Source: Planctomycetota bacterium (GTDB taxonomy: Bacteria > Planctomycetota > Planctomycetia > Gemmatales > Gemmataceae). Taken from it: a stretch of DNA of 60,165 bases. A program made the translations under genes and the position numbers. The stretch spans positions 1-60,165 of the forward strand of contig VGYC01000018.1 of assembly GCA_016873095.1 (NCBI GenBank), written 5' to 3'. Under the pieces are notes generated by a model. It was not told where the DNA came from, ran no database searches, and saw only the letters and a program-made list of their open reading frames with translations. Within the stretch, counting starts at the first letter, position 1. Each line of letters begins with the position of its first letter. This document shows, piece after piece, positions 1-60,165 of the stretch.

Positions 1-165
1 CACCCCGCGGCCCCGCGCCTGCCCCCCCCCCGCCGGCCCAGCAACGCAACTGGCTCCGTTTTTTCGTTTTTTTGTCGTTCACCGATAGAACTGTCCCCAT
101 CCGCTTCAACCACCTTCACCGAGAAGGCCCCCGCGTGGTTCCATGCCGCACGCTCCGAGGGACGA

Positions 166-1785
166 ATGTCAACGACCGAACCTTTCGCCAGCGCTCGCTC
201 ACCCCGCTTGCCACGGCAGATCGCCTACATCATCGGCAACGAAGGCTGCGAGCGCTTCTCGTTTTACGGGATGCGCAACATCCTGACACAGTTTCTCGTC
301 TCGTCCTCGCGACTGTTCACGGCAACGGCGACAGTGTCGAAGGCGGAGCGCGAGGGGGCTGCCAAGGAGATCTTTCACACCTTCGTCCTGGGAGTCTACT
401 TCTTTCCACTCCTGGGCGGCTGGCTGGCCGACCGCCTGCTGGGGAAGTATCGCACCATCCTTTATCTCAGCCTGGTCTACTGTGCCGGTCATGCGTGCCT
501 GGCCTTGTTCGACGACGACCGCGCTGGATTTTTCACCGGGTTGTTTCTCATTGCGCTCGGCTCAGGTGGCATCAAACCATGTGTCTCGGCGTTCGTGGGC
601 GACCAGCTCGACCAGTCCAACAAGTCGCTCGGCAAGGTGGTCTTCGACGCCTTTTACTGGATCATCAACTTCGGCTCTTTTTTTGCCACGTTGCTGATGC
701 CGCTGTTCCTGCGACTGTTCGGTCCGGCAGTCGCTTTCGGCATTCCCGGCATCTTGATGTTTGCAGCTACCGTGATTTTCTGGATGGGACGCCGGCACTA
801 CGTCTGCGAGCCGCCGACACCGCCGCATCCCGACTCCTTCATTCGCGTGGCCCGAAGCGCGCTGCTGTCGCGCAAGGCGAACGGCGGTCGACCGGGGCTG
901 GTGCTGGCCGGCGTGGGCGGCGTCGTGGCACTCGTGTGCCTTGTTTTCGGTTTCATTGACCTCGGACGCATGCTGCTGTTCGGTGCCGAGCCAGTGCTCG
1001 GCGTGAGCCAGTGGTGGTGCCTGGCATTGGTGGCAGCCATCACCTTCGCCGGTGGGGGCGTCTGGATGCAACTGGACCAGGCACGGTCGGCTCATCCCGA
1101 CGACGCGGTCGATGGCATGCGCAACGTGCTCCGCATCCTGGTGTTGTTCTTCCTCGTGACTCCGTTCTGGTCATTGTTCGATCAGAAGGCCTCGACGTGG
1201 GTGCTGCAGGCCGCCGCGCTGACCAGGCCGAGCTGGTGCGAGCCGTCGCAGATGCAGGCGCTCAATCCGCTGCTTGTGATGTTGCTCATTCCTTTCAACA
1301 ACATGGTGCTGTATCCGATGCTGCGACAGGTGGGCATCGAGCCAACGGCGCTACGCCGCATGGGCGCCGGCATCGCCTTCGCCGGGTTATCGTGGGTCGC
1401 CATCGGGGCGATGCAGCTCGCGCTCGAGGCCGGCGTGCCGCTGTCCATCACCTGGCAAGTCTTGCCGTACGCGATCTTGACGCTCGGCGAAGTGCTGGTC
1501 TCGGCAACGGGGCTGGAGTTTGCCTACAGCCAGGCGCCGGCGTCCATGAAGAGCGCCATCATGGCCTTCTGGAGCCTGTCAGTGACCGTGGGCAACCTGT
1601 GGGTGCTGCTTGTCAATGCCGCAGTCCGCAACGAAGCCGTGACTGCGACAATCACACAGGCTGGTTGCGGCCTGGTGAGCCTGCAGATGTTCTTCTTCGC
1701 CGTTTTTGCCCTGGTAGCGGCGCTGGCTTTCGGGCTGTATGCGTCGCGGTACACGCTGGCGGACTACTATCGCCAGATGGAATAG
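166..1785 (+). CDS. POT/PTR family proton-dependent oligopeptide transporter
   Basis: A 539-residue polytopic inner-membrane protein of the major facilitator superfamily, expected to import di- and tripeptides with protons. The family ExxERFxYYG signature is seen near residues 26-35 (ERFSFYG). A second conserved block, GSGGIKPCVSAFVGDQ, lies near 132-147, and GGWLADRLLGKY near 84-95 is the usual loop after helix 2. Hydrophobic segments continue to the C terminus, in keeping with 12-14 helices and normal family length. The ATG is chosen because GAGG sits about 5 bases upstream. The gene converges on atpA with about 195 bp between them. Which peptides it carries cannot be read from sequence. 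Confidence 0.9.
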   Translation: MSTTEPFASARSPRLPRQIAYIIGNEGCERFSFYGMRNILTQFLVSSSRLFTATATVSKAEREGAAKEIFHTFVLGVYFFPLLGGWLADRLLGKYRTILYLSLVYCAGHACLALFDDDRAGFFTGLFLIALGSGGIKPCVSAFVGDQLDQSNKSLGKVVFDAFYWIINFGSFFATLLMPLFLRLFGPAVAFGIPGILMFAATVIFWMGRRHYVCEPPTPPHPDSFIRVARSALLSRKANGGRPGLVLAGVGGVVALVCLVFGFIDLGRMLLFGAEPVLGVSQWWCLALVAAITFAGGGVWMQLDQARSAHPDDAVDGMRNVLRILVLFFLVTPFWSLFDQKASTWVLQAAALTRPSWCEPSQMQALNPLLVMLLIPFNNMVLYPMLRQVGIEPTALRRMGAGIAFAGLSWVAIGAMQLALEAGVPLSITWQVLPYAILTLGEVLVSATGLEFAYSQAPASMKSAIMAFWSLSVTVGNLWVLLVNAAVRNEAVTATITQAGCGLVSLQMFFFAVFALVAALAFGLYASRYTLADYYRQME

Positions 1786-1980
1786 ACGCGGGAATACCGA
1801 GCAATCGTGGTAGCTGCATACACGGGGGCGCTTTAGCCGAGGCGCTTGTCGAGCCAGTGCACTTGGGTGCGCCGCTGCCGGACATGCCGTTATTCCTTAG
1901 CCTGGAAGTTTACATAGACGTGCCGGAATGATTCCGCGCCGGTTTTTGCGACCTGCATCGGGGGCGGTATCGAGCACGCA

Positions 1981-3663
1981 TCACGCCTTGAACTGCGGCT
2001 GGAAGAACTCGATGGCCGCCTTCAGCTGCGCCTCGATATCCTGGGTCAACTTGCGTTCCTTGAGGAGCAGGTTGCGGACCTCAGGTTTTTGCTCACGCAT
2101 GAAGCGGAGGAATTGCTCTTCCCAGGTTGCGACTTGCTTCAGCGGCACCTTGTCGAGATAACCCTTGGTGCCGGCGTAGATCATCATGACCTGATCGACG
2201 ACGTGCATTGGCTTGAACTGCGGCTGCTTCAAGATTTCGACCATTCGGTAGCCGCGGTCGAGTTGTGATTGCGTGGCCTTGTCGAGCTCGGTGCCGAGCT
2301 GGGCGAAGGCCTCGAGCTCGCGGAAGGCGGCGAGGTCGAGGCGCAAGCTGCCGGCGATGGACTTCATGGCCGGGATCTGTGCCTTGCCGCCCACGCGCGA
2401 CACGCTGATGCCCACGTCCACGGCGGGACGGACGCCGGCGAAGAACAGGTCCGGCTGGAGGTAGATCTGCCCATCCGTGATGGAGATCACGTTGGTGGGA
2501 ATGTACGCCGACACCTCGCCTTCGAGCGTTTCGATGATTGGCAAGGCGGTCAGCGAGCCGCCGGTGCCGGCGACCTTGGCGATCTTGTGGCCGGGGTGCT
2601 TGGGCAACTCGTGCTTCTGGGCGTGCTCGCGATCAAGCGGCCCGACATAAACGACCGGCGTGTTATCGGGGTTGCGGACCACCGACCAATCATCGGTGAC
2701 CTTGGCATCGTCGGCATCATTGGGGACGATGACCCAGCGCTCGGCCAGCTTGGCGGAGCGCTCAAGCAAGCGCGAGTGGCAGTAGAAGATGTCGCCAGGA
2801 TACGCCTCGCGCCCCGGCGGTCGGCGGAGAAGCAGCGACAGCTGGCGATACGCGGCGGCCTGCTTCGACAGGTCGTCGTAAACGCACAGCGTGTCCCGGC
2901 CTTGCTCATACATGTAGTACTCGGCCATGGCGCAGCCGGCGTAAGGGGCGATGTACTGCAGCGGCGCCGGGTCGGCGGACGAAGCAACCACAACGATCGA
3001 GTAATCCATGGCGTTGTTGGATCGCAGCGCCTCGACGAGACCGGCAACCGTGGATTCCTTCTGTCCGACGGCCACGTACACGCAGATGACGTTTTCCTCA
3101 CGCTGGTTGATGATGGCGTCGATGGCGATGGCCGTCTTGCCGGTCTTGCGGTCGCCGATGATGAGCTCGCGCTGGCCACGGCCGATGGGCGTCATCGAGT
3201 CGATAGCCTTGAGGCCAGTCTGCAATGGCTGATTGACGGGTTGACGGCCGGCAACGCCGGGCGCGACCGTCTCCACCGGACGCGTGAGGTTGGTGACAAC
3301 CGGACCCTTGGCGTCCAGCGGATTGCCGAGCGGATCGACGACGCGGCCGATGAGGGCGTCGCCGACCGGCACCTGCAGCAACGCGCCGGTGGTACGGACT
3401 TCGTCCCCCTCGGCGATCTCGAGGTACTCGCCAAGGATGATGACGCCGACGGAGTTTTCTTCGAGGTTCAACGCCACGCCGCGCACGCCGGTGCGGACGA
3501 ACTCGACCATCTCGCCCGCCATCACGCCGGACAGGCCATAGATGCGGGCAATGCCGTCGCCCACTTCCAGGACGCGGCCCACCTCGCTGGTGTCCATCTT
3601 TGAGCGGTAGCGCTCAATTTCCGTTTGCAGAACAGAAACGATCTCGTCGGCCTTGAATCTCAT
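1981..3663 (-). CDS. atpA: F1F0 ATP synthase subunit alpha
   Basis: The 560-residue alpha subunit of the F1 sector, carrying the non-catalytic nucleotide sites at the alpha/beta interfaces. The P-loop GDRKTGKT is at residues 170-177, and TALPIIET and [11 protein letters not shown] lie downstream. The frame is open further upstream, but the N terminus [19 protein letters not shown] matches the family, so the ATG at 3663 is used; it overlaps atpH by 50 bp. Alpha subunits usually have about 500-515 residues. The excess is a roughly 45-residue insertion near residues 308-366, between [13 protein letters not shown] and GGSLTALP. No atpG, atpD or atpC follows, which is unusual because alpha normally precedes gamma. 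Confidence 0.97.
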
Positions 3664-4249
3664 GACTGCTTCTCGCAATGATCTGTTGGCGAATCGATTC
3701 CAGCTGGGTGCGGACTGAGGCGTCATACTGCCAGTCGCCGATGCGGACGCGCAACCCGCCCAGGAGGGCCGGCTCGATGTGCGTTTCCAGAATCGGCTCC
3801 ACGTGGAAAACGGTGCGCAGCTCGTCGCGCAGCCGGCTGACCTGGTCTTCGGGCAAGGCCGCCGCCGTCTGCACCTGAACGCGAACTCGACCGGAACGCG
3901 TGTCGTGCAAGTCACGGATGGCGTGTCGGACGGCCCGGAGCAGGTCTAGGCGTTCATGGTCGTTGAGCACCTGGAGGAAGTTGTAGACGATCTCGCTGGC
4001 CCGGCTGGCAAAGACCTGCTCCAGGATCTCGGCCCGCGCCTTGCGGCCCATGGCGGCGCCGGAGAGCAGGACCTCGAAAGCGGGGTTGGCCGACAGCACG
4101 TCATTCACCAGCGAATCCAGCTCCTCCAGCACGAAATCGACTTGTCCCTGCTTCTCGGCGGCGTTGAGCAGAGCTTCTGCGTAAACGTGAGCGATCCGCT
4201 GGGCGCTCATGTCGGCCACGTGCTCTTGTTGTTCGGTCGGTTCGCTCAT
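3614..4249 (-). CDS. atpH: F1F0 ATP synthase subunit delta
   Basis: A 211-residue OSCP/delta subunit that joins the peripheral stalk to F1. The N-terminal helical domain ([19 protein letters not shown], near residue 18) and the C-terminal block [16 protein letters not shown] are typical of the family. It is somewhat longer than the usual 175-185 residues because of extensions at both ends. Its last 50 bp overlap the start of atpA, suggesting translational coupling. Neither candidate start (ATG 4249 or ATG 4210) has a clear Shine-Dalgarno, so the N terminus is uncertain by 13 residues. About 285 bp of repeat-bearing DNA separates it from atpF. Confidence 0.93.
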
Positions 4250-4262
4250 GAAACAAGGTTTC

Positions 4263-4286
4263 AGTTTTCAGTGTTCAGTTTTCAGT
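4263..4286 (+). repeat. Dispersed TTTTCAGTGTTCAG-type repeat, copy 1
   Basis: A 24-base tract made of alternating CAGTTTT and CAGTGTT units. It is identical to bases 34255-34278, where the same tract is one arm of a perfect inverted repeat beside enolase. Here it lies just upstream of atpH, inside the operon gap. Confidence 0.7.
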
Positions 4287-4370
4287 ACGTCGAGGCCCGC
4301 CTTCTTCGGCCGGGTGGCACGCCCTGAGGTAATCCGAGGGCGTGCCGGCAGACCTTGAATGGCGTGCCCA

Positions 4371-4414
4371 ATTCGTTGCGTTGCCACCCCCCTCTCGGCA
4401 TCCAGGCAATGCAT
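4371..4414 (-). repeat. Palindromic G-rich repeat, copy A
   Basis: A 44-bp unit read on the minus strand. It starts ATGCATTGC, carries a GAGAGGGGGG core and ends GCAACGAAT. Over its last 39 bases it matches the unit at 44071-44109 at 36 positions. It forms an inverted pair with copy B at 4489-4529 in the atpF-atpH gap. Confidence 0.7.
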
Positions 4415-4488
4415 CTTTCCCTTGACGATTATCGCTATTAGTTCTTTTCCGGCAATCGCTTGCGTCGAAGCATGGGTGTGGCCGTCGG

Positions 4489-4529
4489 ATTCGTTGCGGG
4501 GGCCGTGAGGGGGGGCCAACGCAACGAAT
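4489..4529 (+). repeat. Palindromic G-rich repeat, copy B
   Basis: A 41-bp unit bounded by ATTCGTTGC and its exact inverse GCAACGAAT, with a GTGAGGGGGGG core. The layout is that of copies A and C but in opposite orientation to copy A. It ends 6 bases from the atpF stop, so its hairpin could affect operon mRNA stability. Confidence 0.65.
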
Positions 4530-4535
4530 CCGCTG

Positions 4536-5258
4536 TCAGCGCTTGGCCTCCTTAATCTCCGTCAGCGCTAGATCGACTAGCCGGCGGTGGTCGTCTTCGG
4601 TAAGGGACCGCTGGATGGCCTTGGCGGAGATCAGCGTGGCGAGTTGAGCAGCATGCTGGGTCAACTCTTGCAAGGCTTGCTCCAGACCAACTTCCAGCTC
4701 GCGCCGGGTACGTTGTTTCTCGGCCTGGATCTCGGCCACGGCCTGTGAGCGCATCTGCTCGACCAGCGCCTGCCCATCGCGGCGCGCCTCGTCCATCATC
4801 TTGGGAATCTGTTCGTAGGCCTTGGCCATTTCCGCCTTAAACTCGGCCCGGATGCGCTCTGTCTCGGCACGGGCCAGCTTGGCTTCCTCAACCGATGCCC
4901 GGATGTTGTCCTCGCGCTTCTTGAGGCCATCGAGCATCGGACCCCAGGCAGCTTTCTTGAGGATGATGAATAGCAACACGAAGACCACGACCGTCCACAG
5001 TCCCAGGTCCCAGGAGATCAGGTCTGGAGTTGACCGGGCTGGCTCCAGGAAATGCACGTGCCCTTCGCGGACCAGCGCCGCGACTTCTTCCTTGTCCGCT
5101 GGCTTGGCAAAATCGAAAGTCTTGAGATGTTCCTTGCCGTCCTTGCCGGTGTATTCGACAGTGAACTTGGTGCTCTTTTCACCGGCGGCGCGCACCGGCG
5201 CGGCCAAGCTCAGGCCAGCAAGTACAGCGAAACAGACAGAAACTCGGTACGGCCGCAT
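4536..5258 (-). CDS. atpF: F1F0 ATP synthase subunit b
   Basis: The peripheral-stalk b subunit, with a membrane helix near residues 84-104 (LWTVVVFVLLFIILKKAAW) followed by a long charged coiled coil. At 240 residues it is much longer than the usual 156-170. The extra part is an N-terminal signal peptide (to about residue 24, ending VRAAG) plus about 60 residues rich in lysine and glutamate that would sit outside the membrane before the anchor helix. The start ATG has a GGAGAG motif about 7 bases upstream. It is preceded by atpE, 79 bp away. Identity is firm; the role of the extension is unknown. Confidence 0.95.
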   Translation of the reverse strand: MRPYRVSVCFAVLAGLSLAAPVRAAGEKSTKFTVEYTGKDGKEHLKTFDFAKPADKEEVAALVREGHVHFLEPARSTPDLISWDLGLWTVVVFVLLFIILKKAAWGPMLDGLKKREDNIRASVEEAKLARAETERIRAEFKAEMAKAYEQIPKMMDEARRDGQALVEQMRSQAVAEIQAEKQRTRRELEVGLEQALQELTQHAAQLATLISAKAIQRSLTEDDHRRLVDLALTEIKEAKR

Positions 5259-5337
5259 GGGAAGTCTCTCCTATCCCGAAACTGGCTGCGGGCTTCCGAG
5301 GTCGTGCGGACCTCGGAAGCGGTCACACGGGGATAGT

Positions 5338-5664
5338 CTAGCCGCCCACGCCGATGGCCATGAGGATGCACACGATGAGGCTGAAGAAGGTTGCACCTTC
5401 GAGCAGGGCGGCGATGATCAGCATGGCGGTCTGCACCTTGTCGGCGGTTTCCGGCTGTCGGGCCATGCTCTCGAGGGCGGCCGCGCCGATCTTGCCAAAG
5501 CCGAGGGCGGCGCCGATCAACGTCAGGCCCGCGCCCAGACCGGCGGCGATGTGCCGGCCGTAAAAGGGCGCGCCTTCCTTCGCTTGCGCCAGGGCTGGAT
5601 CAGCCGTCAACAGCACCAGCAAGACTGCCACGCTCGCCAAACCGATCGTTCTCAAGGAAATCAT
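5338..5664 (-). CDS. atpE: F1F0 ATP synthase subunit c
   Basis: The 108-residue proteolipid that forms the rotor ring. It has a signal-like N-terminal segment ending ALAQA (about residue 28), then two membrane helices near 38-62 and 79-105 joined by the polar loop MARQPE. The ion-binding carboxylate is Glu89 (ALLEGATFF). Helix 1 is glycine-rich (GAGLTLIGAALGFGKIG) and has no glutamine at the usual sodium-ligand position, so proton coupling is more likely than sodium; that is inference. A GGGAGAAGG ribosome-binding site precedes the ATG. Confidence 0.95.
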   Translation of the reverse strand: MISLRTIGLASVAVLLVLLTADPALAQAKEGAPFYGRHIAAGLGAGLTLIGAALGFGKIGAAALESMARQPETADKVQTAMLIIAALLEGATFFSLIVCILMAIGVGG

Positions 5665-5740
5665 GGATCTGCCTTCTCCCTACTCGAAACCTCTTAAGAC
5701 ACTCATGCCACCGTTCAACCAGCCGCCTCAATGATGTTGC

Positions 5741-6544
5741 TCAATGCTGCGGATGCAAGGCTGAACCCAAAAACAACGCCGTCAAAAAGGCGAATATGAA
5801 AGCTTGCAGGAATGCCACGAACAGCTCCAGCAAACTCAACGCCGTCACGCCCACCACGCTGGCCACCGTGATCGGCCAGAACAGAAACCAGCTCTGATCC
5901 TTCACCATGACGATGAACAGCAAGATCACGGCCAGCACGGTGTGGCCGGCGAACATGTTGGCGAACAACCGCACCGCCAGCACGAACGCCTTGATGAAGT
6001 TGCCGATCACTTCGATGACCACGATCATGGGGATCAGGATATAGCCCATCCCAAATGGCACATCGATGTGCGGAACATAGGATTTCAGATAGTGAGCCGG
6101 CCCCATTTCGGCAACCGCGCTGCCGTGAATGGCGAAGAAGGCGATCAGCGCCAGCGCCCCCGTCACCGAAATGCTGGCCGTCGGCGAACCCATGAACGGG
6201 ATCATGCCAAGCAGGTTGCAGAACAGGATGAACAGAAAGAGCGTCCACAGGAACGGCACGTAACGGTCGGCATCATGACCGATGTACGGCTTGGCGACCT
6301 TGTCGCGAATGAAGCTGAGGATTCCCTCGAAGGCGTTCCAGAAGACGCCGCTGGGCGGCTCCCCCGAACTGGCCCGTCGTGCCAGCGGAATGAAGATCGC
6401 CAGGATCAGCCCCGCCGCCAGCAGCATCAGGATCTTGTACTTGGTCAGACCGAATGGCAGGTGAACGTGCATGTGCAGGTTGTGGAAGAGGTGCCACTCG
6501 AAGCTGTCGAGGACATGGTCGAAAGGATTGAGCGCGGCCAACAT
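5741..6544 (-). CDS. atpB: F1F0 ATP synthase subunit a
   Basis: The 267-residue membrane stator that forms the ion half-channels. The essential arginine is Arg192 in AVRLFANMFAGHTVL. The conserved LWTLFLFILFCNLLGMIP helix lies near 99-116, and a C-terminal LSLLELFVAFLQAFIFAFL helix follows. The N terminus is histidine-rich (HLFHNLHMHVHLP). It lies between the AtpI-like gene and atpE, the normal order. Confidence 0.96.
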   Translation of the reverse strand: MLAALNPFDHVLDSFEWHLFHNLHMHVHLPFGLTKYKILMLLAAGLILAIFIPLARRASSGEPPSGVFWNAFEGILSFIRDKVAKPYIGHDADRYVPFLWTLFLFILFCNLLGMIPFMGSPTASISVTGALALIAFFAIHGSAVAEMGPAHYLKSYVPHIDVPFGMGYILIPMIVVIEVIGNFIKAFVLAVRLFANMFAGHTVLAVILLFIVMVKDQSWFLFWPITVASVVGVTALSLLELFVAFLQAFIFAFLTALFLGSALHPQH

Positions 6545-6653
6545 CTCTTGCCAGTCTCCTGCTTGATCCGGGCCTCTTGCTCCCGGTTTGCCAACAGCTC
6601 TCTCGTCATGGAAAAGAATTCCATCGACGCTGCGAAACTCTTGCGAATTCCGC

Positions 6654-7055
6654 TCACGGCGTGGGGCGCCCCCGACTTTTCACCAGCAACGTGGTTTCGA
6701 GTCCCAGAGTAAAGATATAGAAAACCATCAACCAAATCCAAAAAGTCCAGTCGAACCAGTCGGGAAGCAAGCGCGTCAGGCCGAAGCCGCCGCCAAGAAC
6801 GAACATCATGCGCAGGCCCGTGCCACCGACCAGCGACAGCAGTCGCGCCTCCATGCTGGTGCCGGCGCGCTGCGACCAGATCAGCGTGGCCAGCGCCGGC
6901 AGCAGACACAGCCCGGCTGCGGCAGCGCTCTCGTATATCGCCGCCTCACCCTGGGCGAAGCGGGCCGGGACGACTGCGATTCCCCACAGAAGCAATACGC
7001 CCCCCGCGAGGTAGGCCGCCTGCCTGACCAGATCGTGCCCGGGCTTACTCGTCAC
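6654..7055 (-). CDS. AtpI-like membrane protein of the ATP synthase operon
   Basis: A 133-residue protein with about four hydrophobic segments, located where atpI usually stands, just before atpB. It begins with GTG at 7055, inside the last codons of the preceding atpZ gene (11-base overlap), which argues for coupled translation. No residue pattern gives a firm family match; assignment to the AtpI/UncI group, thought to help assemble the c-ring, rests on position, size and topology. Confidence 0.75.
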   Translation of the reverse strand: MTSKPGHDLVRQAAYLAGGVLLLWGIAVVPARFAQGEAAIYESAAAAGLCLLPALATLIWSQRAGTSMEARLLSLVGGTGLRMMFVLGGGFGLTRLLPDWFDWTFWIWLMVFYIFTLGLETTLLVKSRGRPTP

Positions 7056-7263
7056 GCTTGTTCAGTTGCTTCATGATGGCGATCAGGTGGTACAGGCCGC
7101 CGACAAGTCCAAGGATCGTGCCGACGATCAGGGCCCAAGGCGTCCAGTCGAGATACAGATCCAGGAGCAGGCCGAGCACGGCAGGCATGACCATTTCCGT
7201 ACCGACCTGCGCCATGGCCATGTACAGGCCAAGGCGTCGCGCGTCTTTGGGATCTTGTGCCAT
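7045..7263 (-). CDS. atpZ: AtpZ/AtpI-family small membrane protein
   Basis: A 72-residue protein with two membrane helices (near 17-37 and 45-62) joined by a short acidic loop, DLYLDWTPW, and ending in a charged tail. This layout fits the AtpZ family found at the head of atp operons, proposed to affect magnesium or calcium transport or c-ring assembly. The frame is open for 29 codons upstream, but the ATG at 7263 gives the natural N terminus MAQDPKDARR. It is the first gene of the minus-strand operon. Confidence 0.8.
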   Translation of the reverse strand: MAQDPKDARRLGLYMAMAQVGTEMVMPAVLGLLLDLYLDWTPWALIVGTILGLVGGLYHLIAIMKQLNKRDE

Positions 7264-7429
7264 CGCGTATTTTCCGAGAGGGGATGCGAAAGTCAACCCT
7301 GCTGGACTGCCTTGGCGGCCCTTCCGGAGCCGCCCCGACAACAGCCTCAACCTGAGGAGGTATTGCCGTCAGTGCGGTCGCGGCGCTGTCCGCAGTGGGG
7401 CTTCGCACTCCGCAAGCTCCGTTTTAGTG

Positions 7430-7459
7430 TTGACATCCAAATGTAAATCTATGTATTAT
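7430..7459 (+). promoter_or_regulatory. Sigma70-type promoter ahead of a structured leader
   Basis: TTGACA at 7430-7435 and TATTAT at 7454-7459 are separated by 18 bp in an AT-rich pocket. Transcription would begin near 7466 and run toward the DUF4912 gene, 288 bases on. Confidence 0.7.
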
Positions 7460-7465
7460 CCGTAA

Positions 7466-7602
7466 GGAGAAGCGGATTGCTTTTTCCCGGCAAGACCCTT
7501 ACAGCGATAACAGCCCCATCAAGAGACAATCGCGTGCCAACGTCACGGTCCTTGATTTGAAGCGAAAACGACAGCCATTGCTGAAAATGGTTGTCTTTTT
7601 TT
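7466..7602 (+). ncRNA. Candidate small RNA or attenuator leader
   Basis: The stretch from the predicted start to a rho-independent terminator is about 137 nt with no convincing open frame. It holds a long hairpin at 7518-7556: ATCAAG pairs with CTTGAT, then GAC with GTC after a bulged A, then CGTG with CACG around a 7-nt loop. The terminator hairpin follows 14 nt later. It is either a free small RNA or a leader that decides whether the DUF4912 gene at 7754 is read. I find no 4.5S-type motif in it. Confidence 0.5.
7570..7602 (+). terminator. Rho-independent terminator
   Basis: GACAGCCATT (7570-7579) pairs with AATGGTTGTC (7586-7595) over ten positions with one G-U pair and a 6-nt loop, followed directly by seven T. 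It lies between the promoter at 7430 and the DUF4912 start codon. Confidence 0.8.
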
Positions 7603-7753
7603 GTTGGTTTTGCCTCCTGCCATTTGACGTAACTGCCAAGTATTCAAGCTCTTGGGGATGGATCTCCGGAGATTTCCAGCCAAGGATGCACCCAAACCCT
7701 TACTGCAGTGCCCGTGGGGGCCTGAAGCCCTGGGCCATGGAGTGGTTACGCCA

Positions 7754-8923
7754 ATGAGTCGCGACAAGTTTCAGGGCCTTTCCAAGAAGGAACTCGCGGA
7801 ACTCGCAAGACAGAAGGGAATCGCCGACGCCGCCAACATGCCCAAGGATCAGCTGCTCAAGGCTCTCAACGGCGCGCCGAACGGCAAGGTAGCGAAAAAG
7901 AAGGCTGCCGGTCCCGCCAAGGTTGCCAAGGGCGCCAAGGTCGCGGCCAAATCGCCCTCCAGGTCCCCGGCCAAATCCCCTGCTCGCGTCCGTCCGCAAC
8001 TGACCGCGGCCCGAAACACCAATGGCAGCGCTTCCGCCGAGGAGCAGGTTGAAAACAGTAAGTACGACGTCGGCATTCCCACCAAGGACCTGTCCGCTCG
8101 CGTTCCAAAGGATCTGCCCGCCGGATACGGCAAGGATCGTATCGTCGTCATGGTTCGCGACCCCTACTGGCTGCACGCGTACTGGGAATTGACCCATACG
8201 GCCGTGCAACGGGCCGAGGCCGCCCTGGGACAGGAATGGCACGGCGCCAAGCCGATCCTGCGCGTTCTCGATGTCGGCAGCCACGACACCACCAGCCATA
8301 CCGAATCTGTCGTCAAGGACATCGATATCCACGGCGGCGTCAGCAACTGGTATCTGGACGTATCCGATCCGCCGCGCTCGTTCCGCGTGGACATCGGCTA
8401 TCTCGCGAAGAACGGACAATTCTATGTCCTGGCCCGCTCCAATGTCGTGTCCACGCCGCGCGCCGGCGTGAGCGACGTCATCGACGAGAACTGGGCCGAC
8501 ATCGACGCCAAGAAGGCCGACCGGATCTATGCCATGTCCGGCGGCTTCGACCCCTCCGCCAGCAGCCTGGAACTCAAGCAGCTTTTCGAGGAGCGGTTGC
8601 GCCGGCCGATGGGCTCTCCCGCCGTCACCAGCTTCGGCTCTGGCGCCCTGATGTACGGCAAGCAACGCAAGTTCTGGTTCCAGCTGGACGCCGAACTCAT
8701 CGTTTACGGCGCCACCGAGCCAAGCGCCCGTGTGACGCTGCAGGGTGAGCCGGTCAAGCTGCGGCCGGACGGTACCTTCACGATGCGTTTCAGCCTGCCC
8801 GACAGCCGGCAGATCATCCCCGCCGTTGCCGCCTCGGCAGACGGCATCGAGGAACGCACCATCGTTCTCGCCGTCGAGCGCAACACCAAGCAACTCGAAC
8901 CACTCATCCACGAGAGCGAGTGA
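7754..8923 (+). CDS. DUF4912 domain protein with Rho-N/SAP-like N terminus
   Basis: A 389-residue protein. Residues 1-40 (KFQGLSKKELAELARQKGI) resemble the Rho N-terminal/SAP-like helix-extended-helix fold that can bind nucleic acid. A lysine/alanine/proline-rich linker follows (about 45-90, KSPSRSPAKSP). The rest fits DUF4912: DRIVVMVRDPYWLHAYWELT near 130-150, a WYLDVSDPPRSFRVDIGY core and a C-terminal beta-rich part. Function is unknown. The frame extends to 7652, but the ATG at 7754 gives the family-like start. A 5' leader of about 290 nt with an internal terminator precedes it, suggesting attenuation. Confidence 0.8.
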   Translation: MSRDKFQGLSKKELAELARQKGIADAANMPKDQLLKALNGAPNGKVAKKKAAGPAKVAKGAKVAAKSPSRSPAKSPARVRPQLTAARNTNGSASAEEQVENSKYDVGIPTKDLSARVPKDLPAGYGKDRIVVMVRDPYWLHAYWELTHTAVQRAEAALGQEWHGAKPILRVLDVGSHDTTSHTESVVKDIDIHGGVSNWYLDVSDPPRSFRVDIGYLAKNGQFYVLARSNVVSTPRAGVSDVIDENWADIDAKKADRIYAMSGGFDPSASSLELKQLFEERLRRPMGSPAVTSFGSGALMYGKQRKFWFQLDAELIVYGATEPSARVTLQGEPVKLRPDGTFTMRFSLPDSRQIIPAVAASADGIEERTIVLAVERNTKQLEPLIHESE

Positions 8924-8984
8924 TTTGCTTGTTCGGTGGCAAGAGCGGCGGTTTCGCGCTGATTCCTTGCCCGCTTTGCCCTGT

Positions 8985-9215
8985 TTATTCAAGCTGCCTG
9001 ATTTCCTCGTCGATCCGATTACGGCGTTCGATCATGGACTCCGTGTCAGCATGCTGCGCCCAGCGCGAGCGCGGCGCAATCTCATTCAGCCGGTCCTGCA
9101 CCTCGTCGCGCTCCCGGTACAGGCGCACACGCTCATCGTGCGTGCTGCGTGTGGAATCGCAAGCGGGCATGACCGCGGCCAGACCGGCCAGGGCACACAG
9201 GCGAAAAAATGACAT
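8985..9215 (-). CDS. Small secreted protein, probable lipoprotein
   Basis: A 76-residue protein with a hydrophobic leader (MSFFRLCALAGLAAVMPAC) that may end in a lipidated cysteine at about residue 19, though MPAC is not an ideal lipobox. The mature part is short, helical and very charged (ERVRLYRERDEVQDRLNEI), suggestive of a coiled coil. Two ATGs lie side by side; the second (9215) is preferred because GAGGAGG is 5 bases upstream of it. It is divergent from the Uma2 gene. No family is recognised. Confidence 0.65.
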   Translation of the reverse strand: MSFFRLCALAGLAAVMPACDSTRSTHDERVRLYRERDEVQDRLNEIAPRSRWAQHADTESMIERRNRIDEEIRQLE

Positions 9216-9290
9216 CATTCCCTCCTCGGTTGCCGACCGCGAGATAACGAAGTGACCACGACCTCGCAAGGCGAAAGCCCTGGTCGGAAC

Positions 9291-9299
9291 TGGTATAAT
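9291..9299 (+). promoter_or_regulatory. Extended -10 promoter (TGGTATAAT)
   Basis: A consensus TATAAT at 9294-9299 with an upstream TGn; no -35 match is evident. The predicted transcript start near 9306 excludes the upstream GTG at 9252 and supports the ATG at 9336. Confidence 0.65.
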
Positions 9300-9335
9300 G
9301 TCCGTGGTCATGGGATACGGCAGGATTTGGACGCC

Positions 9336-10007
9336 ATGAACGCTCTCGAAAGGCCCAGAGCTCGACATCTCTTGCTTCACGGCGTCGACTGGCGCACGTA
9401 CAGCCGGCTGCTGCGCATCTTCGCCGAGCGTCCGTCGATCCGGCTCACCTACGACCGGGGGACCCTGGAGATGATGGCCCCGCTGCATGCGCACGAAAGC
9501 GATGGCCGATTTCTCGGCCGGTTGGCCGTCACCGCCACCGAGGAATTGGGATTGCCCGTGAAGGCGGGCGGCTCGACCACCTTTCGTCGCAAGAAACATG
9601 CCCGGGGGCTTGAACCGGACGATTGTCTGTGGATTGCCAGCGAACCGATGGTGCGCGGCAAGCGGCACATCGATCTGCGCGTCGATCCGCCGCCGGACCT
9701 TGCTATCGAGGTGGACGTGGCCAGCAGTTCGCTGGACCGCATGAGTATCTACGCCGTATTGAAGGTGCCGGAAGTCTGGCGATTGGACGCTCTTGGGTTG
9801 AAATTCTTCATCCTCGACACCAGCGGTGAATATGTCGAGGCCGCGCATAGCCTGGCGTTTCCGTGCATTGCCGCAGCGGATCTTCTGAACCACTTGCAAC
9901 TTCGCAATCGGCTGGATGAGAACGCCGTGATCCGCCAGTTTCGCGAGTGGCTTCGCGAACATCTCGAGCCGCGCGATCCAACCACACCGGAATCAGCTCC
10001 GGCGTGA
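9336..10007 (+). CDS. Uma2 family (DUF820) putative restriction-type endonuclease
   Basis: A 223-residue protein of the Uma2/DUF820 family, which has the PD-(D/E)XK nuclease fold. The core is visible: RLTYDRGTLEMMAPLHAHE near 43-61, PDDCLW near 97, and the metal-site strand PDLAIEVDVASSSLDR near 126-141. These genes are numerous in planctomycetes and cyanobacteria, and their biological role is not settled. The ATG at 9336 is chosen over an upstream GTG because of the -10 element at 9294. No methyltransferase or transposase adjoins it. Confidence 0.85.
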   Translation: MNALERPRARHLLLHGVDWRTYSRLLRIFAERPSIRLTYDRGTLEMMAPLHAHESDGRFLGRLAVTATEELGLPVKAGGSTTFRRKKHARGLEPDDCLWIASEPMVRGKRHIDLRVDPPPDLAIEVDVASSSLDRMSIYAVLKVPEVWRLDALGLKFFILDTSGEYVEAAHSLAFPCIAAADLLNHLQLRNRLDENAVIRQFREWLREHLEPRDPTTPESAPA

Positions 10008-10081
10008 ATGCACAATCAGTTCAATGGCAAGACTTGTCAGCGATCGGTGGCGTATCTACCCGGCAGGTCCGCAGCCATGTC

Positions 10082-11299
10082 TCAGGCCATGGTCGAGCGG
10101 AGAGCTTCGACTTGATGGTCCGTCAGGGGCTGCACGAAGGCAGCGCCGACGATCAGCGCATCATTTTCGCCTGCCTTGACCCACCGCACCAGCACCAGTT
10201 CGCTGGGGGCGCTGCGGCCGAGCGTGATCTGCAGAACGGAGTTCACGGCGACGGGCCGCGACGTTTGCAGGCGAATGCCGGTCGAAGAAATGTCGAGGAC
10301 CGTGGCTTGCCAGCGACCGCGCATGTTCTGGTGGAAGGGTACAAAGGTGGCCGTCAGGTCCACGGCGAAGCGAACGCTGGCGCGGCGTTCGCGGCCCTTG
10401 ACGTTCGTGCCGGTGGTGCCGCGGGCGCTTCGGAACATTTCCTCTTCGATGGAATTGCTTGCCGGACAAGGTCTGCTCTCGCGCAAGACTTTGATGAATT
10501 CATCGCAATTGTCCGGCCGCTCGGTGCGTGTCGGCGACAGGCAACGATTGACCAGTTGATCGATTGCTGGGTCGAGCGTCGGCAGCAACAGCCGCAAGGG
10601 CACGTACTGCTTGAGAAGCTTGCGTTGCATGATCTGCAAGTGGCCGCCATTGCCGAAAGGGAATTTCCCGGTCAAGGTCGTGTACATGGTTGCGGCCAGA
10701 GAGTAGAGATCGCAGCGGCAATCGACCTTGCCGGCGTCCTCGAATTGCTCCGGAGCGCCGAATTCCACCGTGCCCATGCTGCGCTTCGAGAGCGTGCGTC
10801 GCTTGTCGGCCGTCAGATCCTTGAGCAGACCGAAATCGCCCAGTTTTGCGTTGTTCTTGCCATCCAGAAAGATATTGCTCGGCTTGATGTCGCGATGCAG
10901 AAGTTGATGGCCATGCAGGTGTCGCAGTCCGCGCGCGACCTGGAGGAAAAGCGGGATTGCTTGCTCCGCGGCGATGGCGCCGTCGTTCTTGAGACGCTGT
11001 TCGAGGTTTTGACCCGGCACGTATTCCATCACGATGTAGGGCGCTTCGTTCACGTCGCGAATGGCGAGCGCGCCGACAAGATTGGGATGGTGCAGCTTGC
11101 AGATGGCCGTGAACTCGCGGTGGAAGCGTTCCAGGGCCCCCGGCTCCAGCCCCATGAAACGCCGCCCTGCCTTGACGGCGACCACTTCGCCCGTCCGCGA
11201 GTGCCGCGCCTTGTACACGGTCGCGGCAGCACCGCGGCCTATGGTCTGGGTCACCTCGTAAAGCCCGAACGATCTGGGCGTTTCGCAGAGAGCGTCCAT
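10082..11299 (-). CDS. Serine/threonine protein kinase fused to a PilZ domain
   Basis: A 405-residue cytoplasmic protein. Residues 14-280 are a Hanks-type kinase with the ATP lysine Lys43 (VVAVK), catalytic loop HRDIKPSN (135-142), DFG at 155-157 and a FGAPEQF activation-segment end. The last ~100 residues look like PilZ: RERRASVRF supplies RxxxR and DISSTG supplies the DxSxxG half of the cyclic-di-GMP site. There is no membrane helix. The gene stands alone, divergent from apbE. The domain order suggests a kinase tuned by cyclic-di-GMP; that link is inference. Confidence 0.88.
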   Translation of the reverse strand: MDALCETPRSFGLYEVTQTIGRGAAATVYKARHSRTGEVVAVKAGRRFMGLEPGALERFHREFTAICKLHHPNLVGALAIRDVNEAPYIVMEYVPGQNLEQRLKNDGAIAAEQAIPLFLQVARGLRHLHGHQLLHRDIKPSNIFLDGKNNAKLGDFGLLKDLTADKRRTLSKRSMGTVEFGAPEQFEDAGKVDCRCDLYSLAATMYTTLTGKFPFGNGGHLQIMQRKLLKQYVPLRLLLPTLDPAIDQLVNRCLSPTRTERPDNCDEFIKVLRESRPCPASNSIEEEMFRSARGTTGTNVKGRERRASVRFAVDLTATFVPFHQNMRGRWQATVLDISSTGIRLQTSRPVAVNSVLQITLGRSAPSELVLVRWVKAGENDALIVGAAFVQPLTDHQVEALRSTMA

Positions 11300-11468
11300 A
11301 ATTCACTTCACCGGAGCTTTTTAGTAGCGGTACTCGCCGACGAGCAAAGTTACGTCACCTACCTGGCAAAGTCAAACAGTGCTGCGAGGAGAGAGTCGCG
11401 TCGTCCGGCAGTTGCGCCGGCAATGGCCCGGAACCACGCGATCCAGAGGCACCTGTGACCTCAAGCCG

Positions 11469-11477
11469 TGATACAAT
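11469..11477 (+). promoter_or_regulatory. Extended -10 promoter (TGATACAAT)
   Basis: TACAAT at 11472-11477 with TGa in front. The expected start point, 11483-11485, falls at the apbE ATG (11486), so the message would be leaderless or nearly so. Confidence 0.55.
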
Positions 11478-11485
11478 GACTCGCG

Positions 11486-12571
11486 ATGAACCGCCGTGAC
11501 TTCTTCCTTCCGCGACATCTCCTCCGTGCCGCCGGCCAGATCAGCGGCCTGGTGGATGCCCTCGCGCGGCCGTTGGAACTGCAGGCGCCCGTCGATCCGG
11601 AGGCGTCGCTGCTGCGCTTCTCTCGCCCTGCGATGGCGACTACCTTCGAGATCCTCGTGCCCTTCGACATGCCCAACGCCGCGGCGATGGCGACGCGGGC
11701 TCTGGATATCATTGATCAGCTCGAATGCCAGATGACGGTCTATCAACCGGAAAGTGAAGTCAGCCGTATCAACGACACGGCGAGTCTTGGACCTGTGCCG
11801 GTCGAGCCGGAGCTATTTTCTCTCTTCGAGCGGGCGGTGGAGCTGACCCGGCAAACGGCGGGGGCCTTCGATATCTTTGCGGGGGCGCTGAGCAAGGCGT
11901 GGGGCTTTTTTCGCCGGCAGGGGCAGGTTCCAGAGCCGGATGCGCTCATCGAAGTCATGGAGTGCGTCGGCATGCGCCATGTCGCGCTGGACGACAACGG
12001 GAAGACGATCTGCTTCAGTCGTCCTGGGGTGGAGATCAACCTTGGCAGCATCGGCAAGGGCCACGCTCTGGACCGAGCCGCGGCGATCTTCAGACGCGAG
12101 CGTGAGCCGCGCTCTCCCGAGTTGGTTCCGCCTCCGCTGGCGGCGTTGCTCCACGGCGGACATAGCAGCGTGCTGGCGCTGGGTTCGCAGCCGGGGCGAC
12201 GTGATGGCTGGCCGGTCGGGATCCGGCACCCGGAACGAGGCGGCGAACGGCTGCTGATCTTGAACTTGCGCGACCGCGCGCTGGGGACTTCGGCAGCCAC
12301 CTATCAGCATCTGCAATACAATGGCCGCAGGCTGGGACACATCCTCGATCCGCGCACGGGATGGCCAGCCGAGGGCGTGCTCAGCGCCTCCGCCACCGCG
12401 CCCACCGCCGCGGAGGCCGATGCTCTGGCGACAGCGTTCTTCATCCTTGGCGCCGACGGGACGCGCGAGTACTGCGAATGCCATCCGGAAATCGGCGCCG
12501 TGCTGATGCTGGAAGGCGAATCCTGCCCTCTGCTACTTGGCCGAGCCCGCGACGAACTACCACCCGCTTGA
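11486..12571 (+). CDS. apbE: FAD:protein FMN transferase (ApbE family)
   Basis: A 361-residue enzyme of the ApbE family, which moves FMN from FAD onto threonine of target flavoproteins such as Rnf or Nqr subunits. The motifs are seen in order: RPAMATTFEILVP near 47-59, EINLGSIGKGHALD near 188-201, GGHSSVLALGS near 226-236, and the DPRTGWPAEGVLS...ADALATAFFILG end. The N terminus MNRRDFFL looks twin-arginine-like but lacks a clear hydrophobic stretch, so export is uncertain. No Shine-Dalgarno is present and a -10 element ends 9 bases before the ATG. It is followed 9 bp later by the DoxX-like gene. Confidence 0.9.
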   Translation: MNRRDFFLPRHLLRAAGQISGLVDALARPLELQAPVDPEASLLRFSRPAMATTFEILVPFDMPNAAAMATRALDIIDQLECQMTVYQPESEVSRINDTASLGPVPVEPELFSLFERAVELTRQTAGAFDIFAGALSKAWGFFRRQGQVPEPDALIEVMECVGMRHVALDDNGKTICFSRPGVEINLGSIGKGHALDRAAAIFRREREPRSPELVPPPLAALLHGGHSSVLALGSQPGRRDGWPVGIRHPERGGERLLILNLRDRALGTSAATYQHLQYNGRRLGHILDPRTGWPAEGVLSASATAPTAAEADALATAFFILGADGTREYCECHPEIGAVLMLEGESCPLLLGRARDELPPA

Positions 12572-12580
12572 AGCAACATC

Positions 12581-13801
12581 ATGTTCCTGCTCATCCTTAC
12601 CTTCCTGCTAATCCCTGCCTTGATCCTCATCTGGGTGTCCCTCGACCTCACGCGCAAGAACGACGCTGAGACGGCCTCGGGCTGGAATCTGGGCACGCGC
12701 TACTTTCTGGTGCTCCTCCGGCTAGCCATCGGCTGGCATTTTCTGGTCGAAGGGCTGGACAAGGTCGGCAGCGCCACCTGGAGCAGCGAAGTCTATCTGC
12801 GCGAGGCAACGGGGCCGCTGGCGCCGTTGTTTCGCAACCTGGCCGGTGATCCGCTGGTGGATCGGCTGAGCGTGGGTCCGGACCGGTCCTTTCCGCCGCA
12901 GCTTGGCATCGACTGGGACAATTATCTCGCCGCCTTCACGGCGCAATTTGAGCTGGATGAGGCACAGCAAAAACTGGCTGCGACCAGTATGGAGCAAGCC
13001 CGCTCCAAGACACTGACCTGGCTGACGACCGACAAGCAGATGGTCGCCAGACCGCTGGCGCAGGGCATGACGATCGCGGCGGCCATGACGGTGCCGGAAC
13101 GTATCGACGATCTCAAGAACAAAGAGGCCCTCGCCGAGGCCATCGAATTGAACGAACGGCCGACCTTCGGCAGCCCCGCGCTGCCTCGCCTCAAGGAAGC
13201 CAGGGCCGAGGCGCGGCGCATCCGCACCGAGATGAAGTCCGACCTCGACAAGCAGACGGCGGCCATGAAGAAGTCGCTGTGGGACCTGCTCACCGCCGAG
13301 CAAAAGAAGGACGACGCCAGGCCGCCCGAAAATGTGCGGCGCTCCTTTTTTCAGTGGACGATGCGCGAGTGGACCGACAACAGCGTTCGCTACGGCCTGG
13401 TTGCCGTCGGCGCCTGTCTGCTTGTCGGCCTGTTGACGCGGACGGCGTGCGTCGGCGGCGCGATCTTCCTGCTCATGTTCTACCTGGCGATGCCGCCGTT
13501 GCCCGGCTGGCCGGACAACCCGCGGGCCGAGGGGCATTACCTGCTCATCAACAAGAACGTCATCGAGATGCTCGCCCTGCTGGCGCTGGCGACGACACGC
13601 AGCGGCCGTTGGGCGGGGCTCGATGGTCTGCTACAATTCCTTTGTCCCAGCGTGTGCTGCCCAGGCACGCAGCCGACCGCGGACATCCGCTCGACCAGCG
13701 ACAGCAGACTGCCTGAGCCCGTGATCGTCGCGCCTGGCGAGCCGGTGCATACCGGCTTTACCCCTGGCCCTCATCCCAAGGAGATATCGCATGGCCCTTG
13801 A
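12581..13801 (+). CDS. DoxX-like membrane protein with a large inserted domain
   Basis: A 406-residue protein. Two N-terminal membrane segments include RYFLVLLRLAIGWHFLVEGLDK, the DoxX-type first helix. About 190 mostly charged residues follow (roughly 70-265), including coiled-coil-like stretches. Membrane helices then return near 268-345 (LVAVGACLLVGLLTRTACVGG and following). Ordinary DoxX proteins have about 130-150 residues, so the middle part is an insertion splitting the bundle. The proline-rich C-terminal tail overlaps the start of the oxidoreductase gene by 11 bases. DoxX proteins are linked to redox and sulfur metabolism; the role here is unknown. Confidence 0.75.
   Translation: MFLLILTFLLIPALILIWVSLDLTRKNDAETASGWNLGTRYFLVLLRLAIGWHFLVEGLDKVGSATWSSEVYLREATGPLAPLFRNLAGDPLVDRLSVGPDRSFPPQLGIDWDNYLAAFTAQFELDEAQQKLAATSMEQARSKTLTWLTTDKQMVARPLAQGMTIAAAMTVPERIDDLKNKEALAEAIELNERPTFGSPALPRLKEARAEARRIRTEMKSDLDKQTAAMKKSLWDLLTAEQKKDDARPPENVRRSFFQWTMREWTDNSVRYGLVAVGACLLVGLLTRTACVGGAIFLLMFYLAMPPLPGWPDNPRAEGHYLLINKNVIEMLALLALATTRSGRWAGLDGLLQFLCPSVCCPGTQPTADIRSTSDSRLPEPVIVAPGEPVHTGFTPGPHPKEISHGP
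13629..13637 (+). promoter_or_regulatory. Possible internal extended -10 promoter
   Basis: TGCTACAAT lies inside the DoxX-like gene, about 150 bases before the Gfo/Idh/MocA start. It is the same motif as at 27905. It could give the downstream gene its own transcript, but a chance match in coding DNA is possible. Confidence 0.3.
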
Positions 13802-15443
13802 CATGACCCCGGAGCAGAAGGCGATCGGCCGGGCAAATTTTCAGCGTGCCGTCGGCAAGCTGGCGGAGGCGCCGACCGTCGGCGAAGGCGTGACGCGGCG
13901 CCGCTTCATGCAAGGCCTCGTTGCCGCCGGCGCCACCATGCCGGTCGCCGCGGCGGCCTATTTTGGCTACAGCAACTCGGCTTTCACCGGCCGGCCGGTC
14001 AAGGCGGCGCTCATCGGCGCCGGCGACGAGGGCGGCGTTCTCGTTGGCGAGCACAACCCCGCCTACCTCGAGTTCGTCGCCTTCTCGGACATCCGTCCGA
14101 GCAATTTCCGCGAGCGCATCTTCAAGGCCGAGCCGGCCCCCTCGCCGCGTCGCGGGTTCAATTTTCACTACGGCAACAACGCCAGGGACATCATCCGCCA
14201 CCACGTCGATTACCGCGAGATCCTCAGCAACCCGGACATCGAAGCCGTGGTCATCGCCCTGCCGTTGCATCTGCACGCCAAGGTGGCCATGGAGGCGATG
14301 GATGCCGGCAAGCACGTCCTGTGCGAGAAGCTGATGGCCTGGAACATCACGCAGTGCAAGGCCATGATTCGCAAGGCCGAGGAGACCAACCGCATCCTGT
14401 CCATCGGCCATCAGCGCCATTACAGCATGCTTTACGCCCACGCCACCGCGGTCATCAAGTCGGGCGTTCTCGGCGACGTCACGCACATCCGCGCGTTGTG
14501 GCATCGCAACAATGCCCGACCGGTGATGGATGGCAATCAGCCGAAGACCGAGCGCATGGGTAACGGCCGGATTCCGGTCTATCGCGATAGCTGGCGCAAG
14601 GACGTGACATCCGAGGACAAGGAATTCCTGCGCGGCCGCGATCTGAGACAGTTCGGCTACAAGGACATCAATGAGCTGGTGCGCTGGCGACTCTTCCGCC
14701 GCACCGGCGGCGGCCTGATGGCCGAACTCGGCAGCCATCAGCTCGATGCCTGCAGCATCTTCCTGGGCAAGGTCCGGCCCATCGCCGTCACCGCCGTCGG
14801 CGGCAAGAATTTTTACCAGGACGAACGCGAGGTCGAGGACAGCGTCTTCTGCACGTTCGAGTTTCCCGCTCCCGGTTACGATGCCAATCGCCCCAACTAC
14901 GATCGCGACCGCCACGCCTTCAACCAGCGCAAGGTCGTCACGGTCACTTACTCGTCGATCAACACCAACAGCTTTGAGCCATACGGCGAATGCGTGATGG
15001 GCTCGGAGGGGACGCTGGTGCTCGAAGGGGAACAGAACGTGATGCTGTGGGGCGGCGGCGGGCGCTCAACGGCAGTCACCGTCACCACGGGAGGCGGCCG
15101 TAGGCCCGCGATCGATTCCTCCGCATCGACCGATGGCCCCGGCGAACGGCAGGCGGCGGCCAGCGGGCAAAACGCGCTCGGCCACGGCCCACCCAGCCGC
15201 GGCTACAGGGAAGAGATGGAGCACTTCGCCTACTGCATCCGCATGCGCGATCAGGGCATGGAGCGCGACCGCGCCGACCTGAAACCGAGGTGCGGCGGCG
15301 AGGCCGCCATGGCTGACGCCATCATCGCCCTCACTGCCAACCAGGCCATCCGCCGCCAGCAGCGCATCGAGTTCCAGAACGCCTGGTTCGACCCGCGCTC
15401 CGCCGAGGTGCCGGACAGCGACATGGTGGAGGAGCGGCTGTAA
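13791..15443 (+). CDS. Gfo/Idh/MocA family oxidoreductase, Tat-type leader
   Basis: A 550-residue NAD(P)-dependent oxidoreductase-like protein. A twin-arginine motif TRRRFMQGLVAAGA lies near residue 35, so the folded protein is probably exported or membrane-tethered. The Rossmann strand VKAALIGAGDEGG starts near 70, and GKHVLCEKLMAWN near 170-182 carries the EK(P) motif, with methionine-alanine replacing the usual proline. It is longer than soluble members (about 350) because of the leader and loops, as is common in planctomycetes. AAGGAG lies 7 bases before the ATG. Substrate, probably a sugar or cyclitol, is unknown. Confidence 0.88.
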   Translation: MALDMTPEQKAIGRANFQRAVGKLAEAPTVGEGVTRRRFMQGLVAAGATMPVAAAAYFGYSNSAFTGRPVKAALIGAGDEGGVLVGEHNPAYLEFVAFSDIRPSNFRERIFKAEPAPSPRRGFNFHYGNNARDIIRHHVDYREILSNPDIEAVVIALPLHLHAKVAMEAMDAGKHVLCEKLMAWNITQCKAMIRKAEETNRILSIGHQRHYSMLYAHATAVIKSGVLGDVTHIRALWHRNNARPVMDGNQPKTERMGNGRIPVYRDSWRKDVTSEDKEFLRGRDLRQFGYKDINELVRWRLFRRTGGGLMAELGSHQLDACSIFLGKVRPIAVTAVGGKNFYQDEREVEDSVFCTFEFPAPGYDANRPNYDRDRHAFNQRKVVTVTYSSINTNSFEPYGECVMGSEGTLVLEGEQNVMLWGGGGRSTAVTVTTGGGRRPAIDSSASTDGPGERQAAASGQNALGHGPPSRGYREEMEHFAYCIRMRDQGMERDRADLKPRCGGEAAMADAIIALTANQAIRRQQRIEFQNAWFDPRSAEVPDSDMVEERL

Positions 15444-15484
15444 GCGGCTGTAACGACGAGATAGCTCTCGCCGAGCCTGGCTGA

Positions 15485-15513
15485 TTGACCGTGTCGTGGC
15501 GCACTGTTAGATT
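15485..15513 (+). promoter_or_regulatory. Promoter for PTS enzyme I gene, probably leaderless
   Basis: TTGACC (15485-15490), a 17-bp spacer and TAGATT (15508-15513). The expected start point coincides with the ATG at 15520, and there is no Shine-Dalgarno, so a leaderless message is predicted. Confidence 0.6.
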
Positions 15514-15519
15514 AGCACC

Positions 15520-17265
15520 ATGAAGAAAGGGGTGCCGATTTCTGCTGGCGTGGTGGTGGCGAAAGCTTATTGCGTGGATGAGGTCATGGGACTTCGCGAG
15601 CCGCAGTATCTGGATGCGGCCGCACTTTCCGCGGAGATCAATCGCTTTGACATGGCCATCGCCGCCGCCGCCGAGCTGGATGCCATCGTGGCACGCGTCA
15701 GCCAGCAGGTCGGCGAGGAAGAGGCGGCCATCTTTCGTTCCCATCGTCTGTTGCTGCGCGATCCGACGCTCATCACCAAAGTCAAATCTGCCATTCTCGA
15801 GCGCCTCGTCGATGCCCGAACGGCGCTGCATGAGTTGCTCGACGAGTATGCGGCGTTGTTCGAGAAAATCCACGACGAGTACATTCGTGAGCGGATGGCG
15901 GACATTCACGACGTCGTCGGCCGGATCATGGCGCAGCTGGCGCTGCAGGTCACAGGCTGCTGCCTGGAAGCCAACGAGTCGGTCATCATCGTGGCCCATG
16001 AAGTCTTGCCGTCGCAGGCTCTGGCCTTTCATCGCCTGAAAGTGGTAGGCATTGCCACGGAGACCGGGGGCAGCACCGGCCACGCCGCCATTCTGGCCCG
16101 CTCGCTGGGCATCCCCGCTGTCTCCGGGCTGCGCGGCATCTTGCAGGAAGTGGCCACGGGAGACGTGCTGGCGCTCGATGGCCGCGAGGGACATCTCTAT
16201 ATCAATCCCGGTCCAGAAGTTGAATCCGCTTTTCGCAAGCTCCAGCGCGAGTACGTCGACACGCGCGACCGGCTCATTGAAAATCGCCATCTGGACGCCG
16301 TCGCGCCGGACGGAGTCGGTGTCGAGTTGCTGGCCAACGTGAATAGCGCGGCGGACGCCGCCCTGGCAGTGAGTGCGGGGGCGGTCGGCGTCGGCCTGTT
16401 TCGCACGGAATATCTGTTTCTTGCGCATCCGACCATTCCCGACGAAGAGGAACAACTCGCCGCCTATCGCGCCGTCATCGAGGCGGCGCCGAACCGCTGC
16501 GTCACCATTCGCACGCTCGACCTGGGGGGTGACAAGCATGTCCCATACTTCGGCAACGAGCGTGAGGCCAATCCCTTCATGGGCTGGCGCAGCATCCGGC
16601 TCAGCTCGGCCTATCCGGAGTTTTTCCAGACACAGCTGCGCGCCATCCTTCGCGCCGGCTTGTTTGGCAACGTACAGCTCCTGTTTCCCATGATCAGCAC
16701 GCTGGAGGAGGTCCGTCGGGTGAAACGGCTGGTCGCCGCCACGCGCGACGCGTTGACGCGCCAGGGCGTCCGCTTTGCTGACGTGCCGCTTGGCATCATG
16801 CTCGAAGTGCCGGCGGCGGCGTTCTGCATCGAGGCCTTGCTCCCAGAGGTCGATTTTGTCAGCATCGGTTCCAACGACCTGATCCAGTACATGATGGCCG
16901 CCGACCGGGACAATCCACGGGTCGCCCACCTGTGCGAGCCCTTCAGCCCAGCGATCATGAAGCTGTTGCGGCACGTCATCCGGGCTTGCGGGCGGAGTGA
17001 CAAGCCGGTGACGCTGTGTGGCGAGATGGCGGGCCGCCCGCGCTGCTTCTTGCCCCTGTTCGGCATGGGGCTGCGCCGCTTCAGCATGAGCCCGGGGTTT
17101 GTGCCCACGCTGAAGGAGATGGCCCGATCCACCTCGGTGCCGCTGGCAGGGCGCATCGCCCGCCGCGTTCTCAGCCTCAGGACCTCCCGCCAGATCCGCG
17201 ACTTCCTCAGCCGCCAGGCCCGCCGCATTTGTCCCAACGTCGCCTTGCTGGACACGCGCAAGTAG
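15520..17265 (+). CDS. ptsI: Phosphoenolpyruvate-protein phosphotransferase (PTS enzyme I)
   Basis: A 581-residue enzyme I that takes phosphate from PEP onto a histidine and passes it to HPr. The active-site histidine lies in GGSTGHAAILARSLGIPAV near 182-200. The PEP-binding barrel shows GLFRTEYLFL near 290 and the catalytic-cysteine block LCGEMAGRP near 500. The usual TSH is TGH here. Length is normal and no N-terminal GAF domain is present. No HPr or sugar permease adjoins it, so a regulatory or incomplete PTS is likely. The C-terminal ~40 residues are arginine-rich. Confidence 0.93.
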   Translation: MKKGVPISAGVVVAKAYCVDEVMGLREPQYLDAAALSAEINRFDMAIAAAAELDAIVARVSQQVGEEEAAIFRSHRLLLRDPTLITKVKSAILERLVDARTALHELLDEYAALFEKIHDEYIRERMADIHDVVGRIMAQLALQVTGCCLEANESVIIVAHEVLPSQALAFHRLKVVGIATETGGSTGHAAILARSLGIPAVSGLRGILQEVATGDVLALDGREGHLYINPGPEVESAFRKLQREYVDTRDRLIENRHLDAVAPDGVGVELLANVNSAADAALAVSAGAVGVGLFRTEYLFLAHPTIPDEEEQLAAYRAVIEAAPNRCVTIRTLDLGGDKHVPYFGNEREANPFMGWRSIRLSSAYPEFFQTQLRAILRAGLFGNVQLLFPMISTLEEVRRVKRLVAATRDALTRQGVRFADVPLGIMLEVPAAAFCIEALLPEVDFVSIGSNDLIQYMMAADRDNPRVAHLCEPFSPAIMKLLRHVIRACGRSDKPVTLCGEMAGRPRCFLPLFGMGLRRFSMSPGFVPTLKEMARSTSVPLAGRIARRVLSLRTSRQIRDFLSRQARRICPNVALLDTRK

Positions 17266-17377
17266 GCCGGGCTTTCCCGGTGGCACTGGCCGGTGAGTTG
17301 CATGCGCGCGTTGACTCCCGGCGACGAATCTGCATCATCATTACCGAGAGCCGAACCATCCACATGAGGCGCAGTCA

Positions 17378-18676
17378 ATGGCAGGTGAGATCTCCTTCTT
17401 GACGCTCGATCCTGGTCATTTCCATGCAGCCCTGGTGCAGAAGGAGATGTACCCGGAGGTATCGCCGCGTTCGCGCGTGTTCGCGCCGCTGGGACCGGAC
17501 TTGCTGGCGCACCTGGAACGCATCGCCGGCTTCAATCGCCGCACGGATCGGCCCACGACCTGGGAGCTGGACATTCATGCCGGTGTCGACTTCGCCCGCC
17601 ACGCGTTCAGTCAGCCGCCGGGCAGCGTCGTCATCCTGGCCGGCTTCAACGCGCGCAAGATCGATTACATCCGCCAGGCCGTTGCGGCCGGCATGCACGT
17701 CCTGGCCGACAAGCCGTGGATCATCAACCCGGCGGACCTGCCGAAGCTGCAAGAGGCGCTGGCGACGGCTGAACGCAGTGGTCTGATCGCTTACGACATC
17801 ATGACCGAACGTTCCGAGATCACTTCCATCTTGCAGCGTGCGCTGGTGAACGACCCGGACGTCTTCGGCAGCGCCGTCGCCGGCACGCCGGAGGAGCCGG
17901 GCGTGTTCATGGATAGCGTGCACTTTCTCAAGAAGCAGGTGGCGGGCCTGCCGCTGCGCCGGCCGGCCTGGTACTTCGACATCAAGCAGCAGGGTGAGGG
18001 GCTCAGCGACGTCGGCACGCATCTGGTGGATCTCGCCATGTGGATCGCGCAGCCGGACCAGGCCATCACTGCTGCGCGCGATGTGCGCATCCTCGCCGCC
18101 AGACGCTGGCCGACCATCGTGACGCGCGACGACTTCCGCCAGATCACCGGCCAGGCCGATTTCCCCGATTTCCTGAAAAGCCAGCTCGACGGCGACTGCT
18201 TACCGTACTTCTGCAACAACCGCGTCACGTACACCTTGTGCGGCATTCACGTCGTGCTCAACGTAGCCTGGGGTCTGGAAGCCGAGCCGGGCGCCGGCGA
18301 CACGCACATGGCCAGCTTTCGCGGCACGAAGTCGAAGATCGAAATCCGGCAAGGCAAGGACGAAAACTTCAAGTCCGAGCTGTTTGTCATGCCGACAAGC
18401 GGCGCCGACCTGCGCGGCGCGCTCGAAAAGCGAATCGCGAGTTGGCAGGCCGTCCATCCTGGCGTGACGCTGGCGACCAGCAAGACGGGCTTTCACGTTG
18501 TGGTTCCGGACAGGCTGCGCATCGGCCACGAGGCGCATTTCGCCGCCGTCGTCCGCCGTTTCCTCCGCTACGTCAAAAAGCGAGAGCCGCTGCCGGCGTG
18601 GGAGAACCCGAACATGCTCGCCAAGTATCACGTGACAACCAGGGGTGTCGAGCAGGCCAGCACTTCGCAGCCTTGA
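17378..18676 (+). CDS. Putative Gfo/Idh/MocA-type oxidoreductase, cytoplasmic
   Basis: A 432-residue protein of the oxidoreductase group in which the classical GxGxxG is absent (FLTLDPGHFHAALVQKEM at the N terminus). The second half of the Rossmann fold is clear: VVILAGFNARKIDYIRQAVAAGMHVLADKPW near 82-112, with DKPW in place of EKP. There is no signal peptide. The C-terminal part matches the long C domain of planctomycete members by general layout only. The degenerate nucleotide motif means activity cannot be assumed. GAGG lies about 9 bases before the ATG. Confidence 0.75.
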   Translation: MAGEISFLTLDPGHFHAALVQKEMYPEVSPRSRVFAPLGPDLLAHLERIAGFNRRTDRPTTWELDIHAGVDFARHAFSQPPGSVVILAGFNARKIDYIRQAVAAGMHVLADKPWIINPADLPKLQEALATAERSGLIAYDIMTERSEITSILQRALVNDPDVFGSAVAGTPEEPGVFMDSVHFLKKQVAGLPLRRPAWYFDIKQQGEGLSDVGTHLVDLAMWIAQPDQAITAARDVRILAARRWPTIVTRDDFRQITGQADFPDFLKSQLDGDCLPYFCNNRVTYTLCGIHVVLNVAWGLEAEPGAGDTHMASFRGTKSKIEIRQGKDENFKSELFVMPTSGADLRGALEKRIASWQAVHPGVTLATSKTGFHVVVPDRLRIGHEAHFAAVVRRFLRYVKKREPLPAWENPNMLAKYHVTTRGVEQASTSQP

Positions 18677-18701
18677 GCCGGCTTGTGCGCGTCGCTACGA
18701 T
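18673..18701 (+). promoter_or_regulatory. Possible promoter for the YheT-like hydrolase
   Basis: TTGAGC (18673-18678), a 17-bp spacer and TACGAT (18696-18701), overlapping the stop codon of the upstream gene. The start point would fall about 3 bases before the ATG at 18711. Confidence 0.4.
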
Positions 18702-18710
18702 ACCTATGCC

Positions 18711-19709
18711 ATGTCAAACGTCGTCATCCAGCCGCCATTGTTTCGCCCGCTTCCCTTGCTGGGCAATCCGCACCTGCAAACGGTGCTGAGCCATTTATTC
18801 TCGCGGCGCGGGCTGGGTTTGCCGGCACAGATGACGATCGTGCCGTTGCCGGATGGCGATCGCCTGGCAGTCCATGCAAGCCGCCCGGCGCTGTGGCGGC
18901 CGGCTGACGGGACGGTGCTGCTCATCCATGGGCTGGGCGGGTCGCACCGCTCCGCTTACCTGGGCCGGCTGTCGCAGCAGTTTCACGATCATGGTCTGCG
19001 CACGCTGCGACTCGACCTGCGCGGCGTCGGCGCCGGCGAAAGGCTTGCCCGCAAGACGTATCACGGCGGCTCATCCGCGGACGTGCGGACGGTGATCGAG
19101 CACTTGCAGCAGGAGACACCTGCCGCGCCGCTGGTGGTCGTGGGCATGTCGCTGGGCGGCAACATCGCCCTCAAGCTGGCGGGCGAGGCGGCGAAACGGC
19201 CCTTGCCTGGATTTCGGGCCGTGGCGGCCCTGGCCCCGCCCATCGATCTCGTCGGCTGTGCCGGGTTGATCGCTCTCAAGCGCAACCGCATCTACGAGCG
19301 GTATTACGTCGGCAATCTCATCAAGCAGGTCCGGCAGCATCGCCGGCATCATGCGGACATGCCCGCGCTGCCGTTTCGCTCGACGATGACGCTGCGCGAG
19401 TTCGACGACATGTACACCGCGCCCACATGGGGTTTCGCGGACGGCATGGACTATTATCGGCGCGCGTCGGCATTGCCACTGATCGACAAGATTGCGGTGC
19501 CTACGTTCATCCTGGTGTCGCGCGACGATCCATTCATCATCACCCGGCCGTTCGAGGAACTCGGCTCGACGCCGCGGCGCGAGGTGCATGTGGTGAACCA
19601 CGGCGGACACATGGGCTTCCTCGGCTGGGACGGCGCCGGCGGCATCCGCTGGGCCGAACGGGCCATCGCCAGGTGGGTGATCAAGATGTTCAGGCACAAT
19701 CCGCGCTAG
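18711..19709 (+). CDS. YheT-like alpha/beta hydrolase
   Basis: A 332-residue alpha/beta-hydrolase of the YheT/ABHD1-3 group. The N-terminal PLLGNPHLQTVL is the family hallmark. The oxyanion region is LLIHGLGGSHRSAYLGRL near 66-83, the nucleophile elbow is GMSLGGN near 144-150, the acid is in SRDDPF near 270 and the histidine is in NHGGHMGF near 296-303. Members act as esterases or lipases on poorly defined substrates. The ATG at 18711 is preferred over an upstream in-frame start because family homology begins there. Confidence 0.88.
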   Translation: MSNVVIQPPLFRPLPLLGNPHLQTVLSHLFSRRGLGLPAQMTIVPLPDGDRLAVHASRPALWRPADGTVLLIHGLGGSHRSAYLGRLSQQFHDHGLRTLRLDLRGVGAGERLARKTYHGGSSADVRTVIEHLQQETPAAPLVVVGMSLGGNIALKLAGEAAKRPLPGFRAVAALAPPIDLVGCAGLIALKRNRIYERYYVGNLIKQVRQHRRHHADMPALPFRSTMTLREFDDMYTAPTWGFADGMDYYRRASALPLIDKIAVPTFILVSRDDPFIITRPFEELGSTPRREVHVVNHGGHMGFLGWDGAGGIRWAERAIARWVIKMFRHNPR

Positions 19710-19761
19710 CTGCAACCGCTTGCGGTTTCGCGCAAGGCATCGCAGGCAACGGAGAACTCCC

Positions 19762-21114
19762 ATGACCAGCGTCCGCGACTTCGGCGCCCGCGGCGATGGC
19801 AACACCGACGACACCGCCGCCATCAGCCATGCCAGCCAGCGCGGCGACGGCGTGCTGCTGTTTCCGCCTGGCGACTACGTGATCTCGCGGCCGTTGCATA
19901 TCGCCCTGCAACAGCATGGCCGGCTCAGCATCCAGGGACACGGGGGCACGGCCCGGCTCATCATGGCGGGCGCTGGGCCGGCGCTGCACCTCGTAGGCAG
20001 CCATCGCCGGTCCGCCTTGCCGCGCGACGTGGCCGACGGCGTCTGGCACAGGGAACGCATGCCCACGCTGCGCGACCTGGAAATCGTCGGCCGGCATGCG
20101 GAGGCGGACGGCATCCGCATCGACGGGGCCATGCAGCCGACGTTGCAGCAACTGCTCATCCGCCGTTGCCGGCACGGCATCCATCTCACCAGCCGCGACC
20201 GCAACGTCGTGATCTCGGATTGTCATATCTATGACAACTCCGGCATCGGCATCTTCCTCGACCGTGTCAACTTGCATCAGATCAACATCCACGGCAACCA
20301 CATCAGCTACTGTGCCCAGGGGGGCATCCGCATCGCCGGCAGCGAGGTCCGCAACATCCAGATCTGCAGCAACGACATCGAGTACAACCACGACCTGAAG
20401 GCGGCCGAATCCGCCGATGTGTTCCTCGACTGCCGGGAAGGCACGGTGCGCGAGGGGACGCTCGCGGGCAACACCATTCAGGCCGTGCAGACCCCCGGCG
20501 GCGCCAACGTTCGCTTCGTCGGCGATCGCAAGCACTCCAACGCCGTCGGCCTGTTCGCCATCACCGGCAACCTGATCGGCAGCCAGACGACGGCCATCCA
20601 TCTGCAAGCGTGCCGCGGCATCGCCCTGTCCGGCAACAGCATCTACAGCGGCTATCACCACGGCCTGATCATCGAGGATTGCGAGCACATCGTCATCGGC
20701 GCCAACAGCATCGACCACAACCCGGAGTACCGTGGCCGCTCGACGGACCGCGTCATCATCCGCCGCTCGAACAACATCACCATGACCGGCCTGATCCTGC
20801 AGCACACGCGCGAGGCCAGCGCGGAAGTGCCATCCAGCGTGGAGCTGCGTGGGTGCCGCAACGTCAGCATCACGGGCTGCCAGATCATCAATGCGCGGAC
20901 GCGCGGCGTCGCCATGCACGAGTGCGACACGGTTCGCGTCGCCGACTGCACGATTCGCGGCAAGCCCGCCGACGACGCCTACCGTGCAGCGCTGGCCATC
21001 GCTGCGGATAACCGGCATGTGATGATCGTGAATAATTTCCTTGGCCGCGGCTCGGACGGCGAGTTGCGCCTGCCGCGCGAAATCGGCGTACAGGCAGGCA
21101 ACGTTCTGTTATGA
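19762..21114 (+). CDS. Right-handed parallel beta-helix (pectate lyase-like) protein
   Basis: A 450-residue protein. It opens with the pectate-lyase/GH28-like cap VRDFGARGDGNTDDTAAI (residues 4-21) and then shows many short repeats of the type NxIxxCxxxGIxI (for example NHISYCAQGGIRI), which stack as coils of a beta-helix. No signal peptide is seen, which is odd for a polysaccharide-active protein. GGAGAA lies 6 bases before the ATG. Catalytic residues cannot be assigned, so lyase, hydrolase, epimerase or mere carbohydrate binding are all possible. Confidence 0.82.
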   Translation: MTSVRDFGARGDGNTDDTAAISHASQRGDGVLLFPPGDYVISRPLHIALQQHGRLSIQGHGGTARLIMAGAGPALHLVGSHRRSALPRDVADGVWHRERMPTLRDLEIVGRHAEADGIRIDGAMQPTLQQLLIRRCRHGIHLTSRDRNVVISDCHIYDNSGIGIFLDRVNLHQINIHGNHISYCAQGGIRIAGSEVRNIQICSNDIEYNHDLKAAESADVFLDCREGTVREGTLAGNTIQAVQTPGGANVRFVGDRKHSNAVGLFAITGNLIGSQTTAIHLQACRGIALSGNSIYSGYHHGLIIEDCEHIVIGANSIDHNPEYRGRSTDRVIIRRSNNITMTGLILQHTREASAEVPSSVELRGCRNVSITGCQIINARTRGVAMHECDTVRVADCTIRGKPADDAYRAALAIAADNRHVMIVNNFLGRGSDGELRLPREIGVQAGNVLL

Positions 21115-21357
21115 GACGTCGGCAGAGGTTCGTCGCCGTACCTCGGTTGAGAAGCTTCCCAGCGTGCTGCTGAATGCCGAACGCCTGACCCAGAATTGCG
21201 ACGTCGTCCACATCTTGCGCGCGGCCGGCATGGGAAACTTGGTTGGGCGAGTCTGGTGCGAACGTTTCATGGTCCGGGACGCCAGCCAGACGCCGCACAC
21301 GAGCAGGACAATGCCCAGAGCAATGATCCAGGAGGTCACGGCGTGGTGGCGGCGCAT
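21109..21357 (-). CDS. Possible small single-pass membrane protein
   Basis: An 82-residue frame with one clear hydrophobic helix near residues 8-26 (TSWIIALGIVLLVCGVWLA), then a basic tail. Third codon positions are GC-rich, as in real genes here, and GGGAAAG lies about 4 bases before the ATG. The tail has no family resemblance, and its end overlaps the beta-helix gene by 6 bases. It could be spurious. Confidence 0.35.
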   Translation of the reverse strand: MRRHHAVTSWIIALGIVLLVCGVWLASRTMKRSHQTRPTKFPMPAARKMWTTSQFWVRRSAFSSTLGSFSTEVRRRTSADVS

Positions 21358-21631
21358 GAGCTTTCCCGTGAAAAGGATAGGCCACCAGTATCGTCGGCTT
21401 TCGGCGCCCACCGCAGCGGTGTGAGAATGGAAATACTCCCGGTGCCGCGGTTTCGGAGGTGGACTTTAACGGTTATGACAACTGTAAGGCCTTGAGGCGC
21501 CGGCCGCGTAGGTGGCACATTCACCCCAACCCCACTTGTCGTCATGAACCCGATCGAAATCAGGGATTCCAGCCGGGTAAGAGCGGCAGCGCGGTTGCGA
21601 TTGGGCAAGATAGGGGTTATGGTTAGGTTGT

Positions 21632-21725
21632 TGTGGAACTTTCCACAGCAGCGATCGAGGTAGTGGCTGGGCGGCACTCGCGTAGAGTCGCCGTCTCGCG
21701 CTGGGAGCCGCTACCTCGATTTTTT
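21632..21725 (+). terminator. Structured hairpin ending in a T-run
   Basis: ATCGAGGTAGTGGC (21654-21667) pairs with GCCGCTACCTCGAT (21707-21720), 14 positions with one G-U, directly followed by a run of T to 21725. The 39-nt interior folds again: CGGCACTC against GAGT-c-GCCG. A separate short hairpin (TGTGGAA/TTCCACA, 21632-21647) precedes it. No plus-strand gene lies near, so it may end a small RNA or a read-through transcript from the beta-helix gene. The rest of 21358-21631 shows no gene. Confidence 0.6.
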
Positions 21726-21738
21726 CTTGCGCATATTC

Positions 21739-21768
21739 AGGCCCACGAGCCTCCTGGTTCGTGGGCCT
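21739..21768 (-). terminator. Hairpin downstream of DUF1501 gene
   Basis: A perfect 10-bp stem (AGGCCCACGA/TCGTGGGCCT) with a 10-nt loop, 48 bases past the stop of the minus-strand DUF1501 gene. No T-run follows, so it may work with Rho or protect the 3' end. A second hairpin (GGTGGGC/GCCCGCC) lies at about 21780-21799. Confidence 0.45.
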
Positions 21769-21815
21769 GCTTGCATTTCGGTGGGCGACTTTGCCCGCCT
21801 CGCCATGGGCGCCTG

Positions 21816-23168
21816 TCACGACAGCTGCCGGATCGGCGTGCCGTGGTACAGGATCGGCACGCCGCGGCCGGTGTAGTCGGTAAACTGGTGCTCGGGGTCG
21901 ATGCACAGATGGCGGTAGATGGTGGCGAGCAAGTCTTGCGGGGTGACGGGGGAGTGCGTGGGATATTCGCCGCGGGCATTGGTGGCGCCGACGACCTGGC
22001 CCATGCGCAGGCCGCCGCCGGAGACGAGGGCGCTGTAGGCGTCCGGCCAATGATCGCGGCCGATGGAATTGTCCGGCGGGCCCACGCGCAGCCGCGGCGT
22101 GCGGCCAAACTCGCCTACCACCACGATCATGATCTTCCGGTCCAGGCCGCGCGCGTGCACGTCTTCGATGAGTGCAGCCACGCATTGGTCGAAGTACGGC
22201 AGGCGGACGCGCATGTACTGGGCGAAGTGTCCGGGCTTCATGGCATTGCCGGGATGGTCGTCCCAGTTGGTGAACATCGGGCCGAACTCCGGCGAGTTGG
22301 CGACCAGACTGACGACTGCCGTGCCCGCCTCTGCCAGCCGGCGGGCGAGCAGGCAGCCCTGCCCCCACAGGTTGCGGCCATAGCGATCGCGTAGCCGGGC
22401 GCTCTCCTGATTCAGGTCGAAGGCCCGCGCCACGGCCGGACTGGTCAGCACCTGATAGGCCTGTTCGTGGAACTGGTCGAGAGCGCGAGTCTGCTCGGAG
22501 CGCTCGCCGTCGCGGCGCAGGGTGTCGAATTGCTGCAAGAGCCGGCGGCGATTGTCGAGACCGTTGGCCGTCATGCCGCGCAGGCTGAGTTGCGTGGGCA
22601 AGTTGCCCGGCTGGGCCGCGAAGGCCTGGCACGACGCACCGAGGTAGTTTGGCCGGGTCATATGGAACGGCCCCGGCACGCTGACATACTGCGGCATGGC
22701 ATCCGGATGCCGCCCACGCAGACGGCTGGCGATCATGCCGAGATCGGGATGCTCGCTGCGCGCCGTCGAGGTCGGATCCAGAACCGTCGGCTCCTTGCCG
22801 GTCAGCACGGTGATCGAGCCGTCGTTGTGGATGTTGACCCGATGATGCAGCGAGCGGATGAGGCTGAACTTGTCGGCGACCTGCGCTTGCCGGGGAAGCA
22901 ACTCGCAGATCGACACGCCCGGCACGCGCGTGGCAATCGGCCGAAAGACGCTGCGCATCTGCTCCGGGCCGTCCGGCTTCAGGTCATAGGTTTCAAGATG
23001 GCTGGCGCCGCCCGAGCAGTAGATGATGATGACCGAGGTGTCAGGCGAGGAACGGGCGGCAGCACGGGCCTGCAACACGTCGGACAGGCCCATCCCTCCA
23101 AGCGCCAGCGCACCGACACGCAAGAATTCGCGGCGATCCAGCGGGCCGGTGCATCGGCGTTGAGTCAT
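21816..23168 (-). CDS. DUF1501 family protein, Tat-exported
   Basis: A 450-residue member of DUF1501, a family very frequent in planctomycetes and related to the sulfatase/alkaline-phosphatase fold. A twin-arginine leader DRREFLRVGALALGG begins near residue 11. Family blocks include IIIYCSGGASHLETYDLKP (with GGxSHLxxxD), VVGEFGRTPR and GRDHWPDAYSALVSGGG. It usually pairs with DUF1549/PSD1 genes, absent here. ATG 23168 is used; a GTG at 23183 with GAGGAG 10 bases upstream is an alternative start that adds five residues. Function is unknown. Confidence 0.9.
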   Translation of the reverse strand: MTQRRCTGPLDRREFLRVGALALGGMGLSDVLQARAAARSSPDTSVIIIYCSGGASHLETYDLKPDGPEQMRSVFRPIATRVPGVSICELLPRQAQVADKFSLIRSLHHRVNIHNDGSITVLTGKEPTVLDPTSTARSEHPDLGMIASRLRGRHPDAMPQYVSVPGPFHMTRPNYLGASCQAFAAQPGNLPTQLSLRGMTANGLDNRRRLLQQFDTLRRDGERSEQTRALDQFHEQAYQVLTSPAVARAFDLNQESARLRDRYGRNLWGQGCLLARRLAEAGTAVVSLVANSPEFGPMFTNWDDHPGNAMKPGHFAQYMRVRLPYFDQCVAALIEDVHARGLDRKIMIVVVGEFGRTPRLRVGPPDNSIGRDHWPDAYSALVSGGGLRMGQVVGATNARGEYPTHSPVTPQDLLATIYRHLCIDPEHQFTDYTGRGVPILYHGTPIRQLS

Positions 23169-23410
23169 CGCAATGTCTTTCACAGGGCCTGCTCTCCTCA
23201 CGCAGTGTGGATTGAGGCAAGATAAGGAACATCCATAATCTACCTTCGCCGCAGGCTCTTCGCCACACGAATCGCGTGGCTGGGGATCGAACGGCGAGGA
23301 GTCGTGTTGACAGGTGCCGCCCGCCTCGCTATCCCGGCGCGCAAACCTTGAGAAGGTGCAAGGACGGTGCCGTCGGAGGCGCGGAGGCAAGAACTGTGGG
23401 AGCACGAGCC

Positions 23411-24694
23411 ATGCAAATCGACGGCGCGCGAGTGGAGGATCGCATTCCCGCGCCACGGTTGGCTGCGTTCTTGCCGAACTTCTTGGTCATCTCACCGCCC
23501 AAGACCGGCTCGACCTGGTTGGCCGCCAACCTCAGTTGCCATCCGGAAATCTTCATTCCGGAAATCAAGGAAGTTCATTTCTTCAATCACTACCTGTTCA
23601 CAAAAAGCTGGGACTGGTACACGGAGTTATTTCGCGGCGGGCTGGGGCTCAAGCGCGGCGAGGCGACGCCCGGCTATTGCAGAATGCCCCCCGAGACGAT
23701 CCGGCTCATTCACTCGCTGATGCCAAGATTGAAGCTGATCTACCTGCTGCGCGAGCCGATCGGCCGGGCCTGGTCACACGCGCGGCACTGCTGCCGCCAT
23801 CGACTGACGACCTTCAAGGGCTGCCGGGAGTCGCCGGACCGGGTCACGAACGAAAAGTGGCTCGAGAACCTCGCGCACGACAGTTCTCTGCAGGCCGGCC
23901 TGGTCCTGGAGCACCTCAGGTGCTGGCTGGCGTGTTACCCCAAGGAACAGATCCACATCGATTTTTACCCCGCGATCCGGACGCAGCCGACGCAGTTACT
24001 CAATCGGATCTTCAAGTTCCTGGGCGTGAGCACGATCGGCGATTTTTCCTTCTTCCCCGTTGCCGAGAAGTTAAATGAAGGCCTGTCGCTCCCCATGCCG
24101 CCGCCGCTGCACGAGTTCTTGCGGCGCACGTTTGCGCCCTCGGCACGGGAGCTGGCAGTATTCTTGCGCGCGGAGTATGATCTGTCGTTGCCGGCAACGT
24201 GGGAACCGTTGCTGCGGGCGGGCGACGTCGAGGCGCCGGGGACGTTGCCGGTCGGCTGCGTTTCCGGTCCGGCCGTCCAGACAACGATGCCGAATGTGGA
24301 CTCAGACGCGCCGCCGGTACGGACCAGCATGCGATTCTCCGCATTCGAGAAATCGCGGCTTGTCCTCAAGCACACGCCGCGCACCCGCGAGAAAGACTAT
24401 CTCGGCTACCACCTGGTCCACTTCAAGGGACAGTTCTTCGGCCTGGCCCATTCGGTCGGCGCCTTCGACCTGCGACGCATGACCGAAAAGGAGATCGTGC
24501 GCCTGGAGAGCAGCTGCCTCCTCTTTCGCTCGCCGTCGCTGGAGTGGGTTAAGTTGCAGATCGCGAACCGGCAGCTGGCGCGATGGTACCGCGGCCGGCA
24601 GCACAGCGTTTTCCGCGTGCCGCGCTTCCTGCTGCGCCGCCTTGGCGCATTCGCATCGGCCATGGTTGGCAGATTCGGCCGATCGAAAAACTGA
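23411..24694 (+). CDS. Sulfotransferase domain protein
   Basis: A 427-residue PAPS-dependent sulfotransferase. The 5'-phosphosulfate loop PPKTGSTWLAANL is near residues 29-41 and the 3'-phosphate motif LREPIGRAWSHARH near 117-130. The family core ends near residue 255. The last ~170 residues, which include KHTPRTREKDYLGYHLVHFKG, are a C-terminal extension of unknown function. No signal peptide is present. Carbohydrate or lipid sulfation is likely, and the window also encodes a secreted sulfatase, but the two are not linked. The upstream frame is open, but the ATG at 23411 fits the domain boundary. Confidence 0.85.
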   Translation: MQIDGARVEDRIPAPRLAAFLPNFLVISPPKTGSTWLAANLSCHPEIFIPEIKEVHFFNHYLFTKSWDWYTELFRGGLGLKRGEATPGYCRMPPETIRLIHSLMPRLKLIYLLREPIGRAWSHARHCCRHRLTTFKGCRESPDRVTNEKWLENLAHDSSLQAGLVLEHLRCWLACYPKEQIHIDFYPAIRTQPTQLLNRIFKFLGVSTIGDFSFFPVAEKLNEGLSLPMPPPLHEFLRRTFAPSARELAVFLRAEYDLSLPATWEPLLRAGDVEAPGTLPVGCVSGPAVQTTMPNVDSDAPPVRTSMRFSAFEKSRLVLKHTPRTREKDYLGYHLVHFKGQFFGLAHSVGAFDLRRMTEKEIVRLESSCLLFRSPSLEWVKLQIANRQLARWYRGRQHSVFRVPRFLLRRLGAFASAMVGRFGRSKN

Positions 24695-24724
24695 CTTTCC
24701 TTCATGAAAAGCGCCCGGCAGACC

Positions 24725-25642
24725 TCAGCGCCTGGCCGCAAGCTTGCCGGCCGAGTGCAGGCGATCGGCCAGGTCACGGATCGTGTCGGCCATGAACAGG
24801 CGCCCCAGCCATTCTCCCGGAATACCTTGATCGCCATGAAAGGCGCCGGCGAGTTGACCGCAAACCGCCCCGGTGGTGTCGGCATCGTCTCCCAGATTCG
24901 CAGCCTGCAGGATGGCCTCGCGAAACGTGTCGGTCCGCCAGAAACACCAGGCCGACGCTTCCAGACAGTGAATGACGTAGCCGGAACCGGAGATGGCGTC
25001 CTCGCCTTTTGTCCGATAGTCGCCCGCCGCGATGGCCCGCACCTTCTCGGCCTTGAAGTCTTCTGGATCGTGCCCGAACAGGATCTCGTCCTTGCCGGCG
25101 CCGGCCAGCGCCTTGACAAGCATGGCCGCAAGCAACCGCGAGGCCTCAACGCACTCTAGGGCGCCGTGTGTGGTTCGCGCGCTCTCACCAGCCCAGTGCC
25201 TGGCCTGGCCCGCATCAGCGTGCCAGAACATTGGCACCGGCGCCAGCCGCATGATGCAGCCATTGCCCGCCGATGTCGGTTCGGTCCGGCCGCTGAACGG
25301 GTTGCCGTTCTGCTTGAAGCGCGCCAGGGATCCCCGGATCGTGATGCCAATGTCGAAGCACTTGCCGGTGCTGCTGAGATATCCCTCCTCATGCCAGCGA
25401 CAGTAGCGCTTCATCTGATCGACGGCATCGAAGCCCTGGCATTCGATCAGACTGGTGGCCAGGCAAAGTGCCATCGAAGTGTCATCGGTCCAGGCGCCAG
25501 GCGGCAGTCGAAACGGCCCGCCGCCCACCATGTCGGTCAGCGGCGTGAAACTGCCCCGCGCCCGGAACTCGACCGTCGTGCCCACGGCATCTCCACAGGC
25601 AAGGCCGAGAAGGCAACCACGATTGCGATCAGCATGGTCCAT
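24725..25642 (-). CDS. ADP-ribosylglycohydrolase family protein
   Basis: A 305-residue protein of the DraG/ARH family, which removes ADP-ribose from proteins or small molecules using two magnesium ions. Motifs: GLACGDAVGTTVEF near residues 10-23, the metal-binding WTDDTSMALCLA near 49-60, GNGCIMRLAPVPMF near 126-139 and the C-terminal LGDDADTTGAVCGQLAGA. Complete length suggests an active enzyme. GAAGAG lies 6 bases before the ATG at 25642, and the upstream gene stops 10 bp earlier, so the two are co-transcribed. No ADP-ribosyltransferase adjoins it. Confidence 0.92.
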   Translation of the reverse strand: MDHADRNRGCLLGLACGDAVGTTVEFRARGSFTPLTDMVGGGPFRLPPGAWTDDTSMALCLATSLIECQGFDAVDQMKRYCRWHEEGYLSSTGKCFDIGITIRGSLARFKQNGNPFSGRTEPTSAGNGCIMRLAPVPMFWHADAGQARHWAGESARTTHGALECVEASRLLAAMLVKALAGAGKDEILFGHDPEDFKAEKVRAIAAGDYRTKGEDAISGSGYVIHCLEASAWCFWRTDTFREAILQAANLGDDADTTGAVCGQLAGAFHGDQGIPGEWLGRLFMADTIRDLADRLHSAGKLAARR

Positions 25643-25652
25643 GGCAGACTCT

Positions 25653-27845
25653 TCATTCTTCGGCGACAAGCAGCGTGTGCATCACCAGTCGCGGCACGAC
25701 TACCACCGTGGCGGTGCCATCGCGGCGTGCTGCCAGCGGCCGGTTGCCTGGCTCCAGATGAAAGGACCGCGGCGTTTTGCGGGTGAAGCGCACCTCGATG
25801 TCGTGGATCGGCACGACTTCCTCGCGCAGCGGCACGTCGGCGACGGGCAGGCCGTGGTTGGCGGTCGTGTTCATGCCGTTATGGAGATGGACGATGGTGC
25901 GGCGGCCGTCCTGGCCGCCTTGCGTGTAATAGGTCGCCTGCACGCACATCGAGGCCTTTACCTCGATGGGCGCTGGTTCACGGGCCGCCCAGGAAATGGC
26001 GCGGGCCAGCAGCCGGCGCTGGTAGGGATAGGCGTAGCTCCACATGGCCGCATCCAGCCCGGCCGCGAGATAGACGACGCGCCCCTTGCCAAAAGAGCGC
26101 GTGACGACGGCCGGCAGTTGTGTCTGCGAACCGTCGGGAGTCATGCTGGCCGCGACAACGCCGTCCTTCGGCTGGTTCACGCGCACCTGCGGTCCCCGAA
26201 ACGTGACGCGTTTGCCCGGCACCAGCTTGTCGAGCCGAGCATCGCGCAGCAGTTCATGATCGCCCCCGGTCAGCGTCGCCAGGCCGGTGCGGTTCTTCCA
26301 GTAGCTCTCGTCGATGGCGATGGCGAAGTTGGGATCAAGCTCGGGCCGCTTCAGTGGCGCTCTTGGACGCCCCTGGTAGGCGACGTCGAAGACATCTGCG
26401 AGAGCGAAGTCGCCGCGCGGCCGGCCCAACTCGTCGCACAGCGACGTTTCCGCCGTCGCCACCAGACCACCGCCGTTGCGCACATAGTCGCGCAGCGCCT
26501 TCACCTGGACGTCCGACAGGGCCGCGGCATTGGCCAGCACGACCACGGCATGCCGTGACAGCACCTTGTCATTGATGTCCCAGTCGTTGAGCAGCCGCAA
26601 CGGCAGATGTTCCTCCATGCCGACCCGGAACGTGCCGAACAGGTGCGCCAGGAATCGCTCCGGAATGTCCTTGTAGGCGTAGAACTGGCGTGTCTGCTCG
26701 CTGACCAGCAGGCCGGCCCAGGGCAACGTTTCGGTACGCGTCAGCCAGCGTTCACGGTTCTTGACTTCACGAAAGATGGCCATGGTCGATTCCAGATGGC
26801 CTGGCCAGCCGAACGACTCGGCAGCGATACTGCCATTTGTCAGCGCCAGGAAGTTGCGCGTCAGCCGTTCGTGCGCGGGGAAGCTATCCGTCCCATAAGG
26901 GTTGCCGCGCGACATCAGATAGGCTTCGGACGCATTGGGCCGGTCGCCAGCGACGGCCCGCAGGTAGGCGGCGCCGAAGGCCGGGGCGACGCTGCCGCCA
27001 AAGTTGGTCTCGTCTAGCCACCATTCTTGCATCGGCAGATCGAAGAGCAGGTTGAGCCGCGTCGGCATGGCCCGTGGCGAATGCAGATAATGCCCGTAAC
27101 GGCCGGCGTTCACGGTCCACGTCATGATGACCGCGTCCGGATTGATCTGTTGCAGGCGCCGGCGCAGGCGTCGATAGTGGTCTTCGAGCTTGTCGCCGCG
27201 CCAGACCAGGTACTCGCGATAGCGTACATCATCGAGATCGACGCGGGCCGGCAGATCGCGCCTTCGTTCCCGACGGTACGACTGCGTGCAACCGAAACAA
27301 TGACACAGCGGAGCGTGGTAGTTGCCGTCGAACGAGTAGCCATCGAGCTTGTAATCGCGGACCAGCTCGGCGCAGACTTCAATGAGGTGATCGCCCCACG
27401 GGCCGACGTTGCAGCACAGCCGCGCGCCCAGGCTCTTCTCGTCCGGCTCGCCCTTGGGCTTGATGCCCCGTTCCGGATGAATCCGCCATTCCGGATGCTT
27501 CTTCGCGAGTTCGACCGGGGCGAACGGCGGCAAGCCCAGGACCAGTTTCATGCCGTGGCGATGACAGTCCTCGACAAACTTGCGGAGCAGCCGGTCCTCC
27601 GCGGACGGCAAACCCCCGCCTTCGCGCCGCAACGGAAAGTACGGCCAGACGGCATTGCCATGCACGACCTGCACGCCAGCCTTGGCCGCCAGCGCGACCT
27701 GCCCCGGCGTGAGGAACGCCATGCGCGTGACATCCTGGACCCAGGCGGGGCTTTTCACGGGTTCGGCTTGCCCGGACGCCGGCGTCGCCACATTGACCAA
27801 CGCCGGCACAAGCATCGTTGAGATGCTGAATCCCCAAAGATTCAT
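25653..27845 (-). CDS. Secreted glycoside hydrolase-like protein (GHL6/GH42-like)
   Basis: A 730-residue protein with a signal peptide (about 1-27). The first half resembles a TIM-barrel glycosidase-like domain: QVALAAKAGVQVVHGNAVWPYF, GMKLVLGLPPF, and KLDGYSFDGNYHAPLCHC, where acidic residues follow a strand. The second half contains a glutamine-amidotransferase-like segment (LSDVQVKALRDYVRNGGGL) as in beta-galactosidase trimerisation domains, then a beta-rich C terminus. Substrate cannot be predicted and the catalytic pair is not certain. GAGGA lies about 7 bases before the ATG. It precedes the ADP-ribosylglycohydrolase gene in an apparent operon. Confidence 0.72.
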   Translation of the reverse strand: MNLWGFSISTMLVPALVNVATPASGQAEPVKSPAWVQDVTRMAFLTPGQVALAAKAGVQVVHGNAVWPYFPLRREGGGLPSAEDRLLRKFVEDCHRHGMKLVLGLPPFAPVELAKKHPEWRIHPERGIKPKGEPDEKSLGARLCCNVGPWGDHLIEVCAELVRDYKLDGYSFDGNYHAPLCHCFGCTQSYRRERRRDLPARVDLDDVRYREYLVWRGDKLEDHYRRLRRRLQQINPDAVIMTWTVNAGRYGHYLHSPRAMPTRLNLLFDLPMQEWWLDETNFGGSVAPAFGAAYLRAVAGDRPNASEAYLMSRGNPYGTDSFPAHERLTRNFLALTNGSIAAESFGWPGHLESTMAIFREVKNRERWLTRTETLPWAGLLVSEQTRQFYAYKDIPERFLAHLFGTFRVGMEEHLPLRLLNDWDINDKVLSRHAVVVLANAAALSDVQVKALRDYVRNGGGLVATAETSLCDELGRPRGDFALADVFDVAYQGRPRAPLKRPELDPNFAIAIDESYWKNRTGLATLTGGDHELLRDARLDKLVPGKRVTFRGPQVRVNQPKDGVVAASMTPDGSQTQLPAVVTRSFGKGRVVYLAAGLDAAMWSYAYPYQRRLLARAISWAAREPAPIEVKASMCVQATYYTQGGQDGRRTIVHLHNGMNTTANHGLPVADVPLREEVVPIHDIEVRFTRKTPRSFHLEPGNRPLAARRDGTATVVVVPRLVMHTLLVAEE

Positions 27846-27904
27846 GGCTGATTCCTCGACCATGGCGGCAACATCGTCGCTGCCATTCTAAGCACCGTGC
27901 TTTG

Positions 27905-27913
27905 TGCTACAAT
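27905..27913 (+). promoter_or_regulatory. Extended -10 promoter (TGCTACAAT)
   Basis: TACAAT at 27908-27913 preceded by TGc; no clear -35. A start near 27920 would give the small membrane protein gene a leader of about 28 nt. Confidence 0.55.
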
Positions 27914-27947
27914 GGTACAGACCCGAAGACCAAGCAAGAGACCCGAC

Positions 27948-28130
27948 ATGGACCACCACGAGCAGCATCATCTCAAGCATCAAAAAGAACGCGAGCACAA
28001 GAAGGCGCTGGAGAAACAGCACGAGCATCAAACCGAGAAGCAGCTCCGCGTCATTCACCCGGCATGGTTCCTGGCGCTGGGCATCGTGCTGATCGGCGCT
28101 GTGGTCTACGTGTGGACGTTCATCTGGTGA
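27948..28130 (+). CDS. Small single-pass membrane protein, histidine/lysine-rich
   Basis: A 60-residue protein. Residues 1-36 are almost entirely charged or histidine (MDHHEQHHLKHQKEREHKK), likely a helix facing the cytoplasm or binding metal. Residues 38-58 form one membrane helix (PAWFLALGIVLIGAVVYVW). No family is recognised. It is monocistronic, between the divergent glycosidase-like gene and the convergent UbiD gene, with its own -10 element. Confidence 0.7.
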   Translation: MDHHEQHHLKHQKEREHKKALEKQHEHQTEKQLRVIHPAWFLALGIVLIGAVVYVWTFIW

Positions 28131-28174
28131 GCGATTCGTGAGCGACGTTGCCAGCGTCACCCACGAAAGCCACG

Positions 28175-30013
28175 TCAAATAATCCCATGTAACGGCCGAC
28201 CCGGCGCTGCCAGCGCATCCACGCGCTGCGTGATCTTCTTGTCCTCCACCAGCGGCGGCGCGTGCTGCGGTTTGACGCGAGCGTCGATCACCAGGGAACC
28301 GGCGCAGCCCCAATGCTTCTGGTGCGTGAAGGCGGCGAGGCCGTGGATGTCGGCCGCCGGGTTCGAGCGCGTGAACGTCACCCACAGGAAGTTGCTGAGC
28401 GACTTCGACGTGAAGTCGCTGTCATCCACCAGCACGATCAGCGGCAAGGCGTCGGTCACTTCAAGTTGCTGACAGAAGTGCAACAATGCCGGCTCGTATT
28501 CGCGCGATGAGTCGCCGCGATCGAACTTCGGCGCCTGCACGGCCAGGATGCCCGGCAGACAGATGTGCGGCGCAGAAAAGCCGTCCGGAAGCTGCAAGCC
28601 CGGCGGCACCTGTGTCGCCAGCTGGCGCCGCGGCGGGCCGGCGACGGCGATCACTGCCTTGGAGCCCTCGTTCAGTCCGGTCCCGGAATAATCGAGCGTG
28701 TCGATCGTCGTCCGCGTGTGCAGGTGCAGGTCGGTCCGCCAGTCCACTCTCTCCAGGACGTGCTGCAAGAACGCCGGGATCTTGTGGATGTTGAGGCCCG
28801 GATTGTCCTCGCGCGCGACGATGAGCAGATACTTCGCGAGCGAAAGCTGTCCCTGGCCCAGGATGGCGTTCGCCTGCGTCAGCAGTTCTTGCGGCCGGCG
28901 CTCCTTTGAGTAGGGCACGTAGCGCTCGCTGCCGATGGCGAGAAGCAGTGGATGCACGCCGGCCGCATCGACGGCATGCACCGCATGCACGCCCTTGACC
29001 ACGGTCGGGATGACCGGCCCGGTCAGTTCATGGATGAACTGCCCGAAGCTGGTGTCCTCCTGCGGCGGCCGGCCGACGACGGTGAACGGCCAGATGGCGC
29101 CCTCGCGATGCCAGACCTTGTCCACGTTCAGCACCGGAAATGGATGCGCCAGGCTGTAGTAGCCGAGGTGATCGCCGAACGGGCCTTCGGGAAGCTGCAA
29201 CTCCGGATCGACGGTGCCGCTGATGCTGAAATCGACATCGGCGAGGATCGGCAGCTGGCCCTTGCGACGAATGAGACGGATGCGCTGCCCGCCGAGGGCG
29301 CCGGCGAAGGTGATCTCCGGCATGCCTTCGGGCAACGGCATGACGGCCGCCACCGCCAGCGCCGGCGGCCCGCCGACGCAGATGTTGACGCGAAACGGCA
29401 CGCCGCGCCGTAGCGCCGCGGCGTGGTGCACGCCGATGCCGCGGTGAATCTGGTAATGCATGCCGACCTGCCGATCCGGCTTGTACTTCCCGCCGGAAAG
29501 CTGGATGCGATACATGCCCAGGTTGGAGTGCTGCCAGCCGGGACGATTCGCATCTTCGGTGTAGACTTGCGGCAGTGTGATGAAGGCGCCGCCGTCGTCC
29601 GGCCAGGAGACCTGCTGTGGCAACTGGCTGATGGTCGTCGGATAGGCCAGCACCGGCCCGTGCGTCACCCACTTCGGCCGCATGTTCCACAGCACGCGCG
29701 GCACATCGGCGAACCGCCACGGCTTCTTGAAGAAGCTACCGGCGTCCACCTTCAGCTCGACCAGCTTCTGGATGGCGTCGATGGTGTCGCGGAACATGAA
29801 GCGCAGCCGCGACAGCGTACCAAACAGGTTGCAGGCCATCGGAAACCGGCAGCCCTTGACGCGCGTCATCAAGATGGCCGGCCCGCCCGCCTGGTAGACG
29901 CGCCGCTGGATCTCCGCCGCCTCCAGGTACGGATCGACTTCCTCCGCGATCCGCACCAGCTGCCCGGTCCGATCAAGGTCGGCGATACATTCTTGGAGGT
30001 TGCGATAGGCCAT
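28175..30013 (-). CDS. UbiD family decarboxylase
   Basis: A 612-residue member of the UbiD family, which uses prenylated FMN to decarboxylate aromatic or alpha,beta-unsaturated acids reversibly. The N-terminal block FRNLQE-like MAYRNLQECIADLDRTGQL, the central YRIQLSGGKYKPDRQVGMHYQIHRG, and LPEGPFGDHLGYYS, which carries the acidic active-site region (EGPFGDH), are all in place. It is longer than classical UbiD (about 490) in its C-terminal part. No UbiX prenyltransferase is in the window. Whether it serves menaquinone synthesis (MenA/futalosine route) or catabolism is open. Confidence 0.87.
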   Translation of the reverse strand: MAYRNLQECIADLDRTGQLVRIAEEVDPYLEAAEIQRRVYQAGGPAILMTRVKGCRFPMACNLFGTLSRLRFMFRDTIDAIQKLVELKVDAGSFFKKPWRFADVPRVLWNMRPKWVTHGPVLAYPTTISQLPQQVSWPDDGGAFITLPQVYTEDANRPGWQHSNLGMYRIQLSGGKYKPDRQVGMHYQIHRGIGVHHAAALRRGVPFRVNICVGGPPALAVAAVMPLPEGMPEITFAGALGGQRIRLIRRKGQLPILADVDFSISGTVDPELQLPEGPFGDHLGYYSLAHPFPVLNVDKVWHREGAIWPFTVVGRPPQEDTSFGQFIHELTGPVIPTVVKGVHAVHAVDAAGVHPLLLAIGSERYVPYSKERRPQELLTQANAILGQGQLSLAKYLLIVAREDNPGLNIHKIPAFLQHVLERVDWRTDLHLHTRTTIDTLDYSGTGLNEGSKAVIAVAGPPRRQLATQVPPGLQLPDGFSAPHICLPGILAVQAPKFDRGDSSREYEPALLHFCQQLEVTDALPLIVLVDDSDFTSKSLSNFLWVTFTRSNPAADIHGLAAFTHQKHWGCAGSLVIDARVKPQHAPPLVEDKKITQRVDALAAPGRPLHGII

Positions 30014-30228
30014 TGTGGCGGCGGATGCGAAGAGCAGGGGCCTGGATCGGCGTTCGTTGTTCAAGTAGCTGGGCGAGCACGCCTCATCATTCTACGACAG
30101 CGAGATGGCAAATGCAGAACCAGCGGCAGTTCGGACAATGATTGGTCATTTGCTGAATTCGATTGCATCGGGTGCGGTGGTCAATGGCGAAGGTGAGTGT
30201 ATGATTATCAACAAAATGGCGTCGCAAC

Positions 30229-32796
30229 ATGGCCGACTTGAGAACTCGGCTGGTGGGCCTTGTGATGACCGCTGCGAGCGCCGGTTTTCTGGGCCGCGCT
30301 GGCGCAGTGCCACAGGAGGCCAGACCAGCGGCAGGTGTCGTCGTAGAAAAGGACTCAGGCGGCAACCATCATGCCCGAATCGATCGCTACGGTGATCCAC
30401 TTCCAGCCGGCGCCATCGCGCGCCTGGGGACGGTTCGCTTCCGACATCCATTCATGGTGAATCAGCTTGCCTACACGCCCGACGGCAAAATGCTGGCGTC
30501 GGCGTGTTCCGACGGCAGCGTGCGCCTGTGGGATGCGGCAACGGGGAAGGCCATACGGTCCTTCCGAAGTGCGGCGAATCCGTTGCCGAACACGGGGCAG
30601 GTTGAGATCCGGGGAGTTGCGGTTTCACCGGATGGCAAGACGGTCCTGGGCATGGAAAACCATGAAACTGTGCATGTCTGGGACCTGGCATCCGGAAAGC
30701 CATTGCGGCAGTTGTTCGGAGGCAATGGTTTTTGCATGGCGCTTTCGCCGGATGGCGCCATCGTTGCCAAGGGGCTCGGCGGAGGTCGCGATGGAGTGCA
30801 GGTGTCCATCTGGGACGTGGCCAGCGGCCAGCGAATCCGCACATTTGGCGCAATGCGTCGGGCCGTGCAAGGCCTCGCCTTTTCGCCAGACAGCAAGATT
30901 CTTGCTGTTGGAGAGGGTTCCTTTCGCGAGAAGGAGGAAGCATCGGGTAGCTCGGTGCGTCTCTGGAATCCGAGCAATGGAAAGCAAGTACACGAGCTCA
31001 AAGGACACACGGGGGGCATTTCGGCCGTCGCATTCTCCCGCGATGGCAAACTGCTGGTTTCGGCGAGCTATGACGGGACCCTGCGCTTTTGGGAGCCAGG
31101 TGCTGGTCGATCATTGCGCATGGTTCGCGTGCCCGAAGATCCTTTTCCGACGGGTTTTCCAGGCATTCTCAAAGGTCTTCATTATGGCGGCATCCGCAGC
31201 CTGGCCTTCTCCCCGGATGGTCAGATACTTGCTTCGGGCGGCTGGGATGGGATCGTTCGCCTCTGGGACGCTGGCTCGGGAAGGAAGCTTCGCACGATAC
31301 GCGCCCATGGCCGCGAAGTCACCGGTCTGACATTCGCGCCGGGCGGCAAGGTGCTGGCATCCGCAAGCTGGCATCACACGATTCGGTTGTGGGATCCGGC
31401 CACCGGCAAGGAAGTTCAGCCGCGACAGGCGAGCGTGAGTCCGGTGGCAACCATTGCCGTTTCTCCGGATGGCCAGGTGGCGGCCGCGGCATGTGCGGAT
31501 CGGACTATCCTCCTCTGGTCCCTGAAGACTCGCGAGATTGACCACTGTCTCCGCGGCCACGGAGACTCGATCTATTCGCTCGCGTTTTCACCCGACTCGC
31601 AAAAGGTCGCCAGTGCGAGCGCGGACCGCAGCGTTCGCGTCTGGACAACCAAAGGCCGCGAACTGCAAAAGTTCGATCACAAGTTCTCTCCATATGCTGT
31701 GACGTTTGCCGGGGAACGACTGCTGTCAGGTGGACGGGATGGCCTCATTGTCTGGAATTGGTCAATCGGCAAGATGGAAACGGCAATTCGACCAAGAGGT
31801 TACATATCGTACTTGCAGGCATCAGCGGACGGCCGGCTTGTCTCGGCGCAAGGCACGGAGGGATTGCTCTGGGATGCTGCGCGTCGCAAGGAGCGGCGAC
31901 GAATTGGCGACGCTGTCTATCTCACGGTCGCGCCCGATGGCCGAACCTACCTAACGGAAGGTCTTGACGGCATCATTCGCCTCTGGGCCGTTGCCAACGG
32001 TCAGGAGCTGCGGTCGTTTCCTGGTCGAGGTTATGGGAGAAGCATGGTTTCGGCGCCCCATTTTCTATTTTCTCCCGACGGGCGGCTGCTCGCCCAGATT
32101 GGAGCAGGCGCCGTCAACGTCTGGGAACTCGCAACCGGAAAGATACGACGACGCTTTGTCGGCCACGAGGGCAGAATTAGCGCCATTGCCTTCTCTGCCG
32201 ACGGTCGCACGATCCTGTCCGGCGGCGAGGATACCACAGTCCTGATCTGGGATCTGGCCCGACGCTTTGAGAGTCGATCCAAACAGCTAGCGCCGGCCGA
32301 ACTGCCATCCCTGTGGCGCGACCTCGGCGGCGCAGATGCCGAGCGCGCGGACCAGGCCATCGGCGCCCTTGCGGCCCATCCCGGTCAAACCGTGCGCTTT
32401 CTCGATCAGCAACTCCGTCCAGCAACCGCCGTCGATCCGAAACGCCTGGCCATGCTGATCGCCGACCTGGGCAGCGACCAATTTGCTGTCCGCGAGAAGG
32501 CTGCCGACGAACTGGCTCACTGGCGTGAACAGTCCGAGCCGTCCCTCCGACAAGCGCTGACACGAATGCTCTCTCTGGAGACTCGCCGTCGCATCGAGCA
32601 GGTACTGGCCAAGCTTCGTAGGCCGCTTGAGGCTTCCGAGTTGCTTCGGTCGGTGCGGGCCGTGGAAGTTCTGGAGCGGATCGGCTCACGGTCGGCACGC
32701 AACCTTCTAACGAGGCTGGTCGCGGGACCAACGGAGGCCCGTCTGACACAGGAGGCCGCGGCAGTGCTGGCGCGCCTGCTACTGCCGCAGGAATGA
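30229..32796 (+). CDS. Secreted WD40-repeat protein with HEAT-like C terminus
   Basis: An 855-residue protein with a signal peptide (about 1-26, ending GRAGAVP). Between residues 65 and 680 about 13-14 WD repeats can be counted by their ends (LWDAATGK, VWDLASGK, IWDVASGQ, LWNPSNGK, LWDAGSGR, LWDPATGK, VWELATGK, IWDLARR), enough for two seven-bladed propellers. The last ~150 residues are helical and hold an FAVREKAADELAHW motif typical of planctomycete WD40 proteins, HEAT-like. It is probably a periplasmic scaffold; partners are unknown. The gene is monocistronic, divergent from UbiD. Confidence 0.88.
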   Translation: MADLRTRLVGLVMTAASAGFLGRAGAVPQEARPAAGVVVEKDSGGNHHARIDRYGDPLPAGAIARLGTVRFRHPFMVNQLAYTPDGKMLASACSDGSVRLWDAATGKAIRSFRSAANPLPNTGQVEIRGVAVSPDGKTVLGMENHETVHVWDLASGKPLRQLFGGNGFCMALSPDGAIVAKGLGGGRDGVQVSIWDVASGQRIRTFGAMRRAVQGLAFSPDSKILAVGEGSFREKEEASGSSVRLWNPSNGKQVHELKGHTGGISAVAFSRDGKLLVSASYDGTLRFWEPGAGRSLRMVRVPEDPFPTGFPGILKGLHYGGIRSLAFSPDGQILASGGWDGIVRLWDAGSGRKLRTIRAHGREVTGLTFAPGGKVLASASWHHTIRLWDPATGKEVQPRQASVSPVATIAVSPDGQVAAAACADRTILLWSLKTREIDHCLRGHGDSIYSLAFSPDSQKVASASADRSVRVWTTKGRELQKFDHKFSPYAVTFAGERLLSGGRDGLIVWNWSIGKMETAIRPRGYISYLQASADGRLVSAQGTEGLLWDAARRKERRRIGDAVYLTVAPDGRTYLTEGLDGIIRLWAVANGQELRSFPGRGYGRSMVSAPHFLFSPDGRLLAQIGAGAVNVWELATGKIRRRFVGHEGRISAIAFSADGRTILSGGEDTTVLIWDLARRFESRSKQLAPAELPSLWRDLGGADAERADQAIGALAAHPGQTVRFLDQQLRPATAVDPKRLAMLIADLGSDQFAVREKAADELAHWREQSEPSLRQALTRMLSLETRRRIEQVLAKLRRPLEASELLRSVRAVEVLERIGSRSARNLLTRLVAGPTEARLTQEAAAVLARLLLPQE

Positions 32797-32822
32797 CGGC
32801 TGAAAGCTGACGCAGGCAAGCT

Positions 32823-33458
32823 TCAGGCGGCGGCGGGGCTGCCACAGGAGGCGCAGAAGCGGCTGCCGGCGGCCAGTGACTCATGACAGGTCGGGCAGTG
32901 CGTCTCGGCATGGACCGACTTGCCGCACTGGCTGCAGAAGGCGCCGGCGGCCGGGGCATGGCCGCAATGCGGACAGGATGCGATGGCCTGTCGCTGTCCC
33001 ATGTCGACGCCGTTGGTCTGATCGAACTGCCCAGCCCTGTGGCGCAGCTGTTCGCGGGCCACCTGTGCCTGGATGCCGGCGGCTTCCTTGTGCAGGTTGG
33101 GAGCGCAGCTCTCGCACAGGCCGGCTTCGTGGTTCCAGCATTTTTCTGGGCAGACCCAGTGCCCGCAGCGCGTGCATGACTTGAGCCGCTGCCTGGCCTC
33201 GGTCACGGCCGTCTCGTAGGCGCTGTCCCAGGCACCGCCCCGGAAAATGTCCTTCACCTGATCGCCCGCGTAACCCCACGACCACCAGCGGCCCAGGCCA
33301 TAGCTGATGGCATGGACGAGCTTGGCCAGCACGCCGACCTTGCTGGTCTGGAACCGCGACATGTGGCCGTTGCCGCACTTGTCGCAGTGAAATTCGAACT
33401 GGAAGCCGGTGTCGTTGGACCGGTCGGTGTAGTTGCGCGTGAACTGCATCAGAGCCAT
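32823..33458 (-). CDS. Zinc-ribbon domain protein
   Basis: A 211-residue cytoplasmic protein with four cysteine clusters: CDKCGNGH near 25-32, CTRCGHWVCPEKCWNHEAGLC near 95-115, CPHCGHAPAAGAFCSQCG near 162-179 and CPTCHESLAAGSRFCASCG near 188-206. The last two are standard double zinc ribbons. Between clusters one and two lies a glycine/tryptophan-rich region. It could act as a scaffold for protein or RNA binding; no enzyme domain is visible. GGGAGG lies 5 bases before the ATG, and a good promoter is at 33495-33522. Confidence 0.82.
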   Translation of the reverse strand: MALMQFTRNYTDRSNDTGFQFEFHCDKCGNGHMSRFQTSKVGVLAKLVHAISYGLGRWWSWGYAGDQVKDIFRGGAWDSAYETAVTEARQRLKSCTRCGHWVCPEKCWNHEAGLCESCAPNLHKEAAGIQAQVAREQLRHRAGQFDQTNGVDMGQRQAIASCPHCGHAPAAGAFCSQCGKSVHAETHCPTCHESLAAGSRFCASCGSPAAA

Positions 33459-33494
33459 GACTGCCTCCCGCCGACGAGATCGAGCCGCTACCGA

Positions 33495-33522
33495 AATCTA
33501 GGTCATGACAGCGGGTTGTCAA
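33495..33522 (-). promoter_or_regulatory. Sigma70-type promoter for zinc-ribbon gene
   Basis: On the minus strand TTGACA (33522-33517), a 16-bp spacer and TAGATT (33500-33495). Transcription from about 33488 would leave a 30-nt leader with a good ribosome-binding site. Confidence 0.65.
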
Positions 33523-33602
33523 CGGACCCGCCATGAGAAAAAAGGAGCTATGCTTGGTGAAGAAATGTGCCGGTCGAGAGTTGTCCCGTTGAGGAGCTGG
33601 CG

Positions 33603-33947
33603 ATGGCGGTGGTGGTGTTTGTCGTCGTACCGCTGGGGTGGTTCGTGACAGGCTGGCTCATCGGCCGGTCAGTGGCGGCGTCGCTGTTCTTTTGCGAGCG
33701 TGGCCTTCGGCTGGGCAAGAGCAGCGGCCGCTGGTGCATGCTGACTCTGCCCGTCGCTTATCTCGTGCTGCTGTTCAGCGGCGGCAGCGGCAACGCCGGC
33801 CATGGCCTCGCCCTCTTCGGCAGCCCGACATTCTTCGAGCTCGCCAGCGTCGTCCCCTTCTATGCCGTTCCGATCCTGGCAGTCTACAGCGCTCTGCTCT
33901 ATGTCGTCCGCGACCTGACGTTGGGACACTCGAAGGGCAGCGCGTGA
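33603..33947 (+). CDS. Small multi-pass membrane protein
   Basis: A 114-residue protein with three to four hydrophobic stretches (residues 2-25, about 45-60, 72-100). No family motif is recognised. GAGGAG lies 6 bases before the ATG at 33603, which decides this start over an upstream in-frame codon. It converges on the next small membrane gene, leaving 21 bp between the stops. Confidence 0.65.
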   Translation: MAVVVFVVVPLGWFVTGWLIGRSVAASLFFCERGLRLGKSSGRWCMLTLPVAYLVLLFSGGSGNAGHGLALFGSPTFFELASVVPFYAVPILAVYSALLYVVRDLTLGHSKGSA

Positions 33948-33968
33948 TCGAATCGGGCGCAACCAGGC

Positions 33969-34250
33969 TCAAGAAGGCGAGGTCTTGCTCTCTACAACGC
34001 TGCGCGCCGCCGGCCGTGGCCGGAAGAATACCCACGCTGTGACGATCAACCCAATGGCGCTGGCCAGGGCGGTGCGCTTGACCGTGCTGTCCTCGGCGAA
34101 CAGCCGAAAGATGCGTTCCCAGATCGGCGGATCGGTCTCGAACTCGGTCAACCAGGGAGCGGCAACGACCAGCCCGCCCAGCGCCAGCGCCGCCGCCACC
34201 GTCAACAGAAACAGCACGCTGGAGATGAAGCGCTGCACGCGAACCTCCAT
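33969..34250 (-). CDS. Small two-helix membrane protein
   Basis: A 93-residue protein with helices near 9-32 (SSVLFLLTVAAALALGGLVVA) and 60-77 (ALASAIGLIVTAWVFF), separated by an acidic segment that contains DPPIWERIFRLFAED. No family is recognised and no clear ribosome-binding site is present. It lies directly downstream of enolase on the same strand, with the perfect inverted repeat 34256-34330 filling the gap. Its ATG begins 6 bases past that hairpin, so folding of the repeat could hide the start. Confidence 0.65.
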   Translation of the reverse strand: MEVRVQRFISSVLFLLTVAAALALGGLVVAAPWLTEFETDPPIWERIFRLFAEDSTVKRTALASAIGLIVTAWVFFRPRPAARSVVESKTSPS

Positions 34251-34255
34251 GTCGA

Positions 34256-34329
34256 GTTTTCAGTGTTCAGTTTTCAGTGTTCAGAATCAAGTGTTGCTTC
34301 CCTGGACACTGAAAACTGAACACTGAAAA

Positions 34330-34330
<1 letters not shown>
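34256..34330. repeat. Perfect 25-bp inverted repeat beside enolase stop
   Basis: The left arm 34256-34280 and right arm 34306-34330 are exact inverses around a 25-nt loop. Each arm is itself made of TTTTCAGTGTTCAG units shared with 4263-4286. The right arm reaches the last base of the enolase stop codon, so the hairpin can act as a 3' end or insulating structure for the eno message. Confidence 0.85.
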
Positions 34331-36079
<1,749 letters not shown>

Positions 36080-37546
36080 TTACGCCAGCAGGCCGCGGAC
36101 CACGTCACCCTTCACCAGCTCGCGTGGCTGGTTGAGATGGTTGTAGACGATGGTGGCCGGATCGATGCCGACGCTGTGGTAGATGGTGGCCAGCAGGTCG
36201 GTGGGGTGGACCGGGTTGTCCAGCGGCGCAGAGGCGGTGCGGTCGCTACGGCCGTGGACATGGCCGCGGCGAATGCCGGCACCGGCGACCACCGACGTGT
36301 AGCAGTACGGCCAGTGATCGCGGCCCTCGGCGTCGTTGCTGTTCCCGGAGGTGCTGACGCCGCGGAGCGGACTACGCCCAAACTCGCCAATCGCGACCAC
36401 CAGCGTCTCGCTCAGCAGGCCACGCTCGTCAAGGTCGGCAATGAGCGTCGACAGACCGGCGTCAAGCAGCGGCGCCGACTGGTTGCGCATGCGCTGCGGC
36501 AAACCCTGGTGCACATCCCAGGAGTGGTTGTCGGAGTTGGCGACTTTGGGCCAGTTGACCTCGACGACGCGGGTTCCGGCCTCGATGAGGCGACGCGCCA
36601 GCACGCAGCACTGGCCGAAGGTGTTTTGCCCGTAGCGTTCGCGTGTCTGCTGGGTCTCGCGCGACAGGTCGAAGGCGTTGCGAGCCCGGCCGGACAGCAC
36701 CAGGTTGAGTGCGGTGTTGTAGTAAGTTGGCAGGTCGTAGCGAGCGGTGGCTTGCTCGATGGCCGGCATGCCGCGTGCGATCTGGTCGCGGAGGCGGCCA
36801 CGGCGTTCCAGCCGGGCCGACGGGATCTCGCGGCGCAGCTGCAAATCATCGACCTGGATGCGCGACATCTTGTTCATGTCCATGTCGTCGCCGGTCGGGT
36901 AGAGGTAATACGGATCGTAGGCGCGGCCGAGAAAGCCGGCGGTACCGCCCTTGCCGATGACGCCGCTTTCCTGCAACGGCCGCGGCATCATCACGTAGGG
37001 CAACATCGGAACCTCCGGCGGCCGCATGCGGACGATGTTGCAGCCGAAGTTCGGGAAGTCACGCGGCGTCGGCGGCTCCAGCTGACCCGACGCGCTGACC
37101 GCGTCCGCCTGGTAGCCCGTCAGCATCTGGTAAATGGCCGCCGTGTGATTGAACAGGCCGATTGGCGAGTAACTCATCGAGCGGATCATGGTAAACTTGT
37201 CGTTCACGCGCGCCAGCCGGGGCAGGATCTCGGTGTAGTGCACGCCGGGCAGTCGCGTGGGGATGGTGCTGAAGCTGCTGCGAACGCGCTCTGGGGCGTC
37301 CGGCTTCGGATCCCAGAGGTCGAGATGGCTGGGACCGCCCTGGAGGAAGATCAGGATGACGCTGCGAGCGCGGCCAAAGCCCGGACCGCGGTTGCCCGCC
37401 GCCGGCGTGTTCGCCGCGGCTTGCTGCACGCGGAACAGATCCGCCAGCGTGAAGCCGAGCAGGGTCGAGCCTCCCACCTTGAGAAGATCGCGTCGGGTCA
37501 CGCCGTCACAGGTATCCTTGCTCGATTGTCCGGGAATCACCAGCAT
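36080..37546 (-). CDS. DUF1501 family protein, Tat-exported
   Basis: A 488-residue DUF1501 protein with a twin-arginine leader ([17 protein letters not shown], near residues 16-32). Characteristic blocks are [18 protein letters not shown] near 64-81, [11 protein letters not shown] and [18 protein letters not shown]. The start has an excellent AGGAGGT 6 bases upstream. It differs clearly from the DUF1501 protein encoded at 21816 and is not a recent duplicate. It is the last gene of a minus-strand group with a sulfatase and a candidate selenoprotein. The role of the family is unknown. Confidence 0.92.
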
Positions 37547-37735
37547 CGCAATACCTCCTGGGAAGCCGTTCTCGAACGCAGGCGGGGATATTCGGTGGGA
37601 AAGTCTCTCCGGAAATTAAAGCAACTTTTCTGCCCAGGGTCAAATATTAAATTGCCGATTTGTCCGTTTCCAGGCGTTCGCGCCGCTCGCTGGTCGCTGT
37701 CGACGGCAATCTTCTGCTCCGGACAGTGACCATCA

Positions 37736-38305
37736 TTATTCCCGGACCAACTCTTCGATGTGCTTGCGTAGATGCATGTCGCCCTTGGCCCCTTTCCAGT
37801 TGAGTTCGCCGGACCAGCCCCAGCGGGCCACGCCGCGCTTGTCAATCAGGTACACCGAGGGCCAGTAGCTATTGAAATAGCGCTGCCACATGGTTCCCTT
37901 GTTGTCGACGGCGACCGGAAACGTCAAACCGGCCTCCTTCAGCTTGGCCCGCAGGCTATCGATGTTCTTCTCGCCTTCCGTCTCCGGCGTGTGGATGCCA
38001 AGCACAACCACGCCCTTGTCCTTGAAGTCTTTCCAGATGCCCTTGTACCAAGGGTAATTGCGAACGCAGTTGATTCAGCCGAAGGCCATGAAATGCACGA
38101 CGACGACCTTGCCCCGCATACCCTTCATGGTGAGGGGCTCGCTGTTGATCCATTCCGCAATGTCGGCGAACGCCGGCGCATTCTGCTTGCCGCGAATCTT
38201 GACCGGCTTGCGCTTGCTCAGATCCTCGTCTCCCTGCATCGCGGCCGAAGGCCCGACGAGCGTGAATGCGACGAACAAGATGACGCCGACAACTTTGCTG
38301 TGCAT
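37736..38305 (-). CDS. Secreted thioredoxin-fold protein, candidate selenoprotein (UxxC)
   Basis: Read through an in-frame TGA (38077-38075), this is a 189-residue redoxin/TlpA-like protein. A signal peptide covers about 1-22 (ending GPSAA), so it acts in the periplasm. The active-site strand reads KVVVVHFMAFG, then UGA, then INCVRNYP. The UGA is residue 77 and Cys80 follows, giving UxxC where relatives have CxxC. Downstream come VVVLGIHTPE, FPVAVDNKG and the cis-proline segment YWPSVYLIDKRG, all intact. GGAGGA lies 4 bases before the ATG. It sits 78 bp after a sulfatase. The alternative is a TGC-to-TGA nonsense mutation or sequencing error. Confidence 0.75.
38040..38077 (-). promoter_or_regulatory. 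Candidate bacterial SECIS element with recoded UGA
   Basis: The UGA is at 38077-38075. Twenty nt later, CCCUUG pairs perfectly with CAAGGG (38054-38040) around a GUA loop. The apical loop starts with G about 26 nt after the UGA, which fits the known bacterial pattern of a small hairpin with G in the first loop positions, roughly 16-37 nt downstream. The hairpin is also simply coding sequence (NYPWYKG), so it needs testing. Confidence 0.55.
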
Positions 38306-38383
38306 GTCTTCCTCCGTCCGCTAAACGACGACAAGGCGACGGCTTGCGCGGGGACTCGGATTCCGGAACGGCGCTGGCGGGAG

Positions 38384-39778
38384 TTAGTGGCTTTCCCTGT
38401 CCCGTGCATACCGCTCGCGCAACTCGTCCGTTCGCCGGCGCAAGCTTTCAAGCTCGGCGCGGAAGCGAGCATTGTCAACCAGGTTCCTGGTCTGTTCGAA
38501 GTCGGCGCGGTGATCGTAGAGTTCCTCGACCGGCGGTTTCTGGTCGAGCCAGCGGACATAGGTGAAGCGCTCGTTGCGGACGCCTTCGCTGCGCGGGATG
38601 TTCTTGCGCACGAATAGATGCTCGTAGAGGAAGTCGGTCCGCCAGTCGGGCGGGTTCTCGCCGCGCAGCAGCGGGGCCAGGCTGCGGCCCTGCATCTTCG
38701 CCGGCTTGCGGCCCGTCAATTCCAGAATGGTCGGGGCGATGTCGGTGTTGAGTGCCAGCTGATCGGACGTCTTGCCGCGGCGTTGCCCCGGGGCGCGCGG
38801 ATCGAAGATGATGAGCGGAATGCGAATCGAGTACTCGTAGATGTACCACTTGTCCGCGAAGCCGCGCTCGCCGAGGAAGAAGCCGTTGTCGCTCAGGAAG
38901 ATGATGATGGTGTTGTCGGCCAGGCCGCGCTTTTTCAGGGCTGCCACGATGCGGGCGATGGCCTGGTCGATGCCGGTGATGAGCCGGTAGTAGCCGCGCA
39001 CCATGTCCTGGTATTTCCTGGGCTCGTCGAAGCGCCAGTGATAACGCACCCGGCTCTCCGATTCCCGCAGGAACCTGGGCTGGGCCTTGAAGAAATCGTC
39101 GTTCATCGTTTTCGGCACGGGAAACACGGCGTCGGCGTACAGTCCGTCGCAAGACTTTGGCCAGATGAACTGCCGCGGATCGTTGTCCTCGGCATGCGGC
39201 GCGTTGAAGCTGACCGACAGGCAGAACGGTTGGCCCGGCTCAAGCGTGTCGAGAAAAGCGATGGCGCGGTCCGCTTCGATATCGAGGAAGTGCTTCGCCG
39301 TTCCGTCGGCTTGCTTGCGGAAGTGCGGCGCGCGCGGCGAAGGCACGAACGAATCGAACATGGCCTGCGTCATGCCCTTCGGCACGCCGACGCAGAACTT
39401 GCCGACGAAGCCGACGCGGTAACCTGCCTTTTTCAGCAGTGCGGGATATGACTGCAAGACGTGCCGCTCGGCCAGCGGCTTCGTGCCGAAGCTGTAGCCA
39501 TGCGTACGCTCCTGCAAGCCCGTGAAGATCGACGCCCGGCTCGTCGGGCAGATCGACGTGGTCACGAAGGCGTTGGTGAAGCGGATGCCGTTCTTCGCCA
39601 GGCTATCCATGCTCGGCGTCTGGATGATGCGATTGCCGGCGCAGCCCAGCATGTCGAAGCGTTGATCGTCGGTGAGCAAGACGAGGATATTGGGCCGGGT
39701 GGCTGCGTCGTGGGCGGATACTGGCGCGGCCAGGAACAGGACGATTGCCGGCAGCCAGAAACATGCAAGCCGTGCCAT
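38384..39778 (-). CDS. Secreted sulfatase
   Basis: A 464-residue type I sulfatase family protein with a signal peptide (about 1-22). The metal-binding NILVLLTDDQRFDMLGC starts near residue 30. The formylglycine site reads CPTSRASIFTG, with Cys77 as the residue to be oxidised; the usual proline at +2 is threonine, a variant that needs attention. NAPHAEDNDPRQF and DNGFFLGERGFADKWYIYE follow in the normal order. ATG 39778 is preceded by TAGAAT at 39790-39785, which would place the transcript start at the ATG. It leads a group with the candidate selenoprotein and DUF1501. Confidence 0.92.
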   Translation of the reverse strand: MARLACFWLPAIVLFLAAPVSAHDAATRPNILVLLTDDQRFDMLGCAGNRIIQTPSMDSLAKNGIRFTNAFVTTSICPTSRASIFTGLQERTHGYSFGTKPLAERHVLQSYPALLKKAGYRVGFVGKFCVGVPKGMTQAMFDSFVPSPRAPHFRKQADGTAKHFLDIEADRAIAFLDTLEPGQPFCLSVSFNAPHAEDNDPRQFIWPKSCDGLYADAVFPVPKTMNDDFFKAQPRFLRESESRVRYHWRFDEPRKYQDMVRGYYRLITGIDQAIARIVAALKKRGLADNTIIIFLSDNGFFLGERGFADKWYIYEYSIRIPLIIFDPRAPGQRRGKTSDQLALNTDIAPTILELTGRKPAKMQGRSLAPLLRGENPPDWRTDFLYEHLFVRKNIPRSEGVRNERFTYVRWLDQKPPVEELYDHRADFEQTRNLVDNARFRAELESLRRRTDELRERYARDRESH

Positions 39779-40010
39779 CACTCGATTCTACCGGACGCCA
39801 CGTGCGATGGCACGGAAAAACCGCGGACTTGGTGGTCGCGTGGTCGCCAGCACACGAAGCGAATCGCGATCCGGCCCTGCATCAAGTACGAGCGCCCCGA
39901 GCAATGACGCCAGCACCTCTTCCGCCGCCTCACTGGCCGAAGCTTGCAATACGGACAGCCGCGGGTGCCTGCCCAATACGTCGTGTCCTCCAGCGTCGCC
40001 TGCGGGCGGA

Positions 40011-40946
40011 TCAGCTCGTGATCCCCTTGGTGATGCCCATGAACACATCTTCCAGGTCGATCTCGTCTTCCTTGAGGAGCTTGAGGCGGAGACCGGTCTT
40101 GACGAGCAATTCGGCGATGAAGGCGCCGTCGGTGATCTGGTCGTTGAGGGTGACGAGGAGAACGTCGTCGCCGTTGCGTAACTCGACGCCGGCGATGTCG
40201 GGATGACAGAGGAGTAGTTCGCGGGCCCTGGCGTTGAGGCCGTCGGCGACGGCGACCTGCAGCGTCGTGCGTTGCCGGACCTGGCGGATGGCCGATTCGA
40301 CGTCGCCGTTGAACAGGAGCTGTCCTTGCTCGATGATGCCGATCTTGTTGCAGATGTCGGCGAGTTCGGGGAGGATGTGGCTGGAGACGAGGATGGTCTT
40401 GCCCATCTTGCGCAGCTCCTTGAGGAGATTGCGCATGTCGATGCGGGCGCGCGGGTCGAGGCCGCTGGCCGGCTCGTCGAGGAGCAGGACTTCGGGTTCA
40501 TGGAGGAGTACGCGGGCCAGGCCGAGGCGCTGCGTCATGCCGCGCGACAGGCTGGTGGCCAGGGCATCGCGCTTGAAGGTCAGGTCCACCAGTTCCAGGA
40601 CTTCCTCGCACTTCTTGCGGCGCTTTTCGCCGGTGATGCGGTAGGCGGCGGCGAAGAACTCGAGATACTCGATGACCTTCATGTCGTCGTAGACGCCGAA
40701 GAAGTCGGGCATGAAGCCGATGAGGCGACGGATGTCCTTGGCGCCGTTGTAGATCGAGTAGCCGCACACCGTGGCCTCGCCCCAGCTCGGATTGAGGAGC
40801 GTGGCCAGGATGCGCATGGTCGTGGTCTTGCCCGAGCCGTTGGGACCGATGAACCCGTAGACATCCCCCTTGTCCAGCTTGAGGGTCAGCCGATTGAGGG
40901 CATACAGGTCGCCGTACATCTTCGTCAGATCACGGGTTTCGATCAT
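40011..40946 (-). CDS. ABC transporter ATP-binding protein
   Basis: A 311-residue ATPase of the CcmA/NatA type used with ABC-2 permeases. Walker A is GPNGSGKTTT near 34-43, the signature is LSRGMTQRLGLARVL near 133-147 (LSRGM rather than LSGGQ), Walker B with D-loop is VLLLDEPASGLDP near 153-165, and the switch histidine is in VSSHILPEL. A C-terminal ~90-residue domain (TLQVAVADGLNAR onward) is typical of such subunits. No permease gene is in the window; the neighbour 69 bp upstream encodes a large membrane protein that may belong to the system. Confidence 0.93.
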   Translation of the reverse strand: MIETRDLTKMYGDLYALNRLTLKLDKGDVYGFIGPNGSGKTTTMRILATLLNPSWGEATVCGYSIYNGAKDIRRLIGFMPDFFGVYDDMKVIEYLEFFAAAYRITGEKRRKKCEEVLELVDLTFKRDALATSLSRGMTQRLGLARVLLHEPEVLLLDEPASGLDPRARIDMRNLLKELRKMGKTILVSSHILPELADICNKIGIIEQGQLLFNGDVESAIRQVRQRTTLQVAVADGLNARARELLLCHPDIAGVELRNGDDVLLVTLNDQITDGAFIAELLVKTGLRLKLLKEDEIDLEDVFMGITKGITS

Positions 40947-41015
40947 TGGCTGGTTGCTCTCCGTATTTCGATGCCGTGACTGCGTTTCGCACGGATTAGG
41001 AGCGGGCGGCTTCGA

Positions 41016-43421
41016 TCAATCGGCCGGCCGCACAGGCAAGAAGGCGCGAACATACGTTTCTTGATTCAAGGTACCATTTACTGACGGCCTGGTCTTGCCG
41101 TTGCCCGGCACGTCGCCAAGCCAGAGCAAGCTCGGCAAGGGCTGGTCGGGGCGTGCGGCGAGAGCATCGATCTTGCCGGAGGCGGAGGCGAGCCGGGCGA
41201 AGAGGATTGCCTCGCGCAGGATCTGCTGGCGTGCACGCAACGGTTCGGGCACACGCCAGCTGATATCGAGCCGATGGAACGAGTGATTGCGCAGGTGAAG
41301 CCCCGTGTCCACGAGTTCGTGGAACAGCATCTCCTTCACGATCTCGGTCGAATCACTGGGCCCCTTGGCGAACGCCAGTGGATCGATGCCCTCGGCGCGT
41401 CGTCGCGGCCAGCCCTGGATATCCTGAAAACGCTGGTCCAGCACGATGGTGCGAACCGCACCGCCCCCACGGCCGCCTTTGAGCGGGCCTTCGAGATAGT
41501 ACGCGCGTGGGCCGAAGAAGATCCAGGCATCGTGCAAGTCGGCAGGCAAGAAACTCTGGATCGTGCCGGAGACGATGACTTCCTTGTCGCGGAAGTAGCG
41601 GAGATCCACGTCGAAGGGCAAGCGCGGCAAGGGGGACTCCCAGGAGGCCATGAGCGACTTGGTCGTCCAGATCGGCACCGGGACCTTGGCGAGCCCTGTT
41701 GCGCCATTGACGTAGTCGTACGGCCGTTGCGTGCCAAAGGTCTGGGTGCGCGGGCGGCCCATGGCGGCGGCGCCGTCGTATTCCGGCCGGCCCAGCCATG
41801 TCACCACTTCCGCGCTGGCAATCTCTTTCGGCTCTCCGCCGAACCAGCCCGGAACCAGGTTCGGCTGCACGCCGATCGTGTAGCTCTTGATCCTCGGGCT
41901 CAAGAGTGTGAACCAGGTGTTGCCGTATGCATGAGCGCGGGTGGGCCGCAGCTTGGCATCCAGCTGGGTGCGCAGATCGAAGTCAACCAGGTCCACCTGA
42001 TTGATGCGCAACTCTTCGCCCTTGATGCCGTGAATGGTGGCGAAGATGAGCAGGCTCAGCGTGAGCACCACAAGCGGAAAGCTCAGCCATGTCCACTCGA
42101 GTCGCCTGAAAACGCGGCTGAGGAGAAAATAATCGATGGGCCCCACGAGCAGGATGTAGCCGAGTATCAGCAACGCGACCCAGCCAAACTTGAAGGTGGC
42201 CACGTCGAACTGATCGAGCGTGGTCTGCAGCTGGGTGGCCAGGTCGCGAGCGGTAGGCTGGTTCGCGCCGAAGGCCTGCTCGCTCAGCACCTGCGGGATG
42301 CGCGGTTCAAGCCGGCTGGCAATGGCCTTGAGGAAAGGCACGCGGCCGTCCCAGGACAGGAACGGCTCGCGGTCGATGTCGAATGCCAGCAGCGTGACCT
42401 GCCCCCGGCCATACGACATCTGGGCGATGAGCGGGCGGCCCTCCGGCGTCTCGGCGAAGACGCGCCAATCCGGACGCGTCACATTGCCCGGCAGCAGCCA
42501 GGAAATCGGCACGGGTCTCTCACCGAATGCTGGAAATGGCTTGTCCGTGATGCCGGCCCATTCCTCGACCTTGATGAGTCGCGGCGACGACGTCTCCATG
42601 AATCCGACCGGTCCGGGCGGTGGCGTTACCGGCAACGGCGGCTGCCACGCTTTGCCGTCGAGCAACGCAGCAGCGGCTTTCTGCTGCGCCGGCGATATGC
42701 TGACAACCAGCCTGCCGCCCTGCCGCACCCAGCCGGCGATGGCGCCCAGTGCGCCTTCGTTTTGGAGCAAGCGCTGATTCATTGCCGGGTTGCTGGTGGT
42801 CCAGAGAAGGAGATCGACGGCATCGTAGCCGAGGGACCGTTCCGGGAGCTGGTCCGGATTGGCGATGTGGCCGGCACGACGCGGCCAGGAGTCGGAGCGA
42901 TCCTGGCCCTCGCCCGTTTCCGGCCGGGCGCGTCGCAACTCGAGCAAAGCCTCGTCAAGCTCCGGCAGGGCGGCGCCGATGGTCACGAACAGGTTCTCGC
43001 GCAGGTCCAGCGGTTGCTGGCTGACGCTGGTCGAGGACAGGATTGCGCCCCTGGCATCACGAACGGTGAGCGTGAATCGTCCGTCGCTGTTTCCCAGCCG
43101 GGAGTAGGCGACGACTGTTCGCTTCTCGCCGGCGTTGAGCTTTGAAACCTTGGTTGTGAACACAGTGCCGACGTTCTCGCTGTCGGTGGTCTCGACGGCG
43201 AGCGCGGCGTCGTCGAACGTGGTCGCGGCTTGCAATTCCACGACGATGGGAGTCCATAGCCCGAGCTTGAAGCGTGGCGGCTCGTTCTTCCCGGCCGCGG
43301 CAAAGCCGACCTGGACAGAGGTGATGCGCAACGGAGGATCCTGGGCGAGCGCCGAGGGCGCGCCCGACGCAACGGCCAGAATCACCAGGACTAGCGGATT
43401 GCAAACACGCGCCCAGCGCAT
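41016..43421 (-). CDS. Large membrane-anchored extracytoplasmic protein of unknown function
   Basis: An 801-residue protein with a signal peptide (about 1-26). Residues 30-400 form a predicted periplasmic part with beta-rich sections and a segment like glutamine-amidotransferase folds (GYDAVDLLLWTTS, LGAIAGWVRQGGRLVVSI). Two membrane helices lie near 408-430 and 440-462 (FGWVALLILGYILLVGPIDY and LVVLTLSLLIFATIHG), with about 340 residues after them. This layout resembles proteins found beside planctomycete ABC-2 systems, but I cannot name a family. It is 69 bp upstream of the ABC ATPase and probably co-transcribed. Confidence 0.75.
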   Translation of the reverse strand: MRWARVCNPLVLVILAVASGAPSALAQDPPLRITSVQVGFAAAGKNEPPRFKLGLWTPIVVELQAATTFDDAALAVETTDSENVGTVFTTKVSKLNAGEKRTVVAYSRLGNSDGRFTLTVRDARGAILSSTSVSQQPLDLRENLFVTIGAALPELDEALLELRRARPETGEGQDRSDSWPRRAGHIANPDQLPERSLGYDAVDLLLWTTSNPAMNQRLLQNEGALGAIAGWVRQGGRLVVSISPAQQKAAAALLDGKAWQPPLPVTPPPGPVGFMETSSPRLIKVEEWAGITDKPFPAFGERPVPISWLLPGNVTRPDWRVFAETPEGRPLIAQMSYGRGQVTLLAFDIDREPFLSWDGRVPFLKAIASRLEPRIPQVLSEQAFGANQPTARDLATQLQTTLDQFDVATFKFGWVALLILGYILLVGPIDYFLLSRVFRRLEWTWLSFPLVVLTLSLLIFATIHGIKGEELRINQVDLVDFDLRTQLDAKLRPTRAHAYGNTWFTLLSPRIKSYTIGVQPNLVPGWFGGEPKEIASAEVVTWLGRPEYDGAAAMGRPRTQTFGTQRPYDYVNGATGLAKVPVPIWTTKSLMASWESPLPRLPFDVDLRYFRDKEVIVSGTIQSFLPADLHDAWIFFGPRAYYLEGPLKGGRGGGAVRTIVLDQRFQDIQGWPRRRAEGIDPLAFAKGPSDSTEIVKEMLFHELVDTGLHLRNHSFHRLDISWRVPEPLRARQQILREAILFARLASASGKIDALAARPDQPLPSLLWLGDVPGNGKTRPSVNGTLNQETYVRAFLPVRPAD

Positions 43422-43475
43422 CCACGAACCTCGAGTCTCGAAAACACCAGCCCGAAGTGCTGACCGTCGATCATC

Positions 43476-43781
43476 CTAGGGTTTCTCGGCCTGATCGCAA
43501 GCGCACGGAATCTGGCGACAGCCAGGACAGCCGCTGCCATACTTACGCTGGACGGCGGCCTCGAGATCGACGCCGGCGGAGTTGGCGAGCGTGGCCAGCC
43601 AGGCCAGCACGTCGGCAAACTCGGCTGCTTGCGCATCGGGATCGCCGACGCGCAGGGCCGCCGCCAGCTCACCCACCTCCTCCATGAACCACATGAAGGT
43701 GCCGTCCACGCCGCGGCGCCGGTCCTTGGCGTCGTAGGTGTCGCGGATGATGCGTTGCAGGTCGGTAAGGCAGAAGGACAT
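43476..43781 (-). CDS. MazG-like nucleotide pyrophosphohydrolase
   Basis: A 101-residue protein of the all-alpha NTP pyrophosphohydrolase group. The metal-binding pair is EEVGEL (near 34-39) and EFADVLAWLA (near 54-63), the ExxE...ExxD pattern. Such enzymes clear non-canonical nucleoside triphosphates. An added C-terminal cysteine-rich tail (CPGCRQIPCACDQ, about 84-96) could bind zinc; short MazG proteins usually lack it. A 54-bp gap separates it from the membrane-protein gene downstream on the same strand. Confidence 0.88.
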   Translation of the reverse strand: MSFCLTDLQRIIRDTYDAKDRRRGVDGTFMWFMEEVGELAAALRVGDPDAQAAEFADVLAWLATLANSAGVDLEAAVQRKYGSGCPGCRQIPCACDQAEKP

Positions 43782-44163
43782 GGCAAATCGCTTTCGATGC
43801 TTTCAGGCATGGCCGGGCGGTTACTCCACAATGTACATGTTAGTTCGCGCCGTACCTGATTCCACGCTGTTCGGGGACGGGGCGAAAGAACTGCCGCGAC
43901 TACAGCCGTTGGTGCCTAGAACCAAGGCATCAAAAGTTCGGTCAACGTTGTCCGAGGTGAATTGACGACTGCCGTTAGCGGGAACGCTCGAAATTGGCTG
44001 CCGGCACCTGCATGATCGCAAACCGTTCCAATATATAGGCTTGCGATATTTGTCTTTTCGTCGGTATTCGTTGCCTGGGTGCTGAGAGGGGGGTAGCAAC
44101 GCAACGAATTTCAACTGATCACTCCGGTCGGCATATTGATTGCTCTTGCCTCCACTTTGATCA
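43782..44163. other. Intergenic region with one G-rich palindromic repeat
   Basis: This 382-bp gap lies between divergent mazG-like and nitrite reductase genes. It contains repeat copy C at 44066-44109 and an AT-richer pocket near 44030-44060. On the minus strand, 43821-43930 contains a short lipoprotein-like frame (LVLGTNGCSRGSSF, ending NMYIVE) without a usable start, possibly the remnant of a small gene. No RNA gene is recognised. Confidence 0.5.
44066..44109 (+). repeat. Palindromic G-rich repeat, copy C
   Basis: A 44-bp unit with exact 9-base inverted ends (ATTCGTTGC/GCAACGAAT) and a GAGAGGGGGG core. It matches copy A at 36 of the last 39 positions, 40 kb away, 54 bases before the nitrite reductase start. 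Confidence 0.75.
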
Positions 44164-47151
44164 ATGACGTTACAATCCGAGGCAGGCGTGATACGCAAGC
44201 GACATGACTCTCTGGTGGTGGTTGGCACCGGGATGGCCGGGGCCAAGCTTGTGGAAGAGATCCAGGCACGTGAGCCGGATCGTTTCGACATTCGCATGTT
44301 CGGCGCCGAGCCGAACGGAACGTACAACCGCATCCTGCTATCCACCGTGCTAGGAGGATTTCAGGACCCGAAACAACTCTGGACCAACTCGTTGCGCTGG
44401 TACGAGGAGCGCGGCATTCATGTGCACAGTGGCGTGAGGGCCGAGTCCATTGACCGTGATCGGCAAGTGGTGGTGGGTGGCCGCGGCCGCGTCGAGGAAC
44501 CGTACGATGTTCTGGTGCTGGCCACCGGTTCCCGGCCATTCGTGCCACCGATGGAAGGAACGCGGTACGACGGCGTCTTCGTTTTCCGGACCATCGACGA
44601 TTGTGACAGCATCAGCAACTACGCGCGCAATTGCCAGCGCGCGGTCGTCATCGGCGGCGGGCTGCTCGGCCTGGAGGCGGCTCGCGGTTTGCTCGCTCAT
44701 GGACTCGAAGTCACTGTCGTCGAGGTCGCGCCGCAACTGATGATTCAGCAACTCGATCCGCCCGCTGCGGAGCTACTCAGGCGCAAGCTCGAGTCGATGG
44801 GGCTACACTTCCTGCTCGAGAAGGCGACCACCCATATTCTGGGCGAGGGCAAGGTTGAAGGGCTGCGCTTCAACGACGGCAGTACGCTTGCCACCGACAT
44901 GGTCGTGATCAGCTGCGGTATCCGGCCCAATGTGGACGAGGCGCGCTCCGCGGGTCTGGTGGTGGAGCGGGCCATAGTTGTCGACGACCAGCTGCGCACC
45001 AGCGACCCGACGATCCATGCCTTCGGTGAGTGCGCCCAGCATCGGGGCAAGATCTACGGCCTCATCGATCCCATCTATGACCAGGCTCGCGTGCTGGCTG
45101 ACGTGCTCCTGGGGGTCAACTCGCAGGCTGGCTATCAGGGCTCGCGACTGGCGACGACCCTGAAAGTGATGGGCATCGATCTCGTCTCCATGGGCGAGGT
45201 CGCCGCCCAGGGCTCGGACGTGGAGGTTGTCAGCCACAGTGATCCGACTCGCGGCACATACAAGAAGGTAGTCCTCCGCGACAATCAGCTGGTTGGCGCC
45301 ATTCTCCTGGGAACCAGCGACCCGACGGGCAAGCTGCTGCGGCTGTTCCGCGAAGGACAGCCGCTTTCCGAATCGGCCATCGACTTGCTCGCCGGCGGCA
45401 ATGCCCGTGACGCATTGCTGGAAGGGGGCGGCAGCGACCTGCGCGACTTGCCGGACGACACGCAGATTTGCAACTGTCACGCAGTGAGCAAGGGGCGGAT
45501 CGCGGCCGACATCCGCGAAGGCAAGTGCAGCGTCTCCGCCCTCGGCGACTGCAACCGGGCCGGCACGGGCTGCGGCACCTGTCAACACCTGCTAAGTCAG
45601 CTCATCGGCCTGTACGCGCCGGACAAGGCCGGCGTTGCCGTCGAAAACAAGATCGAGATCATGAAGCGCGAGCAGGACGGACTTGACGCGCTGCCCGATA
45701 TCCTGCGCCACGCCCCAGCCAACAACTGGCAGGAGTTGACAGAGGACGACAAGCAGCGCTCGAAGTGGCACGGATTATTCTTTCGCAAGCCGACGCCGGG
45801 CAATTTCATGCTCAGGCTTCGGCTGGAGGCGGGGCGGACCAGCGCCCGGCAGCTTCGGGTCATCGCCGATCTGTCCGACGAGTTCGGCAAGGGCTTTTGC
45901 GACCTGACGACACGGCAGCAGATTCAGCTACGCTGGTTCACGCTCGGAGACGCGCCGGAGATCTGGCGGCGCCTAGCCGAAGTCGGCCTGCACAGCAAGC
46001 AGACGGGCATGGACAATGTCCGCGGCGTGTGCGGCTGCCCCGTGGCCGGCCTGACGCCGCATGAGCTGTTCGATGCCTCGCCCGTCATCCACGACTTTGA
46101 CACGCTTCTGCTGGGCAACAAGGAGTTCAGCAACCTGCCGCGGAAATTCAATGTCACCATCAGCGGCTGCCTGGAGAATTGCTGCCACGCCGAGACGCAG
46201 GACATTGGCCTGGTTCCCGCGATCCGCGAACTGGACGGTGCCCAGGTGAACGGGTTCAATGTGGTCGTTGGCGGCAAGCAAGGTTCGGGTGGCTATCGCC
46301 CGGCCACGTCGCTGGACGCCTTTGTCCGGCTGCAGGAAGCCGCGGCGGTCTGCGCCGAGATCACGCGAATCTTCCGCGATCACGGCGCGCGTACCAGCCG
46401 AGTGCGGGCGCGACTTGCTTTTCTCATAGAGGACCAAGGAATCGCCTGGTTCCGCGCGGAGCTCGTGCGGCGGCTCGGCAAGCCGCTGCCGCGCTCCGGT
46501 CAGGATGTCCGCAAGAAACATCATGCCGATCATCTGGGCATCAATCCGCAAAAGCGCTCGCCGCACGATGAAGGCCCGGCGCTCTATTATGCCGGCATGC
46601 TTGTTCCGGTGGGGCGGATCACGACGGCGCAGATGCGTGGCGTCGCCGACATCGCCGAGCGCTATGGCAACGGAGACGTGCGCGTCACCGTTGCGCAAAA
46701 CCTGATTGTCGCCAACGTGCCCGAGGACCGCATCGGTGCCCTGAGCGACGAGCCGATTTTTCAGGAACTGCCGTTCAATCCATCGCCGATCATGCGCGGC
46801 CTGGTCGCGTGCACCGGCATCGACTACTGCGGCATGGCGCTGATCGAGACCAAGGGATACGCAATCTCGGTGGCCAAGCAACTTGAGCAGCGTCTGGAAG
46901 GACGCAGGATCCAGCCGCTCACCATCCACTGGTCGGGTTGCGCTGCGGGTTGCGGGCTGCACCAGGTCGGCACCATCGGACTGCAAGGCTGCCGCTCGCG
47001 CGTCAACGGGCAAGTCGTCGATGCCGCACACGTCACGGTACGGGGCAGGACCGGTCCGCAACCGGAAGTTGCGTCCGACTTGATGTACGATGTGCCGTGC
47101 GATCGCCTCGCGGATGCGCTCGAGCCGCTGGTGGCCTACCTGCCGCGCTGA
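44164..47151 (+). CDS. Nitrite reductase: NirB-type FAD/BFD module fused to a NirA-type sirohaem module
   Basis: A 995-residue multidomain enzyme. Residues 15-400 are an FAD/NAD(P)H oxidoreductase with two Rossmann motifs (VVVGTGMAGAKL, VVIGGGLLGLEA). Residues ~435-480 are a BFD-type [2Fe-2S] domain (CNC and CGTC). From ~515 a complete NirA-like half follows: a ferredoxin-like repeat (RQLRVIADLSDEFGKG), TTRQQIQLRW, then a second copy ending in the 4Fe-4S/sirohaem cysteines CTGIDYC (near 881) and SGCAAGC (near 924). It should reduce nitrite to ammonia with NAD(P)H in one chain. ATG 44164 is used; GTG 44188 with GAGG is an alternative. No NirD or transporter adjoins it. Confidence 0.88.
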   Translation: MTLQSEAGVIRKRHDSLVVVGTGMAGAKLVEEIQAREPDRFDIRMFGAEPNGTYNRILLSTVLGGFQDPKQLWTNSLRWYEERGIHVHSGVRAESIDRDRQVVVGGRGRVEEPYDVLVLATGSRPFVPPMEGTRYDGVFVFRTIDDCDSISNYARNCQRAVVIGGGLLGLEAARGLLAHGLEVTVVEVAPQLMIQQLDPPAAELLRRKLESMGLHFLLEKATTHILGEGKVEGLRFNDGSTLATDMVVISCGIRPNVDEARSAGLVVERAIVVDDQLRTSDPTIHAFGECAQHRGKIYGLIDPIYDQARVLADVLLGVNSQAGYQGSRLATTLKVMGIDLVSMGEVAAQGSDVEVVSHSDPTRGTYKKVVLRDNQLVGAILLGTSDPTGKLLRLFREGQPLSESAIDLLAGGNARDALLEGGGSDLRDLPDDTQICNCHAVSKGRIAADIREGKCSVSALGDCNRAGTGCGTCQHLLSQLIGLYAPDKAGVAVENKIEIMKREQDGLDALPDILRHAPANNWQELTEDDKQRSKWHGLFFRKPTPGNFMLRLRLEAGRTSARQLRVIADLSDEFGKGFCDLTTRQQIQLRWFTLGDAPEIWRRLAEVGLHSKQTGMDNVRGVCGCPVAGLTPHELFDASPVIHDFDTLLLGNKEFSNLPRKFNVTISGCLENCCHAETQDIGLVPAIRELDGAQVNGFNVVVGGKQGSGGYRPATSLDAFVRLQEAAAVCAEITRIFRDHGARTSRVRARLAFLIEDQGIAWFRAELVRRLGKPLPRSGQDVRKKHHADHLGINPQKRSPHDEGPALYYAGMLVPVGRITTAQMRGVADIAERYGNGDVRVTVAQNLIVANVPEDRIGALSDEPIFQELPFNPSPIMRGLVACTGIDYCGMALIETKGYAISVAKQLEQRLEGRRIQPLTIHWSGCAAGCGLHQVGTIGLQGCRSRVNGQVVDAAHVTVRGRTGPQPEVASDLMYDVPCDRLADALEPLVAYLPR

Positions 47152-47298
47152 TGAAGGCCCTGCAGCGGTCTCGAAGTTCCATTCTTTCCTCAATTCCAGA
47201 TTGGCGCCGACTCAAGACCCGTCCGCTGAGGCGGGGGCATCATGTTTTTTCTTGTCGCGGCCGGCGGGCCACTGCTATATTGGGAGACGAGGTTCAGC

Positions 47299-49230
47299 AT
47301 GAAATATGGCTTTGCAATCCTGGCCATCCTTGGCTGCACGTTGCCCGGCCTTGCGCAGGACGCCGGCGTGTTGCGGGTCATCACCTTTCGCGACGGCTCC
47401 ATGCTGCGGCTGCCGGTGGTCGATGAAACGATCAAGGTTTCGCTGGTCCGACCCGAAGGCGGCATCACCACCCGCGACATTCGCGTGTCGAGCCTCAAGT
47501 CGCTGACCCTGACGGCCAAGGACGGTTTTGTCAAGAATCGCGCGTTGCTATCGTCCGTGCGGCAACTCGGATCCGAAGACTTCGCCGAGCGCGAACGCGC
47601 GTTTGTCGATTTGCAAAAGCTCGGCGCCGACAGCCGGGCCGATCTGGAGATGTGCCTCAAGTTCACCACCGATATCGAGACGCAGACCCGGCTGAAATCG
47701 ATCCTGTCCAAGATGCCCCCTGCCGGGCCCAAGAGCCGCGGGCAGATGCTCTTCGATCTCATTCACGTGGACGAACCACAGTGGGGCCACCTTGGAGACA
47801 CCGCCATAAACGTGCTTGTCGATGGCAAGCCGCATCGTTTGACGCGTCGCGACATCGCGGGTCTGAGTGCGATGACCCCCTCGGGCGGACCGGCGCCCAC
47901 GCTGTCGGGTCCGGCCGGCTTCCGCCGGCTACGCATCGAAGAGTTTCCGGCCGGCTGCAGCGAAGAACCGTTCGAGAAAATGCCCGATGGCCGGCCCATC
48001 AACATCGGCGATAACATCGAGCGCACGTTCCTGAGCCGTGGCTTCGTACTGTCCACATCCATCAAGTCGTCGTGGGTGTCGGTCAATGGCTTCAGCGTGC
48101 AAGGCAAGAGCCGCGGGCTATCGGCGGCTAACCATCAGCCCCTGTGGGAAGGCGAGATCACCGTGCGCTTTGTGGTCTCCGGACGCGAAGAGGTTCCGGC
48201 AGGCGTGACGCATTTCGGTTGCTACATCGCCTCGGTAGTCCCCGGTGGAACAGCGATGGTCGCCTTCGATCTTGCCGGCCGCGAACTTGGCCGCGTCGTG
48301 ACGCAGGTCAATGGCCACGAGTTTCTCGGCATGACTTCATCCATTCCCATTCATCGGGTCCGCTTCGTCCCGAACCCGAAGCTGGACCGCGACTACACGC
48401 TGGACGATTTCATCTTCACAACACCGCAATCGCCCGAGGCCCGGCATGGCGAGAAATTCGGTGTCACTCTTGCTGCCGGCGACCGCATCTTTTGCTCGGA
48501 TGTCGAACTGCGCGACGGCAATGCCCATCTGATCGGCATGCCCGGTCGATTGCCGAACCGCACCGTGCGGCTGAGCGACGTGCGCCGAATCAATCTTCCC
48601 GACGGCAACGAGCCTCTCGGGGCTTTGCCCACCGGCGTCTTTGTCGAACTCCGTGACGGTTCCATCATGTTCGGCAATCAGCCGCCTCTCAAGCAAGGAG
48701 CCCCGGTGTTCCGGTTGCCCGTGAATCCGCTCAAGAAGCAGCAAGATGTGGTCGGACTCTGGGGCAGTAAACATTCGCGGGTGTTGCGGACTCCCACGCT
48801 CAAGCAAGCGGTACGCTGGGACGCCTGGGAACGCAAGTGGCTCGACATCGCCGAGGTTCGCCTGGACGACGAGGAAGTACGCTGGAAGGTCGGCGACACT
48901 GCCGATGCACAGATGTACCACAAGCTCGGCCCGTTGTGGCTCGCCGACCCGCCTGCCGCTCCTGTTCCCGGCTGGCATCTGTCCCTGCGCCAGGGCGACG
49001 ACATTGTCTTGACCAGGGGCCAGCCCATCACCGGTCGACTTTCGCAGAAACTGCACGCCGCCTGGCGCGATCACAATCTCCAGCTCGGGCCAAAGGATGT
49101 GAGTTCGCTATTCTGGGTGCCGGCCCCGGCGTCGGGCAAGCCCGCGCAGCGCAAGCCCGCGCAGCGCAAGCCCGCGCAGCGCAAGCCCGCGCAGCGCGAG
49201 TCCGAGCAAAGCAGGTCCGCGGATCGCTGA
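47299..49230 (+). CDS. Secreted protein of unknown function with KPAQR tail
   Basis: A 643-residue protein with a signal peptide (about 1-20, ending GLAQ). An early stretch (VITFRDGSMLRLPVVDETIKVSL) recurs in form later (VFVELRDGSIMFG, GVTLAAGDRIFCSDVELRDG), so it may contain repeated small beta domains. A helical segment SEDFAERERAFVDLQKLG near 93-110 resembles the HEAT-like motif of the WD40 protein at 30229. The C terminus holds four KPAQR repeats. No family is recognised. GAGG lies about 7 bases before the ATG. It is 7 bp upstream of the TPR kinase gene, so the two are likely one operon. Confidence 0.78.
   Translation: MKYGFAILAILGCTLPGLAQDAGVLRVITFRDGSMLRLPVVDETIKVSLVRPEGGITTRDIRVSSLKSLTLTAKDGFVKNRALLSSVRQLGSEDFAERERAFVDLQKLGADSRADLEMCLKFTTDIETQTRLKSILSKMPPAGPKSRGQMLFDLIHVDEPQWGHLGDTAINVLVDGKPHRLTRRDIAGLSAMTPSGGPAPTLSGPAGFRRLRIEEFPAGCSEEPFEKMPDGRPINIGDNIERTFLSRGFVLSTSIKSSWVSVNGFSVQGKSRGLSAANHQPLWEGEITVRFVVSGREEVPAGVTHFGCYIASVVPGGTAMVAFDLAGRELGRVVTQVNGHEFLGMTSSIPIHRVRFVPNPKLDRDYTLDDFIFTTPQSPEARHGEKFGVTLAAGDRIFCSDVELRDGNAHLIGMPGRLPNRTVRLSDVRRINLPDGNEPLGALPTGVFVELRDGSIMFGNQPPLKQGAPVFRLPVNPLKKQQDVVGLWGSKHSRVLRTPTLKQAVRWDAWERKWLDIAEVRLDDEEVRWKVGDTADAQMYHKLGPLWLADPPAAPVPGWHLSLRQGDDIVLTRGQPITGRLSQKLHAAWRDHNLQLGPKDVSSLFWVPAPASGKPAQRKPAQRKPAQRKPAQRESEQSRSADR
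49138..49197 (+). repeat. Four tandem 15-bp units coding KPAQR
   Basis: AAGCCCGCGCAGCGC repeated four times without a mismatch at the 3' end of the gene. Perfect identity implies recent slippage; copy number may vary between strains. Confidence 0.9.
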
Positions 49231-49237
49231 GGGAAAC

Positions 49238-51553
49238 ATGATCGAATTTGACACCGAGCGCGACCCGCTGGACATGCTGGCGGAAGAGTTTGCCCAGCGT
49301 TGGCGGCGCGGCGAGAAACCGTCCATCGGCGATTATGCAGCTCGCTTCCCGCAGTGGGCCAGCGAAATCCGTGCAGTGCTGCCCTCGGTGGCCAAGATGG
49401 AGCAATGGCGCACTTGCCGAGAGGCCACCGATGCAAGCCTGGCGCCCGGCGCAAGCCCCGAGAAAGTTGGCGACTACCGCATCCTCCGCGAGGTTGGCCG
49501 TGGAGGCATGGGAATCGTGTTCGAGGCCATTCAGGAATCGCTCGGCCGGCGCGTCGCGCTCAAGATCCTGCCCAACCATTTTCTCCTCGATCGCAAGCGC
49601 CTCGAGCGTTTCCAGCGGGAATCCAGGGCTGCCGCGCGGTTGCATCATACCAATATCGTGCAAGTCTTCGGCGTCGGTGAGCAGGACGGCTTCCACTACT
49701 ACGTGATGCAGTTTATCGAAGGCCGGGGACTGAACGAGGTGCTGCGCGACTGGCGCTGCGCCGCCGGACTGCCCGACAGGACTGCTGCCACCGACACTGC
49801 GGAGCCAGACCGCGACGGCACGCCTGTGGTCGAAGCGAAGCCCATGCCGCGTTGCATCGACGAATCGCGCTGGCGCGAGACGGCAGCTATTGGTATGCAA
49901 GTTGCCGACGGGCTACATCATGCCCATCAACAAGGCATCGTCCATCGTGACCTGAAGCCGGCCAACATCCTGCTGCAGGTCGCCAATCGCGAATCGCAGA
50001 TGGATCGCGCGGCGCCGCTCGATTCTTCTTGTAAGACCTCCAGTCTGCAATCTGCCGTTCCAAAGATCACGGACTTCGGCCTTGCCAAGCTTTCCGATCA
50101 CGACGACCTGACACAGACCGGCGACATCCTGGGCACGGTCGGCTACATGGCCCCGGAGTGTTTTCACGGGTACGCCGACGCGCGCAGCGACATCTGCGCA
50201 CTTGGCTTGACGCTCTACGAGATGCTGACGTTGCAGCCGCCCTACGCGGGGACCAGTCCGGCCAGGCTCATACGACAAGCCAGCGAGCAAGAACCGATCC
50301 GGCCGCGCAAGCTGAATCCCGCGATTCCTCGCGATCTCGAAACGATCATCTTGAAAGCCATTTCCCGCGAGCCGGAGCGTCGCTATGCGACGGCTCTAGC
50401 TCTGGCGGAAGACCTCGGCCGGTTTCTCGACGATCGGCCCATCCTGGCGCGGCGAACCACGGCGCCGGAACGGCTCTGGCGCTGGTGCCGGCGCAACCGG
50501 GCGCTGGCCACGCTTGCCGGTATCGCGCTGGCGTGCTTCTTGCTCGCCGCCGTCGTCGGCTGGGTCGGCTATGTACACACGCGACGGGCCCTTGACGGCG
50601 AATCGCAGAAGAGTGCGGAGGCCAAGCAGGCCACCGAACTGGCCATGGCCAATGTCAAGCTTTCGCTGGAGCATTTTGAGGAAATCTTCGACCGCCTCGC
50701 AGACAAGGCCTCGGCTCCACCGCGCGAGGGCAAGTTCGGTTTCAAGGGGGTCAAGACATCGAAGGTCTCAGAGGAAGACGCCGCCCTGCTCAACAGCATT
50801 GTGACCTTCTATGACGAGTTCACCGAGCGAAACACGACTAATCCGCGCTTGCAACTGGAGGCGGCAAAGGCGCAGCGCCGCGCCGGTGACATCCATCGGC
50901 GCTTGCATCAGCCAGACAAGGCGGCCGTCGCTTATCAGCGTGCCGTGGCCATGCTCGAGAAGCTTGCCGAAAAGTTTCCTGCCGAGCCACGCTATCGCTC
51001 CGAGCTGATGCTGACGTACCTGCTGGAAGACATGCCCGCAAGCGATCCAGAACAACTCCGCGCCGCTGAACAGCGTCTTGCTCGCGCCGTCATTGTCGCT
51101 GGAAGGCTCGTTGCCGACGATCCGGAGTCGGTAGCGTACTCGTGCTTGGAAGCGCGCTGCCAGGCTAGGTTGGGGGTGATTCAGCATCAGCGCGGCCATA
51201 TGAAAGAGGCAGAGGGTAGCTTGCGTAAGGCGCTGGCGATACAGAAGGCAGTCAAGAAACCGACGCGCGACCCGGATTTCACTCAAGACCTGGCTAGTGC
51301 CCGCCTGGCCCTGGCCGAGTGCCTGCTGGCCAAGGGGGAACTTGCCGAGGCGCGTGCCACGCTGGAGGATTCGATCAAGAGCCTGCGCAGCAGCACCAAG
51401 GACGAGCCGCGCTATCGCTGGCGCGGCGGACAGCTGGCCAGCCATTATCAAAAGCTTGCCGCCGTGCTGACGCGGCTGGGAATGACAGAACTGGCCGAGG
51501 AGGCTACACGCAGCGCGGGCCGTTACCGGCAGTCGTTCCGTGGGCGACCTTGA
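49238..51553 (+). CDS. Membrane serine/threonine kinase with extracytoplasmic TPR region
   Basis: A 771-residue Hanks-type kinase. An N-terminal region (GEKPSIGDYAARFP) is typical of planctomycete kinases. The kinase spans about 78-400: GRGGMGIVFEA, VALKILP, the catalytic HRDLKPANILL, DFGLAKL, GYMAPE. Between the ATP lobe and catalytic loop is a ~35-residue insertion (TAATDTAEPDRDGT...). One membrane helix lies near 425-448, then a coiled stretch and TPR-like helices (LQLEAAKAQRRAGDIHRRL, AVAYQRAVAMLEKL) to the end. GAGGGA precedes the ATG. The secreted partner gene immediately upstream may encode its ligand or substrate; that is inference. Confidence 0.92.
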   Translation: MIEFDTERDPLDMLAEEFAQRWRRGEKPSIGDYAARFPQWASEIRAVLPSVAKMEQWRTCREATDASLAPGASPEKVGDYRILREVGRGGMGIVFEAIQESLGRRVALKILPNHFLLDRKRLERFQRESRAAARLHHTNIVQVFGVGEQDGFHYYVMQFIEGRGLNEVLRDWRCAAGLPDRTAATDTAEPDRDGTPVVEAKPMPRCIDESRWRETAAIGMQVADGLHHAHQQGIVHRDLKPANILLQVANRESQMDRAAPLDSSCKTSSLQSAVPKITDFGLAKLSDHDDLTQTGDILGTVGYMAPECFHGYADARSDICALGLTLYEMLTLQPPYAGTSPARLIRQASEQEPIRPRKLNPAIPRDLETIILKAISREPERRYATALALAEDLGRFLDDRPILARRTTAPERLWRWCRRNRALATLAGIALACFLLAAVVGWVGYVHTRRALDGESQKSAEAKQATELAMANVKLSLEHFEEIFDRLADKASAPPREGKFGFKGVKTSKVSEEDAALLNSIVTFYDEFTERNTTNPRLQLEAAKAQRRAGDIHRRLHQPDKAAVAYQRAVAMLEKLAEKFPAEPRYRSELMLTYLLEDMPASDPEQLRAAEQRLARAVIVAGRLVADDPESVAYSCLEARCQARLGVIQHQRGHMKEAEGSLRKALAIQKAVKKPTRDPDFTQDLASARLALAECLLAKGELAEARATLEDSIKSLRSSTKDEPRYRWRGGQLASHYQKLAAVLTRLGMTELAEEATRSAGRYRQSFRGRP

Positions 51554-51893
51554 TTTCGCTCAGGTTGCCGCCGCGAAATCACTCGCAGCGTTGTAATCCT
51601 CCGCCAAAAAACAAGGGGCCCATTCGTCCAAGGAACATTTTGTAACTCCTCAATAAGTCTGGGTTGAAGCCGCCTAGGGACGCGCGTGGGTGTGTAAAAC
51701 TCGTACGTGCAACGCAATCCGAAATGCCGCACTCAGGGAAATTGAGAACCTACAATACTTTGACATAATCTGTTTCAGCTAATAGTCTTAACGTTTGCTT
51801 AATCTATTCTTGGTACAATCTTCTCCAGCCTCTTCTTTCCACCGAGCGGGCAGTTCCGGTCTGTCCGCGAGTCCATTGAACTGGAGGTCCACC
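51554..51893. other. AT-richer intergenic promoter region
   Basis: No gene is seen in these 340 bp. AT content rises toward 51750-51820. A TTGACA occurs at 51760-51765 with only a weak -10 (TAGTCT) 17 bp later. The better element is the extended -10 at 51811-51819. Confidence 0.5.
51811..51819 (+). promoter_or_regulatory. Extended -10 promoter (TGGTACAAT)
   Basis: TACAAT at 51814-51819 with TGg in front; a start near 51826 leaves a 68-nt leader ending in GGAGGT before the ATG at 51894. Confidence 0.55.
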
Positions 51894-52706
51894 ATGGCAA
51901 CCGCTAACACTCGCGTCACCGCCAAGGCCCCGCTCATCAAGGACAGCAAGCAAACCATACTCTCGCTGGAGGGCAACCGCAAGTGGATCGCCATGGCGGC
52001 CGCGGTGCTGTTTCTGTTGCTCTCTGCGGTTTGGATTTTCGGTGGTGAATCGCAGATCAATCGCGTGCGGCGTTTGCAGAAGGAACTCTTCTCCGAAGAG
52101 GCCAAGAATATGAGCCGCGAGGATCGCCGCGAGAAGTTCAAGGAACTCGGCGAGGAAATGCGCAAGCTCTCTCCCCAGGAGCGCGGCCAGCTCGAGGCTG
52201 ATCGCGCAAAAAAGGATGCCGAGCGCATGGGCAACTTCTTCAGCAAGTCGAAGGAGGAGCAATCGGCCGAACTGGACAAGATGATCGACAAGATGGAAGA
52301 CGGCCGCAAGAAATTCGAGGAGAATCGAGGCAAGCGCGGCAAGGGACGTAGAGGCGGCGGCGAAGGTGAAGGCGGCGGCGAGGGCTTTGCTCCACGTGCA
52401 GGCCCTGCCGGTGGTGAAGCAGGCGGCCCCGGCGGCGGATTCGGTGGTGGTGGGCCGGGCGGCGGCCGTGGCTTCGGCGCCGGCGGCGGTGGCCCTGGCG
52501 GCGGCTTCGGCGGACCTGGTGGCGGTGGTTTCGGCGGCAAGGGCAGGGGCAAGATGACTCAGGAGCAGCGCGAGATACGTCAGAAAAACAGGCTGGATGC
52601 CACCAGCCCGGAGCATCGCGCTCAGCGAACCGAGTTTCGCCGACTGATGGGTGATAAGATGAAGCAGCGTGGCGTCAGTTTCGGCGGCGGTCGCGGACGC
52701 ATTTGA
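51894..52706 (+). CDS. Membrane-anchored protein with coiled coil and glycine-rich region
   Basis: A 270-residue protein: a short cytoplasmic N terminus, one membrane helix near 31-50 (WIAMAAAVLFLLLSAVWIF), then a highly charged helical section (54-150: SREDRREKFKELGEEMRKL, SAELDKMIDKMEDG). A low-complexity glycine-rich stretch (about 160-225, GGG, FGG and PGG units) follows, then a basic tail. A GGAGGT ribosome-binding site lies 6 bases before the ATG and excludes the longer upstream frame. No family is recognised. The glycine-rich part may be disordered or adhesive. Confidence 0.75.
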   Translation: MATANTRVTAKAPLIKDSKQTILSLEGNRKWIAMAAAVLFLLLSAVWIFGGESQINRVRRLQKELFSEEAKNMSREDRREKFKELGEEMRKLSPQERGQLEADRAKKDAERMGNFFSKSKEEQSAELDKMIDKMEDGRKKFEENRGKRGKGRRGGGEGEGGGEGFAPRAGPAGGEAGGPGGGFGGGGPGGGRGFGAGGGGPGGGFGGPGGGGFGGKGRGKMTQEQREIRQKNRLDATSPEHRAQRTEFRRLMGDKMKQRGVSFGGGRGRI

Positions 52707-52732
52707 CTGCGCCAGCGCACGGTCGGCGATAA

Positions 52733-53077
52733 TCAGGGTCCAACCGAGTAACATTCAACCTTGATCTCGTTCAACAGGCCGGACTCGTGAGATAAGAGGA
52801 TGTGAATCTCGTCGGATCTGAGAAAGTGCGTCTTGTAGACGGCCCAGCAATTCAACTGAGCGGCGCCATGGTTCCGCTCCTGGCACTGAAAGCCGTTCTG
52901 CTGCATGATTCGTTTTGCATTGTCGATGGGCATGCCGAGAGAGAGGAACCTCTTGACCTCCACCAACATGTCCTCGTCGTCTAAATGCAACTCCATCGAA
53001 GTTCGCGGCGATGTCCAGAATGGATTGGTAAGGCAGCCGGCAAGTGTGCATACCGCAAGCAGCATCATCCGCTTCAT
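52733..53077 (-). CDS. Putative lipoprotein
   Basis: A 114-residue protein with a leader ending in a proper lipobox (LAVCTLAGC, Cys15). The mature part has a short helical motif (EVKRFLSLGMPIDNAKRIM, near 40-58) that fits a conserved 'mismatched tail' of small planctomycete lipoproteins only loosely, then a beta-rich end with three cysteines (CQE, NCWAV, ECYS). No clear Shine-Dalgarno. It follows the DNA methyltransferase gene on the same strand after a 42-bp gap. Confidence 0.68.
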   Translation of the reverse strand: MKRMMLLAVCTLAGCLTNPFWTSPRTSMELHLDDEDMLVEVKRFLSLGMPIDNAKRIMQQNGFQCQERNHGAAQLNCWAVYKTHFLRSDEIHILLSHESGLLNEIKVECYSVGP

Positions 53078-53119
53078 GGCCGTTGTCCAACCAGGCATTC
53101 CACGAGCTAGCCGTTCCAT

Positions 53120-54010
53120 TCACGCAACCATTGTTGCCTTGTCAAATCGAAATCGCGATCCGGCCACATAGTGCGGATCGATCTCGATGCTCAACCAGCG
53201 GCGCTGCTGCGCCTCGGCTGCCTGGCCGGTGACGTTGCTGCCGGCAAACGGATCAACCACCAGATTGCCTGGCAGCGTGAGAAGGCGTATGAAGAAGTCC
53301 GGAATCTCCGGCGGGTACCGGGCCGGGTGGATTGGCAATCCCGCCGCGCGGCACTTGAAGATGTAGTCTTCCTGCGAGCGCGTGTTGGGGACTGTGAGAA
53401 GATTGGGTGGAATCGCGCCGCCGTTGTCCTTCTGGAAATGCGGCCCGATCTCGTGCTGCGACGGCCGTATCGCCGGCTCGTAGCCGTCGCGCAGCAGCCG
53501 TTTCATCGATCGGCTGTACGGCTTCAAGACGCGTCGATTATCTGCTTGCGGCTCAGGCGACTTGGATAGCCACCACAGTGTATTGACCGCGTCCTTGACG
53601 CGCGTGCGGCGGATCGTGACCCATTCCGCCGGCGTCGGCAGCCGCGAGGGGTTGAACCAGTAGAAATCCTGGGCCAGGTGAAACGTCTCGCACAGCTTGA
53701 TGATGAGGTGATAGGGAAACAGGGAGCGCGTGCCGCTGCCCCGATTCCAGGCTCCACCCAGGTCCATGACAAAGCTGCCATCCGGGCGCAGCACACGATG
53801 GATCTCCCGCGCGAACGGCATGAACCATTCGACGTATTCGCTCGCCTCGACGTTGCCGTACGCCTTCTTGCGCCGCAACGCAAACGGTGGCGACGTCATC
53901 ACCAGTGACACCGAGTCGCCGCGCAGGCTGCCGAGCACATCGAGCGCATCGCCCAGATACGCTTTTCCAAGGGGGGTCGTGTAACTCGGCTGCAGCCGCG
54001 ACTTTGCCAC
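53120..54010 (-). CDS. Site-specific DNA methyltransferase (N4-cytosine/N6-adenine, beta-type)
   Basis: A 296-residue AdoMet-dependent DNA methyltransferase. Motif IV TSPPF lies near residue 40 and motif I DPFAGSNVTGQAA near 265, the order of beta-class enzymes; SPPF is compatible with N4-cytosine or N6-adenine. The tail SIEIDPHYVAGSRFRF is typical. Start: GAGGAGG touches the ATG at 54016 directly but is 6 bases from the GTG at 54010, so GTG is preferred. No restriction enzyme gene adjoins it, so it looks like an orphan methyltransferase, regulatory or protective. Confidence 0.88.
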   Translation of the reverse strand: MAKSRLQPSYTTPLGKAYLGDALDVLGSLRGDSVSLVMTSPPFALRRKKAYGNVEASEYVEWFMPFAREIHRVLRPDGSFVMDLGGAWNRGSGTRSLFPYHLIIKLCETFHLAQDFYWFNPSRLPTPAEWVTIRRTRVKDAVNTLWWLSKSPEPQADNRRVLKPYSRSMKRLLRDGYEPAIRPSQHEIGPHFQKDNGGAIPPNLLTVPNTRSQEDYIFKCRAAGLPIHPARYPPEIPDFFIRLLTLPGNLVVDPFAGSNVTGQAAEAQQRRWLSIEIDPHYVAGSRFRFDKATMVA

Positions 54011-54161
54011 CAGCATCCTCCTCGCTGCCGTCCAGTACGAACGGCGCGAGGGGGGTATAGCATGCTGTGGATTCAAGACAAGTGAAGTAGGACTCGGAAC
54101 TTGTGATAAGCGAGGCAAGCTTGCGAAACCGGGAGCGTGAGCGACCGAAACGTGATGGCAA

Positions 54162-54401
54162 TTATGGTCGTTCAGGTTCTTGGCACGCCATTGTCGATGG
54201 CGTCACTTGGGCGATCGCCGCTTTCGGTCGCACTTCTTCGATCAACGTCATCCACACCGGACCAGGCGAAGTGCCTTGCGCCGCGCATTTCTGGCATGGC
54301 TGGTTGACGATGCGCGCGTGCAAGCGATCCTGGTGCCCGCAGCGTGGACACTTCCACAGTCGACGAACGTCAAACTTCAAGCGGCCGCTGGGCCCCTTCA
54401 T
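54162..54401 (-). CDS. Small zinc-ribbon protein
   Basis: A 79-residue protein with one CxxC...CxxC zinc ribbon: CPRCG near 19-23 and CQKC near 38-41. The basic N terminus (KGPSGRLKFDVRRLWKCP) fits a nucleic-acid contact. The frame runs upstream, but GGAGG 7 bases before the ATG at 54401 marks the start. It is 151 bp upstream of the methyltransferase gene. Function unknown. Confidence 0.7.
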   Translation of the reverse strand: MKGPSGRLKFDVRRLWKCPRCGHQDRLHARIVNQPCQKCAAQGTSPGPVWMTLIEEVRPKAAIAQVTPSTMACQEPERP

Positions 54402-54629
54402 CTCCCGGCCTCCACAACTCCACAACGAAAATCTCGAGAACTGGGCCAACCCTGAGCCCGCGTCCGTGATGCTTGCCACTGTTGCTCGGCTCCGTTGTTG
54501 CCTCCCTGGAATTCTAGGGAGCAGCCTGACCAGACTGGCTGGAAATCCCGAAACGCCGGCAGGAATGTCCATATGATGAGAGGCATCCAGCTTTGCACGA
54601 AATGATTCCGATTCCTTCGGAAACTGCCG

Positions 54630-54989
54630 ATGTATCGCAGCCTGGTGATCAACCTCGTGTTGCTGAATTCGCTCCTCGGTGTTGCCGGCTGCAGCCGCCC
54701 ATCGGAAAAGCCGCCGCCTCTCTTGAAAGACGATAAGGACGAACTGTGGGGCGATGACAAGAAGGACGGGGACGAGTCAAACAACCCAGTAGAACCGGCG
54801 AGCAAGGATGACAAGAAGGACGTCGCGCGCCGGACGAGTACCAGTTCCGGGCGGAGCGGTTACCGCCCGCTATATGTGCCGCATGGCGGTTACATGCAGC
54901 GTAGCAGTCCGCGCACCCAGGCGCGGCCCGGCTCCAGTTCCGTGAGTCGCGGCGGCTTCGGCGCCACCGGCCGCTCGGCCGTTTCTTGA
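54630..54989 (+). CDS. Putative lipoprotein with charged, low-complexity body
   Basis: A 119-residue protein with leader and lipobox VAGC (Cys21). The mature part begins with a lysine/aspartate-rich stretch (LLKDDKDELWGDDKKDGDE) and ends in a serine/arginine/glycine-rich region, both likely disordered. The 3' end lies 23 bp before the next gene on the same strand, suggesting co-transcription. No family recognised. Confidence 0.7.
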   Translation: MYRSLVINLVLLNSLLGVAGCSRPSEKPPPLLKDDKDELWGDDKKDGDESNNPVEPASKDDKKDVARRTSTSSGRSGYRPLYVPHGGYMQRSSPRTQARPGSSSVSRGGFGATGRSAVS

Positions 54990-55012
54990 GAATGCATGAA
55001 AGGCGGCTCGCG

Positions 55013-55234
55013 ATGGAGTGGGACAAGCTCGGCATGGGCGTTGTCAACGCCGTGGCTTTTGGCCTGGTTGGCATCGTGCTTGCCATCTTCGGCTTCAAGC
55101 TCTTCGATTGGCTCTCGCCCAAGATCGACATGGAAAAGGAGCTGGCGGAGAAGAACAACGTGGCCATCGCCATCGTGTGTGGGGCGGTGATACTCGGCAT
55201 CTGCTACATTGTCGGCCAGGTGGTCGGCGGTTAA
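55013..55234 (+). CDS. DUF350-like small membrane protein
   Basis: A 73-residue protein with two membrane helices (near 8-28 and 48-70) and a connecting segment LFDWLSPKIDMEKELAEKN. The pattern of a small two-helix unit with an FDxxxPxxD-type loop and glutamate-rich linker resembles half of a DUF350 protein. AGGCGG lies 6 bases before the ATG. A pair of hairpins follows at 55244-55306. Confidence 0.65.
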   Translation: MEWDKLGMGVVNAVAFGLVGIVLAIFGFKLFDWLSPKIDMEKELAEKNNVAIAIVCGAVILGICYIVGQVVGG

Positions 55235-55243
55235 TTTCGTGGC

Positions 55244-55306
55244 GACAAGCTGCCAGCTTGTCCTTCGTGTTCATGCCAGGGCTGAGCCGGCAAGCTGGCA
55301 GCTTGC
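55244..55306. repeat. Two inverted copies of a CAAGCTGCCAGCTTG hairpin
   Basis: GACAAGCT-GCC-AGCTTGTC (55244-55262) and GCAAGCT-GGC-AGCTTGC (55290-55306). Each is a hairpin, and the two are inverse copies of a roughly 27-bp unit, so the whole segment can also fold into one larger structure. It lies between the DUF350-like gene and the oxidoreductase gene. Confidence 0.75.
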
Positions 55307-55327
55307 GGCTACGACAGGGAGCGACTC

Positions 55328-56623
55328 ATGTCAAACAGTTTCACGCGACGCGGTTTCATGGGGTCGTCGTCGCTGGCGGCGGCGGGGGTGGGATTGCCGT
55401 CGCTAGCCGCGGCGGCACAGGATCGAGCGGCGGGAGCCAATCGCCGGCTGTCAGTCGGCATCGTCGGCCCGGGCGGGCGTGGCTCGTCGTTGCTGCGCAA
55501 CTTTTTCGCCGTCGCCAAGGAGCAGCAGGCCGAGTTATCCGCCGTCTGTGATCTCTGGTCGCGCAATCGCGAGCGCTCCGCGGCCCTGGTGCAGAAGCTG
55601 GGTGGCCGGCAACCGCGCGTCTTCAACCGTCTCGAGGACATGCTGGGCATGGAGGGACTGGATGCCGTCATCATTGGCACGCCCGACCACAGCCACGCCC
55701 AGCAGATCGTGCAGTGCCTGCGCGGCAACAAGCATGTCTACTGCGAGAAGCCGTTCGCCAACCGGCTCGATGAGGCCAACGCCGCCATCGACGCCTGCCG
55801 GCGCTCCGACAAGGTCGTGACTCTGGGCACGCAGCGACGCAGCCATCCGCAGTACCTGTCCGCTCAGGAGGTCATGCGGACCGGCGTCATCGGCGACATC
55901 GTGCAGGTGGACATCATCCAGAACGCCTACTCGCCGTATCGCTGGAGGCGTGACGCAGACGTGAAGGCACTGCGTGAAAAGGACGTCGACTGGCGAGCCT
56001 TCCTCATGGGCCGGCCCAATCAGCCGTTCGATGCCCGCAAGTACCTCGAGTTTCGCCTGTTCCGCGACTTCAGCACCGGCATCATCGACCAGTGGATGAC
56101 ACACATGATCGATACCGTACACATGCTGACGGGGGCGACCTACCCGCGCAGCGCCGTTGCCCAAGGCGGCACCTATGCCTGGCGTGACCATCGCGAGAAC
56201 GGCGACACCGTCAACGCCTCGCTGGAGTACGTCCTTCCGGCCGCCGAGGGCCGGTCGCCAGAGCGCCGCTTCCTCGTCAACTACATGAGCACGCTGGCCA
56301 ATGGATTCGGCAGCGGCTGCCGCATCCTGGGCCGGCAAGGCACGCTGGAATACGAAGATCGCTGGCGCGTCTCCGGCGAGGGAGTGCGCGGCTCGAAGGT
56401 CCAGGCACGAGACATCGCGCCGCGAGCCGGCCTGCAAGGCACCATGGATACCATCCACATGGCCAACTGGCTCGACTGCATCCGCGGCGGCCGCAGACAG
56501 ACACACTGTACCGCCGAGCACGGCTACCAGCACGCCATCGCCTGCATCATGACCGACCGGGCGCTGCACAGCGGCCGCCGCGTTCTCTTCGATGAGCGGG
56601 CACGCACGATTCGCGAAGGCTAA
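55328..56623 (+). CDS. Gfo/Idh/MocA family oxidoreductase, Tat-exported
   Basis: A 431-residue protein with a twin-arginine leader (FTRRGFMGSSSLAAAGVG, residues 5-22). The Rossmann motif is VGIVGPGGRGSSLLRNF near 43-59, and the EKP motif is intact in HVYCEKPFANR near 138-148. The catalytic-region histidines lie in DQWMTHMIDTVHML. Length is typical for exported planctomycete members, which are thought to modify sugars outside the cytoplasm. GGGAG lies 7 bases before the ATG. Its stop overlaps the stop of the convergent methyltransferase by 4 bases. Confidence 0.92.
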   Translation: MSNSFTRRGFMGSSSLAAAGVGLPSLAAAAQDRAAGANRRLSVGIVGPGGRGSSLLRNFFAVAKEQQAELSAVCDLWSRNRERSAALVQKLGGRQPRVFNRLEDMLGMEGLDAVIIGTPDHSHAQQIVQCLRGNKHVYCEKPFANRLDEANAAIDACRRSDKVVTLGTQRRSHPQYLSAQEVMRTGVIGDIVQVDIIQNAYSPYRWRRDADVKALREKDVDWRAFLMGRPNQPFDARKYLEFRLFRDFSTGIIDQWMTHMIDTVHMLTGATYPRSAVAQGGTYAWRDHRENGDTVNASLEYVLPAAEGRSPERRFLVNYMSTLANGFGSGCRILGRQGTLEYEDRWRVSGEGVRGSKVQARDIAPRAGLQGTMDTIHMANWLDCIRGGRRQTHCTAEHGYQHAIACIMTDRALHSGRRVLFDERARTIREG

Positions 56624-57351
56624 TTAGTCTTCCGGCCGCCGAAGATGGCCAGCTCGAAGTACTTCCAGAAGCAATCGACCTCGCGGTAGCCGACGTCGCG
56701 CAGCCACTGGCATTGCGCCTCGACGGGGGCGCAGATGTTGGCGGCGCGATCGGGCCGGGTCAGGAACTCGTGCAGCACCTGATCGCGAGTTACGGTCTCG
56801 CCGCGCTGCGTGCGCCGTTGCCAGAGATGGTCGGCCATGGCATCGTCGAACAGTTTTTCGATCCCGGCACTCGGACTTGAGACATGCTCGCAATTGACGA
56901 AAGCTCCGCCCGGCGTCAGCAGTTCGAGGATCTCGGCGTAAAGGGCGCGCTTGCGGCCGTCTGTGAGATGATGGATCGCGAAACCGGATACGACGGCATC
57001 GTAGGGACCGGACACGCTATTTCGCCAGTCGGGCGATTGCAAATCGGCCTCGACAACGCGGGCGCGGGCGCCGAACGTCGACAACCGATGTCGGGCTTGT
57101 TCCAGCATCGGCGGCGAGAAATCCAGCGCCTCGCCGGTCGAGCTGGGAAATGCCTCGAGCACGGTTGCGAGCAACAACCCGTCGCCGCAACCAAGATCGA
57201 GAAAACGCCCGGGAGAATCCCGCCGCAGCACGCGCAGCAGCACGTCGAGCTGGCGGGGTCGATCTGGGATGGAGAGCGAGCGCTCGTTCAGAAACGCCGC
57301 CGCCACTTTCGCCTGCTTCCAGACCTCGTTGATGTTGCTCGCCTCGTTCAT
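56620..57351 (-). CDS. Class I SAM-dependent methyltransferase
   Basis: A 243-residue soluble methyltransferase. The AdoMet loop is FLDLGCGDGLLLATVLEAF near 50-68, with the acidic strand-2 end ALDFSPPML near 75, and motif VVSGFAIHHLTDGRK near 119-133 is the usual post-I region. The C-terminal part ends in WKYFELAIFGGRK, a pattern seen in small-molecule methyltransferases. Substrate is unknown. It lies convergent to the oxidoreductase and 145 bp downstream of the tRNA-dihydrouridine synthase gene. Confidence 0.88.
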   Translation of the reverse strand: MNEASNINEVWKQAKVAAAFLNERSLSIPDRPRQLDVLLRVLRRDSPGRFLDLGCGDGLLLATVLEAFPSSTGEALDFSPPMLEQARHRLSTFGARARVVEADLQSPDWRNSVSGPYDAVVSGFAIHHLTDGRKRALYAEILELLTPGGAFVNCEHVSSPSAGIEKLFDDAMADHLWQRRTQRGETVTRDQVLHEFLTRPDRAANICAPVEAQCQWLRDVGYREVDCFWKYFELAIFGGRKTN

Positions 57352-57496
57352 ATGTGTCTCCGGCGAGGCCAGGTTCCAGCCGAATACGCCGGCAAGGGTC
57401 GGCGCGTGCGCAAAACCTGAAGCATGAGCGGGGTTGCCATCGTCCCTCGCCTACGCTTTGCGCTCAGCAATTCTCACCACGCCGTCTCAAGTATGG

Positions 57497-58606
57497 TCAC
57501 CAGCGTTCTATGGGGCCGCGCGGCACCGGCACCTGTGGCTCGGGGCCATGGTGCCAGCTTGGCGGCGGACCCTGATCACGCAGCTCGGCGATGATATCCT
57601 CGAAATCGGCCAGCGTGGCGAGCATGACCAGACGCTGCTGCACGTCGCGGCCGACCCTGAGCGCCCGGCAATACCAGTTGGCCATCTTGCGAAAGGTCAG
57701 GCAGGCGAATCGTTCACCGCGCTGCTTCGCCAGAAGATACAGATGCCGGGACATGAAGTCGATGCGCTGGCCATACTCCGGTCGCGGGCCCGGTTGCCCG
57801 GTCCGTTCCCAGCAAGCCAGATCGCGAAAGATCCAGGGATTGAGCAAGGCGCCGCGGCCGATGGACACGCCGGCGCAGCCCGTCTCGCGCAGCATGGTCT
57901 GGGCATCGACGATGTTGCGGACATCGCCGTTGCCGATCACCGGAATGCGTGCGACGGCCTCGACCACCGCACGGATGCCGTCGCGATTGACATGGCCGTG
58001 AAACCCCTGGGCACGCGTGCGCCCGTGAATGATGACGCCTGCCACGCCAGCTTGCTCGAACTCGCGGGCGAAGAACGGGGCCGTGAGGTTGTGCTCGTCC
58101 CAGCCGAGCCGCATCTTGACTGTGACCGGAATGCGCACGGCCTCGACGACGGCGCGAACGAGGCCTACGGTTCCCGACGGATCGCACATCATCGCCGAGC
58201 CGCCGCCGCCCTTGACGACCTTGTGCACGGGGCAGCCCATGTTGATGTCCACCACCGCCACGCCATAGTCCTGCAACCAGCGGGCGGCCTCGGCCATCTC
58301 GCGGGCATCGGCCCCGTAAATCTGCACGGCCAGCGGCGCGTCCGCCGCCGACGTCTCAATCATCTCCAGCGTCCGCGGCGTGCCGCGCAGGAGGGCACGA
58401 GCGTTGATCAGGTCGGTCGTTGCCAGCCCCAGCCCGCCGACCTCGCGCACCACCAGCCGAAACGGGAAGTTGGTGTATCCCGCAAGCGGCGACAGCAAGA
58501 AGCGCGACGTCAGCGTTAACTTGCCCAGCACGACCCGCCGGCCGCGAGCGGGAAAGGCCGGCGGACTCGCCGCTGCAACTTCGTCAAGGATTGTCGTGTC
58601 GCTCAT
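57497..58606 (-). CDS. dus: tRNA-dihydrouridine synthase
   Basis: A 369-residue flavoenzyme that reduces uridine in the tRNA D-loop. The FMN-binding start LSPLAGYTNFPFRLVVREVG near 38-57, the catalytic-cysteine block VDINMGCPVHKVVKGGGGSAMM near 118-139, VKMRLGWDEHN near 163-173 and HGRTRAQGFHG near 193-203 are all complete. It most resembles the DusB group. The last ~50 residues add a proline-rich tail. Translation start ATG 58606. Confidence 0.94.
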   Translation of the reverse strand: MSDTTILDEVAAASPPAFPARGRRVVLGKLTLTSRFLLSPLAGYTNFPFRLVVREVGGLGLATTDLINARALLRGTPRTLEMIETSAADAPLAVQIYGADAREMAEAARWLQDYGVAVVDINMGCPVHKVVKGGGGSAMMCDPSGTVGLVRAVVEAVRIPVTVKMRLGWDEHNLTAPFFAREFEQAGVAGVIIHGRTRAQGFHGHVNRDGIRAVVEAVARIPVIGNGDVRNIVDAQTMLRETGCAGVSIGRGALLNPWIFRDLACWERTGQPGPRPEYGQRIDFMSRHLYLLAKQRGERFACLTFRKMANWYCRALRVGRDVQQRLVMLATLADFEDIIAELRDQGPPPSWHHGPEPQVPVPRGPIERW

Positions 58607-58705
58607 TCCGGGTGTCAGGGTAACAATTCATCGAGCAATGGACAAGGGATGCCGTCGCCGAAGCAATCTCGGCGGCCGGTGGTCGCGTGAATGGCCGGCG
58701 AGAGT

Positions 58706-59665
58706 TCACTTTTCCGCCCGTGTACCTCGCTGCTCGACCACCAACCGGCGCAGCATGCGCAGGTTCACGGCGTCCATGTCGTCGCGGTCCGCGGATTCTT
58801 TCGGCGTCTCCAGGATCATGGGCCGGCTGCGGAAACGCGGGTCGTTGACGAGCAGGCGAAACCCATCCAGGCCGATGCAGCCTTTGCCGATGTGCGCGTG
58901 CCGGTCCACGCGGCTCCCTGGTGGCTTGGCGCTATCGTTGACATGAAAGAGACGCAAACGCCTTACGCCGATGAGTCGGTTGAATTCGCGCATCGTGGCG
59001 CGATACTCCTTCTCCGGAGCCAGCGCGTAGCCGGCCGCGAAGACGTGGCAAGTGTCCAGACACACTCCCAGTCGCGCGGGCTCTTTTACCTTGGCCAGAA
59101 TTCTGGCGAGGTGCTCGAAGCGATGGCCCAGGCTGGTTCCCTGACCTGCGGTCGTCTCCAGCAATACCTTCACGCGAAAGCCAGGGCAGCAGGCATGCGC
59201 CTCGTCGAGTGCCGCGGCCACGCGCTGCAAACCAGCTTCCTCGTCGCCATCGACAGCAGCGCCCGGGTGCGTGACCAGGTAATGCAAGCCGAGTGCCTCC
59301 GCCCGCTGCATCTCGACGACGAATGCTGCCAACGACTTGCGATACAGCGCGGGATCCGGGGACGCCAGGTTGATGAGGTAGCAATCGTGTGCTGTCGTGT
59401 ACCTCAGCCTCGCCCTTCGCACGGCCGTCTTGAACGGGTGAATGTCGGCCTGGGCCAGGTCTTTTGCGTGCCACTGGTTGTTGTTCTTCGTCAAGGACTT
59501 TCCATCTCGGAGCGGTTCTTTCCCTGCTGGGACTACGGGCTTAACTGCCCACTGCGACGGACTATGCGTAAAAATCTGCACGGTATCCATCCCGTGCGCC
59601 GCCGCTGTCTCGACGGCCTTATGGAGTCCTCCCGCAATAGACATATGAGCGCCAAACAACGGCAT
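58706..59665 (-). CDS. nfo: Deoxyribonuclease IV (AP endonuclease)
   Basis: A 319-residue three-zinc TIM-barrel endonuclease of base excision repair, cutting 5' to abasic sites. Zinc ligands are visible in order: HSPSQW/HPF region, THPG near 138, LLETTAGQG near 170, CLDTCHVFAAGY near 203-214, LFHVNDSAKPPGSRVDRHAHIG near 238-259 and ILETPKE near 285. It is longer than E. coli Nfo (285) at the N-terminal insertion (about 45-60). It is 99 bp upstream of the dus gene on the same strand. Confidence 0.94.
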   Translation of the reverse strand: MPLFGAHMSIAGGLHKAVETAAAHGMDTVQIFTHSPSQWAVKPVVPAGKEPLRDGKSLTKNNNQWHAKDLAQADIHPFKTAVRRARLRYTTAHDCYLINLASPDPALYRKSLAAFVVEMQRAEALGLHYLVTHPGAAVDGDEEAGLQRVAAALDEAHACCPGFRVKVLLETTAGQGTSLGHRFEHLARILAKVKEPARLGVCLDTCHVFAAGYALAPEKEYRATMREFNRLIGVRRLRLFHVNDSAKPPGSRVDRHAHIGKGCIGLDGFRLLVNDPRFRSRPMILETPKESADRDDMDAVNLRMLRRLVVEQRGTRAEK

Positions 59666-59788
59666 CGACCACTCGCTTCCTTCGTAAATGACCGTGAGGT
59701 TTCATCGCCGCCGCCTAACGCTGAAGGACGAAAACCAGAGCCTCGCAAAGTCCTCCGTCTTTATCGAGTCGGCAGCCGTATTCTTGTT

Positions 59789-60124
59789 TTATGTCTGCGT
59801 CCCCTGAGCCGCCCTCCTCACCACCACAAACCACGCCTTTGGCCCGCCCTTGCTGAAGTTGAAGTCCTTCAAGTCGGGCCGGACCTCGTACCGTGACGGC
59901 TCGATGGACTCGACCACCCACCCTTCGGCGAAGGCGTCCTCGATCTCTTTCCGACTCACCCGCCGAGGCCCTTGCTCGCCCGGCTCGGCGTCCGAAAAGC
60001 ACAACAGGAACAGCCTGCCGCCCGGATTCACGACCGTCGCCAGCCCCTCGACGTAGCGCCGCCGGTCGTCATCGCTGAAGACGTGGAACAGGCCGGAGTC
60101 GTTCTCCGGGCGACAATTAGGCAT
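59789..60124 (-). pseudogene. N-terminally truncated class I methyltransferase
   Basis: A 111-residue frame equal to the C-terminal half of a small SAM-dependent methyltransferase. DSGLFHVFSDDDRRRYVEGL leads into the strand NPGGRLFLLCFSDAEP, then RRVSRKEIEDAF and GWVVESIEPSRYEVRP. Relatives begin about 90 residues earlier with the AdoMet loop. Here homology stops just before DSGLF, and an in-frame TGA lies about 20 bases upstream of the ATG, so the SAM-binding half is missing. The ATG overlaps the end (stop 60119-60117) of another frame running off the window (WAHSIYLKKHEKGNA). Probably a remnant. Confidence 0.6.
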
Positions 60125-60165
60125 TTCCCTTCTCGTGTTTCTTCAAGTAGATCGAGTGCGCCCAG

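Follow-up and report, generated by a model that had tools for sequence, protein, structure and literature searches.

A DipZ-like redoxin gene of a planctomycete with an in-frame UGA at the active site, very probably read as selenocysteine

We analysed a 60,165-nt stretch of planctomycete DNA (contig VGYC01000018.1 of assembly GCA_016873095.1, the whole of which is called the window below) and found on its minus strand a gene that appears to be broken by a stop signal; the gene is almost certainly whole instead, its UGA being read as selenocysteine (Sec) at the active site. We hold it very probable that the product is a single-domain thiol:disulfide oxidoreductase of the thioredoxin fold, likely exported, with Sec as the first active-site residue (UINC), and that the whole 189-residue protein is made. 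The evidence consists of the frame itself, homology that continues through the UGA, conservation, a SECIS-type hairpin and the presence of selA, selB and selD, together with a fold obtained by prediction. For Sec insertion, export and redox chemistry we infer a mechanism in which SelB carrying Sec-tRNA-Sec would bind the hairpin that closely follows the UGA and deliver Sec at that codon, so that the 189-residue protein would be completed. Outside the cytoplasm the selenolate of Sec77 would attack a substrate disulfide, and Cys80 would resolve the selenenylsulfide.

The reading frame and the predicted protein

The minus-strand frame opens with an ATG at 38305-38303 and comprises 76 codons before a TGA at 38077-38075, followed by 112 codons and a TAA at 37738-37736; apart from UGA codon 77 the frame 38305-37736 holds no further stop. 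The first-pass annotation, made from the letters of the sequence, had described one continuous frame interrupted solely by a TGA at the place of the first active-site cysteine and intact for 112 codons past it, and this description proved exact to the base. When the window was scanned for frames that cross a TGA (at least 40 codons before it and at least 50 after it, with GC3 over GC2 by more than 0.2 on both sides), 14 were obtained, among which the frame with UGA codon 77 had the strongest coding signal on both sides (0.43 and 0.46). The other 13 were judged by eye to be shadows. The features of the locus are as follows.

37736..38305, minus strand: probable selenoprotein gene for a likely exported, DipZ-like or TlpA-like redoxin of 189 residues, Sec77 included (frame open but for a single TGA; PF00578; homologues aligning across the UGA)
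38311..38315, minus strand: candidate ribosome-binding site GGAGG (sequence, by eye)
38237..38305, minus strand: putative N-terminal signal peptide, about residues 1-23 (read by eye; low pLDDT there)
38075..38077, minus strand: UGA codon 77, very probably read as Sec, first residue of UINC (all 13 close Cys homologues have Cys here; three other genomes have UGA)
38066..38068, minus strand: codon of Cys80, the presumed resolving residue in UINC (present in each of the 17 aligned homologues)
38040..38054, minus strand: bSECIS-type hairpin CCCUUG-GUA-CAAGGG, UGA-to-loop spacing 26 nt (agrees with published rules; stem pair exchanged among UGA homologues)
37859..37861, minus strand: codon of the presumed cis-proline Pro149, ahead of strand 150-154 (invariant Trp-Pro; place in the predicted model)

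The window protein matches PF00578 with 46.3 bits (gathering cut-off 26). No NCBIfam family scored it above cut-off: ResA (NF002854) reached 54.3 bits against a curated cut-off of 170 and StoA (NF041202) 38.6 against 210, although the fold is that of the ResA, TlpA and CcmG thiol:disulfide reductases. The predicted structure is a thioredoxin fold (pLDDT 89.8, pTM 0.82) with residue 77 placed just before a helix at 78-81 and Pro149 before a strand at 150-154. Judged by eye, the N-terminus resembles a signal peptide, which makes export and a periplasmic location probable.

The best profile match of solved structure is the thioredoxin-like domain of DipZ from Mycobacterium tuberculosis (PDB 2hyx, 5cyy; E 2.2e-39). 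In the fold comparison, too, this C-terminal domain came first (Z 22.9, rmsd 3.3 over 160 residues, 33% identity), tied with SOQ1 (7djk, Z 22.8) and ahead of SPOA0173 (Z 22.0) and NHLRC2 (6gc1, Z 20.9). The active-site motif is SCINC in DipZ and CCINC in NHLRC2, for which no activity was seen in an insulin assay (both from the available part of PMC6107167). The window protein has INC at the start of helix 1, Trp-Pro before strand 150-154 and U for the first C, all features of a DipZ-like domain; the INC-type motif is common to both proteins, with Cys in DipZ and Sec in the window protein. The solved DipZ chain has about 330 residues and a further domain, whereas the window protein is one domain of 189 residues. 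The architecture of DipZ, in which the domain sits at the C-terminus of a larger protein, is absent from the window frame, and the product is a DipZ-like single-domain redoxin, not DipZ, with U replacing the first C of the motif. SOQ1 and NHLRC2 combine a related thioredoxin-like domain (CCINC) with an NHL propeller, which the window protein lacks; a separate thioredoxin-NHL protein with the motif CUINC is encoded elsewhere in the same genome.

Homologues and other UGA redoxins

Homologues were sought in 392 genomes of the phylum, 59 relatives and GTDB contigs, the last contributing one locus. We aligned the 17 closest, window gene included (E <= 5.8e-36, plus the single GTDB-contig locus). 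The alignment excludes 20 weaker rows of the phylum search, by eye mostly NHL-type CCINC proteins (L031 and L049 among them are without the Cys pair), and 16 weaker rows of the search in the 59 relatives, three of which were also in the phylum search.

The aligned proteins run across the UGA. Residue 77 is Cys (CxNC) in all 13 close Cys homologues, a point that the first-pass annotation had proposed to check, and codon 77 is UGA in four genomes: the window genome (G000), G415 of the same family, G430 of another family of the order, and G442 (JACPPF010000038.1), a Planctomycetota MAG whose isolate name points to groundwater. Three genomes besides that of the window thus share the UGA, with protein identities of 55-70%. 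Every one of the 17 aligned homologues has Cys80, and the Trp-Pro that contains Pro149 is likewise invariant. Genes neighbouring the four UGA homologues look unrelated by eye, and plasmid records hold relatives at <60% identity.

On the tree the four UGA rows form a single clade nested in the Cys rows. Support for this clade is moderate (81/73), and its position suggests one change from Cys to Sec in the family; since the four UGA genes are related, they stand for few independent events. Comparison of the window gene with that of G442 gave dN 0.17 and dS 1.0 downstream of the UGA, and dN 0.27 and dS 0.58 for the 50 codons upstream of it; synonymous sites were saturated in most other pairs. The downstream part, for which decay had been considered, is conserved instead, and judged by these rates it is under purifying selection.

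The gene is one of several of its kind in the genome. PF00578 (AhpC/TSA) has 28 matches there, 11 of which contain TGA, two of these twice. By eye every such TGA lies at the active site, and over the matched stretch the 11 genes have no other stop. Their motifs, with types assigned by eye, are GGU (Prx-type), UPFC, UTAC, UGGU, URIU, UIPC, UINC, CUINC and three deiodinase-like SFTU/SLTU. The Prx-type GGU gene (L124, C81:10762-11160) immediately precedes selB-selA and runs in the same direction. The UGGU gene (L136, C23:9605-10036) and the URIU gene (L137, C172:10630-10977) have two in-frame TGA codons with two codons between, each followed by a 6-7 bp hairpin. The CUINC protein (L151, C1:55858-56163) is the thioredoxin-NHL protein mentioned above (NHL 8.2e-23), a Sec form of the NHLRC2/SOQ1 type, and has a Cys paralogue with the motif CCINC (L140).

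Relatives served as a control, with 150 of their 189 PF00578 matches listed, counted by hand, and TGA counted irrespective of position. Where selA had no match at E <= 1e-30, in four planctomycete genomes, TGA was present in none of the 62 matches listed (of 81): 0/15 in G105, 0/20 in G373, 0/12 in G087 and 0/15 in G369. Five relatives with selA had TGA in 16 of 71 matches listed, namely 6/17 in G442, 5/15 in G430, 3/12 in G414, 1/8 in G415 and 1/19 in G392. In G433 (L055, L074) selA is above cut-off, but the homologue of the window gene has Cys and TGA is present in 0 of 17 matches listed; Sec use of G433 is elsewhere or being lost.

The hairpin and the decoding machinery

A hairpin with a perfect 6-bp stem and a 3-nt loop (CCCTTG-GTA-CAAGGG, 38054-38040) begins 20 nt past the UGA, where the first-pass annotation had placed it. 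Rules published for bacterial SECIS elements give a loop of 3-9 nt with G in the first two loop positions, a stem of 4-16 bp, a UGA-to-loop spacing of 16-37 nt and an MFE of at most -7.5 (available part of PMC13188914). The bSECIS check at this UGA came out in agreement with them: the loop is 3 nt (GUA) with G first, the stem 6 bp and the spacing 26 nt, and the MFE is -9.8 for the 53 nt starting at the UGA. The folding energy of these 53 nt is ordinary, however, as 62 of 200 shuffles fold as well (z -0.50), and energy compared with synonymous recoding does not single out the hairpin in the four UGA orthologues (z -0.15 to -1.81). The window hairpin stands out only by its loop and spacing, by comparison with Cys genes and by an exchanged stem pair.

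For the comparison with Cys genes, hairpins were scored under the loop and spacing limits of PMC13188914, with unbroken stems only and a cut-off of 12 set in the script, a rule drawn up after the result for energy under synonymous recoding was known. The score was at least 12 at 14 of 14 UGA sites (4 orthologues and 10 paralogues of the genome) versus 2 of 22 Cys sites (13 orthologues and 9 paralogues; Mann-Whitney P 1.3e-7, the rows not being independent). The nine Cys paralogues are those with CxxC seen among the genome's 17 TGA-free PF00578 matches, the other eight of which were unused. The score of the window hairpin was reached in 1.6% of synonymous-recoding trials.

The exchanged pair joins the third base of a Pro codon to the middle base of the codon that lies three codons downstream. 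Among the UGA orthologues these sites covary, with CCU and AAG in the window gene and G442, and CCC and AGG in G415 and G430, so that the pair is kept as U-A or C-G; the exchange is probably one event on the tree. The closest Cys relative of the UGA clade on the tree, that of G433, has CCC with AAG, a mismatch that breaks this stem pair. The stem of G415 has five pairs. Most hairpins of UGA redoxins in the genome have a loop with G and then U.

The assembly of the window genome comprises 8.36 Mb in 548 contigs and is 95.5% complete. It contains adjacent selB and selA on contig C81 (381 and 571 bits) and selD on contig C117 (287 bits), all above curated cut-offs and without stops, in line with the search for these genes suggested at the outset. 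selA is above cut-off in all four UGA genomes; for the 13 genomes with Cys homologues it is above cut-off in 6, below cut-off in G333 and without a match in 6.

The same suggestion extended to selC, the tRNA-Sec gene, and here the outcome was divided: it is whole in all three UGA relatives (G442, G415 and G430, with 73, 69 and 71 bits; ARAGORN and Rfam), but no whole gene was found in the 548-contig draft by RF01852, by two patterns read by eye, by blastn of the G442 gene or by ARAGORN, run on the sel loci and on contigs with tRNA-Sec pieces. Just downstream of the intact tRNA-Sec gene of G442 there is a 562-residue frame (L121, 259-1944, minus strand) that looks by eye like a tyrosine recombinase and has no Pfam match, and about 1.5 kb downstream of that of G430 there is a UGA-containing AhpC/TSA match (L123, C5:90416-92390). 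In the RF01852 search of the window genome, 150 of 1102 first-look candidates were scored, which gave 17 matches, three of them over cut-off. Eight of the 17 were checked by ARAGORN: five were tRNA-Ser or tRNA-Leu alone, one a clustered tRNA-Ser and one a tRNA-Gly, and at the contig-end match L005 ARAGORN reported no tRNA.

Two pieces of a tRNA-Sec gene were seen. On contig C6, positions 70503-70546 (L112, L119) carry the first 40 nt, to the anticodon loop, beyond which the sequence is not tRNA-like by eye; another 8-13 kb along are genes for BrxA, BrxB and BrxC (Pfam). On contig C242, positions 9228-9245 (L113, L120) are an 18-nt exact match to the tRNA-Sec 3′ end (E 0.07), perhaps by chance. 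Nucleotides 41-77 of the tRNA are in neither piece. Elements that insert themselves into tRNA genes usually cross over in the anticodon loop or the T loop, and as a rule they restore one whole copy. We prefer to see the C6 piece as a remnant left by an inserted element, with the whole selC copy unassembled, because selA, selB and selD are intact and 11 redoxin genes carry UGA. In the lineage of the window genome, elements may integrate at the tRNA-Sec gene.

The same C6 piece, running into unrelated sequence with the Brx genes beyond it, and the lack of a whole tRNA-Sec copy in the draft would also fit a very recent loss of Sec decoding by the strain: a mobile region would have inserted into the tRNA-Sec gene and broken it, and the UGA genes, selenoprotein genes until recently, would now be truncated. 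We regard this, the chief competing explanation, as very unlikely, given that selA, selB and selD are free of stops, that the 11 UGA redoxin genes have acquired no other stop over the matched stretch, that in a draft of this completeness and contig number a whole selC copy may be unassembled, and that integrating elements tend to restore one.

Reading the UGA as Sec also fares better than two explanations that dispense with Sec altogether. As TGC and TGA are one base apart and the genome is a draft of 548 contigs, a Cys codon might have mutated or been misread, leaving a dead gene or a protein that truly has Cys; independent genomes largely contradict this, the same TGA being present in three of them at 55-70% protein identity, and the absence of another stop, the downstream rates (dN 0.17, dS 1.0) and the ten more redoxin matches in the genome with an active-site TGA all speak against it, so that we give it very little credence. 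In-frame TGA in many redoxin genes might likewise be expected if the organism had reassigned UGA to an ordinary amino acid. We find this scarcely conceivable: TGA closes many of the window's long frames (in a list that includes non-coding shadows), the G442 homologue itself ends in TGA, internal TGA occurs in the genome's redoxin matches only at active-site positions (by eye), and selA, selB and selD are present. The proposal that the protein contains Sec, as a UxxC redoxin, is supported by the Cys homologues, the shared UGA, the hairpin, selA, selB and selD, and purifying selection, with a gap at selC.

Relation to known selenoproteins

Planctomycetes with Sec machinery and putative selenoproteins have already been published (available part of PMC4807772). 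The selenoprotein families listed in the accessible part of PMC13188914 include a Prx-like thiol:disulfide oxidoreductase (PF00578, UxxC/UxxU) and a Redoxin family protein (PF08534, UxxC), which share with the window protein the Pfam superfamily, the UxxC motif and Sec, the likeness being one of family and motif only. The first-pass statement that selenoproteins of this type are hardly described in planctomycetes therefore needs tempering. UxxC selenoproteins of PF00578 are already known, and the window protein adds a member, within a redoxin-rich selenoproteome. The terms 'NHL', 'DipZ', 'cd03012', 'UINC' and 'CINC' are absent from the main text of PMC13188914, and among the publications listed by literature searches none was seen to name DipZ-like or NHLRC2-like Sec forms; earlier notice is possible in the supplement of PMC4807772 or in the groundwater paper cited in PMC13188914.

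On balance we lean towards a broader picture, in which Sec has replaced the active-site Cys in a large part of this lineage's redoxins (11 genes or more, two of them with two UGA), among them Sec forms of DipZ-like (UINC) and NHLRC2/SOQ1-like (CUINC) proteins, neither of which known selenoprotein families include by name, and in which the tRNA-Sec gene has served as the insertion site for a region with BREX-defence genes. Annotation software that treats every UGA as a stop would split such genes, and the redox biology of these planctomycetes would be misread. The hairpins of at least 11 UGA redoxins in one genome form a set for testing how planctomycete SelB reads the loop. The UINC and CUINC proteins provide natural Sec/Cys pairs for a conserved family that includes DipZ, SOQ1 and human NHLRC2; as the chemistry of this family is unsettled, comparison of Sec and Cys forms could reveal the role of the INC motif.
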